The notes under the pieces were generated by a model. The model saw only the letters and a list, made by a program, of their open reading frames with translations, ran no database searches and had not been told where the DNA came from. A stretch of 64,000 nt of DNA from Gemmatimonadota bacterium. GTDB taxonomy: Bacteria; Gemmatimonadota; Gemmatimonadetes; Longimicrobiales; Gaopeijiaceae. This document shows positions 1 through 64,000 of the stretch, one piece after another. Where the stretch lies: contig JAJCZZ010000045.1 in NCBI GenBank assembly GCA_029262115.1, positions 1 through 64,000 of the forward strand, given 5' to 3'. The position numbers and the translations under genes are program-made. Position 1 is the first letter of the stretch. The number at the start of each line of letters is the position of its first letter.

Positions 1-114
1 GATCCCCCCATGCCCCAGCGCCCTCGCTTCGCTCGCCGCCCACAGTCGCCTCGAGCGTTCGGTCAGCACCGGTGCCAGCGCCTTGTACTTCTCCCCAACC
101 ACGTCGGTATCCAT
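1..114 (-). CDS. ISAzo13-family transposase, N-terminal part (cut by window edge)
   Basis: The first 38 codons of a minus-strand gene are visible, starting at an ATG at 114 and running off the left edge. The product begins MDTDVVGEKYKALAPVLTER and continues with SRRLWAASEARALGHGGI. This opening is characteristic of ISAzo13-family transposases, in which the TERSRRLWAA stretch precedes a helix-turn-helix. Only the amino end is seen, so the DDE catalytic core and the far end of the element cannot be assessed. The family is known; whether this copy is intact is unknown. Its position fits the mobile-element debris that fills the next 9 kb. Confidence 0.7.
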   Translation of the reverse strand, partial: MDTDVVGEKYKALAPVLTERSRRLWAASEARALGHGGI

Positions 115-667
115 GCCCGCACCATAGCACTACCGTAGACCAAAATCAATCAGTTATTTCTTTACAAGCCCTTAGGGGTACAGGAACTCTCGGTCAGGGA
201 GTGGGAAGCCGGTCGGAACTGGCCGCGCCGAGACAACCAGCAACGCTTAGCACGCCTCTTAGAGGTCGGGTGGACAAGAACTCCCGATGATCAGGCGGGG
301 CCCCTTCCGCCATCGCAACACAAGCCGTAGGACGGGGAGGGCTCAGCCCGCCTCATTCCCAGTTCTTCAACCGATCTCCCGCCCGCCTGACCTTTCCAGA
401 GAGGGGCCCGTTGGGGAGCGGGTGAGCTCAAGGTGAAGCCACCTCTACGCTCGCATCTTCCATCGCAAGTCCGGGAGCGACTCCCTGCCCGGGTTCTCCA
501 GACCACGTCCTTTCGGCGAACAGCGTGCGCCGATCCCGTCGACATACGTCGTTCGGAATCTTCGAGCACAATCTCTTTAGGAGCCACACGTTTCTTGGAG
601 TGATCGTGCAGCCGGCCACATACTTTTCTAGCGTGAGACTTGGGACGCATTCGACTGGGGGGACATC
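115..667. other. Intergenic stretch without a recognised gene
   Basis: About 550 bases between the transposase start and the first plus-strand gene. Open frames here, including a 142-codon minus-strand frame at 291-719, have no recognisable domain and a shadow-like arginine/serine-rich composition. The left part probably includes the outer end of the ISAzo13 element, but no terminal inverted repeat could be delimited. Confidence 0.5.
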
Positions 668-1282
668 TTGCGCAAGGTGATGAGGTCAGCGCTATCAGAG
701 GTAGTCGTCCTAGTGGCACTCGCGGCTTGCCTGGGTACCGCCATTCGGTCGATCCATCGGGAGAGAGTTGCCGGCGTTCACATCGATCAACTCCAGAGAA
801 TGGCCAGCCGCAGTCACGTCCAAGACAACTTGATGGGAGCCCAGTTCGGATCCCTTGTGGCTTCGAATCCCGATGGGCCAGATGCGTCCAAACATCGGCT
901 GTTGTGGATTCTTGATGTCGAGCGCTGCCTTGATTGTCTGAAGGACCTCAGTCCGTGGTGGAGCCTCAGAGACTACCCCGGTCTTGGGCGCGAGGTTTGG
1001 GTAGTCGGGGATCCCTCGGCCTACGACCGTGAGCTTTCAACCCTCGGAGGGAACACAGCGTTCAAGTCGAGACTCGAGGTCAGAGAGTTGGTCGGTGCCA
1101 CGCTCCCGAGCACGAAGCTGCTTCTAGACCCATCGGGAGTGGTCGTCCTTTCAGACGCGCGCTGGAGTGAGGCCAGTTGTGCTTGGAGCTTCGAAGGTGT
1201 GGTCAGGGCTCTGCTCTACCGTGACAACGGGTCTGAGATCAGACCCTACTTCTCGCATGGGCGGCAATCTTCAACCGAATAG
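668..1282 (+). CDS. Membrane-anchored thioredoxin-fold protein with CxxC
   Basis: A 204-aa protein with an N-terminal hydrophobic segment (about residues 10-26) followed by a soluble domain. A CLDC motif (Cys87 and Cys90) lies right after a hydrophobic strand ending LLWILDVER. That is the position of the redox site in thioredoxin-like proteins, and the later TKLLLDPSGVVVLSD stretch resembles the second half of such a fold. The likely role is a periplasm-facing thiol-disulfide protein. The start is a TTG behind a G-rich Shine-Dalgarno; an in-frame ATG at 680 is possible. A secreted six-cysteine peptide gene follows after 16 bases, so an oxidative-folding role is attractive but inferred. Confidence 0.6.
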   Translation: MRKVMRSALSEVVVLVALAACLGTAIRSIHRERVAGVHIDQLQRMASRSHVQDNLMGAQFGSLVASNPDGPDASKHRLLWILDVERCLDCLKDLSPWWSLRDYPGLGREVWVVGDPSAYDRELSTLGGNTAFKSRLEVRELVGATLPSTKLLLDPSGVVVLSDARWSEASCAWSFEGVVRALLYRDNGSEIRPYFSHGRQSSTE

Positions 1283-1298
1283 CCAGGAGGGGAAACCG

Positions 1299-1526
1299 AT
1301 GTCACCACAGCCTAGCAACTTGTCGAAAATCCGCGGGATCTTTGCCGTGATCTGCCTTCTGACGGGTGCGGGTATGTGGCTCGCCTATCCGACCTCTGTC
1401 GCCGCCGAAACATGCGACTTCGGTTCGTCTGAACTGCCATGCGACCCAGACAGGGGCTATATCTGGCAAGGCGCCTGCTACAGCGATGACGGCTGCTATT
1501 ATACGATCGAATCTTGCTGCAACTGA
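1299..1526 (+). CDS. Secreted six-cysteine mini-protein
   Basis: A 75-aa precursor with a strong AGGAGG eight bases before the ATG. A signal peptide covers roughly residues 1-36 (positive n-region, hydrophobic core, VAA end). The mature part is about 39 residues with cysteines at 39, 48, 60, 66, 73 and 74, ending in an adjacent pair. This is the layout of a small protein held by three disulfides. No family is recognised. It is sandwiched between a CxxC thioredoxin-fold protein and a beta-propeller lipoprotein whose start overlaps its 3' end by 13 bases, which implies co-translation. It could be a peptide toxin, signal or structural ligand; the sequence does not decide. Confidence 0.65.
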   Translation: MSPQPSNLSKIRGIFAVICLLTGAGMWLAYPTSVAAETCDFGSSELPCDPDRGYIWQGACYSDDGCYYTIESCCN

Positions 1527-2566
1527 CCAGAGTCCGTTTAGGCGTTTTACCGACCCTGGTCAGTCTCGCTGCGTGTAGTATTCCTGAGGAACCCAATCTT
1601 AGCGTTTTGGACGTGTTCGACGTCGTCCAGGCCGTTGCGTTGGAAGAGGCTCCTGGGGATCCGCTCGGAGGGGTTGGAGACTACACCGAGTCCATTGACG
1701 GCAGCTTCTACGTGGCCGATGCGCTGCTCCCTCGTGTACGCAAGTACGCGAGGGACGGTCGGCTGTTAGGTGCCGTAGGGTCGTTTGGTGATGGCCCCTT
1801 TGAGTACCGGCGTATTGTCGGGCTAGGCCTGCTCCCTGAAGACGCGCGCGTAATCGTGCTCGACGGCGACCTATCGCGTGCAACTACGTTGCATCCCAAC
1901 CTAGCGCCGGACACAACCCATTTGCTTAGAGTACCGCCACTGGGAGACCTTTATCTCTTAGGGCGGGATATCGTATACCTCGGGGTGCCGGGCGCCCGTA
2001 TGGCCGGTTTGGTATGGGCTACGCAAGAATGGCAGGCCGTACAAACGACTGAACTCCCGCCACCGGCGAGGATAGCGGACTTCCCCTACGTAGGAAGCTA
2101 CGCCCGCAGCCTCTTCGAGGCACATGGGAATCGCATGTTCACGGGTATCACGATGGGCTACCCGATCATTTCCAGGAACCGGGTCGGCGTACCGGTCGAC
2201 TCGATCACTCGGCCCTCTTGGTTTCGAGATGTTCCGAAACTTGAGATCGGGGCCCTAAACGGCCCCACTGGCGGCGAGAATCGACGCGAGTGGTTCGAGT
2301 CGTTTGACATCGTGGCGGCGGTGCATGTCGTCTGCGATTCGCTGCTCGCGGTAGTCCACGGTGAACTCGCCAGTGTCGGTGCCGCCGGGCGTGTGGTTGA
2401 ACGTCACACCGACCTAACCCTACACCGACTCGACGATCTGCAGGCGGTGGCTCGTCTCTCCATCCCTGATGAAATCAAGATCCTCGACGGAAAGGCGGAT
2501 GGTTTTCGGATCCTGACTTCGGTTCCTCCGAATTCCTGGGGGATTGCCCGAGGCGCATGTCCGTAG
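1514..2566 (+). CDS. 6-bladed beta-propeller lipoprotein
   Basis: A 350-aa protein starting with TTG inside the end of the cysteine-rich peptide gene. Its N-terminus has a short signal ending LVSLAAC, a lipobox, so the mature protein is probably lipid-anchored. The body carries NHL/TolB-like blade features: GSFYVADALLPRVRKYARDG, then GAVGSFGDGPFEY, where the G-x-G-DGPFEY turn is typical of the 6-bladed propeller lipoproteins common in Bacteroidota and Gemmatimonadota. Substrate is unknown; such propellers usually mediate protein-protein contacts. The overlap with the upstream peptide gene suggests a paired function. Confidence 0.7.
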   Translation: MLQLTRVRLGVLPTLVSLAACSIPEEPNLSVLDVFDVVQAVALEEAPGDPLGGVGDYTESIDGSFYVADALLPRVRKYARDGRLLGAVGSFGDGPFEYRRIVGLGLLPEDARVIVLDGDLSRATTLHPNLAPDTTHLLRVPPLGDLYLLGRDIVYLGVPGARMAGLVWATQEWQAVQTTELPPPARIADFPYVGSYARSLFEAHGNRMFTGITMGYPIISRNRVGVPVDSITRPSWFRDVPKLEIGALNGPTGGENRREWFESFDIVAAVHVVCDSLLAVVHGELASVGAAGRVVERHTDLTLHRLDDLQAVARLSIPDEIKILDGKADGFRILTSVPPNSWGIARGACP

Positions 2567-2675
2567 CTTCTCCACACTAGCGAATATGGCGCGCGTCCGC
2601 ACTTATTCACTAGCCCGAGACGCGATGCCGGACGGGCGACAAGTTGGTTCCTGACCCTGTCTGGTGACGACGGTG

Positions 2676-3287
2676 TCCAGTTCGGAGAGTCCCTGAATTG
2701 AGCTGTACCCCGACCGGTGGCTGCCGGAACAAGATCCGCGTCGACGATCTCGAGGAGATCTTCCGGGAGCAGCTCAACGCGTTTGTCCTCTCAGACGAGG
2801 ACGTGCGGACCCACCTCGAGGAGGCTGACCAGGGCCTCGCATCTACTCGGTCGCTTACGACTCCCTCAAGACGGAGGCGGACGGCGTCCGAAGCGAGATG
2901 GAGAAGCTCTATCGCCTCTACCTCGACGGATCGATCAGCTCCCAAGGATTCGGAGACCGCCACCGTCCGTTGGAGGCTCGCCAGGCACAGCTTGCCGAAG
3001 AGATCCCCCGGCTCGAAGGCGAGGCCGACTTCCTCACGAACCAACTCCTGTCGAGCGAGGAGATCGTCGGACAGGCCCGGGACCTCTACGGTCGCTGGTC
3101 ATCCCTCACCGCCGACGAGAAGCGCGCCATCGTTGAGCAGATCGCAGACCGGATCGAGATCGGAGAGGGCAACATCTCCATCCACCTGACCTACTCCCCC
3201 GATCCCTCCTCAACCGTGGCAGAAAGGCAACGAAACCGTTGCGTTGCCTTTCTGCCATGCCACTCTGACAGCCCCGATTCCGGCTAG
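2676..3287 (+). pseudogene. Serine recombinase C-terminal remnant, frameshifted
   Basis: Two adjoining reading frames together read as the tail of a large serine recombinase. The first has a zinc-ribbon end (CTPTGGCRNKI) and DDLEEIFREQLNAFV; the second has the coiled-coil MEKLYRLYLDGSIS with LEARQAQLAEEIPRLEGEAD and SLTADEKRAIVEQIADRI. The shift falls near 2850. The catalytic resolvase domain with its serine is absent upstream, so this is a dead 3' fragment. It marks a former integration event next to the IS-disrupted regulator gene. Confidence in the family is good from the coiled-coil and zinc-ribbon order. Confidence 0.7.
3217..3257. terminator. 16-bp perfect hairpin with 9-base loop
   Basis: The arm tggcagaaaggcaacg at 3217-3232 is exactly complementary to 3242-3257, with a 9-base loop. 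It sits at the very end of the recombinase remnant, overlapping its last codons. It could be a transcription terminator or the palindromic end of a lost mobile element. There is no U-run, so a factor-independent terminator is not certain. Confidence 0.6.
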
Positions 3288-3291
3288 TCCG

Positions 3292-3530
3292 GCCTACCCC
3301 AAGGAAATCGTGACGATCGGGGACCACATCAGGAAACGGCGCCTCCCCTCAATTTGGGGCTGCTTCAGCGAGAAGTGGGAGCGCAGATCGGCGTTTGTGC
3401 GGCAACGGTGACAAACTGGGAGCTTGGGCACAGCGCTCCGGCACTTCGGTGTCTTCCTCAGATCATGGACTTCCTGGGGTACTCGCCGTTCCCGGATGAG
3501 GGTCTGTCGCTTGGCGAGAGGCTCCTGGGG
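3292..3530 (+). pseudogene. XRE-family HTH regulator, broken by frameshift and IS
   Basis: The first frame reads AYPKEIVTIGDHIRKRRL; after a shift near 3345 the second reads LGLLQREVGAQIGVCAATVT followed by NWELGHSAPALRCLPQIMDF and LGYSPFPDEGLSLGERLL. This is the standard start and helix-turn-helix of a small XRE-type DNA-binding protein often found beside recombinases. It stops exactly where the IS5-family element begins, and no continuation is found on the far side of the IS, so sequence was lost there. Non-functional. Confidence 0.65.
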
Positions 3531-3535
3531 CGTGT

Positions 3536-4305
3536 TCACACTATGGTGGGTCGTAGTGCTTCCGCTATGAGGGCGAAGTGAATGGAGGCGGCGAACATCA
3601 CGTCGAGCTTGCCGTAGCGGGAGAAGACTCGCCGCAAGCCCTTGAGGCGCCGAAAGAGGCGTTCGATCTCGTTACGGCGTCGGTAGAGTTGCTTGTTGTA
3701 GGACCAAGAGCGGATCCGATTGATCTTGGGAGGAACAATGGGGGCGAAGCCCAGGTCCATGGCCAACTGCCGGGTTTCGTCGCCTTCGTAGGCCCGATCC
3801 ATGATGACACAGACCTCTTCCTCGGGCCGCGGAAGCCTGCGCAGAAGGTCTCGACCTGCTGGGGCGTCCCCCCACCGGCCGGGTGTGAGCGAAAAGCTCA
3901 CAGCTCGCCGATCATCTGCGGCAACCATATGAATTTTGGTGCTCCACTCGCCTCGCGAGCGTCCAATGGACTGCGAGCCGTTTTTTTTTCTGCCCCGGTC
4001 CCATCTGGATGCACCTGGACGATCGTGCTGTCGAGCGAAACCGCCTCGAGGCGTATCCGAAGGATTTCCTCATCTTGAAGCGCCGTGAACACACGGTCCA
4101 GCACGCCCGCCTTCGCCCATCGATTCATGCGCGTGTAGACCGTGTGCCACCGCCCGAACCGCTTCGGAAGAGCGCGCCACTTGCACCCGTTCTCCGCCAC
4201 GTACAGGATCGCATTGAGCACATCCAGGTTGCTGATCGCGACGTTGCCCCGCTGCGTCGGGAAGCACCCCTCGATTCGTCTAAACTGCTCTTGAGTGATT
4301 TGCAT
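3536..4305 (-). CDS. IS5-family transposase made by -1 frameshift (orfA/orfB)
   Basis: orfA starts at 4305 (MQITQEQFRRIEGCFP) and carries the N-terminal DUF4096-type domain (NGCKWRALPKRFGRWHTVY) and the first catalytic part (LDSTIVQVH). orfB continues with KIHMVAADDRRAVSFSLTPG, then IMDRAYEGDETRQLA, then RRRNEIERLFRRLKGLRRVF, giving the remaining DDE residues, and stops at 3536. The frames join at a run of nine A residues (minus strand) at 3981-3989; slipping back one base there gives one continuous protein ending in RPTIV. The stop codon lies inside the terminal inverted repeat. Both frames are undamaged, so the element may be active. Confidence 0.8.
3981..3989 (-). promoter_or_regulatory. 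A9 slippery site for programmed -1 frameshifting
   Basis: Nine consecutive T on the plus strand, read as GAAAAAAAAACGG in the transposase mRNA. It is the only point where the orfA and orfB frames can be joined to restore the family alignment. IS5 elements of this branch are known to use such A-runs. Confidence 0.75.
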
Positions 4306-4470
4306 CTCTCATAATACAGGTCGCATCATAGTGTGAACAGGCCCTAACGAAACAGGAGGCACGGGTCGGTCCTCCCAGCGCGAGCCACAACGTCTGGAGT
4401 ATTCACACAATCCCTGGAGCGAGTGACGCGACAGGGGGTGTATCGTGACCAAGCAACAGAGGAGTGTTCA

Positions 4471-5688
4471 GTGAGACCAAGAGCAAGAGAGAGTGTTGGG
4501 CCGGCAACCACCTGCGGTCGGGCCCCGGGCCCCGGATGTGGTGCCCGCCGACGGAAGGCATATGGGGTGTTTTCGCTAGTTTGCATGGTCGGTTTGTCAA
4601 TGACGGCTTGCGCGGGCGAGGGGGGACCGAAAGCTGAAGGGGGGCCAGCCGTCGTTGAGCTTTCCGACGCCAGTGCCTCCTGTACCGAATGCCTGTCGAT
4701 GGAGCGTTTGATCGTGGTCGGTGACACGATCAGCACCGGGTCTAGCCCAGCGGTTCTCGAAGAATCGCTGAGTGCTACGATCGACCAACATGGACGCTTT
4801 TGGGTCGGTCAACGGGACAGAATCGTACTGTTTGATGAGCTCGGCCGTTATGTCGAAACGGTGGGTCAAGCGGGCCAAGGCCCGTTGGAGTTCGGGGCTT
4901 TCCCAGGGCCACTTTACTTAGATCCGAACGGCTTGGTTCACATCTTCGACCCTGGTAATTCCAGGGAGACCATCGTTGATGATCACCTAGCACTGGTGGA
5001 AGACCGCCCCATCCCCTGGGGAATCACTCAGGTGGCTCCGCTGAAAGGTGACCACACGGAGGCACTGGTGGCGGACATGCCGGCGCCCGAGAGGATAGGA
5101 CATCCGCTCCATGTGCTGAGTGACTCCGGTATTGTTCGATCAATGGGTGCTCGGACAGAACCCGGAATACTCGACAGACGGAAGATGCGTCGGACGATAG
5201 CGACGGACGGCCTTGATCTGATCTTCAGCGCCGATCGCTACGAGTATGACATCCAGGTGTGGAACTCAAGCGGGCAGCTACTCCGAACGATCGACGGCGA
5301 CCACCTCAACGAAATCGAACCTCGACCGGGCGGCTACACGGATGAAAATCCGCCGCCCAACAGGATACTCGGACTGAGCTACGTCGACGGCAGACTCCTT
5401 GTCTTGCTCAGGATCCGCCAGCAGGACTGGCTGCAGCACATGGAGGAGCGACTGTGGCCCAATGGTTCTATGTCCCTGGCCCCAACAGGCTTTGGTCTGC
5501 ACGGCGTCTATGACACGCGAGTCGATGTGTTGGATCCGGAGTCAGGTACGCGGCTTGCCTCTGTCGAAAACCAACTCGCCTTCCTTGGGTTCGCTGGGAA
5601 CGACGTCTTATTCGTTAACGACTTCACACCCGTCGGCGCGCCGAGAGTAGGATTCTGGCGTGTGACCTATTCCTCAAGTGCCAAATAG
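4471..5688 (+). CDS. 6-bladed beta-propeller lipoprotein
   Basis: About 405 aa. Residues 33-47 (VFSLVCMVGLSMTAC) form a lipoprotein signal with lipobox. The body has propeller blades such as DQHGRFWVGQRDRIVLFDEL and the hallmark VGQAGQGPLEFGAF turn. An early CTEC pair (SASCTECLSM) is unusual for the family. The start is taken as the GTG with AGAGGAG seven bases upstream; a later GTG at 4567 would begin directly at the signal peptide. It is followed after 10 bases by a cysteine-rich secreted protein, the same pairing seen at 1299-2566 but in reverse order. Confidence 0.7.
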   Translation: MRPRARESVGPATTCGRAPGPGCGARRRKAYGVFSLVCMVGLSMTACAGEGGPKAEGGPAVVELSDASASCTECLSMERLIVVGDTISTGSSPAVLEESLSATIDQHGRFWVGQRDRIVLFDELGRYVETVGQAGQGPLEFGAFPGPLYLDPNGLVHIFDPGNSRETIVDDHLALVEDRPIPWGITQVAPLKGDHTEALVADMPAPERIGHPLHVLSDSGIVRSMGARTEPGILDRRKMRRTIATDGLDLIFSADRYEYDIQVWNSSGQLLRTIDGDHLNEIEPRPGGYTDENPPPNRILGLSYVDGRLLVLLRIRQQDWLQHMEERLWPNGSMSLAPTGFGLHGVYDTRVDVLDPESGTRLASVENQLAFLGFAGNDVLFVNDFTPVGAPRVGFWRVTYSSSAK

Positions 5689-5698
5689 GAGGCACTTC

Positions 5699-6172
5699 AT
5701 GATCAAGTCAAGAAATCTGTTCTTCGCTATTGCGGCGTTTGCCGCTGTATTCGCAAGCGCCACGGCCAAGGATCTCGCCGCCGGGGACTGCGGGTGGAAC
5801 TGCTATTCATGTGGGGACGAGCGCTATGAGGGTCGGAACTACAATGGGACCGGGTTCAACATGAACTGTAGCGCCGGTCCAGTTGAGACCTGCGACGGAT
5901 GCGGTGGTTCGGTCGACGACTTCAGCTTCTCCATTGCTGAGATGGCCGCAGTGGCAACCGTGGCGGATGTTCCGGCTCTCGTCGCCGGTTATGGTGAGCG
6001 GCTCCGACTCAACGCAGACCGCAACATGCTCGTCGTCGTGGGGTCGACCTGCGATCCGGATCAGGGGATTGGCGACCTCGTCGTCCTCCCACCGGAAGTG
6101 GCTAAGGCGTTGGCCACGGAACTCAGTCGATTCGAGGTGTCGATGGAGTCCGTCGGACTCATCGCGACCTGA
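5699..6172 (+). CDS. Secreted cysteine-rich protein
   Basis: A 157-aa product with TAGGAGG just before the ATG. A signal peptide covers about residues 1-24 (LFFAIAAFAAVFASATA). The mature amino end is dense in cysteine: positions 31, 35, 38, 57, 65 and 68, including CGWNCYSC and CDGC, then one more at 118. The second half is acidic and ordinary, with a helical AEMAAVATVADVPALVAGYG region. No family is recognised. The start codon lies inside the ribosome-binding distance of the propeller gene end, so the two are co-transcribed. It could bind metal or form disulfides; the four-cysteine CxxxCxxC...C spacing allows either. Confidence 0.65.
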   Translation: MIKSRNLFFAIAAFAAVFASATAKDLAAGDCGWNCYSCGDERYEGRNYNGTGFNMNCSAGPVETCDGCGGSVDDFSFSIAEMAAVATVADVPALVAGYGERLRLNADRNMLVVVGSTCDPDQGIGDLVVLPPEVAKALATELSRFEVSMESVGLIAT

Positions 6173-6191
6173 CCGAAGGGAACGTAGGAGT

Positions 6192-6296
6192 GTGACAGCG
6201 TCTCGGCCGCCGGCGGGTGCCTTCGTGCCGACAAACTTGGAGCACCGCGGGACTCTCACGATCCTTATCACCCCCTGGGAGATGAATGAGTCTTGA
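6192..6296 (+). CDS. Possible 34-codon coupling ORF
   Basis: A GTG-initiated frame preceded by AGGAG and ending TCTTGA, so that its stop overlaps the TTG start of the peptidase gene. The product (MTASRPPAGAFVPTNLEHRG and 14 more residues ending EMNES) has no recognised motif. The Shine-Dalgarno is very close to the start. If translated, its main effect may be coupling to the next gene. Confidence 0.2.
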   Translation: MTASRPPAGAFVPTNLEHRGTLTILITPWEMNES

Positions 6297-7090
6297 GACA
6301 CCTACATACGTTTGGGTGCAAGCGCATGTTTGCAATCGTCCTCTGCGTGTCCGGAGGCGCCTGTGGTAAACATGCGGTGGACGCGGATCCGGCAAACGAC
6401 TGGACCGCACCCGATCTTCGCGTCATAGCACCAGACTCGGTCGTCTTGGACCCTGGGTTCGAGACAATGATCAAGGCTATGATTGCGGCTCGTGGCCCTG
6501 CTCCGGGGCTCAGCCAAGTCGGTCACACCCTCAGTGACCTGACTGTGAGCCTGACAGAGGGCCTCGAGAGCACGCTAGACGGGACAGCGGACTCACCGCT
6601 GCGCATTATCATCCTGCCGATCAATCGAGTCCCGCTTTGGTCACGAGCCAAGCTCGCCCAGGTTGTTGAGCATGAGTTGGCCCACATCGAACTGGCCACA
6701 GCTCTCGATTTTCGTGTCCTTCCCCTGTGGTTCGATGAAGGTTTCGCCGAATGGGCGACACACCGCGATGAGTGCGCAGCCGAAGCGCGGATCGTGCTGT
6801 CGATGGTCACTGCCGAGAGGCTAGGCCGGGCTCCTCCCCTGCAGGAGCTTGATATCGTCACTCGCAGCGGCCTCACGTATGACTTCTTGGCCAATTTCTT
6901 CACTTTCGTCGATACCACCTGGCCAGGTAGCCTGACGAGCGGTGCGCTCGTCGCTGCAGTAAGAGACCTCGGAGTAGCCGAGGGTTTCCTCGAAGCGGTT
7001 GGCGTGGAAGTCACAGAGGCCCACCGCCAGTGGTACGACGGGCTCAGGCGAGATCTCACCGAGCGCGCGGCCGGACTCTCCTGTAAGTAG
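6293..7090 (+). CDS. Gluzincin-type (peptidase MA-like) lipoprotein
   Basis: A 265-aa protein from a TTG start; an in-frame ATG at 6326 would begin right at the signal. The sequence MFAIVLCVSGGAC is a lipoprotein signal. The catalytic site is clear: HELAH at residues 127-131, followed 18 residues later by the third zinc ligand in WFDEGFAEWATH (Glu149). This HExxH plus DEGxAEW arrangement is that of peptidase MA/M1-like gluzincins. It probably cleaves peptides at the cell surface. As the last gene in the cysteine-rich peptide cluster it may process or degrade those products, which is inference. Confidence 0.7.
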   Translation: MRHLHTFGCKRMFAIVLCVSGGACGKHAVDADPANDWTAPDLRVIAPDSVVLDPGFETMIKAMIAARGPAPGLSQVGHTLSDLTVSLTEGLESTLDGTADSPLRIIILPINRVPLWSRAKLAQVVEHELAHIELATALDFRVLPLWFDEGFAEWATHRDECAAEARIVLSMVTAERLGRAPPLQELDIVTRSGLTYDFLANFFTFVDTTWPGSLTSGALVAAVRDLGVAEGFLEAVGVEVTEAHRQWYDGLRRDLTERAAGLSCK

Positions 7091-7285
7091 CATGGGAAGA
7101 CTGGGCCTCTAAGCGGAGCGCCCTTCCTCCGTTCTTCTCACGTACCGCATCGCCCCCTATCGCTTGGCCCCACCTGGGTCCAAGATGCCGGTTGCAAGAC
7201 CTTTTCCGAGGTGATTACCTTGTCGAGGTCTGTTGCGTCGAGGCTGCGCCCGTTGGACCTGGTGAGACTCTGTGGAGGGACGACG

Positions 7286-8050
7286 ATGAGGTCGGGAGGA
7301 CTAATCGCCATCGACATCGGTGCCTGCTGCGACGTGTGTCGTGCGGATCTTCTACGGCTCTTTGCAAGCAGCACGGACATCATTTGTGCTACGTGGCACT
7401 CCGAAGAGACGGTACCCTCACTCCGGGTCGCGGACGGCTGTGCCACCCCTCCAGGCCTCTCCGACGTGGAGAGTTCGGCTGGTGCCCCAATCATTGGCGT
7501 TTTGCGTCGCGGCAGCGACGCGTCCCTCCTCCCGTACGCTGATCCGCGTCTGGTCGATGTGGTGATGCTGCCCGAGGATGGTCGGCGCCTACGCAACTCC
7601 GTTGCCGCATTTGTGATCGAGAGCGCCACGGTTGTGTTGGAGGAAGCCCTCTCCGACCGTCTTACCGACCCGATCCTATCAGCCGCAGTCAGGAGTATGT
7701 TGCGACAGCCGTATCCCAGCCGATGGCGGGCCGATCCGCTGCCCCGACGCCCGACCGTGTCTGGCGTTGCTGCGACTCTTGGCGTCTCGCGCGAGCATCT
7801 GTCCCGTCTCTCGTCGGCCGCTGGACTGCGCCTCGCCTCCTGCGGCAACGGTTGGTGGTCTTTTCGCGCATCGGTGATGCGCTCCATCGAACGGCTCTCC
7901 TGGGATGAGGCAGCCTGGCGATGCGGCTATAGCTCGGTTCAGGGACTCTCAGAGCTCTTCAACTCGACTCTGGGCCTCCGCCTCCGGGCTGCGAACCGTG
8001 TGGGTGCCGGGACCGTCTTCGAGTGGCTACGCGAGGAGATGGTGGGTTGA
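7286..8050 (+). CDS. AraC-type HTH regulator
   Basis: A 254-aa protein. The ATG at 7286 has GGAGGG five bases upstream; an in-frame GTG at 7211 is the alternative. The N-terminal 130 residues are an alpha/beta domain without a recognised ligand pocket. The C-terminal 90 residues carry two helix-turn-helix units in AraC order: [20 protein letters not shown], and then [20 protein letters not shown] leading into [12 protein letters not shown]. It is the only regulator next to the peptide/propeller genes and could control them. N-terminal cysteines (GACCDVC) might sense redox state or metal. Confidence 0.6.
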
Positions 8051-8165
8051 CAGAACCGACGGACGACATTCGAAGAGTCTGGGCAGAATCGTTCGCGGGA
8101 AGCTCGACGGCCCACCCCCGGTCAAGGGACCAACCCGACGCTCGGCCAGTACCGGAGGAGTACCG

Positions 8166-8988
8166 ATGTACCACCCACGAGTCTTGGCAGGCGTCCTCTC
8201 GACGAGCGAGTTCTACGGCTGGGCAAGAAGGCCGGTGAGCTCGAGAGAAGCCGACAACCGCCGTCTGTTCGTGCGGATCCGCGAACACCATGCGGAGAGC
8301 GACGGAGTGCTGGGCATGCCTCGGATGCACGAGGTGCTGACCGACGAGGGCGAAACTGCGAGCCGTAACCGTATCGCCCGACTCATGGCCCGGGACGGGT
8401 TGCAGGGTATCCCCAGTGGCGCCGCAAGCCGAGCGGTGTCCGGCCGGCCTTCGTCCAAAATCACCTCCAGCGGGACTTCAAGGCCACCGAGCCGAACACC
8501 AAGTGGGTGACCGATATCACCTACATCCGCACGACCGAGGGTTGGCTCTATCTATGCGTGGTGATCGACCTGTACGGAGGCAAGGTGGTCGGATTGTCCA
8601 TGTCGACCACGCAGGATTGGCAACTCGTGCTCCAGGCGGTCCTGACAGCCTGTTGGCAGCGGCCGGGTCGCGAGCCCGTAATCCTGCACTCAGGTCGCGG
8701 GACGCAGTTCACGTCGTACGAGTACCAGGACTTCCTCGAAGACCACCATCTCACGCTGAGCATGAGCGCCGTCGGTCACTCGCGATGACAACGCCCCGGC
8801 CGAGGGTTTCTTCGGCATGCTTAAACGCGAGGGCGTCAACCGGCGCCGGTATCCGGACCGTGCGTGACGCCCGATCCTACGTCTTCGACTACATCGAACG
8901 GTTTCACAGTCCCAGGATCCAGCGCGGACCCGACTCCCGCAGCGAAGAAGTCAGTACCTTAACTCAACCGTCCGCCAAGACGGGGTAG
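8166..8988 (+). pseudogene. IS3-family transposase (orfB) remnant
   Basis: Three plus-strand frames in succession match an IS3 orf[13 protein letters not shown] and [17 protein letters not shown], then [20 protein letters not shown] with [12 protein letters not shown], then DNAPAEGFFGMLKREGVN, and finally DYIERFHSPRIQRGPD. At least three frameshifts separate them. The second catalytic aspartate is lost, since the usual HSDRG reads HSGRG. The orfA part and terminal repeats are not recognisable. It is a dead element. Confidence 0.75.
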
Positions 8989-9029
8989 AACCCCGGACAA
9001 CCTCGGTAGGGCGAAACTCGCAGCCCCCC

Positions 9030-9185
9030 TCACCCCACCCGCCGATCCATTAGCAGGTACTGCACGGCCTCGAAGACGTGGGCTTCACGCATTCCGTCCG
9101 ATTCGTCCAGATCCACGATCGTCCGTGCCACTCGGAGGATCCGGTGATATGCGCGTGCCGACAGCCCGAGCCCGTCGACCACCCC
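9030..9185 (-). pseudogene. comM: comM (Mg-chelatase-like AAA ATPase) C-terminal stub
   Basis: The last 51 codons read GLSARAYHRILRVARTI then VDLDESDGMREAHVFEAVQY and end LLMDRRVG. This matches the well-known C-terminus of ComM/YifB proteins (LSARAYHRIL, AEAVQYR). The ATPase core is missing: upstream the frame enters sequence without the Walker motifs and is soon overlapped by the DadA-like gene end. The rest of the gene was evidently lost by deletion at the border of the mobile region. Confidence 0.65.
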
Positions 9186-9264
9186 CGCCGCCGCTGCCGC
9201 ACCGCCGTGTACCCGTCGCCGCGCGGCAACAGCCACCCGTTGAGCTGCTCCGCAGGCACGCCGC

Positions 9265-10536
9265 CTACCCGCCGAATCGATCCGGCCCGAGTCTCCGATA
9301 AAGTTCGACCGGCCCATCCCGCAGCACCCAATCCGCGACGATGTCACCGCTCACCGGTCCGAGCGTGAGCCCCAGCATTCCGTGGCCGGTCGCGACCACT
9401 ACGTTCGGCACATGGGGCAGCGGTCCGACGATCGGGAGTCCGTCCACTGAGACGGGCCTGAGGCCGCACCACTCCGAGATGGGGGGAGCCGATCCGAGCG
9501 CGGGGAAGAACCTGCCCGCCGCGCGCGCGATCTGAGCCAGGCGGTCCGGCCGCATCTCGTGGTTCAACCCACTGAACTCCATGGTCCCGGCAAAGCGCAC
9601 GAAGTCCGACATGGGCGTGCAGAACACGGACGCCTCGTGCAGGACGCACGCGATCCGAAGGTCCGAAGCTCCAGCCTCTGATATGGGGATGTCGCGGTGG
9701 TAGCCCTTCCCGGGCTGGACGGGAATCGCGGCACCGAGACGGTCGGCAATGGCCAGGCTGAAGGGACCGGTGGCCAGCACGACCGCGTCGGCGCCCACTT
9801 CGTCACCATCGCTCAGTCGGACGCCGCTCGCCGCACCCCCGCCAACGAGCACGTCCGTGACCTCCACCCCCTCGCGGAGCACCGCCCCATGACGCGCCGC
9901 CGCCTCCGCCAGACCGACGGTGAAGTCGTACGGACAGAGCGTCGCGGCCTCCGGGTAGAACACGCCGCCCGCCACCGGGGCGAGCGCCGGCTCGACCTCG
10001 CCCATCGCGCGGGCGTCGAGCACTTCCGGCTTGTAGCCGAACCGGCGGATCAGCTCCGCTTCGTCGACGGCGTCCGCCAGGCCATCTCCCGTCTCACAGA
10101 CGGCGTAGTACCCGTCCGCGTGGTAGCCGCAGTCGATCCCTTCCCGCCCGACGAGGTCCTCGAACGCGCGGAGGGAGTCCATACCCATCGGCGCCAGCAC
10201 CTCCATGGCGGATTTCACGTGCGCGTCCGTGCAGTACGTCGCGAAGCGCGTGAGCCAGCGCCAGAGCTCAGGGTCCCACCTCGGCTTCACGTACAGCGGG
10301 CTCGTGGGGTCGGACAGCTGGCGCACGCCCTGGGCCACCCTTCCCGGTTTGTTCAGCGGAGGATGACCCGCCGAGACCGTGCCCGCGTTGCCGAATGACG
10401 CTTCGCCAGCCAACCGCCCGCGCTCCAGCAGCACGACCTCCACGCCTTCACGGGCGAGCGCATACGCCACGCTCACACCGACCACGCCCCCTCCGACGAC
10501 CACCACCCCGAACGTCGATGTCGCATTCACCGCCAT
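9265..10536 (-). CDS. FAD-dependent D-amino acid dehydrogenase-like oxidoreductase
   Basis: A 423-aa protein. The ATG at 10536 places the dinucleotide-binding motif VVVVGGGVVGVSVAYALARE at the usual distance from the start. The C-terminal half has the DAO signature GLRPVSVDGLPIVGPL and the final FAD-contacting ATGHGMLGLTLGPVSGDIVA. Length and motif order fit DadA-type D-amino acid dehydrogenases, which oxidise D-amino acids and pass electrons to quinone; related proline or glycine oxidases are possible. A longer frame upstream contains a duplicated GCGTCGACGTC-rich segment and is probably not translated. Confidence 0.8.
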   Translation of the reverse strand: MAVNATSTFGVVVVGGGVVGVSVAYALAREGVEVVLLERGRLAGEASFGNAGTVSAGHPPLNKPGRVAQGVRQLSDPTSPLYVKPRWDPELWRWLTRFATYCTDAHVKSAMEVLAPMGMDSLRAFEDLVGREGIDCGYHADGYYAVCETGDGLADAVDEAELIRRFGYKPEVLDARAMGEVEPALAPVAGGVFYPEAATLCPYDFTVGLAEAAARHGAVLREGVEVTDVLVGGGAASGVRLSDGDEVGADAVVLATGPFSLAIADRLGAAIPVQPGKGYHRDIPISEAGASDLRIACVLHEASVFCTPMSDFVRFAGTMEFSGLNHEMRPDRLAQIARAAGRFFPALGSAPPISEWCGLRPVSVDGLPIVGPLPHVPNVVVATGHGMLGLTLGPVSGDIVADWVLRDGPVELYRRLGPDRFGG

Positions 10537-10663
10537 GGCCGCGTCGACGTCGTGCTCACGGCGATCCCCCGCGTCGCTGTCACCCTCACCGGCATACCGG
10601 AGGCGTAGCGCACTAACCGCCGTGGCCGCGTCGACGTCACGTTCGCCCACATGGTCGCGTGAT

Positions 10664-11920
10664 TTACCGAGGTGCCGGATCGAGCAGAACCTTGATCGAC
10701 CCCGACCGCCCACGGTTGGCGGCCGTCGAGAGGGCATCGCGGTACTGCGCAATCGGGTAGACGTGCGTGACCATGTCGGAGACGTCCACGCTCCCTTCGA
10801 GAAGGAGATCGTGCACCACCTCGAACGTGTGGCGGGTGGAGCCCTGCCACTCCTCGGCGCCGTAGCCCACGAAGCCTTTGACGCCGATCTCCCGGGCCCA
10901 CACGAAGGTGAGGTCGAGGTCCTTCATCCGGGCCGCGCACCCCAGCATGACCACCCGGGCCCGTGGAGCGCCGAAACCCAGGGCCTGGGTCAGGGTCTGC
11001 CTGCTTCCCACGCAGTCGAAGATCAGCGGGAAGCCGCCTCCGGCGTACACCTCGTCCCCGACGATGGGCATATACGCGCTCGCCCCCGTGTCGATCAGCG
11101 CCTGGCGTGCCTCGTCTCCCGGTGAGACGACCGACGTGGCACCGAACGCCCGGGCGAGGTCCGCCTCGTGCTTCCGTTTGATCTGCGCCACGATCTCGCC
11201 CTCGAAGCCGGCCGCCCGAAGCGACCAGATGGTGCCGAGCGCAATCGGTCCACTGCCGATGACCAGGGCCGGGCCGTCGCCCCACGGCCGCATGTTGAGC
11301 ACTGCGTGCATCCCCACGGACAGCGGTTCGATGAGCACGCCCGTATGGTCGTCGAGCGCATCGTCGAGCGGAAAGACCTGGCTAGCGTGCGCGATCATCG
11401 ATTCGCCCCACCCGCCGGGCAGATCCGAGTGATATCCGATGGTGGCGCCGCGCGAGAGTGGGTGCCCGTCCACCTCGGTGACGCCCTCGTCGCCGGCGCG
11501 TTGGCAGGTGCAGTGCTGCCCTTCCACGCACGAGGAGCACCGTTGCGCTTCCCCAAAGCCACGGGTGGTACATGAGATCATCGGGTCCACGGTCACGCGC
11601 TGCCCGACCTCGACATGCTCGACCGCGGCACCCACCTCGGCCACACGACCGACGATTTCGTGCCCGAGCACGGCAGGAAAGGAGCCGAAGGGCTCCATTG
11701 CCGGACTGGCCGTAAAGGTCAACGTACCGATGTCGGTCCCGCAGACTCCGGCGCGCGTGACGTCGATACGAACCCAGTCGGAGGCGGGGACCCGAACGTT
11801 CTCGACCTCCTTCAGCTCGAGGCCGGAGAAGCCACCGAACGTCACCGACTCGGACAGCCGTCCCAAACTCTTGCCCAGGAGGTACCCCGGCACCGTCACA
11901 TCGAACTCGAGCGCACGCAT
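10664..11920 (-). CDS. Zinc-dependent alcohol dehydrogenase (MDR family)
   Basis: A 418-aa medium-chain dehydrogenase. The catalytic zinc region has GVCGTDIGTLTF and FPAVLGHEIVGRV. A cysteine-rich loop (QRCSSCVEGQHCTCQRAG) stands where the structural zinc binds. The cofactor site is VIGSGPIALGTIWSLRAAGF. It probably oxidises a polyol or other secondary alcohol with NAD(P)+, but the substrate cannot be told from sequence. The gene lies 127 bases upstream of the DadA-like gene on the same strand and may form an operon with it. Confidence 0.8.
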   Translation of the reverse strand: MRALEFDVTVPGYLLGKSLGRLSESVTFGGFSGLELKEVENVRVPASDWVRIDVTRAGVCGTDIGTLTFTASPAMEPFGSFPAVLGHEIVGRVAEVGAAVEHVEVGQRVTVDPMISCTTRGFGEAQRCSSCVEGQHCTCQRAGDEGVTEVDGHPLSRGATIGYHSDLPGGWGESMIAHASQVFPLDDALDDHTGVLIEPLSVGMHAVLNMRPWGDGPALVIGSGPIALGTIWSLRAAGFEGEIVAQIKRKHEADLARAFGATSVVSPGDEARQALIDTGASAYMPIVGDEVYAGGGFPLIFDCVGSRQTLTQALGFGAPRARVVMLGCAARMKDLDLTFVWAREIGVKGFVGYGAEEWQGSTRHTFEVVHDLLLEGSVDVSDMVTHVYPIAQYRDALSTAANRGRSGSIKVLLDPAPR

Positions 11921-12055
11921 GCGGGGGAAGGTAGCGAACCGCCCGCCGGAAGGAATAGAAACGTCCGAGCGTTCTGGGGTACCATGGCCTTCCTCGCCAA
12001 CGGGGTCGGGGTGTGCCGCCCGCGACCTTGCCTGACCATTGTCTCCGGAGTCTTC

Positions 12056-13330
12056 ATGGATACCGTCATCGTCGCGGGGTGCCGCACGCCCTTTCTACGC
12101 TCGGGCACCGAGTTCGCCGACGTGACGGCCGCGGAACTCGGAAAGGTGGCCGTGCGAGATGCGCTGGCCCGTTCCGGGCTGCGGGGCGACGACGTCGATC
12201 ACTTGATCTACGGCACGGTGGTCCACGACGTCCGTGCGCCGAACATCGCGCGGGAGGTCGGCCTGGCCGTGCTGCCGAAAACCGTCCCGGCCGTGACCGT
12301 GTCCAGGGCGTGCTCGTCGTCGAACCAGTCGATCACGGACGCCGTCGAACTCATCGAGATGGGGCATGCGGAGGTGGTCATCGCCGGGGGGTCCGAGTCG
12401 TTGTCCCACATCCCGATTTCCGTGAGTGACAAGCTGGCCAAGTCGCTGGTCAAGGCGTCCAGGGGAAAGAGCGTCGGCCAGCGGATCGCACCGTTCAAGT
12501 CGCTCCGTCCGAAGGACCTCGTCCCGGTGACGCCGGCCATTGCCGAGCCCACGACGGGCGAGACGATGGGTGAAGCCGCCGAGCGCATGGCCAAGGAGAA
12601 CGGGATCTCCCGAGAGGATCAGGACGCTTGGGCGCTCCGCTCCCACCAACTCGCTGCCGCCGGCACCGAAGACGGCCGGATCCCAGCAGAAATCGCGCCG
12701 GTCTACCTTCCGCCCGAGTACGCGCAGACCGTCACGGTCGACAACGGAATCCGACCGGACACGAGCCTAGAGAAGCTCAGCTCGTTGCGCCCCGTCTTCG
12801 ATCGAAAATTCGGCTCCATCACCGCCGGCAACGCGTCTCCCCTGACGGACGGCGCGTCGGCAGTCGTCCTTATGAAGGAGGAGCGGGCCCGCGCGGAAGG
12901 CATCGAGCCACTCGCGTGGGTGCGGTCCTGGGCGTGGACGGCGCTCGACCCGGCGGGCCAGTTGCTCCAGGGGCCGGCCTACGCAGCGCCGATCGCCCTC
13001 GACCGGGCCGGCCTGTCGATGTCCGACATCGGTCTCATGGAGATGCACGAAGCCTTCGCCGCCCAGGTTCTCTCGAACCTGCAGGCGTTCTCGTCGAAGC
13101 AGTTCGCGGAAGAGGAGCTGGGCCGGTCCGAGGCCACCGGCCACCCCGACATCGAAGACATCAACGTGATGGGCGGCTCGCTCGCCATCGGGCACCCGTT
13201 CGGCGCCACCGGCGGGCGCGTGACGCTCACTCTCGCCAACGAGATGGTGCGGCGGGACGTCGAGTTTGGCCTGGTCACGGTCTGCGCCGCCGGCGGGTTG
13301 GGCTTCGCGATGGTGCTGGAGCGGCGGTAG
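12056..13330 (+). CDS. Acetyl-CoA C-acyltransferase (thiolase, FadI-like)
   Basis: A 424-aa thiolase that cleaves 3-ketoacyl-CoA in beta-oxidation. The start ATG follows CCGGAG. The nucleophile cysteine is in SRACSSSNQS (about residue 89), the histidine in MHEAFAAQ, and the C-terminal catalytic pair in GHPFGATGGR and TVCAAGGLGFAMVLER. The longer middle region and overall length resemble FadI rather than FadA. No fadJ-like partner gene is adjacent, so substrate range is open. It is transcribed divergently from the alcohol dehydrogenase. Confidence 0.85.
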   Translation: MDTVIVAGCRTPFLRSGTEFADVTAAELGKVAVRDALARSGLRGDDVDHLIYGTVVHDVRAPNIAREVGLAVLPKTVPAVTVSRACSSSNQSITDAVELIEMGHAEVVIAGGSESLSHIPISVSDKLAKSLVKASRGKSVGQRIAPFKSLRPKDLVPVTPAIAEPTTGETMGEAAERMAKENGISREDQDAWALRSHQLAAAGTEDGRIPAEIAPVYLPPEYAQTVTVDNGIRPDTSLEKLSSLRPVFDRKFGSITAGNASPLTDGASAVVLMKEERARAEGIEPLAWVRSWAWTALDPAGQLLQGPAYAAPIALDRAGLSMSDIGLMEMHEAFAAQVLSNLQAFSSKQFAEEELGRSEATGHPDIEDINVMGGSLAIGHPFGATGGRVTLTLANEMVRRDVEFGLVTVCAAGGLGFAMVLERR

Positions 13331-13373
13331 GGGTGGATCAAACACGGCTTCCCCCTCCGTAGCGCAGCCCCGG

Positions 13374-13859
13374 CTACGCCGCCCGCCGCGCGGCCTCCAG
13401 GATCTCGTCGAGGGGCGGCATGACGCCCGCGTCCTCCGACACCCACACGTACTGGACCGTGCCCTCGCCGTCGACGACGAACGCGGCACGCTTCGACACC
13501 CCGTGCATCCCGAAGAACTCGGGATAGAGAACGTCGTAGGCGGTGGCCGCCTCCTTGTTGAAGTCGCTCAGGAGCGGGAATGGCACACCGGTCTCCTTGG
13601 CGAACTTCTGGTTCACGAAGGGTGAGTCGATGCTGATGCCCACCACGTTCACCCCGGCGTCATCCCAGTGCGACCAGGTCTCGGCCATCTGGCACATCTC
13701 CTCGGTGCATACGCCGGAGAAGGCCAACGGAAAGAAGAGCACCGCCACCGGGCTGCCTTTGTAATCCGCCAGACAGACCCGATCAGGGCCAGGAGCCGGA
13801 GCGAGAGAGAAGGCGGGGGCTTTATCGCCGACCTGGGGAGGCGTCATCGTTGGTCTCAT
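13374..13859 (-). CDS. Peroxiredoxin (AhpC/TSA family)
   Basis: A 161-aa one-domain peroxiredoxin. The peroxidatic cysteine lies in FPLAFSGVCTEEMCQM, with a second cysteine four residues on. The fold markers VGDKAPAFSLA near the N-terminus and VVGISIDSPFVNQKFA follow the family. It reduces peroxides in the cytoplasm, probably AhpE- or BCP-like. The gene converges on the thiolase with a 43-base gap. Confidence 0.85.
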   Translation of the reverse strand: MRPTMTPPQVGDKAPAFSLAPAPGPDRVCLADYKGSPVAVLFFPLAFSGVCTEEMCQMAETWSHWDDAGVNVVGISIDSPFVNQKFAKETGVPFPLLSDFNKEAATAYDVLYPEFFGMHGVSKRAAFVVDGEGTVQYVWVSEDAGVMPPLDEILEAARRAA

Positions 13860-13882
13860 GATCAGGGTGGGTGCGTGTCCGG

Positions 13883-14413
13883 TCAGCCCCGCTTACCCGT
13901 ACCCTCCGAGCCGGATCCGGACGCCCGCCCCACCCGCGCGCCTCCGATCGTCAGAATACGCTCCCTCAGGCGATCGGGGGTCTCCGTGCCGATGTAGATC
14001 TCTCGGCCGTCCCTGACGGAGAGGACGACCGCGTCGTTACCGCGTGACGTCCATGCACGCTTGTTGCCCTTGATCCGGAATCCCCATCCCCCGAAGTCAC
14101 GCAAAGGAGAGTACCGGACCGCTTCCACAGCCACGATCTCGTTGTACGGAACCGACGAACGGAGGAGCGTGGCGCTCCCGAGGCCCACGACCAGTCGATC
14201 GCGATATAGGCGGACGGAAAGGCCGCCGAAGAACCAGTGGATGATCCCACCCAGCGCGATCACCCCGACTGCGGCGCGGGGGTCAGAGTCCGATCCACCC
14301 AGACCGGCGAGCGCGCCTAGCGCGGCAAGCGAGAGCGTGCCCCACAGCATGATCTGCACCCAGCCGGGCCAGGGAGTGCGCTCCCTGTAGACGGCACGTT
14401 CGCTCAACACCAT
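13883..14413 (-). CDS. Membrane protein with PH-like C-terminal domain
   Basis: A 176-aa protein starting at an ATG preceded by GAGGA. It opens with VLSERAVYRERTPWPGWVQI, then two hydrophobic segments (about residues 20-40 and 52-70), then a beta-rich domain (RLYRDRLVVGLGSATLL, IKGNKRAWTSRGNDAVVLSV) resembling bacterial PH domains in small membrane proteins. No specific function is assigned. It sits 23 bases upstream of the peroxiredoxin on the same strand and could be co-transcribed. Confidence 0.55.
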   Translation of the reverse strand: MVLSERAVYRERTPWPGWVQIMLWGTLSLAALGALAGLGGSDSDPRAAVGVIALGGIIHWFFGGLSVRLYRDRLVVGLGSATLLRSSVPYNEIVAVEAVRYSPLRDFGGWGFRIKGNKRAWTSRGNDAVVLSVRDGREIYIGTETPDRLRERILTIGGARVGRASGSGSEGTGKRG

Positions 14414-14550
14414 GGAGGTCCTCGGTCGAGACCGGTTGTTGGTTACCTCTGATACGCTTGCCGCCACGGTACACTTCACCCACACTCGGGCCGTCGCCGG
14501 AGACCGCAGTCGCCGCGCGATGCCCATTCCTCCGGACCGGACGATCGAGC

Positions 14551-16032
14551 TTGGACGAAAAGGACGCGCCAGAAGGGTATCGCCCCGCCCAGCGCATCGG
14601 CCTGTACCTGGGCGCCGCCATTTTCGTCTTGATCCTGATCCTCCCGGCTCCCCCCGGCTTGGGACCTACCGGAGCGAAGGCCGCGGCCGTCGCCGCGCTG
14701 ATGGCCGTCTGGTGGATGACGGAGGCGCTCCCGATTCCGGCGACGGCGCTGCTCCCTCTCGCCCTCTTCCCGATCCTGGGGGTGCTGCCGGCGACGGAGG
14801 CTTCGGCCCCCTTTGCGAACGAGCTGATCTTCCTGTTCATGGGCGGCTTCTTCCTGGCCGTGACCATGGAGCGGTGGGGGCTCCACAAGCGAATCGCCTT
14901 GAGAATCATCGGTTGGGTCGGCACCAGTCCGGGCCGGCTCGTGCTCGGTTTCATGCTCTCGACAGCCTTTCTCTCCATGTGGATCAGCAATACGGCGACT
15001 GCGGCCATGATGCTGCCGATCGCTCTGGCCGTGGGCGAGATGTTCCGACCGCAGGATCAGGAGGGACCGTACGAGTTCGGGATCTCCCTGATGCTCGGCG
15101 TGGCCTACTCCGCCTCGATCGGGGGCATCGCCACGCTGATCGGAACGCCGCCCAACGCCGTCCTCGCGGGCGCCGCGAACGAGCTTCTCGGCCAGGACAT
15201 CGGCTTCGTGCAGTGGATGGGCGTCGGCGTGCCGCTGGTGCTCATCATGCTCCCCATCACATGGGTCGTTCTGACCCGGCTGCTCTATCCGTCGGGCCCG
15301 CTGTCGGGCGACGCGGGGGCGCTGCTCGAGGCTGAACGGGCCGCCCTCGGACCACCGTCCCGGGGCGAAAAGCTGACAGGCGCGGTCTTTGCACTGACCG
15401 CGCTGGCCTGGGTGCTCCGGTCCGAGAAGACGTTCGGCGCGCTCACGATCCCTGGCATTCAGACCTTCGCGCCTTCGGTGCGCGACTCCACGATTGCCAT
15501 CGCTGCCTCGATCGTGCTCTTCCTGCTCCCCGTCGACTGGAAGCGCGGCACCACGTGTCTCGACTGGAAGACGGCGCGCCGGATCCCCTGGGGGGTACTC
15601 GTTCTCTTCGGCGGTGGCCTGTCGCTGGCGGTTGCGATGGACCAGTCCGGGCTCGCCGCCTGGATCGGCGGGAGCGTGGCGTCGCTTGGGGCTGTGCCGG
15701 TCATCCTCATCATGGCGGCCGTCGCCACCCTGGTCATCTTCCTGACCGAACTGACCTCGAATGTGGCGACCGCGAGTATGGCGATGCCCGTGATGGCGGG
15801 GGCCGCCACAGGTCTCGGTATGGAGCCACTCCTGCTGATGGCCGCTGCGGGGCTGGCGGCGTCGATGGCGTTCATGCTTCCGGTCGCCACGCCTCCCAAC
15901 GCGATCGTGTTCAGCTCGGGCTACATCACGATTCCGCAGATGAGCCGGGCCGGGCTGATCCTCAACCTCATCGCCATCGTCCTGATTACCGTGCTGTCTT
16001 CGGTCCTCATTCCGTACTTCCTCATCTCTTGA
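14551..16032 (+). CDS. SLC13/DASS-family sodium:dicarboxylate symporter
   Basis: About 493 aa with 11-12 membrane segments. The family signatures are present twice, as expected for the inverted-repeat fold: SNTATAAMMLPIA with GIATLIGTPPNAV, and TSNVATASMAMPV with LPVATPPNAIVF. TEALPIPATALLPLALFP follows the first helices. It imports di- or tricarboxylates, or sulfate-like anions, with Na+. The start is uncertain: a TTG at 14551 gives a compact N-terminus, while the frame is open to a TTG at 14458. The dehydrogenase gene begins 10 bases downstream, so the two form an operon. Confidence 0.85.
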   Translation: MDEKDAPEGYRPAQRIGLYLGAAIFVLILILPAPPGLGPTGAKAAAVAALMAVWWMTEALPIPATALLPLALFPILGVLPATEASAPFANELIFLFMGGFFLAVTMERWGLHKRIALRIIGWVGTSPGRLVLGFMLSTAFLSMWISNTATAAMMLPIALAVGEMFRPQDQEGPYEFGISLMLGVAYSASIGGIATLIGTPPNAVLAGAANELLGQDIGFVQWMGVGVPLVLIMLPITWVVLTRLLYPSGPLSGDAGALLEAERAALGPPSRGEKLTGAVFALTALAWVLRSEKTFGALTIPGIQTFAPSVRDSTIAIAASIVLFLLPVDWKRGTTCLDWKTARRIPWGVLVLFGGGLSLAVAMDQSGLAAWIGGSVASLGAVPVILIMAAVATLVIFLTELTSNVATASMAMPVMAGAATGLGMEPLLLMAAAGLAASMAFMLPVATPPNAIVFSSGYITIPQMSRAGLILNLIAIVLITVLSSVLIPYFLIS

Positions 16033-16042
16033 CGCACACGTC

Positions 16043-17299
16043 GTGAAGATCCGGCCGCCCGCCGACGCGATCTGGGAGCGGTACGGAGACTACCTCGCTC
16101 GTGCGCCCGAGCAGGTTCTGGAGTGGAGCGACCCGGAGACCGACGCCCGCGGCTGGCTCGTCATCAACTCGCTGAGGGGTGGAGCAGCGGGTGGGGGCAC
16201 TCGGATGCGGTCGGGCGTGACGCTCGAGGAGGTCACGTATCTGGCGAAGGCCATGCAGCTGAAGTTCGCCTTTTCTGGCCCTCCCATCGGCGGAGGCAAG
16301 AGTGGGATCGCCTTCGATCCGGACGATCCGAAACGGGAGGGCGTGCTCCGGCGCTGGTACCGCGCCATTGAGCCGATTCTCGCGACTCGATACGGCACGG
16401 GCGGGGACGTCAACGTCGACGAGCAGCGCGATGTGGTAGCCCTGTGTGCCGAGTTGGGCGTGCTTCATCCCCAGCAGGGAATCGTGCGCGGCCACCTTGG
16501 CCTGGACGGCCCCGTACTCTGGCAGGCGCTGGACTCCTTGCGCGCCGGGATCCGGCAGCCGGCGGGCCCACGCTTCGGTATCGAGGGTATGGAGATGACC
16601 GTCTCCGACCTCATCACGGGGTACGGCGTGGCCCGCGCGTGCGAGCGGCTCTATGCCGGGCGAGGGGAACCGCTCGAGGGGGTGCGCGTCGTCGTGGAGG
16701 GGTTTGGGAACGTAGGCGCCGCGGCCGCACTGTACCTGGCCCGCGCTGGTGCGCAGGTCGTGGGTATTGCGGATAAAGACCGCGGCCTGGTGCGGCCAGA
16801 CGGCCTCGATTCCGCCGCTGTGGAGGACCTGATCCGACGAAGGACCGGCCGGACACTGCCCGACATGGACGGGATCGTGCGAGGCGCCGAAAGGGAGTTC
16901 GCGTACCGGGGCGATGCGGAGTTGTTCGTTCCTGCGGCCATCTCGGGCAGCGTCGACGAACGCAGGCTCGCCCAGCTTCAGCGCCACGGCGTGCGTCGGA
17001 TCGTGTGCGGCGCCAACCAACCGTTCGCCGAGACGCGTCTCGGGGCCACCGCCACGGTGAGAGTGGCGGACGCCCGCTTTGCGGTCCTACCGGAGGTCGT
17101 CGCGAGCCAGGGCATGGCTCGCGCATTCTACCACCTCATGACCCACACCGGGGGCGACTCGGCGGACGCGATCTTCCTGGCGGTCGGTGAGGCCATCGAC
17201 GAGGGTGTCGACGCCGTCATGGACCGGGTGGGCGACGACCGGACGGGACTCATGGCGGCGGCGCTTGCCATCGCGATGCAGCGCGTGGAGGAAAGCTGA
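16043..17299 (+). CDS. Glu/Leu/Phe/Val dehydrogenase
   Basis: A 418-aa amino-acid dehydrogenase starting with GTG. The N-terminal domain has GGGTRMRSGV and the catalytic glycine-rich GPPIGGGKSGI with its lysine; the C-terminal domain carries the NAD(P) motif VEGFGNVGAAAALYLARAGA. It interconverts an L-amino acid and its 2-oxoacid. Coupling to the SLC13 symporter suggests linked carboxylate and amino-acid metabolism. The last 50 bases overlap tail-to-tail with the TonB-C lipoprotein gene. Confidence 0.85.
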   Translation: MKIRPPADAIWERYGDYLARAPEQVLEWSDPETDARGWLVINSLRGGAAGGGTRMRSGVTLEEVTYLAKAMQLKFAFSGPPIGGGKSGIAFDPDDPKREGVLRRWYRAIEPILATRYGTGGDVNVDEQRDVVALCAELGVLHPQQGIVRGHLGLDGPVLWQALDSLRAGIRQPAGPRFGIEGMEMTVSDLITGYGVARACERLYAGRGEPLEGVRVVVEGFGNVGAAAALYLARAGAQVVGIADKDRGLVRPDGLDSAAVEDLIRRRTGRTLPDMDGIVRGAEREFAYRGDAELFVPAAISGSVDERRLAQLQRHGVRRIVCGANQPFAETRLGATATVRVADARFAVLPEVVASQGMARAFYHLMTHTGGDSADAIFLAVGEAIDEGVDAVMDRVGDDRTGLMAAALAIAMQRVEES

Positions 17300-18086
17300 A
17301 ACTCTGAAGGAGGACTCCCTCGACCGGGCGCCCGTTGCGGAGCGGAGGATCGAATTCGAGGAGCGGCACGACCTCACGCGTGCGCGCCAGAGCGGAGGGC
17401 GACCCCCTCACGTCCTCGATCTCCCGAACCGATCCTTCAGGTCCCACGGTAATGCGGACGACGGCCGTAAGGGTATCTCCGTCGGGAATCCACCTCGTGC
17501 CGCCCTGGGTGCGGATGCCGTCGGGAAGGCCGGTCGGCCGGAGGTTTTCGGTGTGGCGGATGTGAGGCATGCATTCGGCGGGTGCGACAAGGTCCAGGGA
17601 GATGGGGACGCGGTAGGCGATCTGCGCTCGGTAGCTCGCTTCGCTCAGCAAACCCGACGACAGCGTCCGGACACGACTCCGGAGGGCGATGGCGAGTGGT
17701 TCCGCCACCGAATCGGGGACCGAATAGCTCCACACGCCAGTGGCGACCGGGGATCCCGCCCGGTCGTAGTGGACGATGAAGTCCAGGTACGGCGGGCGCC
17801 GGGGATTCGTCGTCGGGACATCCCGTCCGATCGTGCGGGCGGCGTCCCGCAGCCCCAGCGTGTCGAAGATCTCGCCGAAGGAGAGGTCCGTGGGTGCCCT
17901 GCCGGCCGTTCGGCAGACCTGGTCGTGGTGCCGGGGCATCAACGTGAGGGAGCCCGTTGGAGGCGACGGCGGCGCGGCCTCCGGCGGGCCGCCGCACGAG
18001 ATCAGGACCGCCGCGATCGTGACGATGGTCGCGGCCATGACCACGGGTCGTCGCAATCCCGAGGGGCCGGTCACGTCTCGGCGCAT
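17250..18086 (-). CDS. Lipoprotein with TonB-C-like domain
   Basis: A 278-aa protein whose signal MAATIVTIAAVLISC ends in a lipobox. The last 60 residues (AVVRITVGPEGSVREIEDVR, then TREVVPLLEFDPPLRNGRPV) have the energy-transducer TonB C-terminal pattern, used for contacts with outer-membrane or envelope partners. The proline-rich linker and inner-membrane anchor of true TonB are absent, so it is TonB-C-like but lipid-anchored. The start may be 18086 or 18038. A BlaI-type palindrome lies about 80 bases upstream. Confidence 0.6.
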   Translation of the reverse strand: MRRDVTGPSGLRRPVVMAATIVTIAAVLISCGGPPEAAPPSPPTGSLTLMPRHHDQVCRTAGRAPTDLSFGEIFDTLGLRDAARTIGRDVPTTNPRRPPYLDFIVHYDRAGSPVATGVWSYSVPDSVAEPLAIALRSRVRTLSSGLLSEASYRAQIAYRVPISLDLVAPAECMPHIRHTENLRPTGLPDGIRTQGGTRWIPDGDTLTAVVRITVGPEGSVREIEDVRGSPSALARTREVVPLLEFDPPLRNGRPVEGVLLQSFSFPPRAASRWQAPPP

Positions 18087-18165
18087 CACGGTGCGTGGCA
18101 CGGTGCCATCCAGCGTTGGGGAATAGGGGCGCCCGCACGGCGTGGGGAAGCCGGTCGGGTACCAA

Positions 18166-18181
18166 ATCTACACTTGTAGTA
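18166..18181 (-). promoter_or_regulatory. BlaI/MecI-like operator
   Basis: On the minus strand this reads TACTACAAGTGTAGAT, containing the perfect palindrome CTACA-N2-TGTAG. It closely matches the TACTACA..TGTAGTA box bound by BlaI/MecI/CopY repressors. It is placed upstream of the TonB-C lipoprotein gene, just after the end of the alpha/beta hydrolase gene. No blaI gene is in the window. M56 peptidase/BlaI pairs are known to accompany TonB-like proteins, so control in trans is plausible. Confidence 0.5.
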
Positions 18182-18182
18182 T

Positions 18183-19154
18183 TTAGCGCCGGGGCCGACT
18201 GTGCAACGTCTCGAGGAATGGGACCAGCAGGGCGTCGATCAACTCGGACCGATGGAGAACGTCACTGTGCCCGGCGTCGACCACGACGGACACGGCGCAC
18301 CCCGCCGCACCTGCGAGTCGGTCCGCGTGGTCCCTCGGCACCCGCCGGTCGTTCTCGGCATGGACGACCAGGACGGGTAGGTCGACCTCCCGGAGCCGTC
18401 GCGCGGGGGCGAGGCGCCCGAAGCCGCCACGGGTGCGGCGCCACCAGAAGGGGCGGAGCACCGTGGTGAGCAGGCCTCCCGGGAGTCCCTTCTCACGCAT
18501 GTAGTTTGCCGTGACCTCGAGGACGTCGGCCGGACACGCGATCAGCCCGATCGCATCCGCCGGAGCGCCCTCCGCCACCGCCACCACAGAGGCCGCTCCC
18601 CCCATGGAGTGCCCGATGAGGGCCAGGGATCGACCCGCAAATCGGGCTCGGGCGAACGCCGCAATCTCCCCCACGTCGTCGCTGAACTGCCGAGCCGTGA
18701 AAAAGGACTCCTGGGCGTTCTCGCCGTGGCTACGTACGTCGAACATGACGACGGTGAAGCCCCGAGACACGAGGCCATCCGCAACGGGAAGAACGTACCG
18801 CCGACAGCGGCCCCACCCGTGGGTCAGCACCACGACCGGCGGCTCGCCCGCGGAGGGGGCCGTGGACGAAGCCGCGGCCGCGACCGGAGCCCCATGCGAG
18901 ACGGGTGTCTCGGCAGCGACCCGCACCTCAGAGGCGACCGACGCCTGAGCAGCCGAAGAGCCGTGGGGCATGAGGATCCATCCGGCCATGGACGAGCCAG
19001 CCGAATCGAGATTGACCGACTCCACAGAGGCGGCGGTCGGGCCGGGATGACCGCTCCCTACCCGCGGAACGGGGCGAACCGCCTTGCTCGCCGCACGATC
19101 CAACCCGGCGATCACCGCGACCGCACCCGCTCCCACCAGGAGCGGAACGATCAA
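18183..19154 (-). CDS. Alpha/beta hydrolase, membrane-anchored
   Basis: About 323 aa. The nucleophile elbow is GHSMGGA, the oxyanion region LTHGWG, with the acid in VHAENDRRVP and the histidine in DAGHSDVLH, so the catalytic triad is complete. A hydrophobic N-terminus (MIVPLLVGAGAVAVIAG) suggests an anchor. A 60-residue alanine/serine-rich stretch (about residues 40-100) separates it from the hydrolase core. The TTG start at 19154 overlaps the TGA of the FAD-subunit gene by four bases, implying coupling; the frame is open to 19214. Substrate unknown, perhaps an ester of the pathway fed by the hydroxylase. Confidence 0.7.
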   Translation of the reverse strand: MIVPLLVGAGAVAVIAGLDRAASKAVRPVPRVGSGHPGPTAASVESVNLDSAGSSMAGWILMPHGSSAAQASVASEVRVAAETPVSHGAPVAAAASSTAPSAGEPPVVVLTHGWGRCRRYVLPVADGLVSRGFTVVMFDVRSHGENAQESFFTARQFSDDVGEIAAFARARFAGRSLALIGHSMGGAASVVAVAEGAPADAIGLIACPADVLEVTANYMREKGLPGGLLTTVLRPFWWRRTRGGFGRLAPARRLREVDLPVLVVHAENDRRVPRDHADRLAGAAGCAVSVVVDAGHSDVLHRSELIDALLVPFLETLHSRPRR

Positions 19155-20137
19155 GCCGCTCGCACCTTCTCCAGCGCGCGTCGCACGAACACGGGAACCA
19201 TCGCACGCCTCCACTCTGGATCAACGATGATGTTCTCCAGGGGATGGCACTGCTTGTGGGCCCGGTCGGCCAGTTCGTCGATCAGGTCGTCGTCCAGGGT
19301 CCGGCCCTCCGACAGGTCGGCCCAGCCCGTCAGTTCACGCGGACGCGACCCGAGCGCGGTCACCACCCCGTCGATCCCCCGCACGACCCCGTCCGCGTCG
19401 ACGTCGGCCGCCACTGCCACGGTCAGGAGCGGGAAGTCGATGGACTTCCGCTGGCGAAGTTTGGCGTACGCTGCACGCCGGCCCGCCGCGGCGAGCGGGA
19501 TCCTGATCTCGACCAGGATCTCATTCGGCAGCCGGCGGGTGTTCGCGATCCCGTCCGCCACGAAGAAGTCCCGGATCGGGACATCCCGGGTGCCGTCCGG
19601 ACCCGTGAGCACGAGGGTGGCGCCCAACGTCATCAGAACCGGCGGCGTATCGGCGGAATGGGCCGCGACGCACTTCTTCCCGACACGCGTGACGTGGCAC
19701 ACCGTGCCGTCCTTCTTGAGGCAGTATCCGAGCGCATTGCGCCAGAATTCGGTCTGGTTGTAATACGTGCAGCGGGTGTCGAGGCACACGTTGCCGCCCA
19801 GCGTTCCGGCGTTGCGAAGTTGGGGCCCGGCCACGTGACCGGCTGCATCGGCCAGGGACGGAAAGAGCCGCCGAACGGTCGGTGAGGCGGCCACCGCGCT
19901 CAGCGTCTCCGCCGCGCCGATGCGCAGGTCGGCTCCCTCTTCACGGATCCCGCCCAGTTCGCTGAGCCCCTTCAAGGCCACCAGGTGGCCCGGTTCGAAC
20001 AGCCGATGCTTCATGTTCGGCACGAGGTCGGTCCCACCCGCCACGAGCATAACGTCGCCTTCGTGTTCGCCGAGCAGCCCTACTGCCTGTCCGACCGACT
20101 CCGGCCGGTGGTAGCGGAAGGGAGGAAGCCTCAGCAT
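19151..20137 (-). CDS. Molybdenum hydroxylase FAD subunit, 4-hydroxybenzoyl-CoA reductase beta-like
   Basis: A 328-aa subunit of the CoxM/XdhB fold, with the FAD motifs LVAGGTDLVPNMK and HVAGPQLRNAGTLGGNVC. What sets it apart is a loop after GGN holding cysteines 118, 123, 139, 147 and 156 within CLDTRCTYYNQTEFW, ALGYCLKKDG, TVCHVT and KKCVAAHSAD. Such a four-cysteine insertion is known in the beta subunit of 4-hydroxybenzoyl-CoA reductase, where it binds an additional [4Fe-4S] cluster; ordinary xanthine or CO dehydrogenases lack it. The ATG at 20137 starts the family N-terminus (LRLPPFRYHRP). It works with the 21245 and 25499 products. Confidence 0.8.
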   Translation of the reverse strand: MLRLPPFRYHRPESVGQAVGLLGEHEGDVMLVAGGTDLVPNMKHRLFEPGHLVALKGLSELGGIREEGADLRIGAAETLSAVAASPTVRRLFPSLADAAGHVAGPQLRNAGTLGGNVCLDTRCTYYNQTEFWRNALGYCLKKDGTVCHVTRVGKKCVAAHSADTPPVLMTLGATLVLTGPDGTRDVPIRDFFVADGIANTRRLPNEILVEIRIPLAAAGRRAAYAKLRQRKSIDFPLLTVAVAADVDADGVVRGIDGVVTALGSRPRELTGWADLSEGRTLDDDLIDELADRAHKQCHPLENIIVDPEWRRAMVPVFVRRALEKVRAA

Positions 20138-20252
20138 TCCCGCACCGTCTGGCGAGGCCGGGGCGCTGGGAGGATAGTCGCGGGCGCCGGGGCGGTGGTG
20201 GTCGGGGGGACCGGGGCGTTCGCAGCTGCCGCGCCGTACGTGCCCGCTCGGA

Positions 20253-21248
20253 TCACCGCGCGCCCCTCGGATCCTGAGGCCGCGCCACCATGATGCCGTC
20301 CTGGCCGCTGATCCGAAGCAGCCGATCGGGCAGGCTCGCCTCACTGATCTGAACGTCCTTGCCGACGAGCGGAGCGTGCATCAGGTGGAGCTTGCCGTCC
20401 CGCCAGAGCGCGATGCCGGTGTGCGCGATGTCCAGCCCCTCGACCGTGCTCGTGGCGGCAATGATGTCACCGGTCCGGATCCGATCGGCCAAGGCGGGCA
20501 GCTTCTCCTGGGGGATGTACCAGCGGCCCGCTTGGTTGAGCCGCTCTTCCGCGGCACGGATGGCCGCCACGGCATCGGGATCCGACAGTTGCGGATACGC
20601 GTCCGTGTGGGTCGTCATGAAGTTGATCGGCTCAGGGTCGGCCACCGGATCGAACTCGGAGGTGACATCCTCGACCAGCCCGCGTCGGGAGTTGTCCGCG
20701 ATCCACTCGGAGAAGTAGTGGAGGCGACTCTCGTATCCGTCGAGCTCCCCGTCCCGGTAGCGCACGTCCGCCAACAACTCCTCGTACTGGATCTGCGCAC
20801 GCTCGCGATCATCCAGCGCCTCGGCGCCAACCTCCCGCACAAAGCGATTCATGGCGTACACGTTCTCGACGAACGTGACGCAGTCCAGTCCGCGGAAGTT
20901 GATGACCACGCGCTCCGGACCCTCGGGGTTCAGCGTCCCGGGCACGTAGGCCGTACCGACGAACGTTTCGCCGAGGCGGGCCATGGCCTCACCCATTCCG
21001 AGCGTGTCCAACCTCTGGCCTACGGACCACTGCACCTTTTGCGAGAAGATGTCCCAGTCCTTGTCGTCCCAGGCGGGGCTCTCCGGCTGGGGCGTCGTCG
21101 CGGCCGCGGGCGGGCCAGCGGGCGCGGCGCCCGCTCGGGACCCCTCGTCCGGAGAACACGCGGCCGCCAACAGAACCGTCGAAAGGACCACGCCAACGTG
21201 TGGAGCGCCGCTATGAATCCACCCTGCGGTATCTCTTCGCCAGTTCAT
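20253..21248 (-). CDS. DUF1460 family lipoprotein (NlpC/P60-like amidase)
   Basis: A 331-aa protein with signal VGVVLSTVLLAAAC (lipobox), then a Pro/Ala-rich linker to about residue 60. The DUF1460 core includes MARLGETFVGTAYVPGTL, the presumed nucleophile in LDCVTFVENVYAMNRF, and the histidine in LDIAHTGIALWRDGK. Related proteins are cysteine amidases or peptidases of the N-acetylmuramoyl-L-alanine amidase-like group. The ATG overlaps the stop of the molybdenum-subunit gene (ATGA), so translation is coupled although a cell-wall amidase is an odd partner for a hydroxylase. Confidence 0.75.
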   Translation of the reverse strand: MNWRRDTAGWIHSGAPHVGVVLSTVLLAAACSPDEGSRAGAAPAGPPAAATTPQPESPAWDDKDWDIFSQKVQWSVGQRLDTLGMGEAMARLGETFVGTAYVPGTLNPEGPERVVINFRGLDCVTFVENVYAMNRFVREVGAEALDDRERAQIQYEELLADVRYRDGELDGYESRLHYFSEWIADNSRRGLVEDVTSEFDPVADPEPINFMTTHTDAYPQLSDPDAVAAIRAAEERLNQAGRWYIPQEKLPALADRIRTGDIIAATSTVEGLDIAHTGIALWRDGKLHLMHAPLVGKDVQISEASLPDRLLRISGQDGIMVARPQDPRGAR

Positions 21249-23857
21249 ACTTCAACTCCTTGCCGTGAGGGGGCGGCCGGCTTCCCCAGCGTCCCGTTTT
21301 CACGCGCTACGTTCAACCCGCGCCACACCGAAGGCGCGGAGAAGGGCAGCCGTGTCATGCGGACTCCCACCGCGTCGTAGATCGCGTTGGCGATGGCAGG
21401 GATGGACGGATGCAGCGGCCCCTCGCCTGCCTCCTTCGCGCCGTACGGACCCTCCGGATCAATCGACTCCACGATCAATGACTCCAGTTCGGGCGTATCG
21501 AGCGCCGTCGGGATCCTGTAGTCGAGCAACGAGGGCGCATCGTGCAGCCCGGCCCGACCGTGGTCTGCATCCTTGTAGATCTGCTGTTCCATCAGCGCCT
21601 CTCCGAAGCCCATATAGGCCGAACCTTCCATCTGGCCTTCCACCAGAATCGGGTTGAGCGCCCGCCCACAGTCGTGCGCCACCCAGATGCTCTTCACGTG
21701 GACGACGCCCGTGTCCGGATCGACTTCAACCTCCGCCACGTGGGCCGTGAACGAGTAAGCTGGAGATGCACCGATCGTGCCGCCCCGATACTCGCCGTGG
21801 ACGTCCTTCGGCGTGTTGTACGAACCGGTGGCGCCAAGCGCACCATGCCTCGCCTCTGCCAGGTTGAACGCCTCTCGAACCGGCATCTGACGCGACGTGT
21901 CCGGCACCCACAGCGCGTACCCGCCCGCGAGTAGCACCTCTCCGCTCTTCACTTCCCAATGGTCCGCGACCGCGTCGATCACGAGCTTGCGGAGTTTGCG
22001 AGCGGCATCGATCGCGGCATTGCCGAGCATGAACGTCACGCGCGACGAGTAGGCGCCGAGATCGACAGGAGTGAAGTCCGTGTCCCCTCTCAGAACACGC
22101 ACGTAGTCGATCGGGATCCCCAACTCCTCCGCAGCGATCTGTGCGACCAGGGTGTCGCACCCCTGTCCGATCTCGGAGGCCCCACTGAACACAGCCACGC
22201 GGCCAGAGCGATCGATCTGCATCTGGACCGCGGACTGCGGCATCTCATTGGGATAGATCGGATAGTTGGTCCCGGAGATGTACGTCGAACCCGCCACGCC
22301 GATCCCGCGCCCGAACGGCATCGCCCTGAACTTCTTCGACCAACCGCTCGCGCGCTCGACGGCTTCCAGGCATTCGAGAAAGCCGTTCGAGGTGATGCGC
22401 AGTTCGTTGATCGTCCGCGTGTGTTCACCGATGAAGTTGCGGCGGCGGAACTCAATCGGGTCGAGGCCAACCCGCTCCGCCAACCGATCGAGCTGCACTT
22501 CGAAGGCGAAGCGGGGCTGGACCGATCCATGGCCTCGTTTCGGTCCGCACGCCGGCTTGTTGGTGTAGACCCGCGTCGAATCGAAGCGATACGCGGGTAT
22601 GGCGTACGGAGCGCACAGGAGCTGGCCGGAGTAGTATGTCGTGACCAGGCCGAACGACGCGTATGCGCCCCCATCGAGCAGGATTTTGGCGTCTACACTC
22701 TGGAGCTTCCCCTCCTGGTCGCATCCAGTTCGATAGCGCATATGAAATGGATGGCGCCCACGGTGCGCGTAGAAGACCTCCTCGCGCGTATAGAGGATCT
22801 TGACCGGCCGTCCCGTCTTCATTGCGAGCGCACCGACGCAGAACTCCAGGTCGAACGGCTCGCTCTTGCCACCGAACGCGCCCCCGACCAAGGGCTGGAT
22901 CACTCGGACGCGCGCGGAGTCCACATCCAGAACGCGGGACAGCTCCCGATGGAGATAATGCGGGACCTGAGTGGCCGACCACACGGTAAGCTTGCCGCGA
23001 TTGGTCGCTTCGGCGCCCGGAGGGGCCGCTGGGCCGCCGGGACCGGGCTTCGCGCTGGCCTTCGCTGGCGACGCCGTTGCGGTCTGCCCATCGGCCGATG
23101 CGGCGGCGTTCCGTGCTCCTGGCGGCGACCCGCGCACGATCGAACTGCCCTCGATGGCACCCTCAGCCGCGATCGACCCGCCAACGACCGTCCCAGCCCC
23201 CCCGTGCCCGGCGCCATCCACCACGTCCGGCTCCCACATCCCGATGGCGCAGTGCGGCTCGATCGGGGTGTGGGTCGTGCCCTCGAAGAAGTAGTCGTCT
23301 TCCACGACCACGGCGGAGGAGTCCATCAACTCCTCCACGTCGCCGAACTCCAGCTTCACCTTCTTGGTGACGTTCCCGTTCCACCCCGGCTTCTTCGCGT
23401 CATGGATGAAGGGTGTCGACCCATCGGCCTCCACCGCGTCGACGGGGTCGAAGAACGCGGGCAGCTCCTCGTATTCCACATCTATGAGCTCGAGGGCCGC
23501 CAGGGCCGTGTCTTCGTCCACTGCAGCCACGGCAGCCACGCCGTCGCCGATGTACCGGACCCGGTCCACACACAGCGGATATTCGTCCGGCGTCCAGGGG
23601 ATGATCCCGTACGGCACGGGCATGTCGGCTCCGGTGACCACAGCGTGGACGCCCGGAAGCGCCTCCGCCTTCGAAACGTCGACCGAAAGAATGCGCGCGT
23701 GCGGATGCGGGCTCCGGAGAATCTTCCCGTGGAGCATGCCGGGAAACGCCAGGTCGTCGGTGTACACGGCCCGGCCCGTCGACTTTGCCAGCCCTTCGAT
23801 CTTCCGTTGCGACTTCCCGATCAACCGTAAGTCGGACTTGGACTTATGGGACACCAT
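21245..23857 (-). CDS. Molybdenum hydroxylase large (molybdopterin) subunit, HcrA/CoxL-like
   Basis: An 870-aa subunit that carries the Mo-molybdopterin site. Family features in order: STGRAVYTDDLAFPGMLHGK, VRYIGDGVAAVAAVDEDTA, then QPLVGGAFGGKSEPFDLEFC, then SGASEIGQGCDTLVAQIAAE, and the C-terminal GPYGAKEAGEGPLHPSIPAI with the catalytic glutamate region. Residues about 211-288 are a low-complexity Gly/Ala/Pro/Ser insertion absent from typical members. With the FAD and [2Fe-2S] subunits it should hydroxylate an aromatic or N-heterocyclic substrate, or reduce an aromatic CoA ester. Its stop overlaps the DUF1460 start. Confidence 0.85.
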   Translation of the reverse strand: MVSHKSKSDLRLIGKSQRKIEGLAKSTGRAVYTDDLAFPGMLHGKILRSPHPHARILSVDVSKAEALPGVHAVVTGADMPVPYGIIPWTPDEYPLCVDRVRYIGDGVAAVAAVDEDTALAALELIDVEYEELPAFFDPVDAVEADGSTPFIHDAKKPGWNGNVTKKVKLEFGDVEELMDSSAVVVEDDYFFEGTTHTPIEPHCAIGMWEPDVVDGAGHGGAGTVVGGSIAAEGAIEGSSIVRGSPPGARNAAASADGQTATASPAKASAKPGPGGPAAPPGAEATNRGKLTVWSATQVPHYLHRELSRVLDVDSARVRVIQPLVGGAFGGKSEPFDLEFCVGALAMKTGRPVKILYTREEVFYAHRGRHPFHMRYRTGCDQEGKLQSVDAKILLDGGAYASFGLVTTYYSGQLLCAPYAIPAYRFDSTRVYTNKPACGPKRGHGSVQPRFAFEVQLDRLAERVGLDPIEFRRRNFIGEHTRTINELRITSNGFLECLEAVERASGWSKKFRAMPFGRGIGVAGSTYISGTNYPIYPNEMPQSAVQMQIDRSGRVAVFSGASEIGQGCDTLVAQIAAEELGIPIDYVRVLRGDTDFTPVDLGAYSSRVTFMLGNAAIDAARKLRKLVIDAVADHWEVKSGEVLLAGGYALWVPDTSRQMPVREAFNLAEARHGALGATGSYNTPKDVHGEYRGGTIGASPAYSFTAHVAEVEVDPDTGVVHVKSIWVAHDCGRALNPILVEGQMEGSAYMGFGEALMEQQIYKDADHGRAGLHDAPSLLDYRIPTALDTPELESLIVESIDPEGPYGAKEAGEGPLHPSIPAIANAIYDAVGVRMTRLPFSAPSVWRGLNVARENGTLGKPAAPSRQGVEV

Positions 23858-23968
23858 GTCTCCGGCGCGGTGTGGGCTGGTCCCGACGCGGCGGCGTCCG
23901 CTCGGGTTGGGAAGTTGGACCGGAGACGGGCGTCGTGTCCACCCCGTCGGGGGTCACGCCTTGACCGG

Positions 23969-25219
23969 TCAGCCCGGGTCGCGCACCACCCCCATGAAGA
24001 GAATGGAGCCGGTCAGGCGCTCACGGATGGCCATCAAGAAGGGTCGATCGAAGCGGACGGTCGGCGGGAGCGACTCCACCACCGTGACCCCGGTGGCGGC
24101 GGACGCTTCGGTTCCCTCTTCGTCCACCTTCACGAAGGACTTCTGGCGTACTTCCTCGATCCACACGCCGCCGCCCGGGACCATTCCCGAGAGGTCCGCC
24201 CGACCGGCATCGAAGGCATCGACCATCCCCAGGGCCCGCAGGTCGTCGTTGAGCTTCCGCGTCCACTCGAGCTCGAACTTCGGTAGCTCTACGACCATGT
24301 CGAGCTCGGGCAGCCCATCCACCCATGCCGACCACTCCGCCGGACCCAGCGTCGTGGTGAGGTCGGCCGGATCGGTGCCCTCGGCCGGAAGCAGCAGGGT
24401 CATAGCATACGCCTGACCCCCATATGGAAGCTCGACCACCTGGTGCCCCGCGACCTCCCGGTGGGAGATGTTGCCGCGCTTGTGCATGAAGTCGGCCGTG
24501 ACCGAGCCGTCTCCCGTATCGAAGGCGCCAGCACGAGTCCGGTCGGGGTCGAACGCGTCCGTCCACGACGCCTTGAAGTAGACCGCGTTCACGAGCAGGG
24601 CGACGAGGTTGGCTGGCAGTGAATCGTACAGCTTGTCGATGGTCCCGTTCGTCTTGTCGGACACCCAGGCGTTCACCTGGTCCACCGCCGAGGACGGGCT
24701 CCCCGCGAGGGGCTGGACCTGAGCGTCAAAGGAGGCTCGTACTCGATCGACGAACGCAGGATCGAGGTCCAGGCCGCCGCGGTGCCACACGCTGTTGGCG
24801 ATGTCGACCGTCACCGTCGGGTCGAGATCCTGGAGCAGCTCGAGGAGGGTGGCGTATGCGCCGTTGACTTCCGCCTGTGTCAGATCGCCGAAGCCCAGGG
24901 TGGTAGCCATCTGGGCGCGCGTATCTCCACGAGCGCCGTTGAGCGTCATCCCGAGCGCCATCGACGCACTCAGCGGAGAGAAGAACAGGTTCTCGGACCG
25001 GTGGTCGGGCGCGAGAACCCTCAGGAGATCGAAGCCGAAGCTGTTCCCCGCGTCGAGGAGCGACCGCTCCGCGACGGAGAGCGCCCGCGGCAGCTCGGTG
25101 ATGGGATCGGACGGGTTCGGCTCCGTAGGCCCGCTGCCGCAGGCTCCGAGGACGGCGACGAGCATCGGTGCGACGACCGTTCGTCGGATTGAAACGGTGA
25201 GGGTCGGGCGCTCTCTCAT
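23969..25219 (-). CDS. Serpin-family protease inhibitor lipoprotein
   Basis: A 416-aa serpin with lipoprotein signal TVVAPMLVAVLGAC. The start ATG has GGAG six bases upstream. Core serpin motifs are NLFFSPLSASMALGMTLNGA, ANLVALLVNAVYFKASW, and the reactive-loop hinge EEGTEASAATGV leading to LPPTVRFDRPFLMAIRE. Small residues in the hinge predict an inhibitory serpin; the scissile bond should fall around VVES. It would protect the cell surface from serine (or cysteine) proteases. It interrupts the hydroxylase gene order between the [2Fe-2S] and molybdenum subunits. Confidence 0.9.
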   Translation of the reverse strand: MRERPTLTVSIRRTVVAPMLVAVLGACGSGPTEPNPSDPITELPRALSVAERSLLDAGNSFGFDLLRVLAPDHRSENLFFSPLSASMALGMTLNGARGDTRAQMATTLGFGDLTQAEVNGAYATLLELLQDLDPTVTVDIANSVWHRGGLDLDPAFVDRVRASFDAQVQPLAGSPSSAVDQVNAWVSDKTNGTIDKLYDSLPANLVALLVNAVYFKASWTDAFDPDRTRAGAFDTGDGSVTADFMHKRGNISHREVAGHQVVELPYGGQAYAMTLLLPAEGTDPADLTTTLGPAEWSAWVDGLPELDMVVELPKFELEWTRKLNDDLRALGMVDAFDAGRADLSGMVPGGGVWIEEVRQKSFVKVDEEGTEASAATGVTVVESLPPTVRFDRPFLMAIRERLTGSILFMGVVRDPG

Positions 25220-25343
25220 GACATCTCCATTCTCTGTCTCGTGATCGTGGAAACGCGGACCGACGCTGGGTACCGAGCGAGCGGGTCGCATGTCGAAAAC
25301 GAGCCAGGGGGGATGGCTGTGACGTGGACCGGCGGAAGAAGGG

Positions 25344-25388
25344 AGGGTGTCGTCGCCGAAGACGCGTATACCAGGGTGTCGTCGCCGA
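25344..25388. repeat. Short direct repeat, 16 bp twice
   Basis: AGGGTGTCGTCGCCGA occurs at 25344-25359 and 25373-25388, a 29-base period, in the gap between the serpin and [2Fe-2S] subunit genes. It could be a regulator site pair or a slippage relic. Nothing else is recognised in this 280-base gap. Confidence 0.6.
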
Positions 25389-25498
25389 CGAGGGGGCGGT
25401 GCTGATGAGCGAGTGCCCCAGGAAGCACCACTCCAGATCCACGCCCGACCGGGCCGCAGGTCGCGGATGCCCCGGCCCATTTCGCCGCCCGACGCGCC

Positions 25499-25984
25499 TC
25501 AGCCTGCGGCCGACATCCTTTCAGCCGCCGCCTCGATCGCGTCGTAGATCTTCGTATAGCCAGTACAACGACAAAGATTACCCGCAAGAGCTTCTTTGAT
25601 CTCATCCCGCGTCGGCGTGCCGGTCCGCTCCAGCAGCGCCGCCGCGGAGCAGAGAATGCCCGGCGTGCAGAATCCGCACTGCGCCGCCCCGTTCAGGTCG
25701 AACTCGTCCTGGAGGGGGTGGGGACCGGATGGGCCGGCCAGGCCCTCGACCGTCGTGACCGACTTGCCCTCTGCCTCCCACACCGGCGTGATGCAGGAGA
25801 GCGTCGGAACGCCGTCGAGAAGGACGGTGCACGCACCGCAATCGCCCTTGTCACACCCCTGCTTCGACCCCGTCAGCGCCAAGACATAGCGGAGGGTTTC
25901 CAGGAGCGTGTAGTGGGTAGGGACGCCAACTTCGCGCGTGTCTCCGTTGACGTTCAGTCGTACGACTTCGGTTGTGCCGGCCAT
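25499..25984 (-). CDS. Molybdenum hydroxylase [2Fe-2S] small subunit
   Basis: A 161-aa subunit with the two iron-sulfur clusters of the xanthine oxidase family. The plant-type ferredoxin motif is GCDKGDCGACTVLLDGVPTL followed by SC; the second cluster is bound by QCGFCTPG and GNLCRCTGYTKI. It passes electrons between the molybdenum site and FAD. The ATG at 25984 gives the normal N-terminus (VVRLNVNGDTREV). It is the first gene of the minus-strand hydroxylase group, 280 bases ahead of the serpin. Confidence 0.9.
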   Translation of the reverse strand: MAGTTEVVRLNVNGDTREVGVPTHYTLLETLRYVLALTGSKQGCDKGDCGACTVLLDGVPTLSCITPVWEAEGKSVTTVEGLAGPSGPHPLQDEFDLNGAAQCGFCTPGILCSAAALLERTGTPTRDEIKEALAGNLCRCTGYTKIYDAIEAAAERMSAAG

Positions 25985-26190
25985 GGCGGTAAGGTCGTGA
26001 CCCGTGTGACCGCTGGCAACGTGGGCGGGAGCGCGACCCGGAAGTCGGCTTTGACCGCGACGGGACTGCGCCCATCCCCGAACACACCGGCCCCAAGCGC
26101 ACCCCGGTAGTTGCTCCCCAGCAGTACGCGATGCCGACCGCGTCGATACCACATGCCCGAACATCTCTCCGCCAAGCGAAGTCCGCGAAG

Positions 26191-26526
26191 CTACGCCCGC
26201 TCCCGATGTCTGCGAGCGCGCCCCGCGATTCCATCCTCGTCCGTCAGGACGACTGGTTCCGTGCTGCCCATCGCGAGAACGGGTTGAAACAGGACTTCCA
26301 CGCCCGGCACCGGCGCTCCCTGAGCGTCGACAACCCTCACAGACACCGGCGGAGAGAGCGTGACGCCCACCTCGAAACTACCAACCGGAGCCTCCACCAC
26401 CGACGCTGAGGCGGCCGGGCCGGGAGTAGGGACGGGCGTTACACCGTCGCTGCACGCGGCCAGTACGACGGCCACGAGGCTGGTGACGAGTTTCGACGGG
26501 CGCGAACGACGCGAACGAATAGGCAT
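26191..26526 (-). CDS. Short Ig-like-domain lipoprotein, apparently truncated
   Basis: A 111-aa protein with signal SKLVTSLVAVVLAAC (lipobox) and a single bacterial Ig-like start: VSVRVVDAQGAPVPGVEVLF and VVLTDEDGIAG. In relatives the DEDGIA turn is followed by more strands and usually by further domains, but here the frame ends soon after in an arginine-rich tail (RARRHRERA). It is probably a truncated or frameshifted surface lipoprotein. It is divergent from the bacilliredoxin gene with a 120-base promoter region between them. Confidence 0.5.
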   Translation of the reverse strand: MPIRSRRSRPSKLVTSLVAVVLAACSDGVTPVPTPGPAASASVVEAPVGSFEVGVTLSPPVSVRVVDAQGAPVPGVEVLFQPVLAMGSTEPVVLTDEDGIAGRARRHRERA

Positions 26527-26646
26527 GCCTGGTGGAGTGCGGAGGGACTCTCACTACTCGGTACGCACGCCTTTCGCCTGAGGTCCTGTGAACCCACCCT
26601 CGACCCGGGGGTAGCCCCACCTGGACTACTGATTTCAGGAGATGAC

Positions 26647-27063
26647 ATGCCTTACCCAGAGATGATGGTCTCGCCCATGCGGCAGGACCTGGTCAACATC
26701 GGCTTCACCGAACTGCGCACCGCAGATCAGGTCGATGCCGTCCTCGGCGGAGAGAAGCGCTCGGCGCTGCTCGTCGTCAACTCCGTATGTGGCTGTGCGG
26801 CCGGCATGATGCGGCCCGGGGTGGCCCACTCGCTCCAAGGCGATACCAAGCCGGAGATCCTCACGACGGTCTTCGCCGGCCAGGACATGGATGCCACGGA
26901 CAAGGCGCGCGAATACATAACGGGCTATCCCCCCTCGTCGCCGTCGGTCGCCCTCTTCAAGGACGGTGAGCTCGTGTATTTCATGGAGCGGCACCAGATC
27001 GAAGGCCGGCACCCGATGGACATCGCCGAGGCGCTGAAAGCGGCGTATACGGAGCACTGCTGA
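26647..27063 (+). CDS. BrxA/BrxB-family bacilliredoxin
   Basis: A 138-aa protein of the YphP/YqiW family. It starts MPYPEMMVSPMRQDLVNIGF, has the CGC active site in VVNSVCGCAAGMMRPGV, and ends with YFMERHQIEGRHPMDIAEAL. These are family hallmarks. It removes bacillithiol (or another low-molecular-weight thiol) from protein cysteines in the cytoplasm. GGAGATGAC precedes the ATG. Its presence suggests bacillithiol use in this organism. Confidence 0.9.
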   Translation: MPYPEMMVSPMRQDLVNIGFTELRTADQVDAVLGGEKRSALLVVNSVCGCAAGMMRPGVAHSLQGDTKPEILTTVFAGQDMDATDKAREYITGYPPSSPSVALFKDGELVYFMERHQIEGRHPMDIAEALKAAYTEHC

Positions 27064-27280
27064 GACGGGTGGACGTGGCGACGACGCCTGAGAGGCGACT
27101 GCCTGAGAGGCGATACCTGATCGGTGAGCGGTCGGCGACGGCTGAGCGTTTAGGCGTAACCGGTGACACCTGGGCGGTGAGGCGTGACTGCCGACACTGA
27201 GCGGTGGGACTCGAAGGGAGGCCGCACCATGCCAGGAATCGATGAAGTTCACCGTTCCCAGCACGGTTGCTGTCAGCGAG

Positions 27281-27406
27281 GTTCACGGCACAGCCAGACG
27301 AGTTCACGGTACGGCCAAACGAGCGCCCGGTACAGCCAGACGAGTTCACGGTACGGCCAAACGACCGCCCAGTACAGCCAGACGAGTCCACGGCACGGCC
27401 AGGCGA
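27281..27406 (+). repeat. Six tandem 21-bp units
   Basis: Six head-to-tail 21-base units with no gaps, pattern GTTCACGG-Y-AC-R-GCCA-R-ACGA; every second unit is more similar, giving a 42-base higher-order period. Because 21 is divisible by three, frames through the array stay open and encode heptads such as VHGTARR and VHGTAKR. The array lies between the bacilliredoxin gene and a frameshifted propeller gene. I take it as non-coding repeat DNA, but a repeat-bearing small protein starting at 27242 cannot be excluded. Confidence 0.8.
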
Positions 27407-27459
27407 GCGCCCGGGGTCCGCGAGGACCGCGGGCGCTCGTGGTTCGTGTGCCGTCACGG

Positions 27460-28643
27460 ATGGGGGTGGTTCCCCTGCTGTCGCGGACGCTGGCAATTCC
27501 GGGCGGCGCGATACGACAGAGGCTTCTGGGTTTCAGAGCGGCGGCGCTGGGCTCTGGCCGAAGCGGGCGGCGGGGGCGGCTCGCACCCGCCGGGCCGACC
27601 GCGGCGACCTCCCTCTGCGGCGGGAAAACGCTGAGTTCCAGCGACCGAGGCACTATCGTCGCACCCGGGGTCGCTGCCTTTGCTGCCGCCTGTGCGCTCC
27701 TGGTGCTCGGAGCGTGCGGAGGAGAGGGCGACGACGGCGGCCCGACCACCGATGATGCCGGCCCGGAAACGTGGACCGTCGACGCCGACCCGATTGTACG
27801 GATCGGGCGCACCGAGGGCGATTCCGACTACCTGCTATCGGAGGTCGCGGCCGTTCGGATCCTCCCGAACAGCGCGGTCGCGGTGGCGGACCGAACCAGC
27901 GGCACCGTTCGCATCTTCGACACGGACGGGACGTTCGTGCGGTCGATGGGCCGGATCGGGGAGGGGCCCGGCGAATTCAGCCACCTCTCCGAACTGCGGG
28001 CCGAAGGGCACGACACGTTGGCCGTGTATGATAGCGACCTGGGCCGGCTCACGCGGTTCACGCACGCGGGGGCCGTTGCGGGGACGGTGCGCCTGAACCC
28101 AGACGATGCACGGCCGGCGTGGTACGCGGGAGCGCTATCCGACGGCTCGACCGTGGCGCTCGGATTCGACGACGCCTCCTTTCAAGAGGGCAGCGGCATA
28201 TCAGCCGACCCCATGGTGGTCGCGCTCTGGTCAACGAAGGGGGCCTTCGAGCGGCGACTCGCCTCGTTTGCAGGCTTGCGGCGGTACCGGACGGAGCGCG
28301 CCGCCGGACCGATACCGATGAGCCCACAGGCCATGCTGGGCGTCCTGGGCGACACCGTGTTCTACGGCGACGGCATGAACCCCGTGGTGCACGCGGTGTC
28401 GCAGACGACGACGGCCGGCTCTGGCTCAAGCACTACGACCCGGCTACGGACAACCTTTGGCTCATGACCCGCCGGGGCACCGGCGGCGAGTGGAGCGTGG
28501 TCGGTACCGACGGACGGACTCACGCCACCGTGCGGGTTCCCGACGACCTTGTGCTGATGGACATCTCGGGCGACCTGATCGCCGGGATCGCCTATGACGA
28601 GTTCAACGTGCAGCGGGTTCAAGTGCACCGGGTGCAGAGGTAG
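27460..28643 (+). pseudogene. 6-bladed beta-propeller lipoprotein, frameshifted
   Basis: The first frame has a signal with lipobox (AAFAAACALLVLGAC), then propeller blades: EVAAVRILPNSAVAVADRTS, TVRIFDTDGTFVRSMG and the hallmark RIGEGPGEFSHL. Around 28405 the frame goes astray (QTTTAGSGSS), while the next frame continues the protein as DDDGRLWLKHYDPATDNLWL and ends VQVHRVQR at 28643. One missing base between VSQ and DDDG explains it. The start is uncertain; the ATG at 27460 leaves a long pre-signal region. Either a recent pseudogene or an assembly error. Confidence 0.65.
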
Positions 28644-28875
28644 GGGCACGCTTCGGCGACCGCGGGCGCTTCCGCGACGGCGGGCTCTTGGCGGCCGCGA
28701 ACCGCGCTCTCTCTTCGCTTCTTCGACCGAGCGTCACAGAGAGGGCGCGAGCGGCGGCCTCGGGCCGCATGTCTACTCCTCCCCGTTGTCCGACCGGCAC
28801 ATGCGGGTAGCCATCGGCTCTGAGCAGGAGTGGCCCGACGCCGACTGCGCATCCGTTCGCCGACCGGCCGGGCGT
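28644..28875. other. Intergenic region without a recognised gene
   Basis: GC-rich spacer between the broken propeller gene and the hairpin series. Open frames on both strands are arginine-rich shadows. No gene seen. Confidence 0.5.
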
Positions 28876-28904
28876 CACGTTGACGTACCTACCACGTCAA
28901 CGTG
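28876..28904. repeat. Perfect 11-bp hairpin
   Basis: CACGTTGACGT, seven-base loop ACCTACC, then ACGTCAACGTG. Perfect complementarity over 11 bases with no T-run. It is the first of four hairpins ahead of the AbiEi/DUF559 gene. It might also be a protein-binding palindrome. Confidence 0.7.
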
Positions 28905-29029
28905 AAGGCGTGAGCAGGCGACCGGTGGGCGAGTCGCCGGCCCCGTGAACTACCGTCCTCTTGTCCGGGCGTCCCATCCGAGCATCCCCTCGCGCGACCG
29001 GCGGACGCACCTTCCGCCTAAACAGATGA

Positions 29030-29186
29030 AACTCACCAATCGCGCACGCTTATCACGCGACTGGTGAGTTTTCCGCGCTGTATCGACACAACTCACCAAT
29101 CGTTTGAACGCGCCCCGCCGTTGGTGAGTTGTATGGAATAGTTCGTGGAAAGTGCACACTCGATGAAAATCGGCCACCGAGTGTGC
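29030..29186. repeat. Three successive hairpins with a shared ACTCACCA core
   Basis: Hairpin A pairs 29030-29044 with 29056-29070 (AACTCACCAATCGCG, 15 bp, one mismatch). Hairpin B pairs about 29089-29103 with 29118-29131 (CAACTCACCAA core with a bulge). Hairpin C pairs 29154-29162 with 29178-29186 (GCACACTCG, 9 bp). A and B share the arm AACTCACCAATCG, so that motif occurs four times, twice on each strand. They lie 56-212 bases before the start of the AbiEi/DUF559 gene, the normal place for promoter or operator sites. Confidence 0.75.
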
Positions 29187-29241
29187 GCTTTTCTCTGTTC
29201 TCGACGCAGCGGGGCGCCGATCGCCATCGGAGGGAGTGCAG

Positions 29242-30222
29242 ATGAGCCACGCTTCGACGCCGGAGGATGCCTGCTCGGGACACGGGAGCGGAAGCACATC
29301 GGGACGCCGGAGCGGAAGAGCGTTGATCATCGCGATCGGATCGAGGAGTCGCGGACCCGTCACCCGGTCACAGATGATCGAGGCGGGTGTGTCGCCGAGT
29401 GCGATCACCTACGGGCTGACGACCGGCCTCCTCCAATCGCTCCATCGCGGCGTCTACCGAGTCGGGCCGGTACCAACGCCACACGAGGCCGAGACGGCGG
29501 CGCTTTTGGCCTGTGGTGAATTCGCCGTGCTGAGCCACGCCACGGCTGCGGACCTCTGGGGTTTCGGGCCAGCTCGCGGAACGGCCACGCCGGTCGAAGT
29601 GAGCGACCAAGGCGGTCAGAGAAGAAGTGACCGAACCATGACGGTACATCGCATCGCCCCCTTGAGCCCCCGGGAGCTGCGGACCATGCATGGACTCCGG
29701 GTGACGGCGCCCGCACGAACGCTCTTGGACCTCGCCGTCCGACAGCCGCCGCCGGTCGTCGCCCGTGCCCTGGCCGCTGCGCTCCGAGCCGGCATCCTCG
29801 ATCAAGGTGAGCTTGACGCCCAGGTGACGGCCTCCCCTGGGCGCCCGGGTATCAAGCTCCTGCGCCACCTCACCCAGCAACGGGGGGCTCCCGCCTTCAC
29901 TCGGTCGGAGGCCGAGGCACGCTTTCTGTCCCTCGTCCGGAAAGCACGCCTTCCCGAGCCGGCCACCAACGTCGAGGTCGAGCGGATGGAAGTCGACTTC
30001 CTCTGGTGGCAAGCACGTTTGGTGGTGGAAGTCGACGGCTTCGCGTTTCATTCCACCCGCTCCGCCTTCGAACGGGACCGGCGCCGGGATCTCCTGCTGT
30101 CGGCCGCCGGTTACCACGTCCTCCGCGTAACCTGGCGCCAGCTCGAGCGAGAACCGGAAGCGCTCCTGGTGTCGTTGACCAAGGCGCTGACGAGGCGGAG
30201 CGCAGGATCGCGGGCCGGTTGA
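29242..30222 (+). CDS. AbiEi-type wHTH / DUF559 nuclease-like fusion protein
   Basis: A 326-aa protein whose ATG has GGAGGG seven bases upstream. Residues about 35-85 form the AbiEi_4 winged helix (GPVTRSQMIEAGVSPSAITY, SLHRGVYRVG). A middle AbiEi-like region follows (VLSHATAADLWGF, TAPARTLLDLAV). The C-terminal 110 residues are DUF559, a Vsr-like PD-(D/E)XK fold: SEAEARFLSLVRKARLPEP, MEVDFLWWQARLVVEVDGFA, RDRRRDLLLSAAGYHVLRVT. Such fusions are common but uncharacterised, and often lack a cognate toxin gene, as here. It may bind the upstream hairpins and cleave DNA; that is inference. Confidence 0.8.
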   Translation: MSHASTPEDACSGHGSGSTSGRRSGRALIIAIGSRSRGPVTRSQMIEAGVSPSAITYGLTTGLLQSLHRGVYRVGPVPTPHEAETAALLACGEFAVLSHATAADLWGFGPARGTATPVEVSDQGGQRRSDRTMTVHRIAPLSPRELRTMHGLRVTAPARTLLDLAVRQPPPVVARALAAALRAGILDQGELDAQVTASPGRPGIKLLRHLTQQRGAPAFTRSEAEARFLSLVRKARLPEPATNVEVERMEVDFLWWQARLVVEVDGFAFHSTRSAFERDRRRDLLLSAAGYHVLRVTWRQLEREPEALLVSLTKALTRRSAGSRAG

Positions 30223-30270
30223 CGAGGCGGGGGTGGGAGATGGCGGGCCGGTTGACGAGGCGGGGGTGGG
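30210..30270 (+). repeat. 28-bp direct repeat spanning a stop codon
   Basis: The 28 bases at 30210-30237 (beginning GCGGGCCGGTTGACGAGG) recur exactly at 30243-30270, a 33-base period. The first copy includes the last codons and TGA of the DUF559 gene. It is a local tandem duplication of the gene's 3' end. Confidence 0.85.
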
Positions 30271-30386
30271 GTGTCGTGCGCCCCCTGACAAGACGGCGCA
30301 CCCGTTGGCGCGACCACCGACGAGATCAGGGAACGGACCAGTGCATTCACCGAGGACGCAGGGCGTCGAGTAGCGTGCGCACACCG

Positions 30387-30829
30387 ACAATCTGGATCCC
30401 GGCCAGGCGCGCCCGCCGAAGTGCGGGATCGCGTGGCAGCGCGTCCACCGACGGAACGAAGGGCCGGGTTGTCCGCCCCCGACGAGCTGGCGCGCGCGAT
30501 CGTGGGCCCGCCCGAGCCCGACGGCGAACCGGGTCGTGTGGCAGCGTATCCACCCGCGAACCCGATCCAGCCGACGAGCCGGATTGCAAGGCGGTGCGCC
30601 TCACCGCCCTGACAAGTGCAGCGCGGCCCTGCTGCACAATCCGGATCACGGCCAGGCGCGCCCACCGCCGCACCGGATCATGAACAGAGCGCCCACCGCC
30701 GCACCGGATCATGAACAGGGCGCCCGCCGACAATCCGGATTACGAAACAGCCCGCAACCGACGGAACCACGAGCCGGGTTGTCTCCCCCCACGAGCCGGC
30801 GTAAGAGATCGTGCGCCCACCCGAGCCGA
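30387..30829. repeat. Decayed interspersed repeat block
   Basis: Three diverged copies of an element starting ACAATCYGGAT occur at about 30387, 30636 and 30730. A 74-base segment at about 30445-30520 recurs at 30756-30829 with roughly four-fifths identity by eye (ACCGACGGAACNANGRGCCG core). A 30-base unit (GCGCCCACCGCCGCACCGGA onward) is exactly duplicated at 30658-30687 and 30689-30718. No gene is recognised in the 850 bases from 30223 to 31069. The block looks like the wreck of an amplified sequence. Confidence 0.7.
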
Positions 30830-31069
30830 AAGGTGTATCTCGGGAGCGCCGCCGTCCGTCCCGATCCATCGCCTCCGCTCCTGGCGCTCCTTCGATACCT
30901 CCCCATCGCGAAGCCGTGAACACCCGTTTGCAACCTTCGGTGCGCCTTTCTCGTTCTGATGGACAGGAGCGCAGGGGCGCTCTGTACACGGGTGGGCGGT
31001 GAGCGCAGTACACCTACGTGCGACGCCGAGGCTTTCTAGCGCCGCCCGCCGCATTGGGAGGATGACGCG

Positions 31070-31501
31070 ATGAAGAACCGTATTCTTTCGGCCGCTCTGG
31101 TCGCTGCAGCACTTTCCTTGGGTGCCACGCCCGCACTGGCTTCTGAGGTCGGATCCGACGTGTTCGCATCCGAGGTCGGTCCGGACGGATTGGGCCACGA
31201 ACTCCGGATCGTCAACAATCACGTGACCGAGGTCCGCGTATTCGTCCGCGACGCCGACGGTCGCTCTCATCACGTCGGGCGCGTGCGCCGGGGGCAGTAC
31301 AAGGTGCTCCAACTCTCCGACGAAATCACGGTCAAGGGACCGGTGAGCGTGGAGTTCTTTCCGGCGGACCCGTCCTGGTCGCCGATGGCCGACAACACGG
31401 GCATCCGTACGTCGGCATTGGACCTTGGAGATGGCGATTCGGTCACCGCCTTCCTCGAAGCGAGTCTGACCAGCTCTATCATTGAGGTCGGTGACGGCTG
31501 A
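31070..31501 (+). CDS. Secreted protein of unknown function
   Basis: A 143-aa product with GGGAGG ahead of the ATG. It has a classic signal peptide ending TPALA|SEV (about residue 24). The mature part is a small beta-rich domain (LRIVNNHVTEVRVFVRDADG, HHVGRVRRGQYKVLQL, TVKGPVSVEFFPAD). The pattern of short strands with an RG-x-YKVL turn suggests a compact beta-sandwich. No catalytic motif and no close family recognised. It is monocistronic, with a GC hairpin about 180 bases downstream. Confidence 0.7.
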   Translation: MKNRILSAALVAAALSLGATPALASEVGSDVFASEVGPDGLGHELRIVNNHVTEVRVFVRDADGRSHHVGRVRRGQYKVLQLSDEITVKGPVSVEFFPADPSWSPMADNTGIRTSALDLGDGDSVTAFLEASLTSSIIEVGDG

Positions 31502-31680
31502 GCCGATGCGCGACGGGGTCGCGGCCGAGCACGAGGGTTCGATTTCCTCCGTCGTTGAGGCCCGTGATCGTTGAGCCGGTGTGAGGTGGGTGCTGCAGCG
31601 GCTGATCGTGCCAGCGAAGCAGCTACCTGAGGCAGATTTCGACGGTCGCGGCGATAGCCAGTTTACGACTGAAAAAGCTG

Positions 31681-31714
31681 CGGGCCCGGGAGGCGATCTT
31701 GCCGCCCGGGCCCG
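31681..31714. terminator. GC-rich hairpin, probable terminator
   Basis: CGGGCCCGGG at 31681-31690 pairs with CCCGGGCCCG at 31705-31714; the 14-base interior can pair further (GGC/GCC). It lies between the convergent genes ending at 31501 and 31897. The rest of the 395-base gap holds only the duplication at 31784 and no gene. Confidence 0.55.
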
Positions 31715-31783
31715 TCTGCTTGCCGGCGAGTCGACCACGGGGGCCACACGCCACCAGCGCCACCCCCACCGTCGTCAACGCCA

Positions 31784-31929
31784 CCATCACCACCACGGCC
31801 GCCCCAGGCCGGGCCGCCCTCCACCTACTCCGAACCGTTCCCGTCGACGACCACCATCTCCATCACCACCACGGCCGCCCCAGGCCGGACCGCCCCCTAC
31901 CTACTCCGGAACCGCTCCCGCTGACGACC
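31784..31929. repeat. About 70-bp direct repeat overlapping the DUF1028 gene end
   Basis: Copy one at 31784-31852 and copy two at 31860-31929 start identically (CCATCACCACCACGGCCGCC) and stay about 90 percent alike to GACGACC, a 76-base period. Copy two contains the last codons and stop of the minus-strand DUF1028 gene, so the gene tail has been tandemly duplicated. Confidence 0.75.
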
Positions 31930-32634
31930 TGCGATCTCCACGAGGCGGCGTAGCTCAGCAATCGGCGACTCGTGGTCGTCTACCTGAAGGCGAAGCACCA
32001 CGTCGTTGTGCAGCCAGACGCCCATGTCTTCGCCGACGATCAGCATCGCGGCCGACTGCATGCCCCGCCGGTCGCCTCCGGCAGCTTGACCGGCTTCGAG
32101 CGCGGCAAGGAGACGAAAAGACAGGTGCCCGTCGGTCGATTCGAAGGCGGTGACCATGTCCTCGACCACCGCCTGGCCGGCCAGGATATTCCCCTGCGCG
32201 GACACGTGCCGTCCGATGCGATGACCGGCCCAATCCGACGCCTCGGGACCGGTGTGGGTCGCGACGTTGCCCTTCGCGTCCATGACGGAGAACTGACGTC
32301 CGGCTTCCGGCCAGTCATCCGGTCGGGGATCGGGGTCCTCCTCCAGGATCCGCTCTACGACCTCGGCCGGGGTCAGGCCGGCGGCAAGCAACTCGATGGC
32401 CCTCGGGCCGTAGCTCACGTCCACCACGGCCTGGGTGGCCGTCACTCCGACGCCCGCCTCCCCCCAGATCACACCGTTGCCCACGGAAAACACCCGAGAC
32501 TGGACCGCCACACCCACCTCACCGGTGGCGGGGTCAAACCCGAGGACCGAGAACGTCGCCACCGGAGGCCACGGCTCGACCGAATCCTGGGCCGCCGCGG
32601 CTCCACCGAGGGCGGCGAGCATCACCCATGTCAT
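31897..32634 (-). CDS. DUF1028 family secreted protein
   Basis: A 245-aa protein with signal peptide MTWVMLAALGGAAAAQ. The DUF1028 opening is unmistakable: VATFSVLGFDPATGEVGVAV then QSRVFSVGNGVIWGEAGVGV and TATQAVVDVSYGPRAIELL. The family has an Ntn-hydrolase-like fold, but its reaction is not established. DGHLSFRLLAALEAGQAAGG is also a family stretch. The frame is open upstream to 32820, but ATG 32634 directly precedes the signal. It follows the cupin gene on the same strand. Confidence 0.8.
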   Translation of the reverse strand: MTWVMLAALGGAAAAQDSVEPWPPVATFSVLGFDPATGEVGVAVQSRVFSVGNGVIWGEAGVGVTATQAVVDVSYGPRAIELLAAGLTPAEVVERILEEDPDPRPDDWPEAGRQFSVMDAKGNVATHTGPEASDWAGHRIGRHVSAQGNILAGQAVVEDMVTAFESTDGHLSFRLLAALEAGQAAGGDRRGMQSAAMLIVGEDMGVWLHNDVVLRLQVDDHESPIAELRRLVEIAGRQRERFRSR

Positions 32635-32771
32635 CCCCAGGATGATTCGAATGCCTGGAGTAAGTCGAACACATTCGAACGCTCCTCTTTGACGCGGGAC
32701 CACCGCCCCACGGTAAGCGACGCGAACGAACCGGCGGGTGGGGATCACTGGAGGGCGCCTCTCACCGCTCG

Positions 32772-33131
32772 TCATCGGTACTCCTCCCGCACGGGGCTGA
32801 ACACGTCGAGGATCCGGCATGGGGTCTTCGCCACCCCGGAGTGGGGAACGTTCCCGGGAATGACCAGACAGTCACCCGCGCTCAACTCGTGCTCGATCCC
32901 GTCGACGGTGAGCACGAAGGTACCGTCCAGCATGTTGACGATCTGTTCGTGCGGGTGCGCATGCTCAGCGAGTGGCCGGTTCGGATCGATCTCCCAGTAC
33001 GCGTGGGTCGTATGCTGCGAGTGGATGAAGCGCCCCCGGTACCCGGGAACGACTTCGCGGGGCTCCATCGACCACACGTCGATGGCCTTCTGAGTCAGGG
33101 TCATAACGTCGTGCTCCATGTAATGTCTCAC
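32772..33131 (-). CDS. Cupin-domain protein
   Basis: A 119-aa single-domain cupin. Metal-binding motif 1 reads HAHPHEQIVNMLDGTFVLTV and motif 2 reads GDCLVIPGNVPHSGVA, so the 3-His/1-Glu site is complete. The ligand is unknown. Its ATG overlaps the stop of the M20 peptidase gene (33128-33131), showing co-translation, so it may act on the same small molecule. Confidence 0.8.
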   Translation of the reverse strand: MRHYMEHDVMTLTQKAIDVWSMEPREVVPGYRGRFIHSQHTTHAYWEIDPNRPLAEHAHPHEQIVNMLDGTFVLTVDGIEHELSAGDCLVIPGNVPHSGVAKTPCRILDVFSPVREEYR

Positions 33132-34552
33132 TCCTCTGAAATCGGTCGCTCCGCCGCGAACCGGGACATGATTTCCACCATCATCGCGACACCCCGACGG
33201 ACATTCTCAACCGAGACGCGCTCGTCGTTGCCATGCACTCCGCTACCGTCTTCCTGCGGCGGCGCCATCGGCGAGTAGCCGTAGCTGACGATCCCCAGAT
33301 CACGGAAGAAATGGCTGTCTGTGAATCCCCCGGCGACCTGGGGTACGAAGTCCGCGTCGGGATAGTGCCGATCCGTGACGGCGGCCAGCGTGCGATACAG
33401 ATCCGTATCAGTCGTAGAGACCGCCGGGCTGAAGCCCATGAGCACCTCGATGTCCACCTCCGTACCGAGCACGTTCGCCAGCTCGGCCAGCCACTCCTCC
33501 GGATCCTGATCGGGAAGGAGTCGGCAATCGATCTCGGCGTTCGCCTGCGGCGGGACGACGTTGATCTTGTCGCTCCCCATGAGCCGCGTGGTCGAGCACG
33601 TGTTGCGGGTCAGCGCGTGCAGGCCGGCCTGATAGGCCTGGAGCTCCGCGAGCACGCCCGGTTCGCGGATGGCCCGATCGAGGTCGGCGAATCGGGTCCG
33701 CCACGGCTCGGAAAAGCCGGGCGCGATGCCCTTGAACATCACGTCGACGGCCGGCACCACTCGCGCGGGAAACTCGTGCTGCCGCAGGCGATCGAGTGCG
33801 GCAATCAATTCGGTCACCGCGCTGGAAGGGTTGGGCCGTGACCCGTGGCCCGGCTCACCCCGCGTCGTGAGACGCAACCAGTAGGGCACCTTCTGAGTGA
33901 CCTCCACCCCGAAGCTCGCCACCCCGTCCACCATCGTTCCCCCACCGCCTTCGTTGATGAGAAAGCCGACGTTCTCGAAGATGTCCGGGCGGTTCTCGAC
34001 GAGCCAACCCGCACCGAAGAAGCCGCCCGCTTCCTCGTCGGCGGTGGCCATGTAGATGACATCTCGCTCGAGGGCGACGCCGGATCGATGCAGGGCCAGG
34101 AAGCCGGCCAACTGGACGATCCCCAGAGCCTTGGTATCGAGCGCCCCACGACCGTAGATGAGCCCGTCGCGGATGGCCCCGGACAGCGGATCGGTGGTCC
34201 AGTAGCGCTCGTCGGCCGGGACCACGTCGATATGGTGGAGCAGGATGAGCGCGGGCTCATCGCCGCCCTCGAGCCGGGCCCAGATGTTCCCGCGCCCCTC
34301 CGCCGACTCTGCGATCTCATACGGGATGCCCTCGCGCTCGAAGATGGCCGCCAGGAAACGCGCACCCGCGATCTCGTTGCCCGGGGGGTTCATCGTGTTC
34401 ACCCGCAGGTACTCCTGAACCCAGCGGACCGACTCGTCCTGGAGCCTCTCGACGTCGACGCCCTGAGCTACGGCCGGCAAAGGCAGGACGGCCATCGCCA
34501 TAGGAAGAACGGCCGACGTGAGGAGTCGGCGAGAAATACACCACGGGGTCAT
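33128..34552 (-). CDS. Secreted M20-family metallopeptidase
   Basis: A 474-aa protein with a signal peptide ending LPAVAQG. The di-zinc site is complete: LLHHIDVVPADER (His, Asp), GRGALDTKALGIVQL (bridging Asp), MATADEEAGGFFGAG (catalytic and ligand Glu), and the C-terminal histidine region. The lid (dimerisation) domain is present around VEVTQKVPYWLRLTTRGEPG. It probably removes amino acids from dipeptides or acylated amino acids outside the cytoplasm. It is divergent from the dienelactone hydrolase gene. Confidence 0.85.
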   Translation of the reverse strand: MTPWCISRRLLTSAVLPMAMAVLPLPAVAQGVDVERLQDESVRWVQEYLRVNTMNPPGNEIAGARFLAAIFEREGIPYEIAESAEGRGNIWARLEGGDEPALILLHHIDVVPADERYWTTDPLSGAIRDGLIYGRGALDTKALGIVQLAGFLALHRSGVALERDVIYMATADEEAGGFFGAGWLVENRPDIFENVGFLINEGGGGTMVDGVASFGVEVTQKVPYWLRLTTRGEPGHGSRPNPSSAVTELIAALDRLRQHEFPARVVPAVDVMFKGIAPGFSEPWRTRFADLDRAIREPGVLAELQAYQAGLHALTRNTCSTTRLMGSDKINVVPPQANAEIDCRLLPDQDPEEWLAELANVLGTEVDIEVLMGFSPAVSTTDTDLYRTLAAVTDRHYPDADFVPQVAGGFTDSHFFRDLGIVSYGYSPMAPPQEDGSGVHGNDERVSVENVRRGVAMMVEIMSRFAAERPISEE

Positions 34553-34691
34553 GGCACACCTGGGTTGAGGTCGTGCGCAACATGGTGCAGCACCCGGACC
34601 GGCGGCAATCGCCCACCCCTTTCGGCGTAACGCCAAACGGTTGAAGCTTCCTGCTGTTCACACGTCGCCCGCCCGAAGAATTGGAGGTCCC

Positions 34692-35588
34692 ATGGCCGTC
34701 GCGAAGCTCGATCGCCCGATCACGACCCTTCTCGTCGCGCTGGCTTTCAATGCCTGCGGCGGGGCAGAGAATGGGGATGGGGATGCCGAAGCGCCCACCG
34801 ACGGCGCGGCGGCCGCCGTGATGGATGGCCCCCGGGTGGCGGTCGCACCGACCTCGGCGGATCAGTTGCCCTCGGCCATCATCGGCCAAGGAGGGGAGCT
34901 CGAGGGCTCGGACCTGAAGTACGTGCCGGGCGACGACGCGAGCACGGGGTACCTCGCCGTCCCGGAGGGCGCCGGACCGTTCCCCGCCCTCGTCATCGTC
35001 CACGAGTGGAACGGGCTGGTGGATCGGGTAAGGCAGGTGGCGGACAACTTTGCCGCCGAAGGCTACGTCACCCTGGCGGTCGACCTGTACGACGCCCGCA
35101 CCGGATCGAACGCCGAGGAGAACATGGCGCTCGTGCGCGAGGTCCAAGGCAACTCATCAAAGATGATCGCCAACATGAACGCGGCGGTCGCCTACCTGAA
35201 AGGACGCGGCGACGTGACGGGCCGGGTGGGCGCCATGGGCTGGTGCTTTGGAGGGGGAATCGCCCTGTCGTTCGGACTGGACGGAGCGGACCACGACGCC
35301 ACCGCGATCTTCTACGGAGCGCTAGTCGACGATCCGGCTCGGCTCGCCGCCATGGATCACGAGGTGTACGGGACCTTCGCTCAGTTGGACGGAGGCCCCT
35401 CGCCGGAGAACGTGGCGGCCTTCGAAGCGGCCCTCAAGACGGCTGGTATTCCGAACGACCTCCATATTTACGACGAGGTCAACCACGGCTTCTGGCTGCG
35501 TGTCGATCAGGATACGGACGCCAGGGCGGCGCCCGCCCTGGACGCCTGGCAGCGGCTGAAGGCGTATCTGGATCGTACGCTCCGGTAG
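34692..35588 (+). CDS. Dienelactone hydrolase family lipoprotein
   Basis: A 298-aa protein; the ATG has TTGGAGG six bases upstream. The signal TTLLVALAFNAC is a lipobox. The DLH fold is clear: FPALVIVHEWNGLVDRVRQV, the nucleophile cysteine in VGAMGWCFGGGIALSFGL, and the histidine in YDEVNHGFWLR. Dienelactone hydrolases open lactone rings during aromatic degradation; exported members act on unknown esters. It probably hydrolyses a small ester or lactone in the periplasm. Confidence 0.85.
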   Translation: MAVAKLDRPITTLLVALAFNACGGAENGDGDAEAPTDGAAAAVMDGPRVAVAPTSADQLPSAIIGQGGELEGSDLKYVPGDDASTGYLAVPEGAGPFPALVIVHEWNGLVDRVRQVADNFAAEGYVTLAVDLYDARTGSNAEENMALVREVQGNSSKMIANMNAAVAYLKGRGDVTGRVGAMGWCFGGGIALSFGLDGADHDATAIFYGALVDDPARLAAMDHEVYGTFAQLDGGPSPENVAAFEAALKTAGIPNDLHIYDEVNHGFWLRVDQDTDARAAPALDAWQRLKAYLDRTLR

Positions 35589-35728
35589 ACGGCGGCGGGA
35601 CCAAATTCGCCCGACCGCCCCGGACCAAGGCGCCACGACAACGCCGCAACGAAGCCTCGTAGGTCATCCACACAAGTTGCCCCAACGTTTCAGTCCGACT
35701 CCACGCCCCCGAACCACGGATCACACGA

Positions 35729-36145
35729 ATGACCACGAGCGAAGGCGCCGACAACGGCATCTCCCACTTCTTTCTCAACCTGGCGCGCATCGTCTTCGGG
35801 CTCATGTTCATGCAGCACGGAGCGCAGAAGCTCTTTGCCGTGCTCGGGCGGGAGGAAGTCGCCGAGTTCCTCACTCGCACCTGGTTCGCGGGTGTCCTGG
35901 AGTTCTGGGGCGGACTTCTGATCGTTCTGGGCCTGTTCACTCGCCCCGTGGCCTTCCTGCTGGCCGGACAGATGGCCTTCGCGTACTTCATCGCGCACTT
36001 CGGACGCGGCTTCTTCCCGATCCAGAACGGCGGCGAGTTGGCCGTTCTCTACTGCTTCTTCTACCTGTTCATCGCAGCCAACGGCGGCGGCGCATTCAGC
36101 TTGGACGGGTTGATCGCTGGGCGGAAGCGGAGTTCGATCGGGTAG
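35729..36145 (+). CDS. DoxX-family membrane protein
   Basis: A 138-aa protein with four hydrophobic helices. The DoxX signature includes LARIVFGLMFMQHGAQKLFA, then LEFWGGLLIVLGLFTRPVAF and MAFAYFIAHFGRGFFPIQNG with GELAVLYCFFYLFIA. DoxX proteins are small quinone-pathway or thiol-redox membrane proteins; this one's partner is not evident. It follows the dienelactone hydrolase after 140 bases. Confidence 0.9.
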   Translation: MTTSEGADNGISHFFLNLARIVFGLMFMQHGAQKLFAVLGREEVAEFLTRTWFAGVLEFWGGLLIVLGLFTRPVAFLLAGQMAFAYFIAHFGRGFFPIQNGGELAVLYCFFYLFIAANGGGAFSLDGLIAGRKRSSIG

Positions 36146-36250
36146 GGGCGAAGGCGTTGGCCGGGCGCGGCGGGTGGGCGACTTTGACGAAAGGCCTGGA
36201 CCGGAGGAGGGAATGGATCGGCAGCGTGGGCACCACCGGAGGAAACCCAC

Positions 36251-36877
36251 GTGACACTTCCCTCGCCGATCAAGGGTGAGTTGGACTGGTTCCGCTCGGA
36301 CGATCCACCCGGAGCGTTCCAGATCTCCGCCGACGGCCGTCAGCTGGCGGAGTTCGAATGGGAGCGCCCGTCCCGGTCCTGCCGAATCTGCTTCGCGTTC
36401 GGAGATGTCTGGCGCGCCACTTTCAGCGGCTTCGTGCCTTGGATCGTCGAACTGGGAGATGTCGACACGCGTGAACCCGCGCTCATCTACGCCGGCACGC
36501 CGTTCCGGGGGCTTGCGGAGTTCCCGGACGGCACACGTGTGTCCTACCTGGCCTGGTTAACGCGGCGACTGAGACCAAAAAACCACTTTCTCTTTGCCGA
36601 GGGGGAGCGGATCCTCAGCTTCCGTTATCACAAGGAGAAGCCCCTGACGGCTACTGCGATCATTGTGGAGGAGGGTTGGCGGGATGGTGATATCGCATGG
36701 CCCCTTTTGATGCTTTGGGGCTCGCTGGCGTTTCAGCTGCGCCGATCGGTGGTATCGTGGACGGTCGGCCCCTGGCTCCCCGACCGGGTGCCCGCCCGTG
36801 CGATCAACAGGACGAGAGCGAGACTGGCGCTCTCTTCGGACTCGCGCTGGTTTCGGCCGAGCCGCATGCTGAAGTAG
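36251..36877 (+). CDS. Protein of unknown function
   Basis: A 208-aa product from a GTG with GGAGGA eight bases upstream. It is rich in short beta strands (GAFQISADGRQLAEFEWERP, ERILSFRYHKEKPLTATAII) in a pattern resembling membrane-sensing or LURP-like scramblase folds. Near the C-terminus there is one hydrophobic stretch (IAWPLLMLWGSLAF). No confident family. It may be a peripheral membrane protein. It converges on the arginase gene across a perfect palindromic terminator. Confidence 0.55.
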   Translation: MTLPSPIKGELDWFRSDDPPGAFQISADGRQLAEFEWERPSRSCRICFAFGDVWRATFSGFVPWIVELGDVDTREPALIYAGTPFRGLAEFPDGTRVSYLAWLTRRLRPKNHFLFAEGERILSFRYHKEKPLTATAIIVEEGWRDGDIAWPLLMLWGSLAFQLRRSVVSWTVGPWLPDRVPARAINRTRARLALSSDSRWFRPSRMLK

Positions 36878-36951
36878 ACGCCCACCAGTGCGCCACCGAG
36901 CGAAGCGAGGTCAGCGCGGCCATCCGCGGCCATCCCATCGCTCGTCGCAGC

Positions 36952-36979
36952 GGGGTCGCGCCGATATCGGCGCGACCCC
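36952..36979. terminator. 28-bp perfect palindrome, bidirectional terminator
   Basis: GGGGTCGCGCCGAT followed directly by its exact reverse complement. It stands between the convergent genes ending at 36877 and 36991, where a shared terminator is expected. Extrusion would need a few bases of the centre to form the loop. Confidence 0.7.
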
Positions 36980-36990
36980 TACCCCCCTTC

Positions 36991-37914
36991 CTATAGGATG
37001 CGGCGTCCCAAGGCCGACCCCACCAACCCCACCGCCATGTGCGCCGTCCGATTCCGGTCGTCGAGAACGGGGTTCAACTCCACCAACTCGAGGCTGACGA
37101 TCCGGCGCGTCGCCGCAGCCTTTTCGCAGACCAGATGGCCTTCTCGGTAGGTGAGCCCCCCCTGAACCGGGGTCCCCACGCCCGGCGCCACGACCGGGTC
37201 CAACGAATCGAGATCGTACGAGAGGTGGAAACCGACCGTGCCGTCGTTGGCGCGCTCCAACGCCTCGTTCATGCAGGCCGCGACACCACGTTCATCGATC
37301 TCGGACATGGTGATCACCCGGACCCCGAGCTCGCTGATCAGATCACGCTCTCCTTGGTCCAACTGTCGGACCCCGAGCACGGTCACGTTCTCCGGTCGGA
37401 CGGCCGGAGCCTCGCCGGAGATCGATGTCAGACGATCCGGGCCGCGCCCCATCAAGACGGCCAGGCTCATGCCATGGATGTTGCCGCTCGGCGTTGTCTC
37501 CGGGCGGTTCATATCAGCGTGTGCATCAATCCAGATCAGGCCGATACGCTCGTTGCGTGCCCGATAGTGGCGAGCCACCGCCGCCACGGTCCCGATGGAC
37601 AGAGAGTGGTCACCGCCCAGGATCAGCGGAAGCCGCTCGTTCTCCAGCCCGTCGGTCACATGGGCGCAGGCCCTCTCGGCGACGGCGGCGATCTCGTCCA
37701 GAAAGCGAAGCTGCGCATCTCCCGGAGTCGCGGTTTCGAAGCCGGTGGCCGTAACGGTGCCCGTCTCCCTCACAGTGTATCCGAGCGACTCGACGGCTCC
37801 CGTGATCCCGGCGATGCGGAGCGCCGACGGTCCCATGTCCACACCCCTACGCCCCGCCCCCAGGTCGATCGATACCGAAATGAGCGCGACGTCCCGCTGC
37901 GGGTTCATCTCCAT
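36991..37914 (-). CDS. rocF: Arginase
   Basis: A 307-aa ureohydrolase that splits arginine to ornithine and urea. All three manganese motifs are present: GGDHSLSIG, IWIDAHADMNRPETTPSGNI, and SYDLDSLDPVVAPGVGTPV. The N-terminal GAGRRGVDMGPSALR and C-terminal SLELVELNPVLDDRN are typical of arginases rather than agmatinases. The ATG overlaps the TGA of the DUF427 gene by one base, so the two are co-translated. Confidence 0.9.
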   Translation of the reverse strand: MEMNPQRDVALISVSIDLGAGRRGVDMGPSALRIAGITGAVESLGYTVRETGTVTATGFETATPGDAQLRFLDEIAAVAERACAHVTDGLENERLPLILGGDHSLSIGTVAAVARHYRARNERIGLIWIDAHADMNRPETTPSGNIHGMSLAVLMGRGPDRLTSISGEAPAVRPENVTVLGVRQLDQGERDLISELGVRVITMSEIDERGVAACMNEALERANDGTVGFHLSYDLDSLDPVVAPGVGTPVQGGLTYREGHLVCEKAAATRRIVSLELVELNPVLDDRNRTAHMAVGLVGSALGRRIL

Positions 37915-38198
37915 CAGTCCTCGACCGTCACGCCCTTCCAGAACGCGACGCGATCCTCGATGTTGGCGGCCGCTTTCGACGGCGAGGGATAGTACCAGGC
38001 CGCGTCGTCGTTGCGCTCTCCTTCGACCACGACGTCGAGATAGCTCGCCTGGCCCTTCCACACGCAGTGGGTGTGGTGGTCGCTCTGCTCGAAGTAGCGC
38101 TCGTCGAGCGAGGCCCGAGGGAAGTAGTGGTTGCCCTCGACCATGACCGTGTCGTCACTCTCGGCCAGTACGGCTCCTTTCCAGATTGCGCGTGCCAA
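37914..38198 (-). CDS. DUF427 domain protein
   Basis: A 94-aa protein from a TTG with GGAG six bases ahead. It matches DUF427 throughout: ARAIWKGAVLAESDDTVMVE, GNHYFPRASLDERYF, HTHCVWKGQASYLDVVVEG, AAWYYPSPSKAA, and the final RVAFWKGVTVED. The family is a small beta barrel without known activity. The frame is open further upstream but only in non-family sequence. It precedes and is coupled to arginase. Confidence 0.85.
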   Translation of the reverse strand: MARAIWKGAVLAESDDTVMVEGNHYFPRASLDERYFEQSDHHTHCVWKGQASYLDVVVEGERNDDAAWYYPSPSKAAANIEDRVAFWKGVTVED

Positions 38199-38235
38199 TG
38201 GTTGCTCCGGTTGGAGGAGCGTCCAAGCTACGGAG

Positions 38236-38928
38236 TCATCCGCCCCGAAGTCGACGCTGTTCCTTTCGTTCGATGCGGCGGCGCCGGCGTGCGTCGCCGG
38301 CTGTCTCACCTGTGAACCTGGACTTGATCTCCACCCCCCCCATGATGGCCACACCGGTAATGCGTAACACGGGAGCGTCGGGATCGGGATCCACGCCGGC
38401 GTCCTCGGCATGATCGAAGCCGCCCATGATTCCGACCCCGTGGCTCTCGACCCGCATGCCGGGGGGAACGATGATCTCCACACCTCCGCACATCGTGAAA
38501 ACCTGCACGGTCGTGACCCCGGGAGGCATCTGCGCCTCGCGAAAGTCCAACTCCGTACCGCCCATGATGGCGATGGCGTGGTTGGTGCGGGCTGGGGTCC
38601 ATCGCCCCTTTCGGGACGACCCGCCGAGGATGGCGACCATGAACTGGCTGTCGCGCACATGCGCCGCGTCGGTTACGCCATAGCCGCGCGACGCGACCGG
38701 CATCGAGGCTCCGACCGTCGTCGTGGCCGGCAGGTCGCCTCCCCCGGGCATGTCCTGAAGGAGCGCCTTCAACTCCTCGCTCGACGACGCCCGATGTGCG
38801 ACGTCGACTCGCCGCTCGAACTCTTCAACGGCCATGACATCGTTCGCGAAGTGCTCGCACAGCGCGTCAATCGTGACCTGCCGAGACTTCTGGAGTGGCG
38901 GGCTCGGTGTGTCGTCCGGTGGAGTCAT
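38236..38928 (-). CDS. DUF1707/LiaF-like protein
   Basis: A 230-aa soluble protein. The N-terminal 50 residues are DUF1707-like (TIDALCEHFANDVMAVEEFE, RRVDVAHRASSSEELKALL). The C-terminal half is a repeated beta solenoid as in LiaF C-termini: FMVAILGGSSRKGRW, HAIAIMGGTELDFREAQM, VFTMCGGVEIIVPPG, VGIMGGFDH. Such proteins accompany envelope-stress control or are of unknown role. No transmembrane helix is present, unlike LiaF itself. The ATG 30 bases further upstream is an alternative start. Confidence 0.75.
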   Translation of the reverse strand: MTPPDDTPSPPLQKSRQVTIDALCEHFANDVMAVEEFERRVDVAHRASSSEELKALLQDMPGGGDLPATTTVGASMPVASRGYGVTDAAHVRDSQFMVAILGGSSRKGRWTPARTNHAIAIMGGTELDFREAQMPPGVTTVQVFTMCGGVEIIVPPGMRVESHGVGIMGGFDHAEDAGVDPDPDAPVLRITGVAIMGGVEIKSRFTGETAGDARRRRRIERKEQRRLRGG

Positions 38929-39191
38929 GGGGTCGCCTGCTGGAACCGGTGTGCTCATTGGGGACGGAATGCCAATCAGGCAATCCGGTGTGCTTGACTG
39001 CTACGTGTGGCGAGAACGACGCCGTCATGCCCGAGCCGCTCCCACGTACCGAAGCTAGTGGTGCCACATCGATGTCGCCTGAGGCGGGCACGCGCAACGC
39101 CGGCGGTGGCGCAGGAAAAACCGTATCCACATCTTCATGGTCGTGGGCCCAGGGGGGCCACAACGTCGTCATCCAAGGACCGGAGGTCATC

Positions 39192-39569
39192 ATGAGTGTT
39201 CTGTCCCGCCGCGCTTTCATCGCATCGTTCGCACTCACCGTTGGCCTGGCCGGCTGCGCCAGCTCAGGGGGCGGGGGCGGCGGAGGCGGATCGAGCACGC
39301 GCCTGACTCAGGAGGAGTTGGCCGAGGTTCCGCAGCTCGATGCGTTCCAGGCGGTGCAGCGCCTTCGTTCGCAATGGCTCCGGAGTCGTGGGGGTAACAC
39401 GCCGCAGGTGGTGTCGGACGGAATGCGCCAGCAGGACGGGATCGAGTCGCTTCGCCGGTTCCGCGTGTCGGACATCGAGGAACTTCGTTACATGAGTGCC
39501 ACGGAGGCAACGAATCGCTTCGGGACCGGCTTCGACGGTGGCGCCATCCTCGTGACGACCAAGCGGTAG
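39192..39569 (+). CDS. Small lipoprotein with TonB-receptor plug-like domain
   Basis: A 125-aa protein with GGAGG before the ATG. The signal has both a twin-arginine-like RRAFIASF and a lipobox (TVGLAGC), followed by an eight-glycine linker. The remainder (AFQAVQRLRSQWLRSRG, SLRRFRVSDIEELRYMSATE, TNRFGTGFDGGAILVTTKR) mirrors the end of a TonB-dependent receptor plug, but no barrel follows. Such orphan plug lipoproteins recur in Gemmatimonadota-like genomes; function unknown, perhaps interacting with receptors or TonB-like proteins. Confidence 0.65.
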   Translation: MSVLSRRAFIASFALTVGLAGCASSGGGGGGGGSSTRLTQEELAEVPQLDAFQAVQRLRSQWLRSRGGNTPQVVSDGMRQQDGIESLRRFRVSDIEELRYMSATEATNRFGTGFDGGAILVTTKR

Positions 39570-39590
39570 GGAGTCGACGGACACTAACTA

Positions 39591-39628
39591 CGAAGGCGCC
39601 GGGGTCCGCTGGGATCCCGGCGCCTTCG
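39591..39628. terminator. 13-bp perfect hairpin between convergent genes
   Basis: CGAAGGCGCCGGG at 39591-39603 pairs exactly with 39616-39628; loop of 12 bases. It starts 21 bases after the plug lipoprotein stop and precedes the end of the M20 gene, so it can serve both strands. Confidence 0.75.
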
Positions 39629-39688
39629 ATCGTGTCGACGCCAGTAGCCTGTGCCCCGACGGCTCGACGGTCACGCCCGGCGAGCCCC

Positions 39689-40894
39689 TCATACCAGTCC
39701 ACGCGCAAACGTCTCGAGGACGTCCGCGCACGTCCCGATCTGATCCAGGTCGCACCACTCGTCCGCGGAGTGGGCCTGCGCGATATCCCCCGGGCCGAAG
39801 CACAGCGCGGGAATGCCAGCCTCGTTGAGAAATGCCGCGTCCACCCAGGCGGTCATCCCGTGTACGGCACCGGATAGTCCGTGGCTCCGGGCCGCTCCCC
39901 TCAACCCCGTAGTCAACGGGTGGTCGGCCCCGACCTCGGTGCCGGGTCGATCCAGGGTGATTTCGAGCGTCGCGTCCAGCCGCTCCTCCCGCGCCCGTAG
40001 CCGATCGAGGTGCACGGAGAACTCCGTCAGCACATCGTCGGCCGACTCCCCTGGGAGGGTGCGACGCTCCAGCAGGAGTCGACACCCTTCCGGATACACC
40101 GACTCCGCGACGCCCCCGGCGATCGTGCCGGCATGGAAGGTCCCGTGACCGAGAAGGGGGTGCGTCGCTCCGGCAGCCAATTCCGCGTGGAGGGCTTCGA
40201 GTTCTGCCACGTACAAGGCGGCGTGCCGGATGGCGTCGATGCCGTGTTCGGGTCGGGAGCCGTGAGCGGCCCGTCCGCGGAACGAAGCTTCAACCCAGAC
40301 GAAGCCCTTGTGCGCCGGCATGACCGACAGGTTGGTGGGTTCGCACACCACGGCCATGTCCGCCCTCACTCCGGAGCGAACCAGCGCGGCCATCCCCAGG
40401 CTCGCATGCTCTTCGTCGCACGTGAGCGCGACCACCAGATCCGGCCTGGGCCCCCGGTGCGCCAGCCTTTCGGCCGCGGCCAGGAGGGCGGCCACGCCGC
40501 CCTTCATGTCACATGCGCCCCGCCCCCACAGCCGACCGCCGCTGATCTCGGCTCCCCAGGGAGAGATCGTCATGGCGTCGACGCCGACCGTGTCGAGATG
40601 TCCATTGAGGAGAAGCGTCGGCCCTTCGCCGTCGAGACGTGCGACGACATTGGCACGGCCCGCCTCCACCTCGATCACGTCGCTCTTGAAGCCCCAGGAG
40701 GTGAGCCAGCGGTACGCCAACTCCGCCACTTGCCGCTCGCCGCCCCCCCCTGGCGAGAGCGTCGGGTTCACCGACGGAGTGGCCACCAGGGCCCGAGCGA
40801 GGGCGACGGGATCGCCGTTGCGGGCGTCGTCAAGAACGTCGTCGCCAAGCGTGGCGGGGCGACTACGGTCAGAGTCGCCGGCGGGCTTCGACAT
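39689..40894 (-). CDS. M20-family deacylase (ArgE/DapE-like)
   Basis: A 401-aa cytoplasmic metalloenzyme without signal peptide. Zinc-site motifs are LNGHLDTVGVDAMT, GRGACDMKGGVAALLAAAER and LTCDEEHASLG, and the C-terminal histidine is in CFGPGDIAQAHSADEW. The PGD-x-AQAHSADE ending is typical of ArgE/DapE-type N-acyl-amino-acid deacylases. It likely removes an acyl group from an amino acid such as acetylornithine. GAGGA lies eight bases before the ATG. Confidence 0.85.
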   Translation of the reverse strand: MSKPAGDSDRSRPATLGDDVLDDARNGDPVALARALVATPSVNPTLSPGGGGERQVAELAYRWLTSWGFKSDVIEVEAGRANVVARLDGEGPTLLLNGHLDTVGVDAMTISPWGAEISGGRLWGRGACDMKGGVAALLAAAERLAHRGPRPDLVVALTCDEEHASLGMAALVRSGVRADMAVVCEPTNLSVMPAHKGFVWVEASFRGRAAHGSRPEHGIDAIRHAALYVAELEALHAELAAGATHPLLGHGTFHAGTIAGGVAESVYPEGCRLLLERRTLPGESADDVLTEFSVHLDRLRAREERLDATLEITLDRPGTEVGADHPLTTGLRGAARSHGLSGAVHGMTAWVDAAFLNEAGIPALCFGPGDIAQAHSADEWCDLDQIGTCADVLETFARGLV

Positions 40895-41108
40895 GTCGCG
40901 ACGTCCTCGGGTTGGGGGACAAATTTCTGGCGCTCAGGCGGAAAGGGTCGAATTTCCGAGGCCGGCACCCGAAGGTGCACACTATCTTCCGTATCCGTAA
41001 AGCATTGGCCACAATGTGGTTATGGGACCTTGTCACAGATCCGGTCGTCGGCACGTTTAGTGCACGACCCCTTTCCCTACGAAGGACCCCCCGCGGCACG
41101 GAGGAACC

Positions 41109-41279
41109 ATGCGAAACTTTACCGTCGGCCTCCTCGGGGCGGCAGCCCTGGTGGCCGGCCTGGTCCTGGTCCGCCAGCAGACCCGCGCGCCCGAGGCCGA
41201 GCGCCCGCGCGTGGTGCCCGCTGGTGAATCACAGCCAGCCACGATCTCTCTGGAGCGAATTCGAGAACTCGGCTACTGA
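41109..41279 (+). CDS. 56-aa single-pass membrane protein
   Basis: A short gene with CGGAGGAACC directly before the ATG. The product begins MRNFTVGLLGAAALVAGLVL with one hydrophobic helix at residues 4-21. A basic and proline-rich linker follows, then a conserved-looking end, TISLERIRELGY. A perfect 16-bp terminator follows 48 bases after the stop. The strong ribosome site, signal-like helix and dedicated terminator argue that it is real. No family recognised; it may be a tail-exposed envelope microprotein. Confidence 0.6.
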   Translation: MRNFTVGLLGAAALVAGLVLVRQQTRAPEAERPRVVPAGESQPATISLERIRELGY

Positions 41280-41326
41280 CGACGGGGTCCGGCGGAACCA
41301 TTCCTCCGTCCGGACCGGATCAATAG

Positions 41327-41362
41327 AAAGCGGCGGCGGGCCACCGGGCCCGCCGCCGCTTT
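41327..41362. terminator. 16-bp perfect GC terminator, bidirectional
   Basis: AAAGCGGCGGCGGGCC pairs exactly with GGCCCGCCGCCGCTTT around the loop ACCG. T-rich sequence follows on the plus strand (TTTGCGATTTT). It separates the 56-aa gene from the convergent ferredoxin gene. Confidence 0.9.
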
Positions 41363-41388
41363 GCGATTTTCCCTGAAGCCACCCTGAC

Positions 41389-41622
41389 TCAGTCGAAGTG
41401 GACGCGGTTCTTCTCGATATAGCTCGTCCACTCGGGCGGCACATCCGTATCGGGAAAAATGGCCTGAACCGGGCACTCCGGCTCGCACGCACCGCAGTCG
41501 ATGCACTCGTCCGGGTGGATGTAGTACTGGTCGTCGGCCTCGTAGATACAGTCGACGGGACAGACCTCGACGCAACTCGCGTCCTTGGTCTCGATGCACG
41601 GCTCGGTAATGATGTAGGCCAT
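41389..41622 (-). CDS. Ferredoxin (two Fe-S clusters)
   Basis: A 77-aa ferredoxin beginning [20 protein letters not shown]. Cysteine motifs are [20 protein letters not shown] and [19 protein letters not shown], the pattern of 7Fe or 8Fe bacterial ferredoxins of the FdxA kind. It carries electrons in the cytoplasm. GGAGG lies four bases upstream of the ATG. Confidence 0.9.
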
Positions 41623-41794
41623 GAAGCCTCCAGAGTCCTCTTGATTGGGCCGGACAAGGTGTAAGCGAAGCACGGTCCGGAAGCAAGACAGCGGCGAACG
41701 GCTCCGCGGTGTACGATATCCCTTGATTGGTCGTATGGTTCGATCCGAGCAGAGGGCCGGCCGGCCGACCCTCCTTCTGCAACCATCATCCGCA

Positions 41795-43135
41795 ATGGTA
41801 CACACCCAGATGATCGAGGCGGGGCATTCGAGGACACGAACGTGGGGCGCGCTCGGCGCCCTCCTGTTGTCCGCTCAAGCCCTCTCGGGTCAGGGAACGG
41901 GTGCCGTGTCGGGGACCGTCTTCGACTCGTTGACCATGACGCCGCTGGCGGACGCGCTCGTGGTGCTCTGGGATACACCGCACCAGACAGCGACGGACTC
42001 GCTCGGACGCTTTTCTGTCGAGGATGTACCGGCGGGGGACTACACCGTGCTGTTCTTTCACGCCTACCTGGGTCAGAGAGGCGTATCCCCAGGCCCGGCG
42101 CAGACACGAGTCACGCCCGGCGACACTGTGCGGCTCTCTCTGGCGACGCCGTCGATGTTCACGATGGTAGCATCGGAGTGCCTCCTCGAACCCCATGAGC
42201 CGGGAACGGGCGTTGTCGCTGGATGGGTGGGCGACAATGAGAGCGGGATGGGGCTGCCTGGAGCGTCCGTCGTTCTGTCGTGGAACGTGGATGAATCGAA
42301 GGCCCCCGACCGCCTGGAGCTGCAGACGGACAGCCGTGGATGGTACCGGGCCTGTAGCGCGCCGGCCGAAGTCCCGATCATCGCCTCGGCTCGATTCCTC
42401 GACCGATCCGGGCTCCGGCGAGAGGTGCAGGTGAAGCAAGGGGAGATGGCCGAAGCGCCGTTTCTTCTCGGTCGCTACGCCCTCGCGGAGATCAACGGAC
42501 GGCTCGTCGACGCGTCATCGGGCGAGGCGGTCGGAAGCTCGGAGATATGGCTACGTGGAACCGCGTTCCGGGGGATGTCGAGTCCGGACGGGGACTTCGG
42601 ATTCCAGAACGTCCCACCCGGCACCTACATGCTGATGACGAAGCATGTGGGGTATGGTGTGAAGATGGACACGCTGGAGATTCCGTCCGGTGGACGGCTC
42701 CATGTGGAGATGCGACTCGATCAGCGAGCCATCGAGATCGCCCCGCTGACCGTCACGGTCGAGAGCGAGCCGCAAACTCTCCGCGCGATGGGTGGGTTCA
42801 CCATCGAACGGGCGCAGATCGAAAAGGTCCGTGCTCGCACCCGCGATCTCGGTGACCTCCTGAGCGTGCTCCACGCTCCGGGGGTGGTGGTCGACCGAAG
42901 CGAAGGCACGCTGTGCATAGGATACACGACGGGCCACGTGCGGATGTTCCGCAGCAACTGTACTCCGATGATGATTTTCATCGACAACGTACGGACGAGC
43001 AGTGAAGTGTTGGCCTCACAGATCTCCCCCGACGCGATCGAGCGGATCGTCATCTACAAGCCGATGGAAGCGGGTAATCTATTCGGCTACGGTGCGGCCA
43101 GCGGCGTCATGGCCATCTTTACTCGCGGCCACTGA
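41795..43135 (+). CDS. Carboxypeptidase-regulatory-like / TonB plug-domain protein
   Basis: About 446 aa with a signal peptide ([15 protein letters not shown]). At least two carboxypeptidase regulatory-like beta-sandwiches follow: [20 protein letters not shown] with [20 protein letters not shown], and [20 protein letters not shown] with [17 protein letters not shown]. The C-terminal 110 residues are a plug domain ([51 protein letters not shown]). The beta barrel of a TonB-dependent receptor is absent. It may be a surface adaptor. The ATG at 41810 is an alternative start. Confidence 0.75.
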
Positions 43136-43153
43136 GGCGCGGCCCCCGCACAT

Positions 43154-43738
43154 TCAGCCGTCGAGTCTACGAGCGAAGCTCCGCGCCCACGTGGCATACC
43201 GCCTGGCCAGTTCCACGTCGGTCCGTTCCGCCAGCGGACCCCAGAGCCGCTGCACGTCCCGATAGAGATCGCCCCAGTCGTCCGTCGGACTCAGCATATG
43301 GAGGTGGCGGAGCGTGTCGAGGTGGTCCGCCAGTGCGATCAGGCGAACCTCCTCGGGTGCCAAGACCAGACGTTCGGCCAGATCGGGCGCGGTGTGCGGT
43401 GGCACCTGTTTGCGGAACACGCACGCCCGGCGCGACAGGACATCAATGAGGATCGAATCGGGCGTACACGCAGTCGGCGTTCGCGTGTCCGTGACGGCCG
43501 CTGCCGCGAGTACGTCCGCGTCGAGGACCCCCGCGTCGCGAAGCAGCACCAACACGGTCCGCCCGGGGTGGAGATACGAAGGATGGTGGTCATCCCCTCC
43601 AAAGGCATGATCCCGACTCTCCATCGCCACGCGGTGCGCGCGCTCCAGTTGCTCCAGATCGTGATCGACCCCCAGTCCACGAGCTACACGCAGCACGCTC
43701 GCTTCCATTGCGGCCGCGCGCGAGGCCGGTGCGCTCAC
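43154..43738 (-). CDS. HD-domain-like protein
   Basis: A 194-aa protein. The GTG at 43738 overlaps the TGA of the cobalamin adenosyltransferase gene. Helical sequence contains HPSYLHPGRTVLVLLRDAGV then LDADVLAAAAVTDTRTP and LIALADHLDTLRHLH, which follows the order of RelA/SpoT-type HD hydrolases (H...HD...D). The central HD pair, however, reads AVTDTRT, so metal binding may be reduced. A (p)ppGpp-hydrolase-like or nucleotidase role is possible but unproven. Confidence 0.55.
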   Translation of the reverse strand: MSAPASRAAAMEASVLRVARGLGVDHDLEQLERAHRVAMESRDHAFGGDDHHPSYLHPGRTVLVLLRDAGVLDADVLAAAAVTDTRTPTACTPDSILIDVLSRRACVFRKQVPPHTAPDLAERLVLAPEEVRLIALADHLDTLRHLHMLSPTDDWGDLYRDVQRLWGPLAERTDVELARRYATWARSFARRLDG

Positions 43739-44289
43739 TCCTTCGCCCACTCCACGTCCGGATGACCCTGTCGATGGTTCTCGAGGCGCGCCCATGTGAA
43801 GAGCATGTCGCTGAGCCGGTTGAGATAACGTACAACTCCCTCGTCGACTTCCTCGCGGCTCTGGAGATGTACCACCTCACGTTCGGCCCGGCGACACACC
43901 GTACGCGCGTGGTGTAGCGTCGCGGCCCCGACCGAGCCACCGGGAAGCACGAAAGCCGTCAGCGGGGCGAGCTCGCCATCGGCGTCGTCCATCCACGCCT
44001 CCATCTCTTCGATCCGCCCGAGCGGGAGGTCGGGAACGCCCTTCGGGACCGGGCGACCTTCGACGGCTACCGTTGCCAGAACGGCCCCAAGGGTGAACAG
44101 GTCGTGCTGTAGCCGTGCCAGCCGACGACGGATCTCATCGTCCGCCACCTGGAGAAGCGCCATCCCCAGGACCGAATTCAACTCATCGACTGTACCGTAT
44201 GCTGCGACCCTCGGGTGGTCCTTCAGCACCCGGCCGCCGCCGTACAGCGCGGTCGTGCCTTCATCTCCGGTCTTCGTGTAGATCTTCAT
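43735..44289 (-). CDS. Cob(I)yrinic acid a,c-diamide adenosyltransferase, PduO type
   Basis: A 184-aa enzyme that transfers adenosyl from ATP to cob(I)alamin, the last step of coenzyme B12 formation. It begins MKIYTKTGDEGTTALYGGGR, the ATP-binding signature, and continues with AAYGTVDELNSVLGMALLQV, LTAFVLPGGSVGAATLHHAR and VVRYLNRLSDMLFTWAR. All family motifs are intact. It is coupled to the HD-like gene by a four-base overlap. Confidence 0.95.
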   Translation of the reverse strand: MKIYTKTGDEGTTALYGGGRVLKDHPRVAAYGTVDELNSVLGMALLQVADDEIRRRLARLQHDLFTLGAVLATVAVEGRPVPKGVPDLPLGRIEEMEAWMDDADGELAPLTAFVLPGGSVGAATLHHARTVCRRAEREVVHLQSREEVDEGVVRYLNRLSDMLFTWARLENHRQGHPDVEWAKE

Positions 44290-44317
44290 GTACGGTGTGC
44301 CCGAGTGATGGGAGCGG

Positions 44318-44569
44318 TCACGGCATCTTCAGCCGGGTGATGTTGCGGAGTGCCTGCGCCTTTTCCAGGAGCGAGGAATCGGACTCCTCGGTCTCGGGCG
44401 AGGCCAGAAGGTCACGGATGTCCAGCAGAACCTCGATCTGGATCTGCTCCCTCTGATACTCGAAGTCCAGCTCGGCCATCCGGGCGGAGGCGCCGGCCTC
44501 GCGGGCCACCTCGAACGCCGACTGATACACGCCCTCCAGGCTGTTCAGAATACGACCACGGTCACGCAT
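44318..44569 (-). CDS. Small helical protein of unknown function
   Basis: An 83-aa product rich in charged helices (GRILNSLEGVYQSAFEVARE, MAELDFEYQREQIQIEVLLD), likely coiled-coil, ending ALRNITRLKMP. It is read divergently from the HTH/zinc-ribbon gene and lies 28 bases upstream of the adenosyltransferase, so it may be the first gene of that operon. No family recognised. Confidence 0.55.
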   Translation of the reverse strand: MRDRGRILNSLEGVYQSAFEVAREAGASARMAELDFEYQREQIQIEVLLDIRDLLASPETEESDSSLLEKAQALRNITRLKMP

Positions 44570-44797
44570 GGGAACTCGCCTATGTTCAAGTCGGACTTGG
44601 GAAAACTCGGTGTCACCTCTCAACGCGCTCACGTGCGCACGACTCCCGAGGAGGCTATCTTCCCGCACGCCGATGGAGTACCGGAAGATGGGGTGAGTGT
44701 GCCATCTCATGCCGTACCGGGACATGGTGGTTCAATGGGAGAAGGGACGGCCGCCGCACCGGTGTGCCAGCCCTGCCCACATGTGGAGCAGAGAACA

Positions 44798-45220
44798 ATG
44801 TCCGATGAGGCCCGCGATCACGCCCTTGAGGACCGAGCGAACGAGTTGTACTGGGCCTCCGACATCGGCGTCAATCAGATCGCCGAACAGTTGGAGCTCT
44901 CCAAAGGCGCGCTGTACGACCTGATCCATCCGTTGCCAGGCGCTCTGGCGTGCCCGATCTGCTCCGACGAGACGGTGTTCTCGAATCGAACGGCTCGCGA
45001 CCGCTCCCTTCTCTCCTGCGGGAATTGCGGGTGGGAGGGCCACGTCGACGAGGCCGGGCCGGCAGCGGCGGTCGTGCGCAGCGAGTACGAGCCCGACGGG
45101 CCGAGCACGGGCGACCGTCGTCGTATCGAGCTGCCCTTCGACGCGCGCACCATGTGGGGGGGTGCCCTGATCGGAGCGGCCCTCGGGCTCGGGATGGTGT
45201 TCTGGACCCGTCGCCGCTGA
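44798..45220 (+). CDS. HTH / zinc-ribbon protein with C-terminal membrane helix
   Basis: A 140-aa protein. An HTH occupies about residues 14-44 (YWASDIGVNQIAEQLELSKG, ALYDLIHPL). Then comes a zinc ribbon (CPICSDETVF ... LLSCGNCGWEG), an acidic linker, and one transmembrane helix at the end (WGGALIGAALGLGMVFW). A membrane-tethered DNA-binding protein is the simplest reading. It opens a compact set with RDD, CcdA and DsbA genes (gaps of 10, -4 and -1 bases), so it may regulate or sense the state of that envelope redox group. Confidence 0.65.
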   Translation: MSDEARDHALEDRANELYWASDIGVNQIAEQLELSKGALYDLIHPLPGALACPICSDETVFSNRTARDRSLLSCGNCGWEGHVDEAGPAAAVVRSEYEPDGPSTGDRRRIELPFDARTMWGGALIGAALGLGMVFWTRRR

Positions 45221-45230
45221 CCCACCCGCC

Positions 45231-46544
45231 ATGAGTGCGACCTCGAGCGGAATCGACCCGCGCGGCATCATCACGCCCGACGCCTTCGAGGTTTCCACAG
45301 CGCTCCTCGGGAGGCCGCTCGCGCTGCCCCGGAAGCGCCTGGCGGCCCTGATGATCGACCTGGCCGTAGTCGGCTTCATTACCCTGGTGACGAAGAGCTT
45401 CGCGCTCATTCTCGGCGTGGTCGCCGCAGTGGCGTTCATCCGGATGAGCTTTCGCCGCACTCAGGTCCCGGGAAGCGTCTTCGGACGTGCCATGCGGCTC
45501 TCGCTGGGGTGCCTCGGCATCGTGATCGGAATCGTGACGGCCATCATCTGGGCCGCCGTTGGCTGGAGTGGCTCCCCGGATGACGGAGGCCGCCCCGACC
45601 TTTCCGACATACCCGGAGTGGCCGGCATTCCGGGGATCGGAGCGGCGCTGCAGGGCGCCATGGACTTCAGCGCCGTCCGCGGTGCCGAGACGGAGGAGGA
45701 AGCGCGTCCGGCCCTGCTCGAGCTCGCCGGCTTGATGCTGGCCATGGGCCAGGATCCAGACGACATCGAGGATGCGCTCCTCGAGATGGTGCCCGAGGAC
45801 GCCGAGTGGGCTCCTGACGCCGGCCGGATCGTGGACGAGGCCGTGCGCACCGCCACCGACGAAGATCGAAGTAGCGACGGCGGTGATCCCGGAGCTCCTG
45901 CGGGTGTCACTTCGGGCGACACGACGGCAGCCCTCGCGAGCGCGAGTGCGGACGCTCCCGACGTGACCGAGATGAGCCTGGCCGACGCTTTTGGCGCGTA
46001 CGAGGAACTCGTGCGCGTCGGCGGCGGCTCTCCCGATGCGCTGGCACGAATGGACGCGCTCCGCGACCGCCTCCTGCCCGAGGTGGCGGCAGACACCCTG
46101 GGCGCGCTCGCCGATCGGGTGAGTCGCCTCGAACGAGCAAGGACCGGCCTACAAGAGGATCTCGATGACGCCGAGGAGGAGTTGAAGGAGGAGCGGGAAG
46201 GCGGCTTCTTCACGTGGCTTCGCAATATCGTCGACGAGCTGGGCTTCGGCTTCGGATGGGCCTCGCTCTACCTGACCGTGGCGCTGTCGTGGACGAACGG
46301 TCTGACCATAGGTAAGAAGGCGATGGGAATCCGGGTCCTCCGCCTCGATGGGGAACCGATCACCTGGTGGACGGCGTTCGAACGGGCAGGGGGATACGCT
46401 GCCGGATTCGCGACCGGGCTGCTCGGATTTGCCCAGGTGTTCTGGGACGCGAACCGTCAGGGGATCCACGATCGGATCGTCGGGACCGTGGTGGTCGTCG
46501 ACGGCGCGGAGCCCGTAGGCAACTGGGAGCAGGCCATACCTTGA
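45231..46544 (+). CDS. RDD-family membrane protein with large soluble insertion
   Basis: A 437-aa protein in which the RDD fold is split. The first part (RPLALPRKRLAALMIDLAVV) and two to three membrane helices come before residue 115. A soluble acidic segment of over 200 residues follows, with a helical repeat-like region and a coiled coil (ADRVSRLERARTGLQEDLDD). The second RDD half (NGLTIGKKAMGIRVLRLDGE, then RQGIHDRIVGTVVVVDGAEP) closes the protein. RDD proteins are membrane proteins linked to ion transport. The stop overlaps the TTG of ccdA (CCTTGA). Confidence 0.75.
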   Translation: MSATSSGIDPRGIITPDAFEVSTALLGRPLALPRKRLAALMIDLAVVGFITLVTKSFALILGVVAAVAFIRMSFRRTQVPGSVFGRAMRLSLGCLGIVIGIVTAIIWAAVGWSGSPDDGGRPDLSDIPGVAGIPGIGAALQGAMDFSAVRGAETEEEARPALLELAGLMLAMGQDPDDIEDALLEMVPEDAEWAPDAGRIVDEAVRTATDEDRSSDGGDPGAPAGVTSGDTTAALASASADAPDVTEMSLADAFGAYEELVRVGGGSPDALARMDALRDRLLPEVAADTLGALADRVSRLERARTGLQEDLDDAEEELKEEREGGFFTWLRNIVDELGFGFGWASLYLTVALSWTNGLTIGKKAMGIRVLRLDGEPITWWTAFERAGGYAAGFATGLLGFAQVFWDANRQGIHDRIVGTVVVVDGAEPVGNWEQAIP

Positions 46545-47275
46545 ACGTCGACGTGTCCTTCCCGCTGGCGTTCGCAGCCGGGCTCGTCTCGTTCCTCAGC
46601 CCCTGCATCCTCCCGGTGGTTCCGAGCTACCTGGCGTTCATCACCGGGCTGACAGTGGACGAGCTACGGGACGGCTCGACGGGGTCAGCTCGCCGCTCCG
46701 CGCTCTGGGGTTCGATTCTGTTCATGCTCGGCTTCGCGTTCGTGTTCATGACGCTCGGCTGGGCCGCCACCACCTTCGGGAGAGCCCTGGCGCAACTGCT
46801 TCCGTGGATCAACCGGCTCGGGGGAGCGGCGCTGGTCGTGTTCGGCCTCTACCTGGCCGGACTCATCCGCATGCCGGCCTTCGCCCGCGAGCGCCGCGTA
46901 CATCTGGATGGCCGGCCGGCCGGCCCGATCGGCGCGTTCCTCATCGGCATCGCCTTCGGCGCGGGATGGACTCCCTGCATCGGGCCCATTCTCGCTTCGG
47001 TGCTCCTCTACGCCGGCCTCGAGAGCACGCAGGTTCAGGGAACGCTGCTGCTCGGGACCTATGCCCTGGGCCTGGGTATCCCCTTTGTCGTGGCGTCGGT
47101 GGCGTTCAACTGGTTTCTTGCCGGCACGGATCGAGCCCGGACATGGATGCTCCCTCTACAGCGAGTGGCCGGGGGCCTGCTGGTAATCGTCGGTCTCATG
47201 ATGGTGACCGGTACTCTGGCACGGCTCACGACGTATCTGGCGGGGCTGGGGCAGTTCATCACTTTGGAGATGTAA
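46541..47275 (+). CDS. ccdA: CcdA/DsbD-type transmembrane thiol transporter
   Basis: A 244-aa protein with six membrane helices that carries reducing equivalents from cytoplasmic thioredoxin to periplasmic thiol proteins. The paired cysteines are in AGLVSFLSPCILPVVPSYLA and AFGAGWTPCIGPILASVLLY, as in all CcdA proteins. The TTG start overlaps the RDD stop by four bases. The stop TAA shares one base with the next ATG (TAATG). The adjoining DsbA-like lipoprotein is an obvious partner. Confidence 0.9.
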   Translation: MNVDVSFPLAFAAGLVSFLSPCILPVVPSYLAFITGLTVDELRDGSTGSARRSALWGSILFMLGFAFVFMTLGWAATTFGRALAQLLPWINRLGGAALVVFGLYLAGLIRMPAFARERRVHLDGRPAGPIGAFLIGIAFGAGWTPCIGPILASVLLYAGLESTQVQGTLLLGTYALGLGIPFVVASVAFNWFLAGTDRARTWMLPLQRVAGGLLVIVGLMMVTGTLARLTTYLAGLGQFITLEM

Positions 47276-48027
47276 TGAAGGGAATTTCGGTGGTCGCCGT
47301 CGTGGTCCTCGGGATGGCAGGGTGCGCGGGCGGTGACGATTCGTCTGGCACGAAGTCCACGACGATGGACCTGCTCGACTCGCGCCCGGCGCCGGGTCGC
47401 CCGACTCCGGCCTCGGGGGTGCCCACCGCCCAACCCGGCGTGGCACCGGGACAGGAACGCCAAATCGACGTGGCCACGCTCGGCTACGACCGGGGTGACC
47501 CGGACGCGCCGGTCCGGGTCGTTGAGATGAGTGACTACAGTTGCGGGGTCTGCCGCCAGTTCCACGAGAGCGTCTGGCCCGTGCTGTACGAGGAGTTCAT
47601 CGAGACCGGCCAGGTGCAGTGGAAGTTCTTGCCGTTCGTGTCCGGCCAGTTCCCGAATTCGCCGGTCGCGTCGGAGGGAGCGGAATGCACGCTGGAACAG
47701 GACCCCGATCTCTTCCTCGCCCATCACGGCGTCCTGTGGAGCGAACAGTCGAGTTGGAAGACCGCCTCCGATCCTATTGAGTTCGTGCGCTCTTCCGCAG
47801 AAAACGTCGGCGCGGATATGGAGCAGTGGGACTCCTGCATGTCGACCGATCGGCGCAGGGAGCGCATCCTGGCCGGCACCGCCTTGGCTCGTCAGCTCGG
47901 CGTACGGGGGACCCCAACCTTCTTCGTGATCGGGTATCAGCCCATCCAGGGGCTGCTTCCCACCGAGACGTTCCGACTCGTCCTCGCCGCCGCCGTGAAG
48001 GACGCCGCCACGATCACGGGTGGATGA
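47275..48027 (+). CDS. DsbA-like thiol-disulfide lipoprotein
   Basis: A 250-aa lipoprotein (signal ISVVAVVVLGMAGC). After a 50-residue Pro/Gly linker comes a DsbA/DsbG-type thioredoxin domain: VRVVEMSDYSCGVCRQFHES with the CGVC active site, and the cis-proline loop LGVRGTPTFFVIG. An extra cysteine pair (GAECTLE, WDSCMST) may form a structural disulfide. It probably oxidises or isomerises exported proteins, kept reduced or recycled through CcdA. Confidence 0.9.
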   Translation: MKGISVVAVVVLGMAGCAGGDDSSGTKSTTMDLLDSRPAPGRPTPASGVPTAQPGVAPGQERQIDVATLGYDRGDPDAPVRVVEMSDYSCGVCRQFHESVWPVLYEEFIETGQVQWKFLPFVSGQFPNSPVASEGAECTLEQDPDLFLAHHGVLWSEQSSWKTASDPIEFVRSSAENVGADMEQWDSCMSTDRRRERILAGTALARQLGVRGTPTFFVIGYQPIQGLLPTETFRLVLAAAVKDAATITGG

Positions 48028-48952
48028 TCCGTCGTCGGCCGTCCTTCCCAGGCCAACTGTTGACCTGAGCCACCTGGACGGGGGACTCCGCCAACTCGTT
48101 CGAAGTCTGGTCGGCCTTGTCCTGGCCGGAGTCGCCTGTGGGCCGGTCGCCAGCGGCGGGCCCTGCCGGGAGGTCGTGAACCCTGTTCCGCTCCCCGAGT
48201 CCCAATCGGAGACCAGCGGCATCGCCATCTCCCTGGACCACCCCGGGGTCTTCTGGATCCACGCCGACGCGGGGCGTGAACTTCTGGCAGTGGACGCGAC
48301 CGGCCGGCAGCGCGCGCGTCTGACCGTACCGTTCTCCGCCGTCGACTGGGAGGACCTGGCCCTGGGCATCTGTCCGGGCGGCGGGTCGTGCCTCTATGCC
48401 GCGGACGTCGGGGACAACTACGAGGAGCACGGCGTCATCCGTCTCTATCGGTTCCGAGAGCCGGAGCCTGTCGACGGCGAGGTGCCCACCGCCGACCTGT
48501 TCCCGATGAGGCTCCCGGACGGATCGCGAGACATCGAGAGCATGCTCCTCCTTCCAGGTGAACGGGTCCTCTTCGTGACGAAGGGCAGGAATCACCCCCA
48601 GACCGTGTATCGCTACCCGGGCCCCCTCACCCCGGACACGGTCACGCTCGAGCCGATCCAACAGCTCAGTGACGGGCCCCGCATCCTGCCCCGACAGATC
48701 ACGGGGGGAGCAACGTCACCGCTCTCGAATGTCGTGGCACTCCGCACCTACCAGTCGGTGCAGCTCTATCGTGTCGAAGGGGATACCCTCGCGCCGATCG
48801 ACGGCGGGCTCGTCAACCTGCGCACGCTCAACGAGCGCCAGGGCGAAGGGGTGGCCATCAGCGGGGGCGGGCGGATCGTCCTGACGTCCGAAGGCGGAAC
48901 CGGCGGAGGTACGGCGTCGCTGGCGGTCCTTCGCTGCAACGTGGGAGCCTGA
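48020..48952 (+). CDS. Beta-propeller lipoprotein
   Basis: About 310 aa, GTG start overlapping the DsbA gene by eight bases. The signal region LVRSLVGLVLAGVAC ends in a lipobox. Repeated strands (ISLDHPGVFWIHADAGRELL, SCLYAADVGDNYEEHGVIRL, DIESMLLLPGERVLFVTKGR) are of the SdiA-regulated/phytase-like propeller kind, in which ADVGDN turns may bind calcium. No hydrolytic site is evident. Three cysteine pairs may be disulfides made by the upstream DsbA-like protein. Confidence 0.65.
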   Translation: MDDPSSAVLPRPTVDLSHLDGGLRQLVRSLVGLVLAGVACGPVASGGPCREVVNPVPLPESQSETSGIAISLDHPGVFWIHADAGRELLAVDATGRQRARLTVPFSAVDWEDLALGICPGGGSCLYAADVGDNYEEHGVIRLYRFREPEPVDGEVPTADLFPMRLPDGSRDIESMLLLPGERVLFVTKGRNHPQTVYRYPGPLTPDTVTLEPIQQLSDGPRILPRQITGGATSPLSNVVALRTYQSVQLYRVEGDTLAPIDGGLVNLRTLNERQGEGVAISGGGRIVLTSEGGTGGGTASLAVLRCNVGA

Positions 48953-49070
48953 GGGAGACTCTTGCGTGGGGGGACCGGCGCTGGCACGGAATCCCCCGCC
49001 CGGCCACATTTCGCGTCTTCGAAGACGATCCAGGCGGCCCGCCGAGGCCGCTGATTTCGGGAGATACGGA

Positions 49071-51674
49071 ATGGTGGAGCACGACAGGGTGGTGAGGTGC
49101 GCTACGGTGGCCGGCCTGGGACGTACCTCGCGGGCCGTCATGGGAGCCCTGGTGTGCGTACTGACGCTTTCCTTCGGACCCGGCGCGACCGCCGCCCAGC
49201 AGAGTCCGTCATCGTCCGACGATAGTCCGCCGACCATCGAGTCTCACACGGAGGACATGGAGAAGCTCGACGGCTTCATGCCGCTCTACTGGGACGAAAC
49301 TACGGGTAGGATGTTCCTGGAGATCGCGCGGTGGGGCGAGGAGATCCTCCACTACACATCCCTCCCGGCGGGCCTCGGCCAGAACGACATCGGCCTGAAC
49401 CGTGGCGATCTGTCGGGCAACCGCGTGGTGGTGTTCGAGCGGGTCGGTCCAAAGGTCCTCATGAAGGAACCCAACTACCGCTACCGCGCGGTGTCGAACG
49501 ACGCGCTCGAGCGCCGCTCCGTCGAGGACGGCTTCCCGACCTCGATCCACGCGGGCTTCACGGTCGTGGCCCGGACGGGGGAGCGCGTTCTAGTCGACGC
49601 GACCGACTTCTTCATGCGGGACTGGCACGGTGTGGCCACCACGCTGCAGCGCACCCGCCAGGGGACGTATCGGCCGGACGCGTCCAGGAGCGCGTTCTAT
49701 CTCCCGAGGACGAAGGGCTTTCCGGAAAACACCGAGGTCGAGGTGATGATGACGTTCACGTCCGACCAGCCTGGCGGTCTCGTCCGCCAGGTCGCGCCCG
49801 ACGGAGGAGCGCTGACGGTCCGCCAGCACCACTCGTTCGTTCAACTTCGGCCGCTGGGGGAGTACACGCCCCGGAAGGCCGACCCACGTGCCGGATATTT
49901 CGGGATCAGCTACATGGACTTCGCCCAGCCCATCGACGCCGACCTCCGGCAGCGCTTCATCGCGCGGCACCACATCGAGAAGCAGAACCCCTCCGCCGCC
50001 CGCTCGGCCCCAGTCGAGCCGATCGTCTACTACCTCGACCCGGGCACACCAGAGCCTGTGCGCTCAGCCCTCCTCGAAGGCGGCCGCTGGTGGAACCAAG
50101 CGTTCGAAGCCGCCGGCTACATCGACGGCTTCCGCATGGAGATCCTACCCGACACGGCCGACCCGATGGACGCGCGCTACAACGTGGTCCAGTGGGTTCA
50201 CCGGTCGACGCGAGGGTGGAGCTACGGGAACTCGATCTCCGATCCACGCACCGGTGAGATCATCAAGGGCCACGTGACGCTCGGATCGCTTCGGGTCCGC
50301 CAGGACTACCTCATCGGTGAGGGGCTGCTGGCTCCGTATCTGAACGGCACCGAGACCCCGACGACCGTGTCGGACATGGCGCTTCAGCGCATTCGCCAGC
50401 TCAGCGCACACGAGATCGGGCACACGCTCGGCCTGGCCCACAACTACATCGCCAGCGCTGAGACCGAACGGGGGACCCAGTCCGTCATGGACTATCCCCA
50501 CCCGACCGCGCGCCTCGTGAACGGTCGCGTGGTGGTCGGGCGCGACTCGTATGCCGACGAAATCGGCGCGTGGGACGAGATCGCGATTCGCTACGGCTAT
50601 ACGGACTTTCCCGCGGGAACCGACGAGCCCGCTGCGCTCGATGCCATCATCCGGGAGGGCCTCGATGACGGCGTGACGTTCATGTCGGATCAGGACGGGC
50701 GGCCGGCGGGTGGCGCACACCCGAACGTGCATCTGTGGGACAACGGCGCGACGGCCGCGGGCGAGTTGCGCCGGATGATGGACGTGCGGCAGGTGGCTCT
50801 CGACCGCTTCGGGGAGACGGCCATCCGCATCGGCGAGCCTCTGGCCACGATCGAGGAGGCGCTTGTTCCGCTCTATCTCCATCATCGGTATCAGGTCGAA
50901 GCGACCGCCAAGGTCGTGGCGGGCCAGTACTACACGTACGCGCTCCGAGGCGATGGCCAGACGCCGACGCGCAGCGTTCCCGCGGTGGAGCAGAGGGAAG
51001 CGTTGGACGCGTTGATGAGAACGCTGGACCCTGCCGAACTGGCCATCCCCAGGGACATCCTCGCGAACCTGCCTCCGCGGCCGTTCCTGTACGGACCCCA
51101 TCAAGAGCTGTTCGACCGGCACACGGGGTTGGTGTTCGACGCGGTGGCACCGTCCGTAGCCGCGTCCGATGCCACGCTCCAGTTCCTCCTCCAACCGGAG
51201 CGGGCCGCGCGTATGGTGCAGCAGAACGCGCTCGACCCGTCGCTGCCCGGGCTGAACGACGTTCTCGATCGGCTGCGTGCGGCCACCTTCGGCCTCTCGC
51301 CGGCCGACCCCTATCACGCCGAAATCAACCGCGCGGTCGAGCGAGTGACGGTGGATCGGCTGATGCTGCTGGCCGGGAGGGCCCCGATGGGACAGGTCCG
51401 GGCGGTCGCGCAGGCGGAACTCGACGACCTGGCGGTCTGGCTGAGCCGCTCGTCGGATGCCGCCTCTGATGCCGACCGGGCGCATTACCGACTGCTCACG
51501 TCGGATATCGGCCGCTTCAAAGAGCGGCCCCACGAACCGGTGGCCGTGCCCGATGCGCCCGGCGCCCCTCCCGGAAGCCCGATCGGGGGTGGACGCATGA
51601 GCTGGCTCCAATCCGGATGGGCGCCCCTGCCCGTCGACGGTGGCCTGCCGGCGCTGGCGTGCGAGTGGAACTGA
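49071..51674 (+). CDS. Large zinc-dependent metalloprotease (DUF5117/DUF4953 type)
   Basis: An 867-aa exported enzyme with GGGAG before the ATG and a signal peptide ending GATAAQQ. DUF5117 covers about residues 70-260 (KLDGFMPLYWDETTGRMFLE, NDIGLNRGDLSGNRVVVFER). The catalytic domain has IRQLSAHEIGHTLGLAHNY, an extended zinc motif HExxHxxGxxH, with a downstream SVMDYPHP Met-turn. The C-terminal 300 residues are helical. It likely degrades proteins in the periplasm or outside. The stop overlaps the ATG of the M20-like gene. Confidence 0.9.
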   Translation: MVEHDRVVRCATVAGLGRTSRAVMGALVCVLTLSFGPGATAAQQSPSSSDDSPPTIESHTEDMEKLDGFMPLYWDETTGRMFLEIARWGEEILHYTSLPAGLGQNDIGLNRGDLSGNRVVVFERVGPKVLMKEPNYRYRAVSNDALERRSVEDGFPTSIHAGFTVVARTGERVLVDATDFFMRDWHGVATTLQRTRQGTYRPDASRSAFYLPRTKGFPENTEVEVMMTFTSDQPGGLVRQVAPDGGALTVRQHHSFVQLRPLGEYTPRKADPRAGYFGISYMDFAQPIDADLRQRFIARHHIEKQNPSAARSAPVEPIVYYLDPGTPEPVRSALLEGGRWWNQAFEAAGYIDGFRMEILPDTADPMDARYNVVQWVHRSTRGWSYGNSISDPRTGEIIKGHVTLGSLRVRQDYLIGEGLLAPYLNGTETPTTVSDMALQRIRQLSAHEIGHTLGLAHNYIASAETERGTQSVMDYPHPTARLVNGRVVVGRDSYADEIGAWDEIAIRYGYTDFPAGTDEPAALDAIIREGLDDGVTFMSDQDGRPAGGAHPNVHLWDNGATAAGELRRMMDVRQVALDRFGETAIRIGEPLATIEEALVPLYLHHRYQVEATAKVVAGQYYTYALRGDGQTPTRSVPAVEQREALDALMRTLDPAELAIPRDILANLPPRPFLYGPHQELFDRHTGLVFDAVAPSVAASDATLQFLLQPERAARMVQQNALDPSLPGLNDVLDRLRAATFGLSPADPYHAEINRAVERVTVDRLMLLAGRAPMGQVRAVAQAELDDLAVWLSRSSDAASDADRAHYRLLTSDIGRFKERPHEPVAVPDAPGAPPGSPIGGGRMSWLQSGWAPLPVDGGLPALACEWN

Positions 51675-52966
51675 TGGGGAGGTTCCGAGGCCGGTGTGGA
51701 CTGGTCTTTCTCGCGACGCTCGTGGCGTCACCGGGGGCCACATTGTTGGCGCCGCGGGAGCTGGCGGGACAGTCCGTCACGGCCGGGGAGGCGGCAGCAT
51801 CGCTTTCGATTGCCCTGGGTCGCTCCGACGTACTAGCCGCTCTCGCGCGGCTCGACGACGGCCGCAACGCAACCGCCGCGTTCCTCGCGGAGATCGGCGG
51901 AATCGTGTCTCCGTCCGGCGAGGAGCTCGAACGGGCCACCGCTGTGGCGGCACGCATGCGCTCACTCGGTCTCGACTCCGTTCGTGTCACCGGCGACCCC
52001 AACGCGATCGGGGTCATTCGCGGTCGGTCGGGTCGGGCCCTCGTCTTCGTGTCGACGCTCGACGACCTGGCAACGGTGGCAGAGCACCAGAGGGCCGCTG
52101 ACACGCCGCCGCGCGTCGAGGAAGACCGGGTGATCGGTCCTGGCACGAACACCTCATCGACCACGGCGGCCATGCTCGCCGCCGCGGAGGCGTACCTCTC
52201 AGCCGGATTGACCCCTGAGCACGACCTCGTGTTCGCGGCGGTCGCTCAGGAGGAGACCGGACTGCGCGGGATGAAGGCTCTCTACGCGATGTACGAAGGT
52301 CGAGCCGACGCGTTCGTGGACGTCCTGGGGGACGGACACTCCATCAACTACGGCGCCCTTGGCATCCACTGGTGGCGGATCATCGCCGAGGGGCCCGGAG
52401 GTCATACCCTCCGCGGCGCGCTCCCGAATGTGAATCTGGGAATCGCCCGGTCGGTCGACCGCATTCTCTCGCTGCCTTGGGCCGCTTCGGACGACGAAAC
52501 TCGGACGCGGATGAACGTATCGGTGCTGGAGAGCGGCACCGTGTTCAACCACAAGCCCGAGACCGGCTGGTTCAGCCTCGATCTGCGGTCCATGGAAGCG
52601 GATATTCTCGAGGCGATGGAGCGTGACGTTCGGGCGATCCTCTCGGAGGTGTCCAGCGAAACCGGCATCGCCCTTCGGATGGAGCCGTTTCAACTCACGC
52701 CTGGCGGACGCATTCCCGGGGCCCGGGAGAGCCGGCTCGTGCGGGTGGCTGAAGCGGTGTCCGAGCATCTCGGCTACCAGGCGGAGCTCTCGGAAAGCGG
52801 ATCGGCGAATCTGAACGTCGCCATCGCGGGTGGCACGCCGGCCATTGGGCTTGGCGGATCTCGCGGAGGCGACCGGGGGCAGCCCGGCGAGTGGGCCGAC
52901 ATCGACGGCATGATGCGCACCGCCCGGCATGTGTTGTTGCTGGCGGTCACGTTGGGGGGACGTTAG
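51674..52966 (+). CDS. M20-like exported protein with altered metal ligands
   Basis: A 430-aa protein, ATG sharing one base with the previous TGA, with signal peptide (CGLVFLATLVASPGATLL). The M20 layout is clear (VFAAVAQEETGLRGMKALYA with the catalytic EE, and ALGIHWWRIIAEGPGGHTLR as lid domain). Two ligand sites look changed, though: the first HxD reads STLDD, and the bridging aspartate position reads GPGTNTSST. It may be an inactive or differently metallated relative. A GTG at 51665 is an alternative start. Confidence 0.75.
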   Translation: MGRFRGRCGLVFLATLVASPGATLLAPRELAGQSVTAGEAAASLSIALGRSDVLAALARLDDGRNATAAFLAEIGGIVSPSGEELERATAVAARMRSLGLDSVRVTGDPNAIGVIRGRSGRALVFVSTLDDLATVAEHQRAADTPPRVEEDRVIGPGTNTSSTTAAMLAAAEAYLSAGLTPEHDLVFAAVAQEETGLRGMKALYAMYEGRADAFVDVLGDGHSINYGALGIHWWRIIAEGPGGHTLRGALPNVNLGIARSVDRILSLPWAASDDETRTRMNVSVLESGTVFNHKPETGWFSLDLRSMEADILEAMERDVRAILSEVSSETGIALRMEPFQLTPGGRIPGARESRLVRVAEAVSEHLGYQAELSESGSANLNVAIAGGTPAIGLGGSRGGDRGQPGEWADIDGMMRTARHVLLLAVTLGGR

Positions 52967-53067
52967 CAGGGGATCGGGGTCAGGGAGGGAGCCGCTGGCG
53001 GGCGGATTGGTCAGGGAGGGAGCCGCTCTAGCGGTTGCTCTAGCGGGCGGTTGGGTCGGGGTCCGCC

Positions 53068-54006
53068 TCAGGCGTCTCGCAGCGCCGCCGCGGCCGCCGG
53101 CCTTCCCAGGTGCTCGGCCCAACCGAGGGGGGTCGAGCCGAATTCTCCGTCCCGCGCCTCAGGATCGGCGCCGACCGCGAGGAGGGCGTGCACGGCTTCC
53201 GGTCGGTCGCCCATGGCGGCCCAGTGGAGGGGCGTGGCGTGGTGCTCGAACGGAGGGACGTGCCGCGGGTCCGCGCCGGCGTCCGCGAGCATCGTAATCG
53301 CCCGGACCCGCCCGTGAAGGGCGGCGTAGATCAGTGCCATCCCCAGGATATCGCGCGTGGCGTCCGTCGCGTCGGCGTGTTCCGGCCAGGCCACCCGAGC
53401 GTAGTGCACGAGGCGTGGAGCTCCTGCGATCGCCTCGGGGCCTCCGGCCAGGTGAGCGGTGAGGGCGGCCGTGTCTTCGACCGCCGCGGCCGCGATCAGA
53501 TCGAGCCGCGCGCCACGCCGGGCCAGATGCTCCGCCGCGTCGGTCTCACCGTAGTAGAGGGCTCCCATCAGGCAGCCGCCGCCTCGGGCATCTGGATCGG
53601 CGCCCGCCGCGAGGAGTTCGTCCATCAGGCTCTGCTGAATTCCAGCCCGGCGCGCCTCGGCGCTGGACGCCACCAGGCCGAGGGTGGTCCAACCGATGTC
53701 GTCGGGCTGCGACGGACCCGGGAGGGTAGCGGCGTCCACCTCCGCCCCGGCAGCGATCAGAACGGCCGCGCGGTCGACCATATCGGCTCGGAGGGGACGG
53801 ATGAGGGGGTTTCCTCCTACATGATGCAATAGGGTCGCGCCGTGGAAGTACCCGCAGTAGTGATGGTCCGAGCGGGTCGAGCGGGTGGTCACCACGTCGG
53901 GGTACTGGGCGATGTGCGCCTCCAGGTCGGCGAGCCCTTCGTCGAAGAGGAGGTCCAACGCCTCCTCGTACTCGGGCGCCACGGGCCGCATCTCAGACGC
54001 GCTCAC
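53068..54006 (-). CDS. Ankyrin-repeat protein
   Basis: A 312-aa cytoplasmic protein from a GTG. After a 50-residue N-terminal domain there are about six ankyrin repeats, some degenerate: GATLLHHVGGNPLIRPL, DRAAVLIAAGAEVDAATLPG, MDELLAAGADPDARGGGCLM, ALIYAALHGRVRAITMLADA and TPLHWAAMGDRPEAVHALLA. Binding partner unknown. The 100 bases beyond its 3' end hold a short direct repeat (GGTCAGGGAGGGAGCCGCT, twice). Confidence 0.85.
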   Translation of the reverse strand: MSASEMRPVAPEYEEALDLLFDEGLADLEAHIAQYPDVVTTRSTRSDHHYCGYFHGATLLHHVGGNPLIRPLRADMVDRAAVLIAAGAEVDAATLPGPSQPDDIGWTTLGLVASSAEARRAGIQQSLMDELLAAGADPDARGGGCLMGALYYGETDAAEHLARRGARLDLIAAAAVEDTAALTAHLAGGPEAIAGAPRLVHYARVAWPEHADATDATRDILGMALIYAALHGRVRAITMLADAGADPRHVPPFEHHATPLHWAAMGDRPEAVHALLAVGADPEARDGEFGSTPLGWAEHLGRPAAAAALRDA

Positions 54007-54097
54007 GTCCGGGACGAGCCCGGTAACAGAAACGTCACCCCGGATCGTGGACGGAATGTGGAAAAATCGGAAAGGCCTGTTGAGTCAACGCTTTCGC

Positions 54098-55456
54098 TCA
54101 TCGAATCAAGTAGAAGGACGACTGCCGACCGTCGACCCAATCCCACCCGTCCAAGAGAAGCGCCGCGTCCTCTTCGAGCGCGAAGCGGACGGACTGGCCT
54201 CCCCACTCCGGCACGTCGTGGCGAACGTTGAGCTCGATGGAATACCACGTATCGGAGTGGAAGACGTAGTCACCTCGAACTGGAACGCCGTTCTGGTAAT
54301 CGCTCATCCCGATCGGCGTGCCCGCCGCGTGGCCGTGATAGCCCACCGGGTGGCTGTAGATCGAGGGAGTGAGTCCTTCGCCGCGCGCCTGAGCCAGAGC
54401 GCCCGCTAGCGCCTGATTCCCGGTTCCTCCGACGACGGCATGTTGCATCGTCAAGTCCTGGAGACGATTCGCGGCTCGTAGGCCGTCCTTCAACCCTTGC
54501 GGGGCATCGGTCTCGCCGGCACGGAGCACGTACGCGTTGTGCTGCGTGTCGGTGGAGTAGCCGGCCATGATGATGCCGAAGTCCGTGTGCAGCATGTCGC
54601 CCCGTTCGATGACCGTCCCGTGAGGCGAGGCGTCCTCGGGCGGTCCCCCATGTCGCTGCACGTTGATGGACGGGTGGAACCACTGACCCAGCCCCATCTC
54701 CGCGACTCGCTGTCGCATCCACCACTCGACGTCCGTGTCCGTGGTCACGCCGGGAACGATGACCGCGTTGCTGAAGGCCTCCGCAATGACCTGGTGGGCG
54801 ATCCGCATGACGTGACGGTAGAGCGAGGTCTCCGAGGGGAGCTTCTTCTCCAGCCAACCGACGGACAGCATCTCTGCGGAGGTCAGCCGGTCCGCGTAGG
54901 AGCCGAGCGCCTCCTCGATCCTCAGATACTCGTTGTGGGTCAGTCCGTCGGCATGGTTCCAGCGGTCGGACACATTGATGCCGATGCGGCGGGGGTTGCG
55001 CTCCTCCACGAGTTGGCGGAGACCGACGTACTGGGAATCGTTGTGCGTCCGGTGCACGTGGAACAGGCCGTCGTAGTCGAAGCGGCCGACGCTGATGCGA
55101 TCCACACCCTGGCCGGGCCCCCGATCATGGAAGACCAGAATGGTCCGGCGGCGTGACGAATAGGTGGTGGCGGGCGCCATCGACCGGAACACGGGGTCGT
55201 CGTTGTACTCGCGGCTGACCATCAGCCACATGTCGATCCCCTCTCGGCGCATCAACTCCGGCAGGAGCGTGGTGAACCGCTCCACGAGCCGCGGACGAAC
55301 GAGAGCGGCCTGCTCCCGATGGGTGAGCACGCGGTTCTCGGTCGGAACCTGCTCGATACGCGGAAGCTGCGCCGCAGCGGCGGTTGGAGCGGCAAGGAGA
55401 GCAGGGGCGAGGAGGACCGCCGGGGAGGCGATGCCAAGAAGTCGGTTCAGGCGCAT
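54098..55456 (-). CDS. Exported M24-family metallopeptidase
   Basis: A 452-aa protein with signal peptide ending APTAAAAQ. It has a creatinase-like N-terminal domain and a pita-bread C-terminal domain: DMLHTDFGIIMAGYSTDTQH (two Asp ligands), YSHPVGYHGHAAGTPIGM (His), WYSIELNVRHDVPEW (Glu) and RFALEEDAALL (Glu). All five metal ligands can be assigned. It probably acts as a periplasmic aminopeptidase or prolidase. It is divergent from the antitoxin gene. Confidence 0.85.
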   Translation of the reverse strand: MRLNRLLGIASPAVLLAPALLAAPTAAAAQLPRIEQVPTENRVLTHREQAALVRPRLVERFTTLLPELMRREGIDMWLMVSREYNDDPVFRSMAPATTYSSRRRTILVFHDRGPGQGVDRISVGRFDYDGLFHVHRTHNDSQYVGLRQLVEERNPRRIGINVSDRWNHADGLTHNEYLRIEEALGSYADRLTSAEMLSVGWLEKKLPSETSLYRHVMRIAHQVIAEAFSNAVIVPGVTTDTDVEWWMRQRVAEMGLGQWFHPSINVQRHGGPPEDASPHGTVIERGDMLHTDFGIIMAGYSTDTQHNAYVLRAGETDAPQGLKDGLRAANRLQDLTMQHAVVGGTGNQALAGALAQARGEGLTPSIYSHPVGYHGHAAGTPIGMSDYQNGVPVRGDYVFHSDTWYSIELNVRHDVPEWGGQSVRFALEEDAALLLDGWDWVDGRQSSFYLIR

Positions 55457-55554
55457 ATGTGTGGCTCGGGCAGAGAGTGGTGGCCGGAATTGGCATGAGG
55501 CTGGCCCCCGCCGCAACCGGGGGCCGATCCGGAGTCTCCATGAAATGCTACGAC

Positions 55555-55583
55555 TTGTGGTTTTTGTACAAAACGTGTACACT
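55555..55583 (+). promoter_or_regulatory. Promoter with paired TGTACA operator, antitoxin gene
   Basis: A -35-like TTGTGG at 55555-55560 and a -10-like TACACT at 55578-55583 are 17 bases apart. Two TGTACA palindromes (55565-55570 and 55576-55581) lie between and over them, centre to centre 11 bases, one helical turn. This is a natural site for autorepression by the Phd-type antitoxin. Confidence 0.5.
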
Positions 55584-55643
55584 GGCGGCCAGGGCGCCAT
55601 TCCGAGGAGGGCGGCGTACTCACTCGAGACATGGAGACAGTCG

Positions 55644-55919
55644 ATGCTGGGCGATGACGCCGACATGAAGCCGGTCACCGCCGCCGACGCCCGTAAGAAC
55701 ATCGCGGAGCTGGTGAATCGTGCCGCGTACGGGGGAGAACGCTTCGTCGTGACCCGTCACGGCAAGGCCTTGGCTGCAATCGTTCCGCTTGACGATGCGG
55801 GCCTCCTTGCCCGAGTACGCGCGCTGCTCGAGGCGAAAGAGTACGAGGCGGCCCTGCGTGAGATCAGCACGGAAGGGACCGTGTCCTGGAGCGATGTCCG
55901 TCGAGGGTTGGAGTTGTGA
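55644..55919 (+). CDS. Phd/YefM-family antitoxin
   Basis: A 91-aa DNA-binding antitoxin: MKPVTAADARKNIAELVNRA, then GGERFVVTRHGKALAAIVPL. These are the hallmark N-terminal dimer and DNA-binding residues of Phd/YefM. The C-terminal part (YEAALREISTEGTVSWSDVR) would wrap the toxin. GGAG lies seven bases upstream. The stop overlaps the GTG of the toxin reading frame (TTGTGA), the standard coupling of toxin-antitoxin pairs. Confidence 0.85.
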   Translation: MLGDDADMKPVTAADARKNIAELVNRAAYGGERFVVTRHGKALAAIVPLDDAGLLARVRALLEAKEYEAALREISTEGTVSWSDVRRGLEL

Positions 55920-58690
55920 CGAAGTCGGGGCCCACGCCTTGGACGATCGACCTCTCGCGGGCCGCGGCAGCCAGCCTCCGGGCACTGGAGCCCGCCGAAC
56001 GCCGTGAGGTCGCATCCCGCTTGGATGCTCTGGCGGAGCACGGCCCGGCTCGACCCATCGGCGATGCGGCGGCAGAGGCCGGCGATCAGGTCGTCGAGTT
56101 GCTCGCCGGAGGCCAACGCCTCGTCTGTGCGATCTCGCCAAGAGACCGGGCAGTGGTGGTCGTCACGATGCAGGCGATCGAGCAATCCACGGGTGGGGCG
56201 CTGAGGCGCCTGGCCCACACGCGTTTTCGCATGCTGATGGGAGGAGGGGGGGTCATGGAGACGATACGGGAGGTGGGGCAGGCGACGAGGAGCCTGCGGA
56301 GGGCGCCAGGGTTCACCGCTACAGCGGTTGTCACGCTTGCGCTGGGAATCGGAGCGAGCGCCGCAGTCTTCAGCGTGGCCAATGGGGTCCTCTTGAGGCC
56401 GCTTCCGTACGGAGAGCCGGACCGCGTCGTGACCGTCTGGAGCCAGTGGTCGGGGTACGACAAGACGTGGTTGTCGTTGGACGAGTATGTGAACTACTCG
56501 CAACAGAACCGGACGCTCGGGGATCTGGCGTTGTATTTCACGTCGAGCCACGCGTTCACCGATCCGGAGAACCCCGAGTTGGTGGGCTCGGCCGTCGTGA
56601 CTCCGAACACGCTCGATGTGGTGCGGGTGGAGCCCGTGCTGGGGCGGGGGTTCACGTGGGAGGAGGCCGCGGCGGAGGTTTCCGTTGTGATGTTGGCGTA
56701 TGAGACCTGGCAGCGTCGGTACGGTGGGGACCCCGGCGTAGTCGGGAGGGACGTTTCGGTCATCGGCCGGGACTTCACCGTGATCGGGGTGCTCCCGGAG
56801 GGCTTCATTCTCCCCGCCGACTACGGGTCGGCGCAGACGGCCGAGATCTTTTTCGCACTCTCGGTCGATCGAGAGTCGCCTGCCCAAGTGCCCCCGAGCG
56901 GTGGCGGCCATGGCTACTACGGGGTGGGGCGCCTCCTGCCCGAAGCCGACCTTGCCGCGGCTCGAGCCGACTTCGTGGCCATTTCGGGTCGCTTGGCAGC
57001 CGCCGGCGTCTATCCCGAGGCCTGGAACTTCCGTCCGCTCGTGTTCAACGCGGCCGATGACATCGCGGGATCGGCGAAGGGCACGATTCTGTTCCTCCTG
57101 GCCGCGTGCGGCCTGGTTCTGCTGATTGCGTGCGCGAACGTCGCCAGCCTCTTGCTGAGCCGCTCCGAGGGCCGGCTACGGGATGTGGCGGTGCGACGGG
57201 CTCTGGGCGCGGGCTCCACCACCATCGTGCGCGGGCTCGTTCTGGAAAGCCTTGTCCTGGCCCTTTCGGCCGGTGCCCTGGGGCTCCTGTTCGCGCAACT
57301 CGGCATCCAGGGCCTTCTCAGGATGAATCCGGAGGCTGTACCGCGGGCGGCGGAGGTCGTGCTGGACGGTACGGTCGTCGGCTTCGTCGTGATCGTCGCT
57401 GGACTGACGGCCATCGCATTCGGCGCGGTCCCGGCTATTCGGGTAGCGCGCGGCGGCGTGGCCGGCTCCCTCCACCGCGGCGGTCGTGGTTCCGGCGCCG
57501 GGGCGAGGGGCAACCGCCTGCAGGGTCTGCTCGTGGCCAGCCAGATGGCGATGGCGGTGACCCTACTCGCGGCGGCCGGGCTCACGATGCGCGCGTTCGT
57601 GTCGCTTCTGCGGGTGGATCTGGGCTTCGAGACGGAGCGAGTGCTCACGGCGCGACTAACCGTGCCCTCGGCGACGTATCCCGGGCTGAGCGAGGTGACC
57701 CAGTTCTGGGACGAGTTGGTTCGGCGTGTCGAGGAGGTCCCGGGTGTGAGTAGCGCGGGCGTGGCGCGGCTGCTGCCGCTCGATTCGCAGATGGGTGACT
57801 CCGGCTTCTACCCCGTGGGATACGCTCCCTCGGATGGCGAGATCATGAGTGCGGACTGGCAGTATGTCGGTCCGGGATACATCGAAACCATGGGGATACC
57901 GTTGGTGGCGGGTCGGACGTTCGAGGCGGGGGACCACGCCGATGCCCCGGCAGCCATGCTACTCAACCAGTCGGCAGCGAGGCGGTACTGGCCGAACAGC
58001 GACCCGATCGGTAGTCGGGTCGCGACGTTCGGAGGCGATACCGCAGTGGTCGCCGGGATTGTCGGGGATATCCGACACAACAGCGTGACGTCAGTAGCCA
58101 AGCCGCGCTACTACCGCGCTATTCATCAACTGAACGGGCCAGGGAACGCGCTACGGATGACCCTCACCGCGCGCACGCAGGTTCCGCCCGAGGATCTCAT
58201 TCCAGCCGTGCGCTCCATCGTCCGTGAGATGGACCCGACCATGGCTCTCTCCCGGGTCCAGACCATGGAGCAGGTGGCGGGCGATGCCGTCGCCCAACCC
58301 CGCTTTGCCGTGGTGCTCCTCCTCGTGTTCGCCGTGCTCGCGACCACCCTCGCGGTGGTCGGGATCTACGGCGTTCTCGCCTACGCGGTGAGTCGCCGGA
58401 CCCAGGAGATCGGAGTGAGGATGGCCCTGGGGGCGGACCGGAGCGCCGTGGTCGGGATGGTCGTGCGCCAGGGCATGGTGATGGCCGTACTCGGAGTGGC
58501 GGTCGGCACGGTGCTGGCCATCGCTTCCGGAAGCGTCGTCGAAAGCCTGATGGTCGGGGTGGACGCGGGCGACCCGCTCACCCTGGCGGGCGTCGTGGTG
58601 CTTTTCGCGGGGGTGGCGCTCGTCGCATGTTGGATCCCGGCCGCTCGGGCCGCACGGATCCCGCCGACCGAAGCGCTTCGGTACGAGTAG
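55916..58690 (+). CDS. RelE-like toxin domain fused in frame to ADOP-type ABC permease
   Basis: One uninterrupted 924-codon frame. Residues 1-90 resemble a RelE/ParE toxin (WTIDLSRAAAASLRALEPAE, RREVASRLDALAEHG, RDRAVVVVTMQAIEQ). From residue 114 it is an ADOP/MacB-type permease: VGQATRSLRRAPGFTATAVV, MacB periplasmic domains, FtsX helices (LLAACGLVLLIACANVASLL, and QPRFAVVLLLVFAVLATTLA), ending IPPTEALRYE. An internal ATG at 56255 with a strong Shine-Dalgarno would give a normal 811-aa permease. So either a true fusion or a toxin gene that lost its stop codon, with the permease initiated separately. No ATPase gene is adjacent, as is usual for ADOP orphans. Confidence 0.75.
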   Translation: MTKSGPTPWTIDLSRAAAASLRALEPAERREVASRLDALAEHGPARPIGDAAAEAGDQVVELLAGGQRLVCAISPRDRAVVVVTMQAIEQSTGGALRRLAHTRFRMLMGGGGVMETIREVGQATRSLRRAPGFTATAVVTLALGIGASAAVFSVANGVLLRPLPYGEPDRVVTVWSQWSGYDKTWLSLDEYVNYSQQNRTLGDLALYFTSSHAFTDPENPELVGSAVVTPNTLDVVRVEPVLGRGFTWEEAAAEVSVVMLAYETWQRRYGGDPGVVGRDVSVIGRDFTVIGVLPEGFILPADYGSAQTAEIFFALSVDRESPAQVPPSGGGHGYYGVGRLLPEADLAAARADFVAISGRLAAAGVYPEAWNFRPLVFNAADDIAGSAKGTILFLLAACGLVLLIACANVASLLLSRSEGRLRDVAVRRALGAGSTTIVRGLVLESLVLALSAGALGLLFAQLGIQGLLRMNPEAVPRAAEVVLDGTVVGFVVIVAGLTAIAFGAVPAIRVARGGVAGSLHRGGRGSGAGARGNRLQGLLVASQMAMAVTLLAAAGLTMRAFVSLLRVDLGFETERVLTARLTVPSATYPGLSEVTQFWDELVRRVEEVPGVSSAGVARLLPLDSQMGDSGFYPVGYAPSDGEIMSADWQYVGPGYIETMGIPLVAGRTFEAGDHADAPAAMLLNQSAARRYWPNSDPIGSRVATFGGDTAVVAGIVGDIRHNSVTSVAKPRYYRAIHQLNGPGNALRMTLTARTQVPPEDLIPAVRSIVREMDPTMALSRVQTMEQVAGDAVAQPRFAVVLLLVFAVLATTLAVVGIYGVLAYAVSRRTQEIGVRMALGADRSAVVGMVVRQGMVMAVLGVAVGTVLAIASGSVVESLMVGVDAGDPLTLAGVVVLFAGVALVACWIPAARAARIPPTEALRYE
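56238..56257 (+). promoter_or_regulatory. Internal ribosome binding site and permease start
   Basis: TGGGAGGAGGGGGGGTCATG: a long purine-rich Shine-Dalgarno four bases or more before the ATG at 56255, inside the toxin-permease frame. It translates as the odd glycine run MGGGGVM at the junction, which suggests this DNA evolved as a start signal rather than as coding linker. Confidence 0.65.
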
Positions 58691-58772
58691 CGGCGCGGGC
58701 GGGGGGACGGCGCGGGCGCCCCGGTCACGGACCTCGCGGCGTCCCTGTGTCGCGGCAACCCGAGGGCAGCGC

Positions 58773-58814
58773 TTGCCCACACTCCACTGGCCGATTATAG
58801 TTGCACATGGCAAC
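58773..58814 (+). promoter_or_regulatory. Promoter and operator of the MarR gene, leaderless layout
   Basis: TTGCCC at 58773-58778, a 17-base spacer, and TATAGT at 58796-58801. The expected start of transcription, six or seven bases downstream, falls at the ATG at 58807. GTTGC-N5-GCAAC (58800-58814) spans that point, so a repressor bound there would block initiation. A related GTTGCAAC palindrome at 59400-59407 lies before arsM. Confidence 0.6.
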
Positions 58815-59352
58815 CATCTCTGCAGCGTCGGATCAGGTGATCGCGGGCGGTGCGCCGCCCGAGTCGAATCCGCACCCGTCCCTCGAGGCGGAAGCGCACG
58901 ACTTCTACTCATCCCTGACTGATCTCCTGAAGGTGGTGCAGTTCCGGGATCGGGATCGGGCGTGCTGCTACGACGTAAGCGTCGCACAGTGCTACGCGCT
59001 GCAAACGGTTGCCGAGGGGGGGCCGCTAGCCGTGAACGACCTCGCCGGGAGCCTGTTTCTGGACAAGAGCACGGCGAGCCGGATCGCGGGTGCGCTCGAA
59101 ACGAAGGGGTACGTCCATCGGCGGGGTGATCCGGACGATGGACGGGTGGTGCGTCTGGAGGTCACGCCGGCCGGTGCTGCGCTGAACCGACGGATCGAGG
59201 ACGATCTGTCAGAGGAGTACGCCCGTCTCCTCAAGGACTTCCCGGCGGAAGTCCGTACCGGGATGATCCGGCTTCTGCGAAGACTCGCCACCACGTTCTC
59301 GTCGCGGGTGGACGCATCCGGTGGGAGTTGCTGCACGATCCAAAAGGACTGA
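58807..59352 (+). CDS. MarR-family regulator with vicinal cysteines, arsM-linked
   Basis: A 181-aa winged-helix repressor. The HTH reads GGPLAVNDLAGSLFLDKSTA then SRIAGALETKGYVHRRGDPD, followed by the wing DDGRVVRLEVTPAG. Cysteines stand out: Cys53-Cys54 and Cys62 in RACCYDVSVAQCYAL, and Cys175-Cys176 in GGSCCTIQKD. Such pairs suit As(III) or thiol sensing. The next gene is arsM, so this protein probably de-represses it when arsenite binds. A TTG six bases upstream is possible as start, but the ATG fits the promoter. Confidence 0.75.
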   Translation: MATISAASDQVIAGGAPPESNPHPSLEAEAHDFYSSLTDLLKVVQFRDRDRACCYDVSVAQCYALQTVAEGGPLAVNDLAGSLFLDKSTASRIAGALETKGYVHRRGDPDDGRVVRLEVTPAGAALNRRIEDDLSEEYARLLKDFPAEVRTGMIRLLRRLATTFSSRVDASGGSCCTIQKD

Positions 59353-59430
59353 GACCACTTGCCGTCGCGATTCCGGCGGCTTCTTGTGTACGTTTTTTTG
59401 TTGCAACCTACAACCACATGAGAGGATCTG

Positions 59431-60258
59431 ATGGCCCATACGGATGAAGAAGTGCGAAGCGCAGTCCGCGACCGTTACGCGAAGGCCGCCACGGAGGGGG
59501 CGTCTTGTTGCGAACCGAGCTGTTGCGGCCCCGACTCCACGCCGGGGGCCGAGACGATCTCGAAGGCGATCGGCTACACCGAGGAGGAACTGGAAGGGAT
59601 CCCCGAGGCCGCCAACTTGGGCCTCGGATGTGGAAATCCGACCGCCATCGCCTCGCTGGAGCGGGGGCAGACCGTTCTCGATCTCGGATCCGGAGCCGGC
59701 ATCGACTGCTTTCTCGCATCGAAGAAGGTGGGGCCCACCGGCAAGGTCATCGGTGTCGATATGACGCCGGAGATGCTCGCCCGGGCTCGTGAGAATGCGC
59801 GCCAAGGGGACTTCACCAACGTGGAGTTCCGGCTCGGCGAGATCGAAGCGCTCCCGGTAGCCGACCGTAGTGTCGACGTCATCATTTCGAACTGCGTTCT
59901 AAATTTGAGCTCGGATCGCGCAAGAGTTCTGCGCGAAGCGTTTCGGGTGCTTCGCACCGGCGGAAGGATCGTGGTCTCGGACATGGTATCGGAGTATGCG
60001 ATCCCAACTGCGGTCGCAGGATCACTCGACGCCGTCGCCGGGTGCCTGCCGACACCCAGGGCCGACTACATCCGCGAGTTCGAGGAGGCGGGCTTCTCCG
60101 ATGTGAGCATCAGCGGTGAGAAGCCGTACCCAGCCAGCTATCTCACGTCCGACCCCGGCGTGAAAGCGTTCATCGAGGCGCACCCGGACACCGTCGAGGA
60201 GATCCAAGCGTTCGCGGCGTCGATTTCGGGTGCGGTGATCGTGGGGCATCGGAGGTAG
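59431..60258 (+). CDS. arsM: Arsenite S-adenosylmethionine methyltransferase
   Basis: A 275-aa enzyme that methylates arsenite using SAM. The SAM site is TVLDLGSGAGIDCFLASKKV. The three conserved arsenic-binding cysteines are at 67 (GLGCGNPTAIASL), 155 (ISNCVLNLSSD) and 205 (VAGCLPTPRADYI). The N-terminus adds two vicinal pairs (ASCCEPSCCGP, residues 26-27 and 31-32). GAGAGG precedes the ATG. It confers arsenic resistance and yields methylated, partly volatile arsenicals. Confidence 0.95.
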   Translation: MAHTDEEVRSAVRDRYAKAATEGASCCEPSCCGPDSTPGAETISKAIGYTEEELEGIPEAANLGLGCGNPTAIASLERGQTVLDLGSGAGIDCFLASKKVGPTGKVIGVDMTPEMLARARENARQGDFTNVEFRLGEIEALPVADRSVDVIISNCVLNLSSDRARVLREAFRVLRTGGRIVVSDMVSEYAIPTAVAGSLDAVAGCLPTPRADYIREFEEAGFSDVSISGEKPYPASYLTSDPGVKAFIEAHPDTVEEIQAFAASISGAVIVGHRR

Positions 60259-60628
60259 GGGGATCCTGTGGCGGCCGGGAGCGGGCGCCACCGTCGGAGC
60301 TCGTAAACGGTCCTACGGATGGCGGACAGCGTCCATCGCTCTGAGTCTGCACGCCAGGCCGACGCCACCCCCACGCTACTGTCGATTATCGCTCTGGTGA
60401 TGGGAACAGGGTTGCATCCCCACTCTGCTCGCACGATCCGCCTCCGGCCTCGCCGCCGAGCATCAAATACGTCCATACTGGCACGCCCCCGGGCTCCCGG
60501 TGTCGGCGTACTGGATAGGCAACTCAGCAGGGTCGCGATAGAACTCAATTCCCTGTATCGCAGTAACCGAGACCAGATGTCAAGTCAAAGCATCTGAAGG
60601 CGAGTCGCCCCAATGCGCCACCCTGCCT
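60259..60628. other. Intergenic region without a recognised gene
   Basis: About 370 bases between the convergent arsM and propeller pseudogene ends. No domain, repeat or convincing terminator is seen. It marks a fall in GC toward the propeller genes on the right. Confidence 0.5.
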
Positions 60629-61813
60629 TCATTGGGCTACGAGGTATGCGCGCACCGACTCCACTCCGAGATCGTCGTAGTAGACTCCCCATACCAGCCC
60701 GTCGGCCAGCGCCATCGGCCTGAACCCGACCGGGGTCTCTACACGCTCACGCAGGAGACCATCTGCTCCGAAGACCATCCAACGGCGAGGCGCCAGCCGC
60801 CGTCCCGGCGGGATTTCAGCTTCCGGCCCTGGATACTCGCCCACCCACAACGATCCGTCCGACCCCGAGAAGATCTCCGCATGGGTCGGGCGCTCCGGTG
60901 CAAACGGCAGACTGGCGAGCCGATCACGCAGTAGGTTGGCCTGCTCCTGAGGTACCGAGCTCAGTTGGAACTCGACGAACCGGTCCATGCGTTCCTGCGT
61001 AACCACGCGATCCTGGTCCGCCCAACGAATAACTCGTGCCAGGCTTCCATCCGGGCTCTAGATCAGGACTTGCGTACGCTCCCCAGTTCCTACGACCAGG
61101 TGATTATCGGTAGTCGTTGTGGCCAAGAGCGCTCCGAACGGGGCGCGGCCAACCATGCCATTCGCAGCGACTGCCTCCAGCCCTGGAAACTCACCGAATG
61201 TTGCGAGGACTTCGCCAGACAGGCTGATCCGGACGGCCGGAGCTGTGTTCCTGTAGATGCCCGATTCTCCGCGTCCCCCAAGCCCCGCGTCTCCGACGAG
61301 TGCGAGACCCTCTCCAAGAGGGTGTACTCTCGACCAGCCTCGTGGAGGGACGACACCATCCAGGCTCAATACCCTCGGAGCGCCCCTTTCTAGAGGGAAC
61401 ACATTGAGCCTACGCTGACGGGGGTCGTACACTGCCAGGGAGTCCCCCGGGAGTTCGACAAGACCCCCGACGCTCTGGAACTCTCCGGGACCCTCGCCCG
61501 AGCTACCGAGCTGGGCTACCTGCTCTCCCTCACGGAAGATCAGGACAGCACCGCTCACCCCGACGGCGAGACGCCCATTCGCGAGTGGTCGAAGAGCGGA
61601 CAGCTCGTACAAAGCCTCGCTGGCGACCTGCACTTCCGGCTCGTCAGGAACCGCCCGGAAAGGCAACTCCGACAATTCACGAGCATTGGTTACGGCCTCG
61701 ACGCCAGCGCTGTCCACTACGGTAACTGTGCGCGACAGGGCGGCGTCACCACATGCTCCTACCGTAAGAGCCACCCCCGTCGCCGTCGCACACCGCGAGA
61801 TCAGCCGCATCAC
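60629..61813 (-). pseudogene. 6-bladed beta-propeller lipoprotein with in-frame stop
   Basis: The first part (start about 61813) has signal CATATGVALTVGAC with lipobox and blades including VLIFREGEQVAQLG and SSGEGPGEFQSVGGLVELPG. At 61058-61060 a TAG follows TGERTQVLI; the same frame then continues without any shift as SPDGSLARVIRWADQDRVVT and runs to 60629. One base change would restore a full protein of about 394 residues. It is thus a recent pseudogene, a read-through gene, or carries a sequence error. Confidence 0.7.
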
Positions 61814-61898
61814 CGGGCTACTCCCGAGCCGCGGTCGCGCGGCGTAGGCGCAACCTGTTTGCTATGTGCAGTCGCCGCCGCATCCGGTTCAAAGGCGA

Positions 61899-63077
61899 TC
61901 ACCCACTGTCCCCAGGATGGACCTCATAGAGCACGAGTCTCTCCAGATCCAGGCTGTCCGCCTCGATGGCAAAGAACCGCCCATCTGGAAGGAACCGAAC
62001 AGGAAACGGGAGGTCCGCTCCCACCGTGCCCCGGTACTCACCATCTGGGGCAAGGAGATCGACGACTCGCTCTTCCGAGCCCGGGACGACCCGATCTACC
62101 CAGATCTCACCAGTGGGGGACAGGGCAAGACCATGAATTATCGGCACGGTCGCGCCCATCCCGCGTTCCTCGATCAGTTCAGCTATCGGGACGGTGCATT
62201 CTCGTCCTCCGATATCCCACCTCTCGCCCTCTCCTAGCATCCGCGTGACTACGGCCTCTGTCGCCGATTCGGGAGCTACGTCTCTTCGGTATACCGCGAC
62301 CAATTCGGTGCCTTCAAATACCAGGATGGAGTACTCGGGCCCCGGAGCCATCACGGTGCGTCGGCCGTTAGTCGCCCAAACAAGGTCCGCTGCGAACAAG
62401 GGAGGCTGCGTCATCCTCACACCGCAGGACTCGTAGAACACGTTCCCGCTACTGCTACTGACGATGGGTCCAACCTGCACAGTGTCAGTGGCGGTTAGAT
62501 GAAGGAGCCTGCGGATGAGTTCGCCATCTCCACGCGGGGCGTTCTGGGAGAGGACCATGAGCCCACCCCCGTTTGGCACCATACCACGCCCGTTGTAGGG
62601 CACCCCAAAACTGAGCTGGTCGAGCAAAGAGCCGTCCGAGGCAAAGCGAACCAGTGCTCGCTTCCCGTAGTCGAACATTACGATCTCGCCATCCGGCATC
62701 AGGGCGACCGATGATGGGTAGCGAAACTCCCCCGGTCCATCGCCCTCCCTTCCGACCGTGAGCACGTGCCGACCGTCTGACTCGAACACGCTCACCTGAC
62801 TCGATTGTCGGTCAAGCACGGCTACTCGGCCAGCTTCACCAACGCTGACCCCCGAGGGGTCGATCTGGTAGAACGACTCGGGCCCCGAAGCCTCTCCACC
62901 GAGCTGGAGCACGCGATTGAGGGAGAGTGGATAGACGACGTCTTCACCGACGCTAGCAACGAGTTCCACACCTGCCGAATCCATACGCGTTGCCGCAATC
63001 GGGCGGGGAGTTCCGTCCGCGCAAGCGGCTACCAACACCGCTATCCCAGCCAAGGCCACACGCCCTAACCGACTCAT
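61899..63077 (-). CDS. 6-bladed beta-propeller lipoprotein
   Basis: A 392-aa intact member. GGAGAGGGTG precedes the ATG; the signal VALAGIAVLVAAC ends in a lipobox. Blades carry VSVGEAGRVAVLDRQSSQVS, VFESDGRHVLTVGREG, the DGPGEFRYPSSVALMPDGEI hallmark, and HGLALSPTGEIWVDRVVPGS. Two cysteines (ESCGVRM, GRECTVP) may pair. It is adjacent to the nonsense-mutated paralogue, 86 bases upstream on the same strand. Confidence 0.8.
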   Translation of the reverse strand: MSRLGRVALAGIAVLVAACADGTPRPIAATRMDSAGVELVASVGEDVVYPLSLNRVLQLGGEASGPESFYQIDPSGVSVGEAGRVAVLDRQSSQVSVFESDGRHVLTVGREGDGPGEFRYPSSVALMPDGEIVMFDYGKRALVRFASDGSLLDQLSFGVPYNGRGMVPNGGGLMVLSQNAPRGDGELIRRLLHLTATDTVQVGPIVSSSSGNVFYESCGVRMTQPPLFAADLVWATNGRRTVMAPGPEYSILVFEGTELVAVYRRDVAPESATEAVVTRMLGEGERWDIGGRECTVPIAELIEERGMGATVPIIHGLALSPTGEIWVDRVVPGSEERVVDLLAPDGEYRGTVGADLPFPVRFLPDGRFFAIEADSLDLERLVLYEVHPGDSG

Positions 63078-63342
63078 CTCACCCTCTCCTTCTTCACGCG
63101 GGTTGCCTGCTCCTTGTGAGAACACTGAACACAAGAGAGTTGCCTGAGTCACCTCCGCCGACATGTCTCGTCATCCCTCCCCCGTCGCCATAACGTTCTA
63201 AGCTACCGGCGCGGCTGAGCGAAAGCGAAGCCATGATTCACCGGAGTGAGCAAAGCGAACGCAGGCGGCAACTGTTACACGGCGTTGCATCCACCCAGCT
63301 CGGGCACTCCACCTTCGACCCGCCAGCTCGATTGCCTCACGC

Positions 63343-64000
63343 CTAAGGAGACCGTGCAGGCCTGAACGATCGGTACACCGCCTGCCAGATCGGCGCGAGC
63401 TCCGCTTCCGTGGCGTTGGAGGTCACGGCGACGACGAGGTGGTCGTCGGAGAAGAGTATGAGCGAGGTTTGCCCGCCTGCTGAAGACCCGGGAGCCGCCA
63501 CCATGGGACGCCCGCCAAGCTCGGCCAGCCGTCATCCGAGGCCCATCGGAATTTCCTCGCCCGAGTCGGGCTGCACCGGAGTCCACAGAGTCGCGACGGT
63601 CTCGGGCTGGAGGAGTTTGGTATCCAACATCGCGGTGCCGAAGCGGACCAGATCGGACGGGGTCGACGAGAATCCACCCCCGCCCACTTGTTGCTCTGCT
63701 CAACGTACCGCTCATGCCGAAGGGCGCCGTCCGACTCTCCCCGGACGTAGAACCGCGCGCGGTTCGGCACGATCGCGAATACGTCGTCCGGCACGGTATG
63801 TCGCATACCGAGGGGAGCAAGCACGTCATCTCGCATCACATACAGAAACGGGCGGCCTGCTACCTGCTCTACGACAGCACTCACGAGATCGCACCCGTAG
63901 CTCGAGTAGCTCGAGCGGGTGCCCGGCTCGAACAGGAGTGTGTCCGCTGAGAAGATCTCAAGCGCGGCCTCGACGCTGATGAAGTGCTCGGCGCTGTACG
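63343..64000 (-). pseudogene. Beta-lactamase-family serine hydrolase, broken and cut by window edge
   Basis: From the right edge inward: FEPGTRSSYSSYGCDLVSAV (the Y-x-[NS] motif region), EQVAGRPFLYVMRDDVLAPL and GMRHTVPDDVFAIV, all typical of class C beta-lactamase-like esterases. Near 63680 the frame shifts to GGFSSTPSDLVRFGTAMLDT then KLLQPETVATLWTPVQPDSG, meets a TGA after PMGLG, and resumes as TSLILFSDDHLVVAVTSNAT and IWQAVYRSFRPARSP to a TAG at 63343. At least two lesions exist. The SxxK nucleophile would lie beyond the edge. Confidence 0.7.

Follow-up and report, generated by a model that had tools for sequence, protein, structure and literature searches.

A conserved thioredoxin, six-cysteine peptide and propeller lipoprotein unit in Gemmatimonadota

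Introduction

Bacterial propeller proteins are encoded beside small secreted partners in several settings. In Bacteroidota, NVEALA peptides (PF14055) adjoin six-bladed propeller lipoproteins. In the methylamine dehydrogenase cluster (MauA/MauB/MauD), a cysteine-rich small secreted subunit is combined with a propeller and a thioredoxin-fold helper. Membrane-anchored thioredoxins such as ResA, CcmG and TlpA usually reduce their targets, and the beta-propeller fold is also that of AztD. Among cysteine-rich peptides, the beta-defensin framework follows the order C-C-C-C-CC with six residues before the CC pair.

Here, a related arrangement is described from a Gemmatimonadota genome of 5.45 Mb, in the opening 64 kb of its contig C45 (the window, meaning the whole stretch analysed). 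As in the NVEALA pairs, module A places the gene for a short exported peptide, variable in its mature part, beside that of a propeller lipoprotein; unlike them, it features a six-cysteine framework and has a dedicated thioredoxin gene as a constant member. Moreover, PF14055 has no match in this genome at E<=1, in keeping with the preliminary description, which proposed a system analogous to but different from that of Bacteroidota. No description of a thioredoxin/six-cysteine peptide/propeller unit was found in literature searches.

Results and discussion

Two conserved units in the window

The seven genes that the preliminary description joined into a single locus all have open reading frames at their proposed positions, and none exceeds the Pfam or NCBIfam cut-offs. 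Judged by sequence conservation in other genomes, they are two units and not one: module A (668-2566) and module B (4423-7090) are each kept separately elsewhere (Table 1). The two are regarded as separate because module B occurs without module A in genome G177, while G140 has both on different contigs. Module A starts 667 nt from the contig edge, which is also the window edge, and its genes are tightly packed, with a 16-nt gap between thioredoxin and peptide and a 13-nt overlap at the peptide 3' end, inside which the propeller gene prop1 begins, as had been noticed. The ribosome sites and overlaps said to tie all members together thus hold for the packing of module A and for the AGGAGG sites, but the series is interrupted at 2567-4422 by an IS4/5-family transposase and recombinase-like remains. 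Together with the IS3-type fragments, these bear out the mobile elements noted around the locus. The GC content of both modules is about 59-60%, against 66-68% for window positions 9001-64000.

Table 1. Features of the window and of the f9 operons (L, locus; positions of L entries are those of the locus)
Feature	Position	Strand	Basis or remarks
Membrane-anchored ResA/TlpA-type thioredoxin-fold protein (module A, gene 1)	668-1282	+	AlphaFold2 and Foldseek; homologs in 12 other intact loci
Secreted acidic 75-aa peptide (module A, gene 2)	1299-1526	+	Six mature Cys, C-x8-C-x11-C-x5-C-x6-CC; AGGAGG site
NHL-type propeller lipoprotein, prop1 (module A, gene 3)	1514-2566	+	TTG start, lipobox LAAC; profile match
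Recombinase-like remains	about 2698-3287	+	Inspection alone; outside both modules
IS4/5-family transposase, two ORFs	3536-4305	-	PF13340 E 6.8e-23, PF01609 E 3.4e-10; outside both modules
Six-bladed propeller lipoprotein, prop2	4423-5688	+	About 30% identical to G177, G140 and G164 proteins
Secreted Cys-rich protein, cys2	5699-6172	+	CGxxCxxC N-part, C-terminal part with one Cys; AGGAGG site
Gluzincin (HELAH...E) lipoprotein, Peptidase_MA-like	6293-7090	+	HExxH...E
AraC-type regulator	7211-8050	+	HTH_18 E 0.0025, under cut-off
IS3-type transposase fragments, region boundary	8213-8988	+	PF00665 E 3.6e-22, PF13276 E 2.7e-13
f9 operon, L121	1968-5873
f9 operon, L221	4913-8931
f9 operon, L222	5677-9609
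f9 operon, L226	5682-9619

The second propeller, the Cys-rich secreted protein and the gluzincin lipoprotein of the preliminary description were all recovered, and by sequence they make up a distinct unit on a similar plan, which has a Cys-rich protein, a propeller and a protease to itself. The true start of prop2 is probably internal, giving the leader ...MVGLSMTAC, and its G177 relative exceeds the PF17170 cut-off. Homologs of cys2 adjoin prop2-type propellers in G177, G140, G164 and G033; contig C69 of the window's genome also has a similar protein beside a propeller. Gluzincin homologs close the module in G177 (36% identical) and G140 (31%), the former matching PF13485 (E 8e-6).

Nearness in the window is what speaks for a single seven-gene locus with the 75-aa peptide processed by the gluzincin. 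This reading is very unlikely, with module B and its protease standing alone in G177, the G140 modules lying on different contigs and IS5/recombinase debris separating the modules in the window. The protease had been counted as part of the peptide system; it travels instead with prop2 and cys2, in G177 and G140 loci that lack the peptide, and the separate conservation of the two modules contradicts a single locus, so that processing is not supported. Likewise, control of the peptide system by the AraC-type regulator was not upheld: the gene lies outside both units, is conserved with neither, and has no homolog in the module loci of other genomes. A relative of it is found on contig C53 of the same genome (L173 2853-3137), about 400 nt from another propeller, which may be chance.

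Components of module A

The first gene encodes an N-terminal membrane helix and a CLDC motif, as expected for the membrane CxxC thioredoxin-fold protein proposed earlier. Its AlphaFold2 model (pLDDT 80) matches ResA/TlpA/DsbE structures in Foldseek with an E of 8e-6. Module A thioredoxins carry three conserved cysteines, the third in C[GA]WSF. They share the fold, the N-terminal membrane anchor and the CxxC of ResA/TlpA/CcmG proteins, but differ in this extra cysteine, in matching no Pfam or NCBIfam family, and in always having a propeller, and almost always a peptide, as neighbour. A thioredoxin profile gave 13 matches over most of its length and two truncated ones (E<=1e-6); all 15 adjoin a propeller, and an intact peptide ORF is present in 14 of these loci. 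No thioredoxin relatives were found in viral contigs.

The second gene specifies the 75-aa secreted peptide with six cysteines that had been predicted, with a Sec-type leader, a mature part of about 40 aa holding all six, and a strong Shine-Dalgarno sequence. In an alignment of 12 peptides the invariant columns are exactly six, all cysteine, and 11 of the 12 follow the spacing C-x(2-10)-C-x(7-15)-C-x(4-5)-C-x6-CC, the exception being the G045 peptide with two extra cysteines. All are acidic, with net mature charges of -2 to -9 over 12 loci; for G095 and G216 the charge was counted from a leader cysteine, so that part of the leader enters both the values and the first spacing of these two. The cysteine order and the x6 before the CC pair are shared with beta-defensins, to which homology is not claimed: the long loop lies between C2 and C3 rather than C3 and C4, and the peptide is strongly acidic. 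A cationic defensin-like antimicrobial peptide was rejected on this net charge and on the differing loop lengths.

None of the 12 peptides exceeds a Pfam cut-off, nor was an NCBIfam family found. AlphaFold2 modelled the peptide with low confidence (pLDDT 61), and a search of solved structures with an early three-sequence profile gave no match. Since dN/dS over the whole peptide is 0.32-0.43 in four close pairs, the peptide is taken as a coding gene under constraint. By this sequence measure, close pairs are under purifying selection and rapid change occurs over long distances only; diversifying selection was rejected, the values being below 0.5 in all four pairs.

The motif CY..DG..Y....CC of the peptide resembles the methylamine dehydrogenase light chain, and the coincidence of three part types (Cys-rich light chain, propeller heavy chain and thioredoxin-like MauD) would allow the peptide to be the small disulfide-rich subunit of such a quinoprotein enzyme. 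This is extremely improbable, as PF02975 matches no peptide and no module gene in the genome, and the TTQ cofactor tryptophan pair is not conserved. Tryptophan is lost in several peptides and invariant in none of the columns of the 12 aligned sequences, the mature peptide is only about 40 aa long, and the propeller matches NHL proteins, not the heavy chain. Methylamine dehydrogenase was therefore rejected.

The module A propeller profile finds NHL propellers in the PDB (best E 6e-21). Blade repeats and a lipobox can both be recognised in the sequence, the lipobox cysteine being near-invariant in a 14-member alignment. The blades match those of NHL-repeat six-bladed propellers, but the protein differs in being a lipoprotein, in showing a single clear blade motif and in its divergence from PF17170.

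Recurrence, decay and possible exchange of module A

The first peptide search in relatives found three matches, two of them strong and the third weaker, each between thioredoxin-like and propeller genes. Further loci were then located with a profile built from five thioredoxin proteins, and peptides were read out in nearly every gap. Weak single-query peptide matches (E 0.01-1) are mostly chance and were left out, while two weak profile matches (G140, G143) were retained because the adjoining genes agree. The thioredoxin-peptide-propeller order is kept in 13 intact loci of 12 genomes (the window and 12 other loci), in two bacterial families, which exceeds what chance would give, so that the peptide-propeller adjacency on which the preliminary description had staked its proposal is conserved. 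The thirteenth unit, in G043, is more distant. Partly decayed copies turned up as well. In whole-family searches, 11 of the 121 genomes in the window's family were positive, as were 2 of 35 in that of G140, both Gemmatimonadota. A genome-contig scan returned eight module A loci, all in Gemmatimonadota MAGs and none additional to those counted. In the 12 loci measured, with start codons picked by eye, the peptide begins -4 to +49 nt from the thioredoxin stop, and the propeller -61 to +113 nt from the stop of the peptide.

Some copies are damaged. In G100 the thioredoxin is broken by an internal deletion, the peptide is intact and the propeller is kept; on G143 contig C54 the thioredoxin is truncated, the peptide lacks its middle and the propeller is present. 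A copy on contig C72 of the window's genome, excluded from the intact units, has either decayed or been misassembled: of its peptide no more than the C-terminal CC motif can be recognised, and at a C-run the propeller leader falls out of frame. A second propeller-like lipoprotein lies 3' of module A in G216 and G095 (L045 4713-5552 and L043 114-1049); it is absent in the window, where mobile-element remains are found instead.

The thioredoxin and the propeller appear to travel together, because their trees give matching sub-clades. Proteins of G053, G088 and G374, from the window's family, group nearer to those of G140 and G143, from the other family, than to the window's own. This family-crossing pattern and the patchy occurrence fit exchange of the unit, and equally old subtypes with vertical inheritance and loss.

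Proposed mechanism

Conservation in sequence supports a dedicated redox gene and the pairing of peptide and propeller. The leading reading, held at about even odds, is that 668-2566 is expressed as one conserved unit whose product has two extracytoplasmic parts, a disulfide-bonded peptide and its cognate propeller, and is served by the thioredoxin. The peptide would be exported via its Sec signal, and its six invariant cysteines would pair into three disulfides. The membrane thioredoxin encoded upstream, with its ResA/TlpA-type fold and constant linkage, may make, edit or keep these bonds. The propeller lipoprotein, whose start overlaps or abuts the peptide stop, would be the cognate partner at the membrane or the cell surface, where the linkage suggests that it may hold the peptide as a small subunit or ligand. 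Free change outside the cysteines over long distances would follow from each peptide being matched to a particular propeller or target. The damaged G100 and G143 copies and the usual reductant role of ResA, CcmG and TlpA speak against this model.

Secretion, a disulfide-type framework, high variability between distant loci and patchiness among relatives would also suit an effector or signal of bacteriocin or pheromone type, which the thioredoxin folds before release and for which the propeller acts as receptor or immunity protein. An ABC transporter in the operon of f9 genomes agrees with this. However, that transporter is confined to the distant f9 type, and module A loci hold no exporter or processing protease gene; their acidity sets the peptides apart from most membrane-active bacteriocins, and selection in close relatives is purifying rather than diversifying. 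Such an effector is accordingly rated as unlikely.

The thioredoxin might instead hold the peptide cysteines reduced, by analogy, because ResA, CcmG and TlpA proteins are usually reductants. The peptide would then be a metal or redox carrier passing metal or electrons to the propeller. The Foldseek matches to ResA/TlpA/CcmG folds and the acidic, Cys-rich character with a vicinal CC are in line with this, and parallels are offered by TlpA/Sco-type proteins for copper and AztD for zinc, the latter a zinc-transferring protein (PMC6689063). Nevertheless, six unpaired cysteines across a secreted peptide would be unusual, the module includes no metal transporter gene and the loops between cysteines vary freely, which makes a carrier quite unlikely.

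A wider pattern of propellers and Cys-rich microproteins

More widely, of 47 propellers picked without regard to this question, 8 have a small secreted Cys-rich ORF (at least 4 mature Cys) beside them; for other genes the figure is 2 of 83 (Fisher p 0.0045; the window's two pairs excluded). The count used a crude home-made signal-peptide rule on loci from mixed searches. The adjoining peptides are of several types. In G012, a thioredoxin gene is followed by an 8-Cys peptide and then a propeller. Among f9 thioredoxin relatives, 17 of 30 have a small secreted Cys-rich ORF close downstream. Because the f9 and G012 loci share the gene order, the thioredoxin-microprotein-propeller plan recurs with unrelated peptides; these related loci are from the same class as the module A hosts. 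This recurrence and the count of secreted ORFs beside propellers both speak for the proposed mechanism.

Several further loci were observed. Four f9 genomes encode a ResA-like thioredoxin, two tandem 6-Cys microproteins of the CxxxC type, a propeller lipoprotein, an ABC ATPase and an ABC permease (Table 1). One or two 8-Cys secreted peptides follow the thioredoxin at L215 4495-5457, L216 4434-6086 and L229 4259-6467, and in L229 a propeller comes directly after these genes. The window's own genome (G000) contains 43 propeller-like stretches, a large expansion. Three further propellers lie in the window (27184-28467, plus strand; 61058-61813 and 61899-63164, minus strand), and those on contigs C27 (L154 1102-2373) and C37 (L158 751-1992) have unrelated secreted ORFs with 6-7 cysteines just upstream.

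Conclusion

Cys-rich secreted microproteins are easily overlooked in annotation. A conserved unit in which a peptide comes with both a disulfide enzyme and a partner of surface type offers a handle on the role of the many propeller lipoproteins of Gemmatimonadota, and its loci are a ready source of natural pairs with which peptide-propeller binding can be tested. Because the module occurs in at least one symbiont of a sponge (bin43, Aplysina aerophoba; PMC5649159), its part in contact with a host or with neighbouring cells can also be tested. It is tentatively suggested, at somewhat less than even confidence, that Gemmatimonadota across the phylum may build surface complexes from interchangeable, unrelated disulfide-rich microproteins and diversified propeller lipoproteins with dedicated thioredoxins, which would represent an undescribed recognition or antagonism system in marine and sponge-associated bacteria.

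Follow-up and report, generated by a model that had tools for sequence, protein, structure and literature searches.

A MarR-family gene next to arsM in a Gemmatimonadota genome: a probable arsenic-responsive repressor with a predicted operator over its own start codon

The window (the whole stretch of 64,000 nucleotides that was analysed, from a Gemmatimonadota bacterium) contains a gene for a MarR-family protein, called marR here, followed on the same strand by arsM, the gene for an arsenite methyltransferase. The two genes and the elements around them are as follows.

58773..58801, + strand: marR promoter, with -35 TTGCCC at 58773-58778, a spacer of 17 nt and -10 TATAGT at 58796-58801 (from sequence and scan)
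58800..58814, + strand: operator O1, GTTGCACATGGCAAC, which overlaps the -10 and contains the start codon (from conservation near marR in relatives)
58807..59352, + strand: marR, a MarR-family protein of 181 aa, predicted leaderless (from Pfam, fold prediction and relatives)
59361..59399, + strand: terminator-like hairpin (59361-59380) and T7 tract (59393-59399), between marR and O2 (from scan)
59400..59414, + strand: operator O2, GTTGCAACCTACAAC, in the arsM leader (common to arsM leaders of marR-bearing genomes)
59431..60258, + strand: arsM, arsenite methyltransferase, 275 aa, with a Cys-rich N-terminus (NF008823, 320 vs 263 bits)

The geometry of the marR start can be read directly: TATAGT is followed by five bases and then by the ATG at 58807-58809, and O1 (GTTGC-ACATG-GCAAC) spans the end of the -10 element, the predicted transcript start and the ATG. 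Both the five-base spacing and the GTTGC-N5-GCAAC repeat over the start had been pointed out in the original prediction, and both are present. It also placed arsM downstream of marR, and the next gene does pass the NCBIfam cut-off for arsenite methyltransferases. The palindrome that it described in the arsM leader, GTTGCAAC, exists, and is actually the left part of O2 (GTTG-CAACCTA-CAAC), which fits the same pattern as O1, GTTG-N7-CAAC. The marR promoter is the sole sigma70-like match in 58600-60500 (0.3 expected), with a -35 element that matches only 4 of 6 consensus positions. Terminator-like sites number two in the scan against 0.8 expected, which is weak taken alone. Within the window alone, the repeats show no excess over chance (four one-mismatch matches vs 1.5 expected), and GTTGCAAC, found once against 0.35 expected, is likewise within chance; the weight of the operator therefore comes from its conservation among relatives.

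The marR product scores above the cut-offs of two MarR profiles of Pfam (PF12802, 47.3 vs 27 bits, and PF01047, 42.6 vs 24.6), and its predicted structure (pLDDT 86) has the MarR fold, with MexR, Rv0880 and other MarR proteins as the nearest solved structures, which confirms the type originally assigned to it. The Pfam scan gave no match to the ArsR profile PF01022, and none of the characterised MarR equivalog models was matched above its cut-off. An orthologue at more than 100 bits is present in about 28 of 96 genomes of one bacterial family; ordinary MarR proteins score about 40 bits. Judged by sequence, the protein belongs to a distinct family of MarR proteins. A scan of genome contigs found 73 loci, mostly in Gemmatimonadota and Acidobacteriota; the other hosts were Planctomycetota, Latescibacterota, Pseudomonas benzenivorans, Elstera litoralis, and one assembly each of Zixibacteria and Krumholzibacteria. 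Plasmid records contained three further Pseudomonas loci, in arsenic islands. After duplicate removal 78 loci were tabulated, and most of the relatives come from metagenome assemblies, whose phylum labels depend on binning.

The cysteines singled out at the start (Cys53/54, Cys62 and Cys175/176) are correctly numbered. In the predicted model Cys53 and Cys54 stand at the end of helix 1 (residues 24-55), Cys62 is early in helix 2 (59-71), and Cys175/176 belong to a tail predicted with low confidence. The first 28 relatives aligned all have Cys53 and Cys54; in the wider set Cys53 is conserved in 75 of 77 proteins, the Cys53-Cys54 pair in 68 of 77, and Cys62 in 65 of 78. The original emphasis on the cysteines thus holds for Cys53, which is near universal and mostly accompanied by Cys54, and not for Cys62 and the C-terminal pair, which are common but dispensable. 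Homologues that lack cysteine pairs and are still linked to arsM, proposed in advance as evidence against the idea, do exist in part: three proteins have no Cys54 yet are arsM-linked, each retaining Cys53 and Cys62 (L099, L114, L117), and one has no C-terminal pair and is still beside arsM (L088). Five arsM-adjoining members have no Cys62 (L072, L077, L092, L103, L116). An apparent internal TGA in L017-L019, considered as a selenocysteine codon, is simply the normal stop codon that follows the C-terminal cysteines.

By a strict count, arsM, an arsN-type GNAT gene, arsC or ACR3 lies near marR at 50 of the 78 loci. A loose count reaches 62 of 78 by adding an ArsO-like FAD oxidoreductase and an ArsK-like MFS transporter, which score 34.8 of 425 bits and 71.7 of 400 bits against their family cut-offs; a few of the arsenic-gene matches are kilobases off or on the opposite strand. 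At sixteen of the 78 loci no arsenic gene was recognised within the stretch examined, in some cases because the contig ends. The pairing of marR with arsM does recur in other genomes, with an arsM match at 41 of the 78 loci, two of them weak generic methyltransferases located upstream (L045, L049). At L066 the GNAT gene, arsM, arsC and ACR3 stand consecutively; the GNAT is above the ArsN2 cut-off and the transporter above that of ACR3, and the arsC-like protein is below its own. In Pseudomonas amygdali a marR relative is divergent from arsQ-arsL-arsM, and some Pseudomonas relatives sit in annotated ars islands. The source genome also has an arsR adjoining acr3, on another contig.

Several loci depart from this layout. 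In one genome (G020; loci L029 and L167) a tyrosine-recombinase frame comes after marR and arsM is on a different contig; the marR-arsM pair looks to have been broken near O2 by an insertion or rearrangement. Tiny Cys-Cys-rich frames of 14-32 aa directly follow marR at L067, L068, L073, L085, L086, L113 and L119. These frames (e.g. MGCCDLPICPTGCC and MFNPKLSPTVFVCCLTEPDDDGGGCCGGGGCC) have a Shine-Dalgarno sequence and occupy the usual position of arsM, in four cases behind an O2 site (L067, L068, L073, L085). The one peptide that was checked has no Pfam match; we regard them as candidate arsenic-binding peptides. In an Acidobacteria assembly (L115:4476-5810) the gene after a marR relative is hgcA (NF040863, 394.9 vs 275 bits), extended at its N-terminus by a Cys-Cys-rich stretch; the same locus has a 4Fe-4S ferredoxin frame resembling hgcB.

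This gene company bears on the nature of the signal. We infer arsenic as the signal from the genes found beside marR across phyla, and gene linkage by itself does not name a ligand. The same circuit may instead respond to a methylated or organic trivalent arsenical, to antimonite or to mercury rather than to inorganic arsenite, given that relatives adjoin an arsinothricin cluster, ArsN-type genes and, once, hgcA; neighbouring ACR3 and arsC suit the handling of arsenite and arsenate, and we give such other ligands a clearly lower chance, though a real one. A redox or peroxide sensor like OhrR or MexR, forming cysteine disulfides and controlling the arsenic genes within a thiol stress response, would agree with MexR being among the nearest folds and with the ability of vicinal cysteines to oxidise. 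Among the neighbours of the relatives we recognised no genes for peroxide defence, and arsenic genes recur there across phyla, so a sensor of this kind seems improbable.

A perfect GTTG-N7-CAAC lies near the marR start at 61 of the 78 loci, compared with 3 of 586 control windows of 300 bp. The consensus over 68 sites is TAGTTG-N7-CAACTA, and TTGAC stands 27-28 nt upstream in most of them, so that TATAGT and the first half-site form one sequence. At 15 loci an in-frame ATG lies inside O1 right after the -10, at the identical position in the spacer; the predicted leaderless arrangement is thus conserved. A -35 TTGAC at the same place, with at least 5 of 6 positions matched, is present at 13 of these 15 loci vs 6.7% of shuffles. 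Fourteen of the 15 share a single branch of the tree (SH-aLRT 93, by a quick method), which also has eight members without the ATG; the remaining one is from Vicinamibacteria (L090). Both the operator over its own start codon and the leaderless gene, proposed from a single sequence, are supported by this comparison among relatives, and the marR transcript is predicted to start at the start codon.

It is very unlikely, in our estimate, that marR is not leaderless, that is, that translation begins further downstream and an ATG falls within the operator by chance. Base preferences of the operator favour A, T and G somewhat at those positions, so that an ATG is likelier there than the 1 in 64 at which its chance was reckoned with independence (both generous assumptions), and other branches of marR relatives do start downstream of the operator. 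Against this, the in-frame ATG is present at 15 loci, two of which (L025, L035) have no alternative start before helix 1 except an adjacent TTG. Leaderless genes probably exist more generally in the source genome: an enrichment of TANNNT is seen elsewhere in it, 5-6 nt ahead of the first ATG, in 6 of 133 genes with marR included, a weak baseline drawn from 403 kb of contigs with the offsets picked after the counts had been seen. A search of the same genome for further operators gave 8 strict matches vs 20 for the reversed control, so only the marR site is credible; the pattern used (AGTTG) misses O2.

The presence of an operator before arsM is associated with that of the regulator. An operator with at most one mismatch lies upstream of arsM in 14 of 20 marR-bearing genomes vs 0 of 10 marR-less ones (Fisher P=0.0003, for 30 arsM loci in one family of related genomes and with kinship ignored). 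One genome (G071) has an unlinked arsM on another contig with its own operator promoter, TTGACC-N17-TATTATAGTTG, which suggests control at a distance. Another (G041, locus L163) has arsM without marR, and no operator was found before that arsM; the last residues of an upstream frame there are GSCCVVRG-like and resemble the C-terminus of marR. In this genome marR appears to have been lost, leaving what looks like a C-terminal stub of it fused to the upstream gene.

O2 is found no more than 110 nt after the marR stop at 38 loci. A T-tract of at least four precedes it at 25 of the 38, typically 9-13 nt upstream and in twelve cases at exactly 9 nt, vs 4 of 68 for O1, and tracts of T5 or longer precede 18 of 38 O2 sites vs 0 of 68 O1 sites; the pattern was noticed during exploration and not predicted, and the counts ignore kinship, the 9-nt spacing being found in different phyla. 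Tracts of T6-8 ending exactly 9 nt before O2 occur in L070, L073, L085, L095, L101, L105, L109, L117 and others, again from different phyla. The window itself is not typical, since its T7 (59393-59399) abuts O2 with a gap of 0. An intrinsic terminator was rejected as a general explanation of the T-tract, since only a minority of loci have a clear hairpin beside it. At three loci (L101, L109, L121) a T6 directly follows O2 (e.g. GTTGCAAGATGCAACTTTTTT), and palindrome and T6 could there double as a short terminator hairpin.

The T-tract before O2 suggests roadblock control, in which repressor bound at O2 would stall the polymerase, the RNA would end in the U-tract and the polymerase would be released; one protein would thus shut its own promoter and cut read-through. 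Almost as likely as not to be the correct account, O2 may be no roadblock site and simply an ordinary second promoter of arsM. A -10-like ATAGT stands before O2, the full promoter of the unlinked arsM in G071 includes an operator, and a promoter without a -35 and with a T-rich spacer is possible; against it, 40 O2 sites show no -35 above shuffles, unlike O1, and O2 has no bias towards the initial T of a -10.

The promoter, the operator, the start geometry, the cysteines, the arsenic gene company and the association of operator with regulator are features of the sequences; DNA binding, repression, arsenic as ligand, release and the exact transcript start are what we infer. Taken together, the marR product is probably a thiol-based repressor of the MarR fold that responds to arsenic and regulates its own gene. 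In the absence of arsenic, its dimer would occupy TAGTTG-N7-CAACTA; at O1 it would mask the -10 of its own leaderless gene together with the transcript start and the start codon, and at O2 it would hold arsM low. Trivalent arsenic would bind the Cys53-Cys54 pair that closes helix 1, with probable help from Cys62 or from the mobile Cys-Cys tail at the C-terminus, and the arsenic-bound protein would leave the DNA, allowing marR and arsM to be expressed. L094, the only member without Cys53, Cys54 and Cys62, has neither operator nor arsenic genes and is counted in favour of the arsenic repressor, as one observation and not a test. Counted against it are the arsM-linked cysteine variants, the separate arsR by acr3, the 16 of 78 loci without arsenic genes and the -35 element with 4 of 6 matches. 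We are doubtful of the wider proposition, namely that MarR arsenic sensors form a widespread family whose circuit has two operators, a roadblock at O2 and Cys-Cys-rich peptides in its regulon, and put it forward tentatively.

Palindromes over promoter elements are standard for MarR proteins. MarR, MexR, OhrR and CrtR share the fold and a palindrome of 16-20 bp over promoter elements; the family described here differs from them in the conserved Cys-Cys ending helix 1 and in its arsenic gene company. ArsR/SmtB proteins (PF01022), such as TtSmtB of Thermus thermophilus (PMC5658604), are likewise small autoregulated winged-helix repressors, and resemble the marR product in the proposed cysteine-bound trivalent arsenic and in their arsenic gene targets, whereas the latter has a MarR profile and fold, its own operator TAGTTG-N7-CAACTA and no ArsR match. 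A leaderless MarR gene has been reported, that of CrtR in C. glutamicum (PMC5401885). Autoregulation by transcriptional roadblock is known for LacI at O3 (PMC3711431), and ArsR roadblocks have been engineered (PMC10310618); there too a repressor downstream of a promoter could halt the elongating polymerase, as hypothesised for O2, but here a spaced T-tract precedes the operator. ArsR-like control of hgcAB is reviewed in PMC10349881, which also notes two other species with MarR genes close to hgcA; L115 is similar in having an arsenic-linked regulator beside mercury-methylation genes, and different in that its regulator is a MarR relative. MarR operators, a leaderless MarR gene and repressor roadblocks are known already; in the open-licence papers searched we found no MarR arsenic-sensor family, nor a characterised MarR protein connected with arsenic, arsM, ACR3 or arsinothricin.

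ArsR proteins are generally credited with arsenic sensing in bacteria. If the reading given here is true, MarR-fold proteins of several phyla would solve the same task independently, and a function could be given to many 'MarR family' genes still without a name in loci for arsenic, arsinothricin and perhaps mercury methylation. The protein would also be a new sensor part with a well-defined operator. A start codon within the operator would place binding site and coding start under joint constraint, and O2 with its spaced T-tract would be a testable candidate for natural roadblock control.
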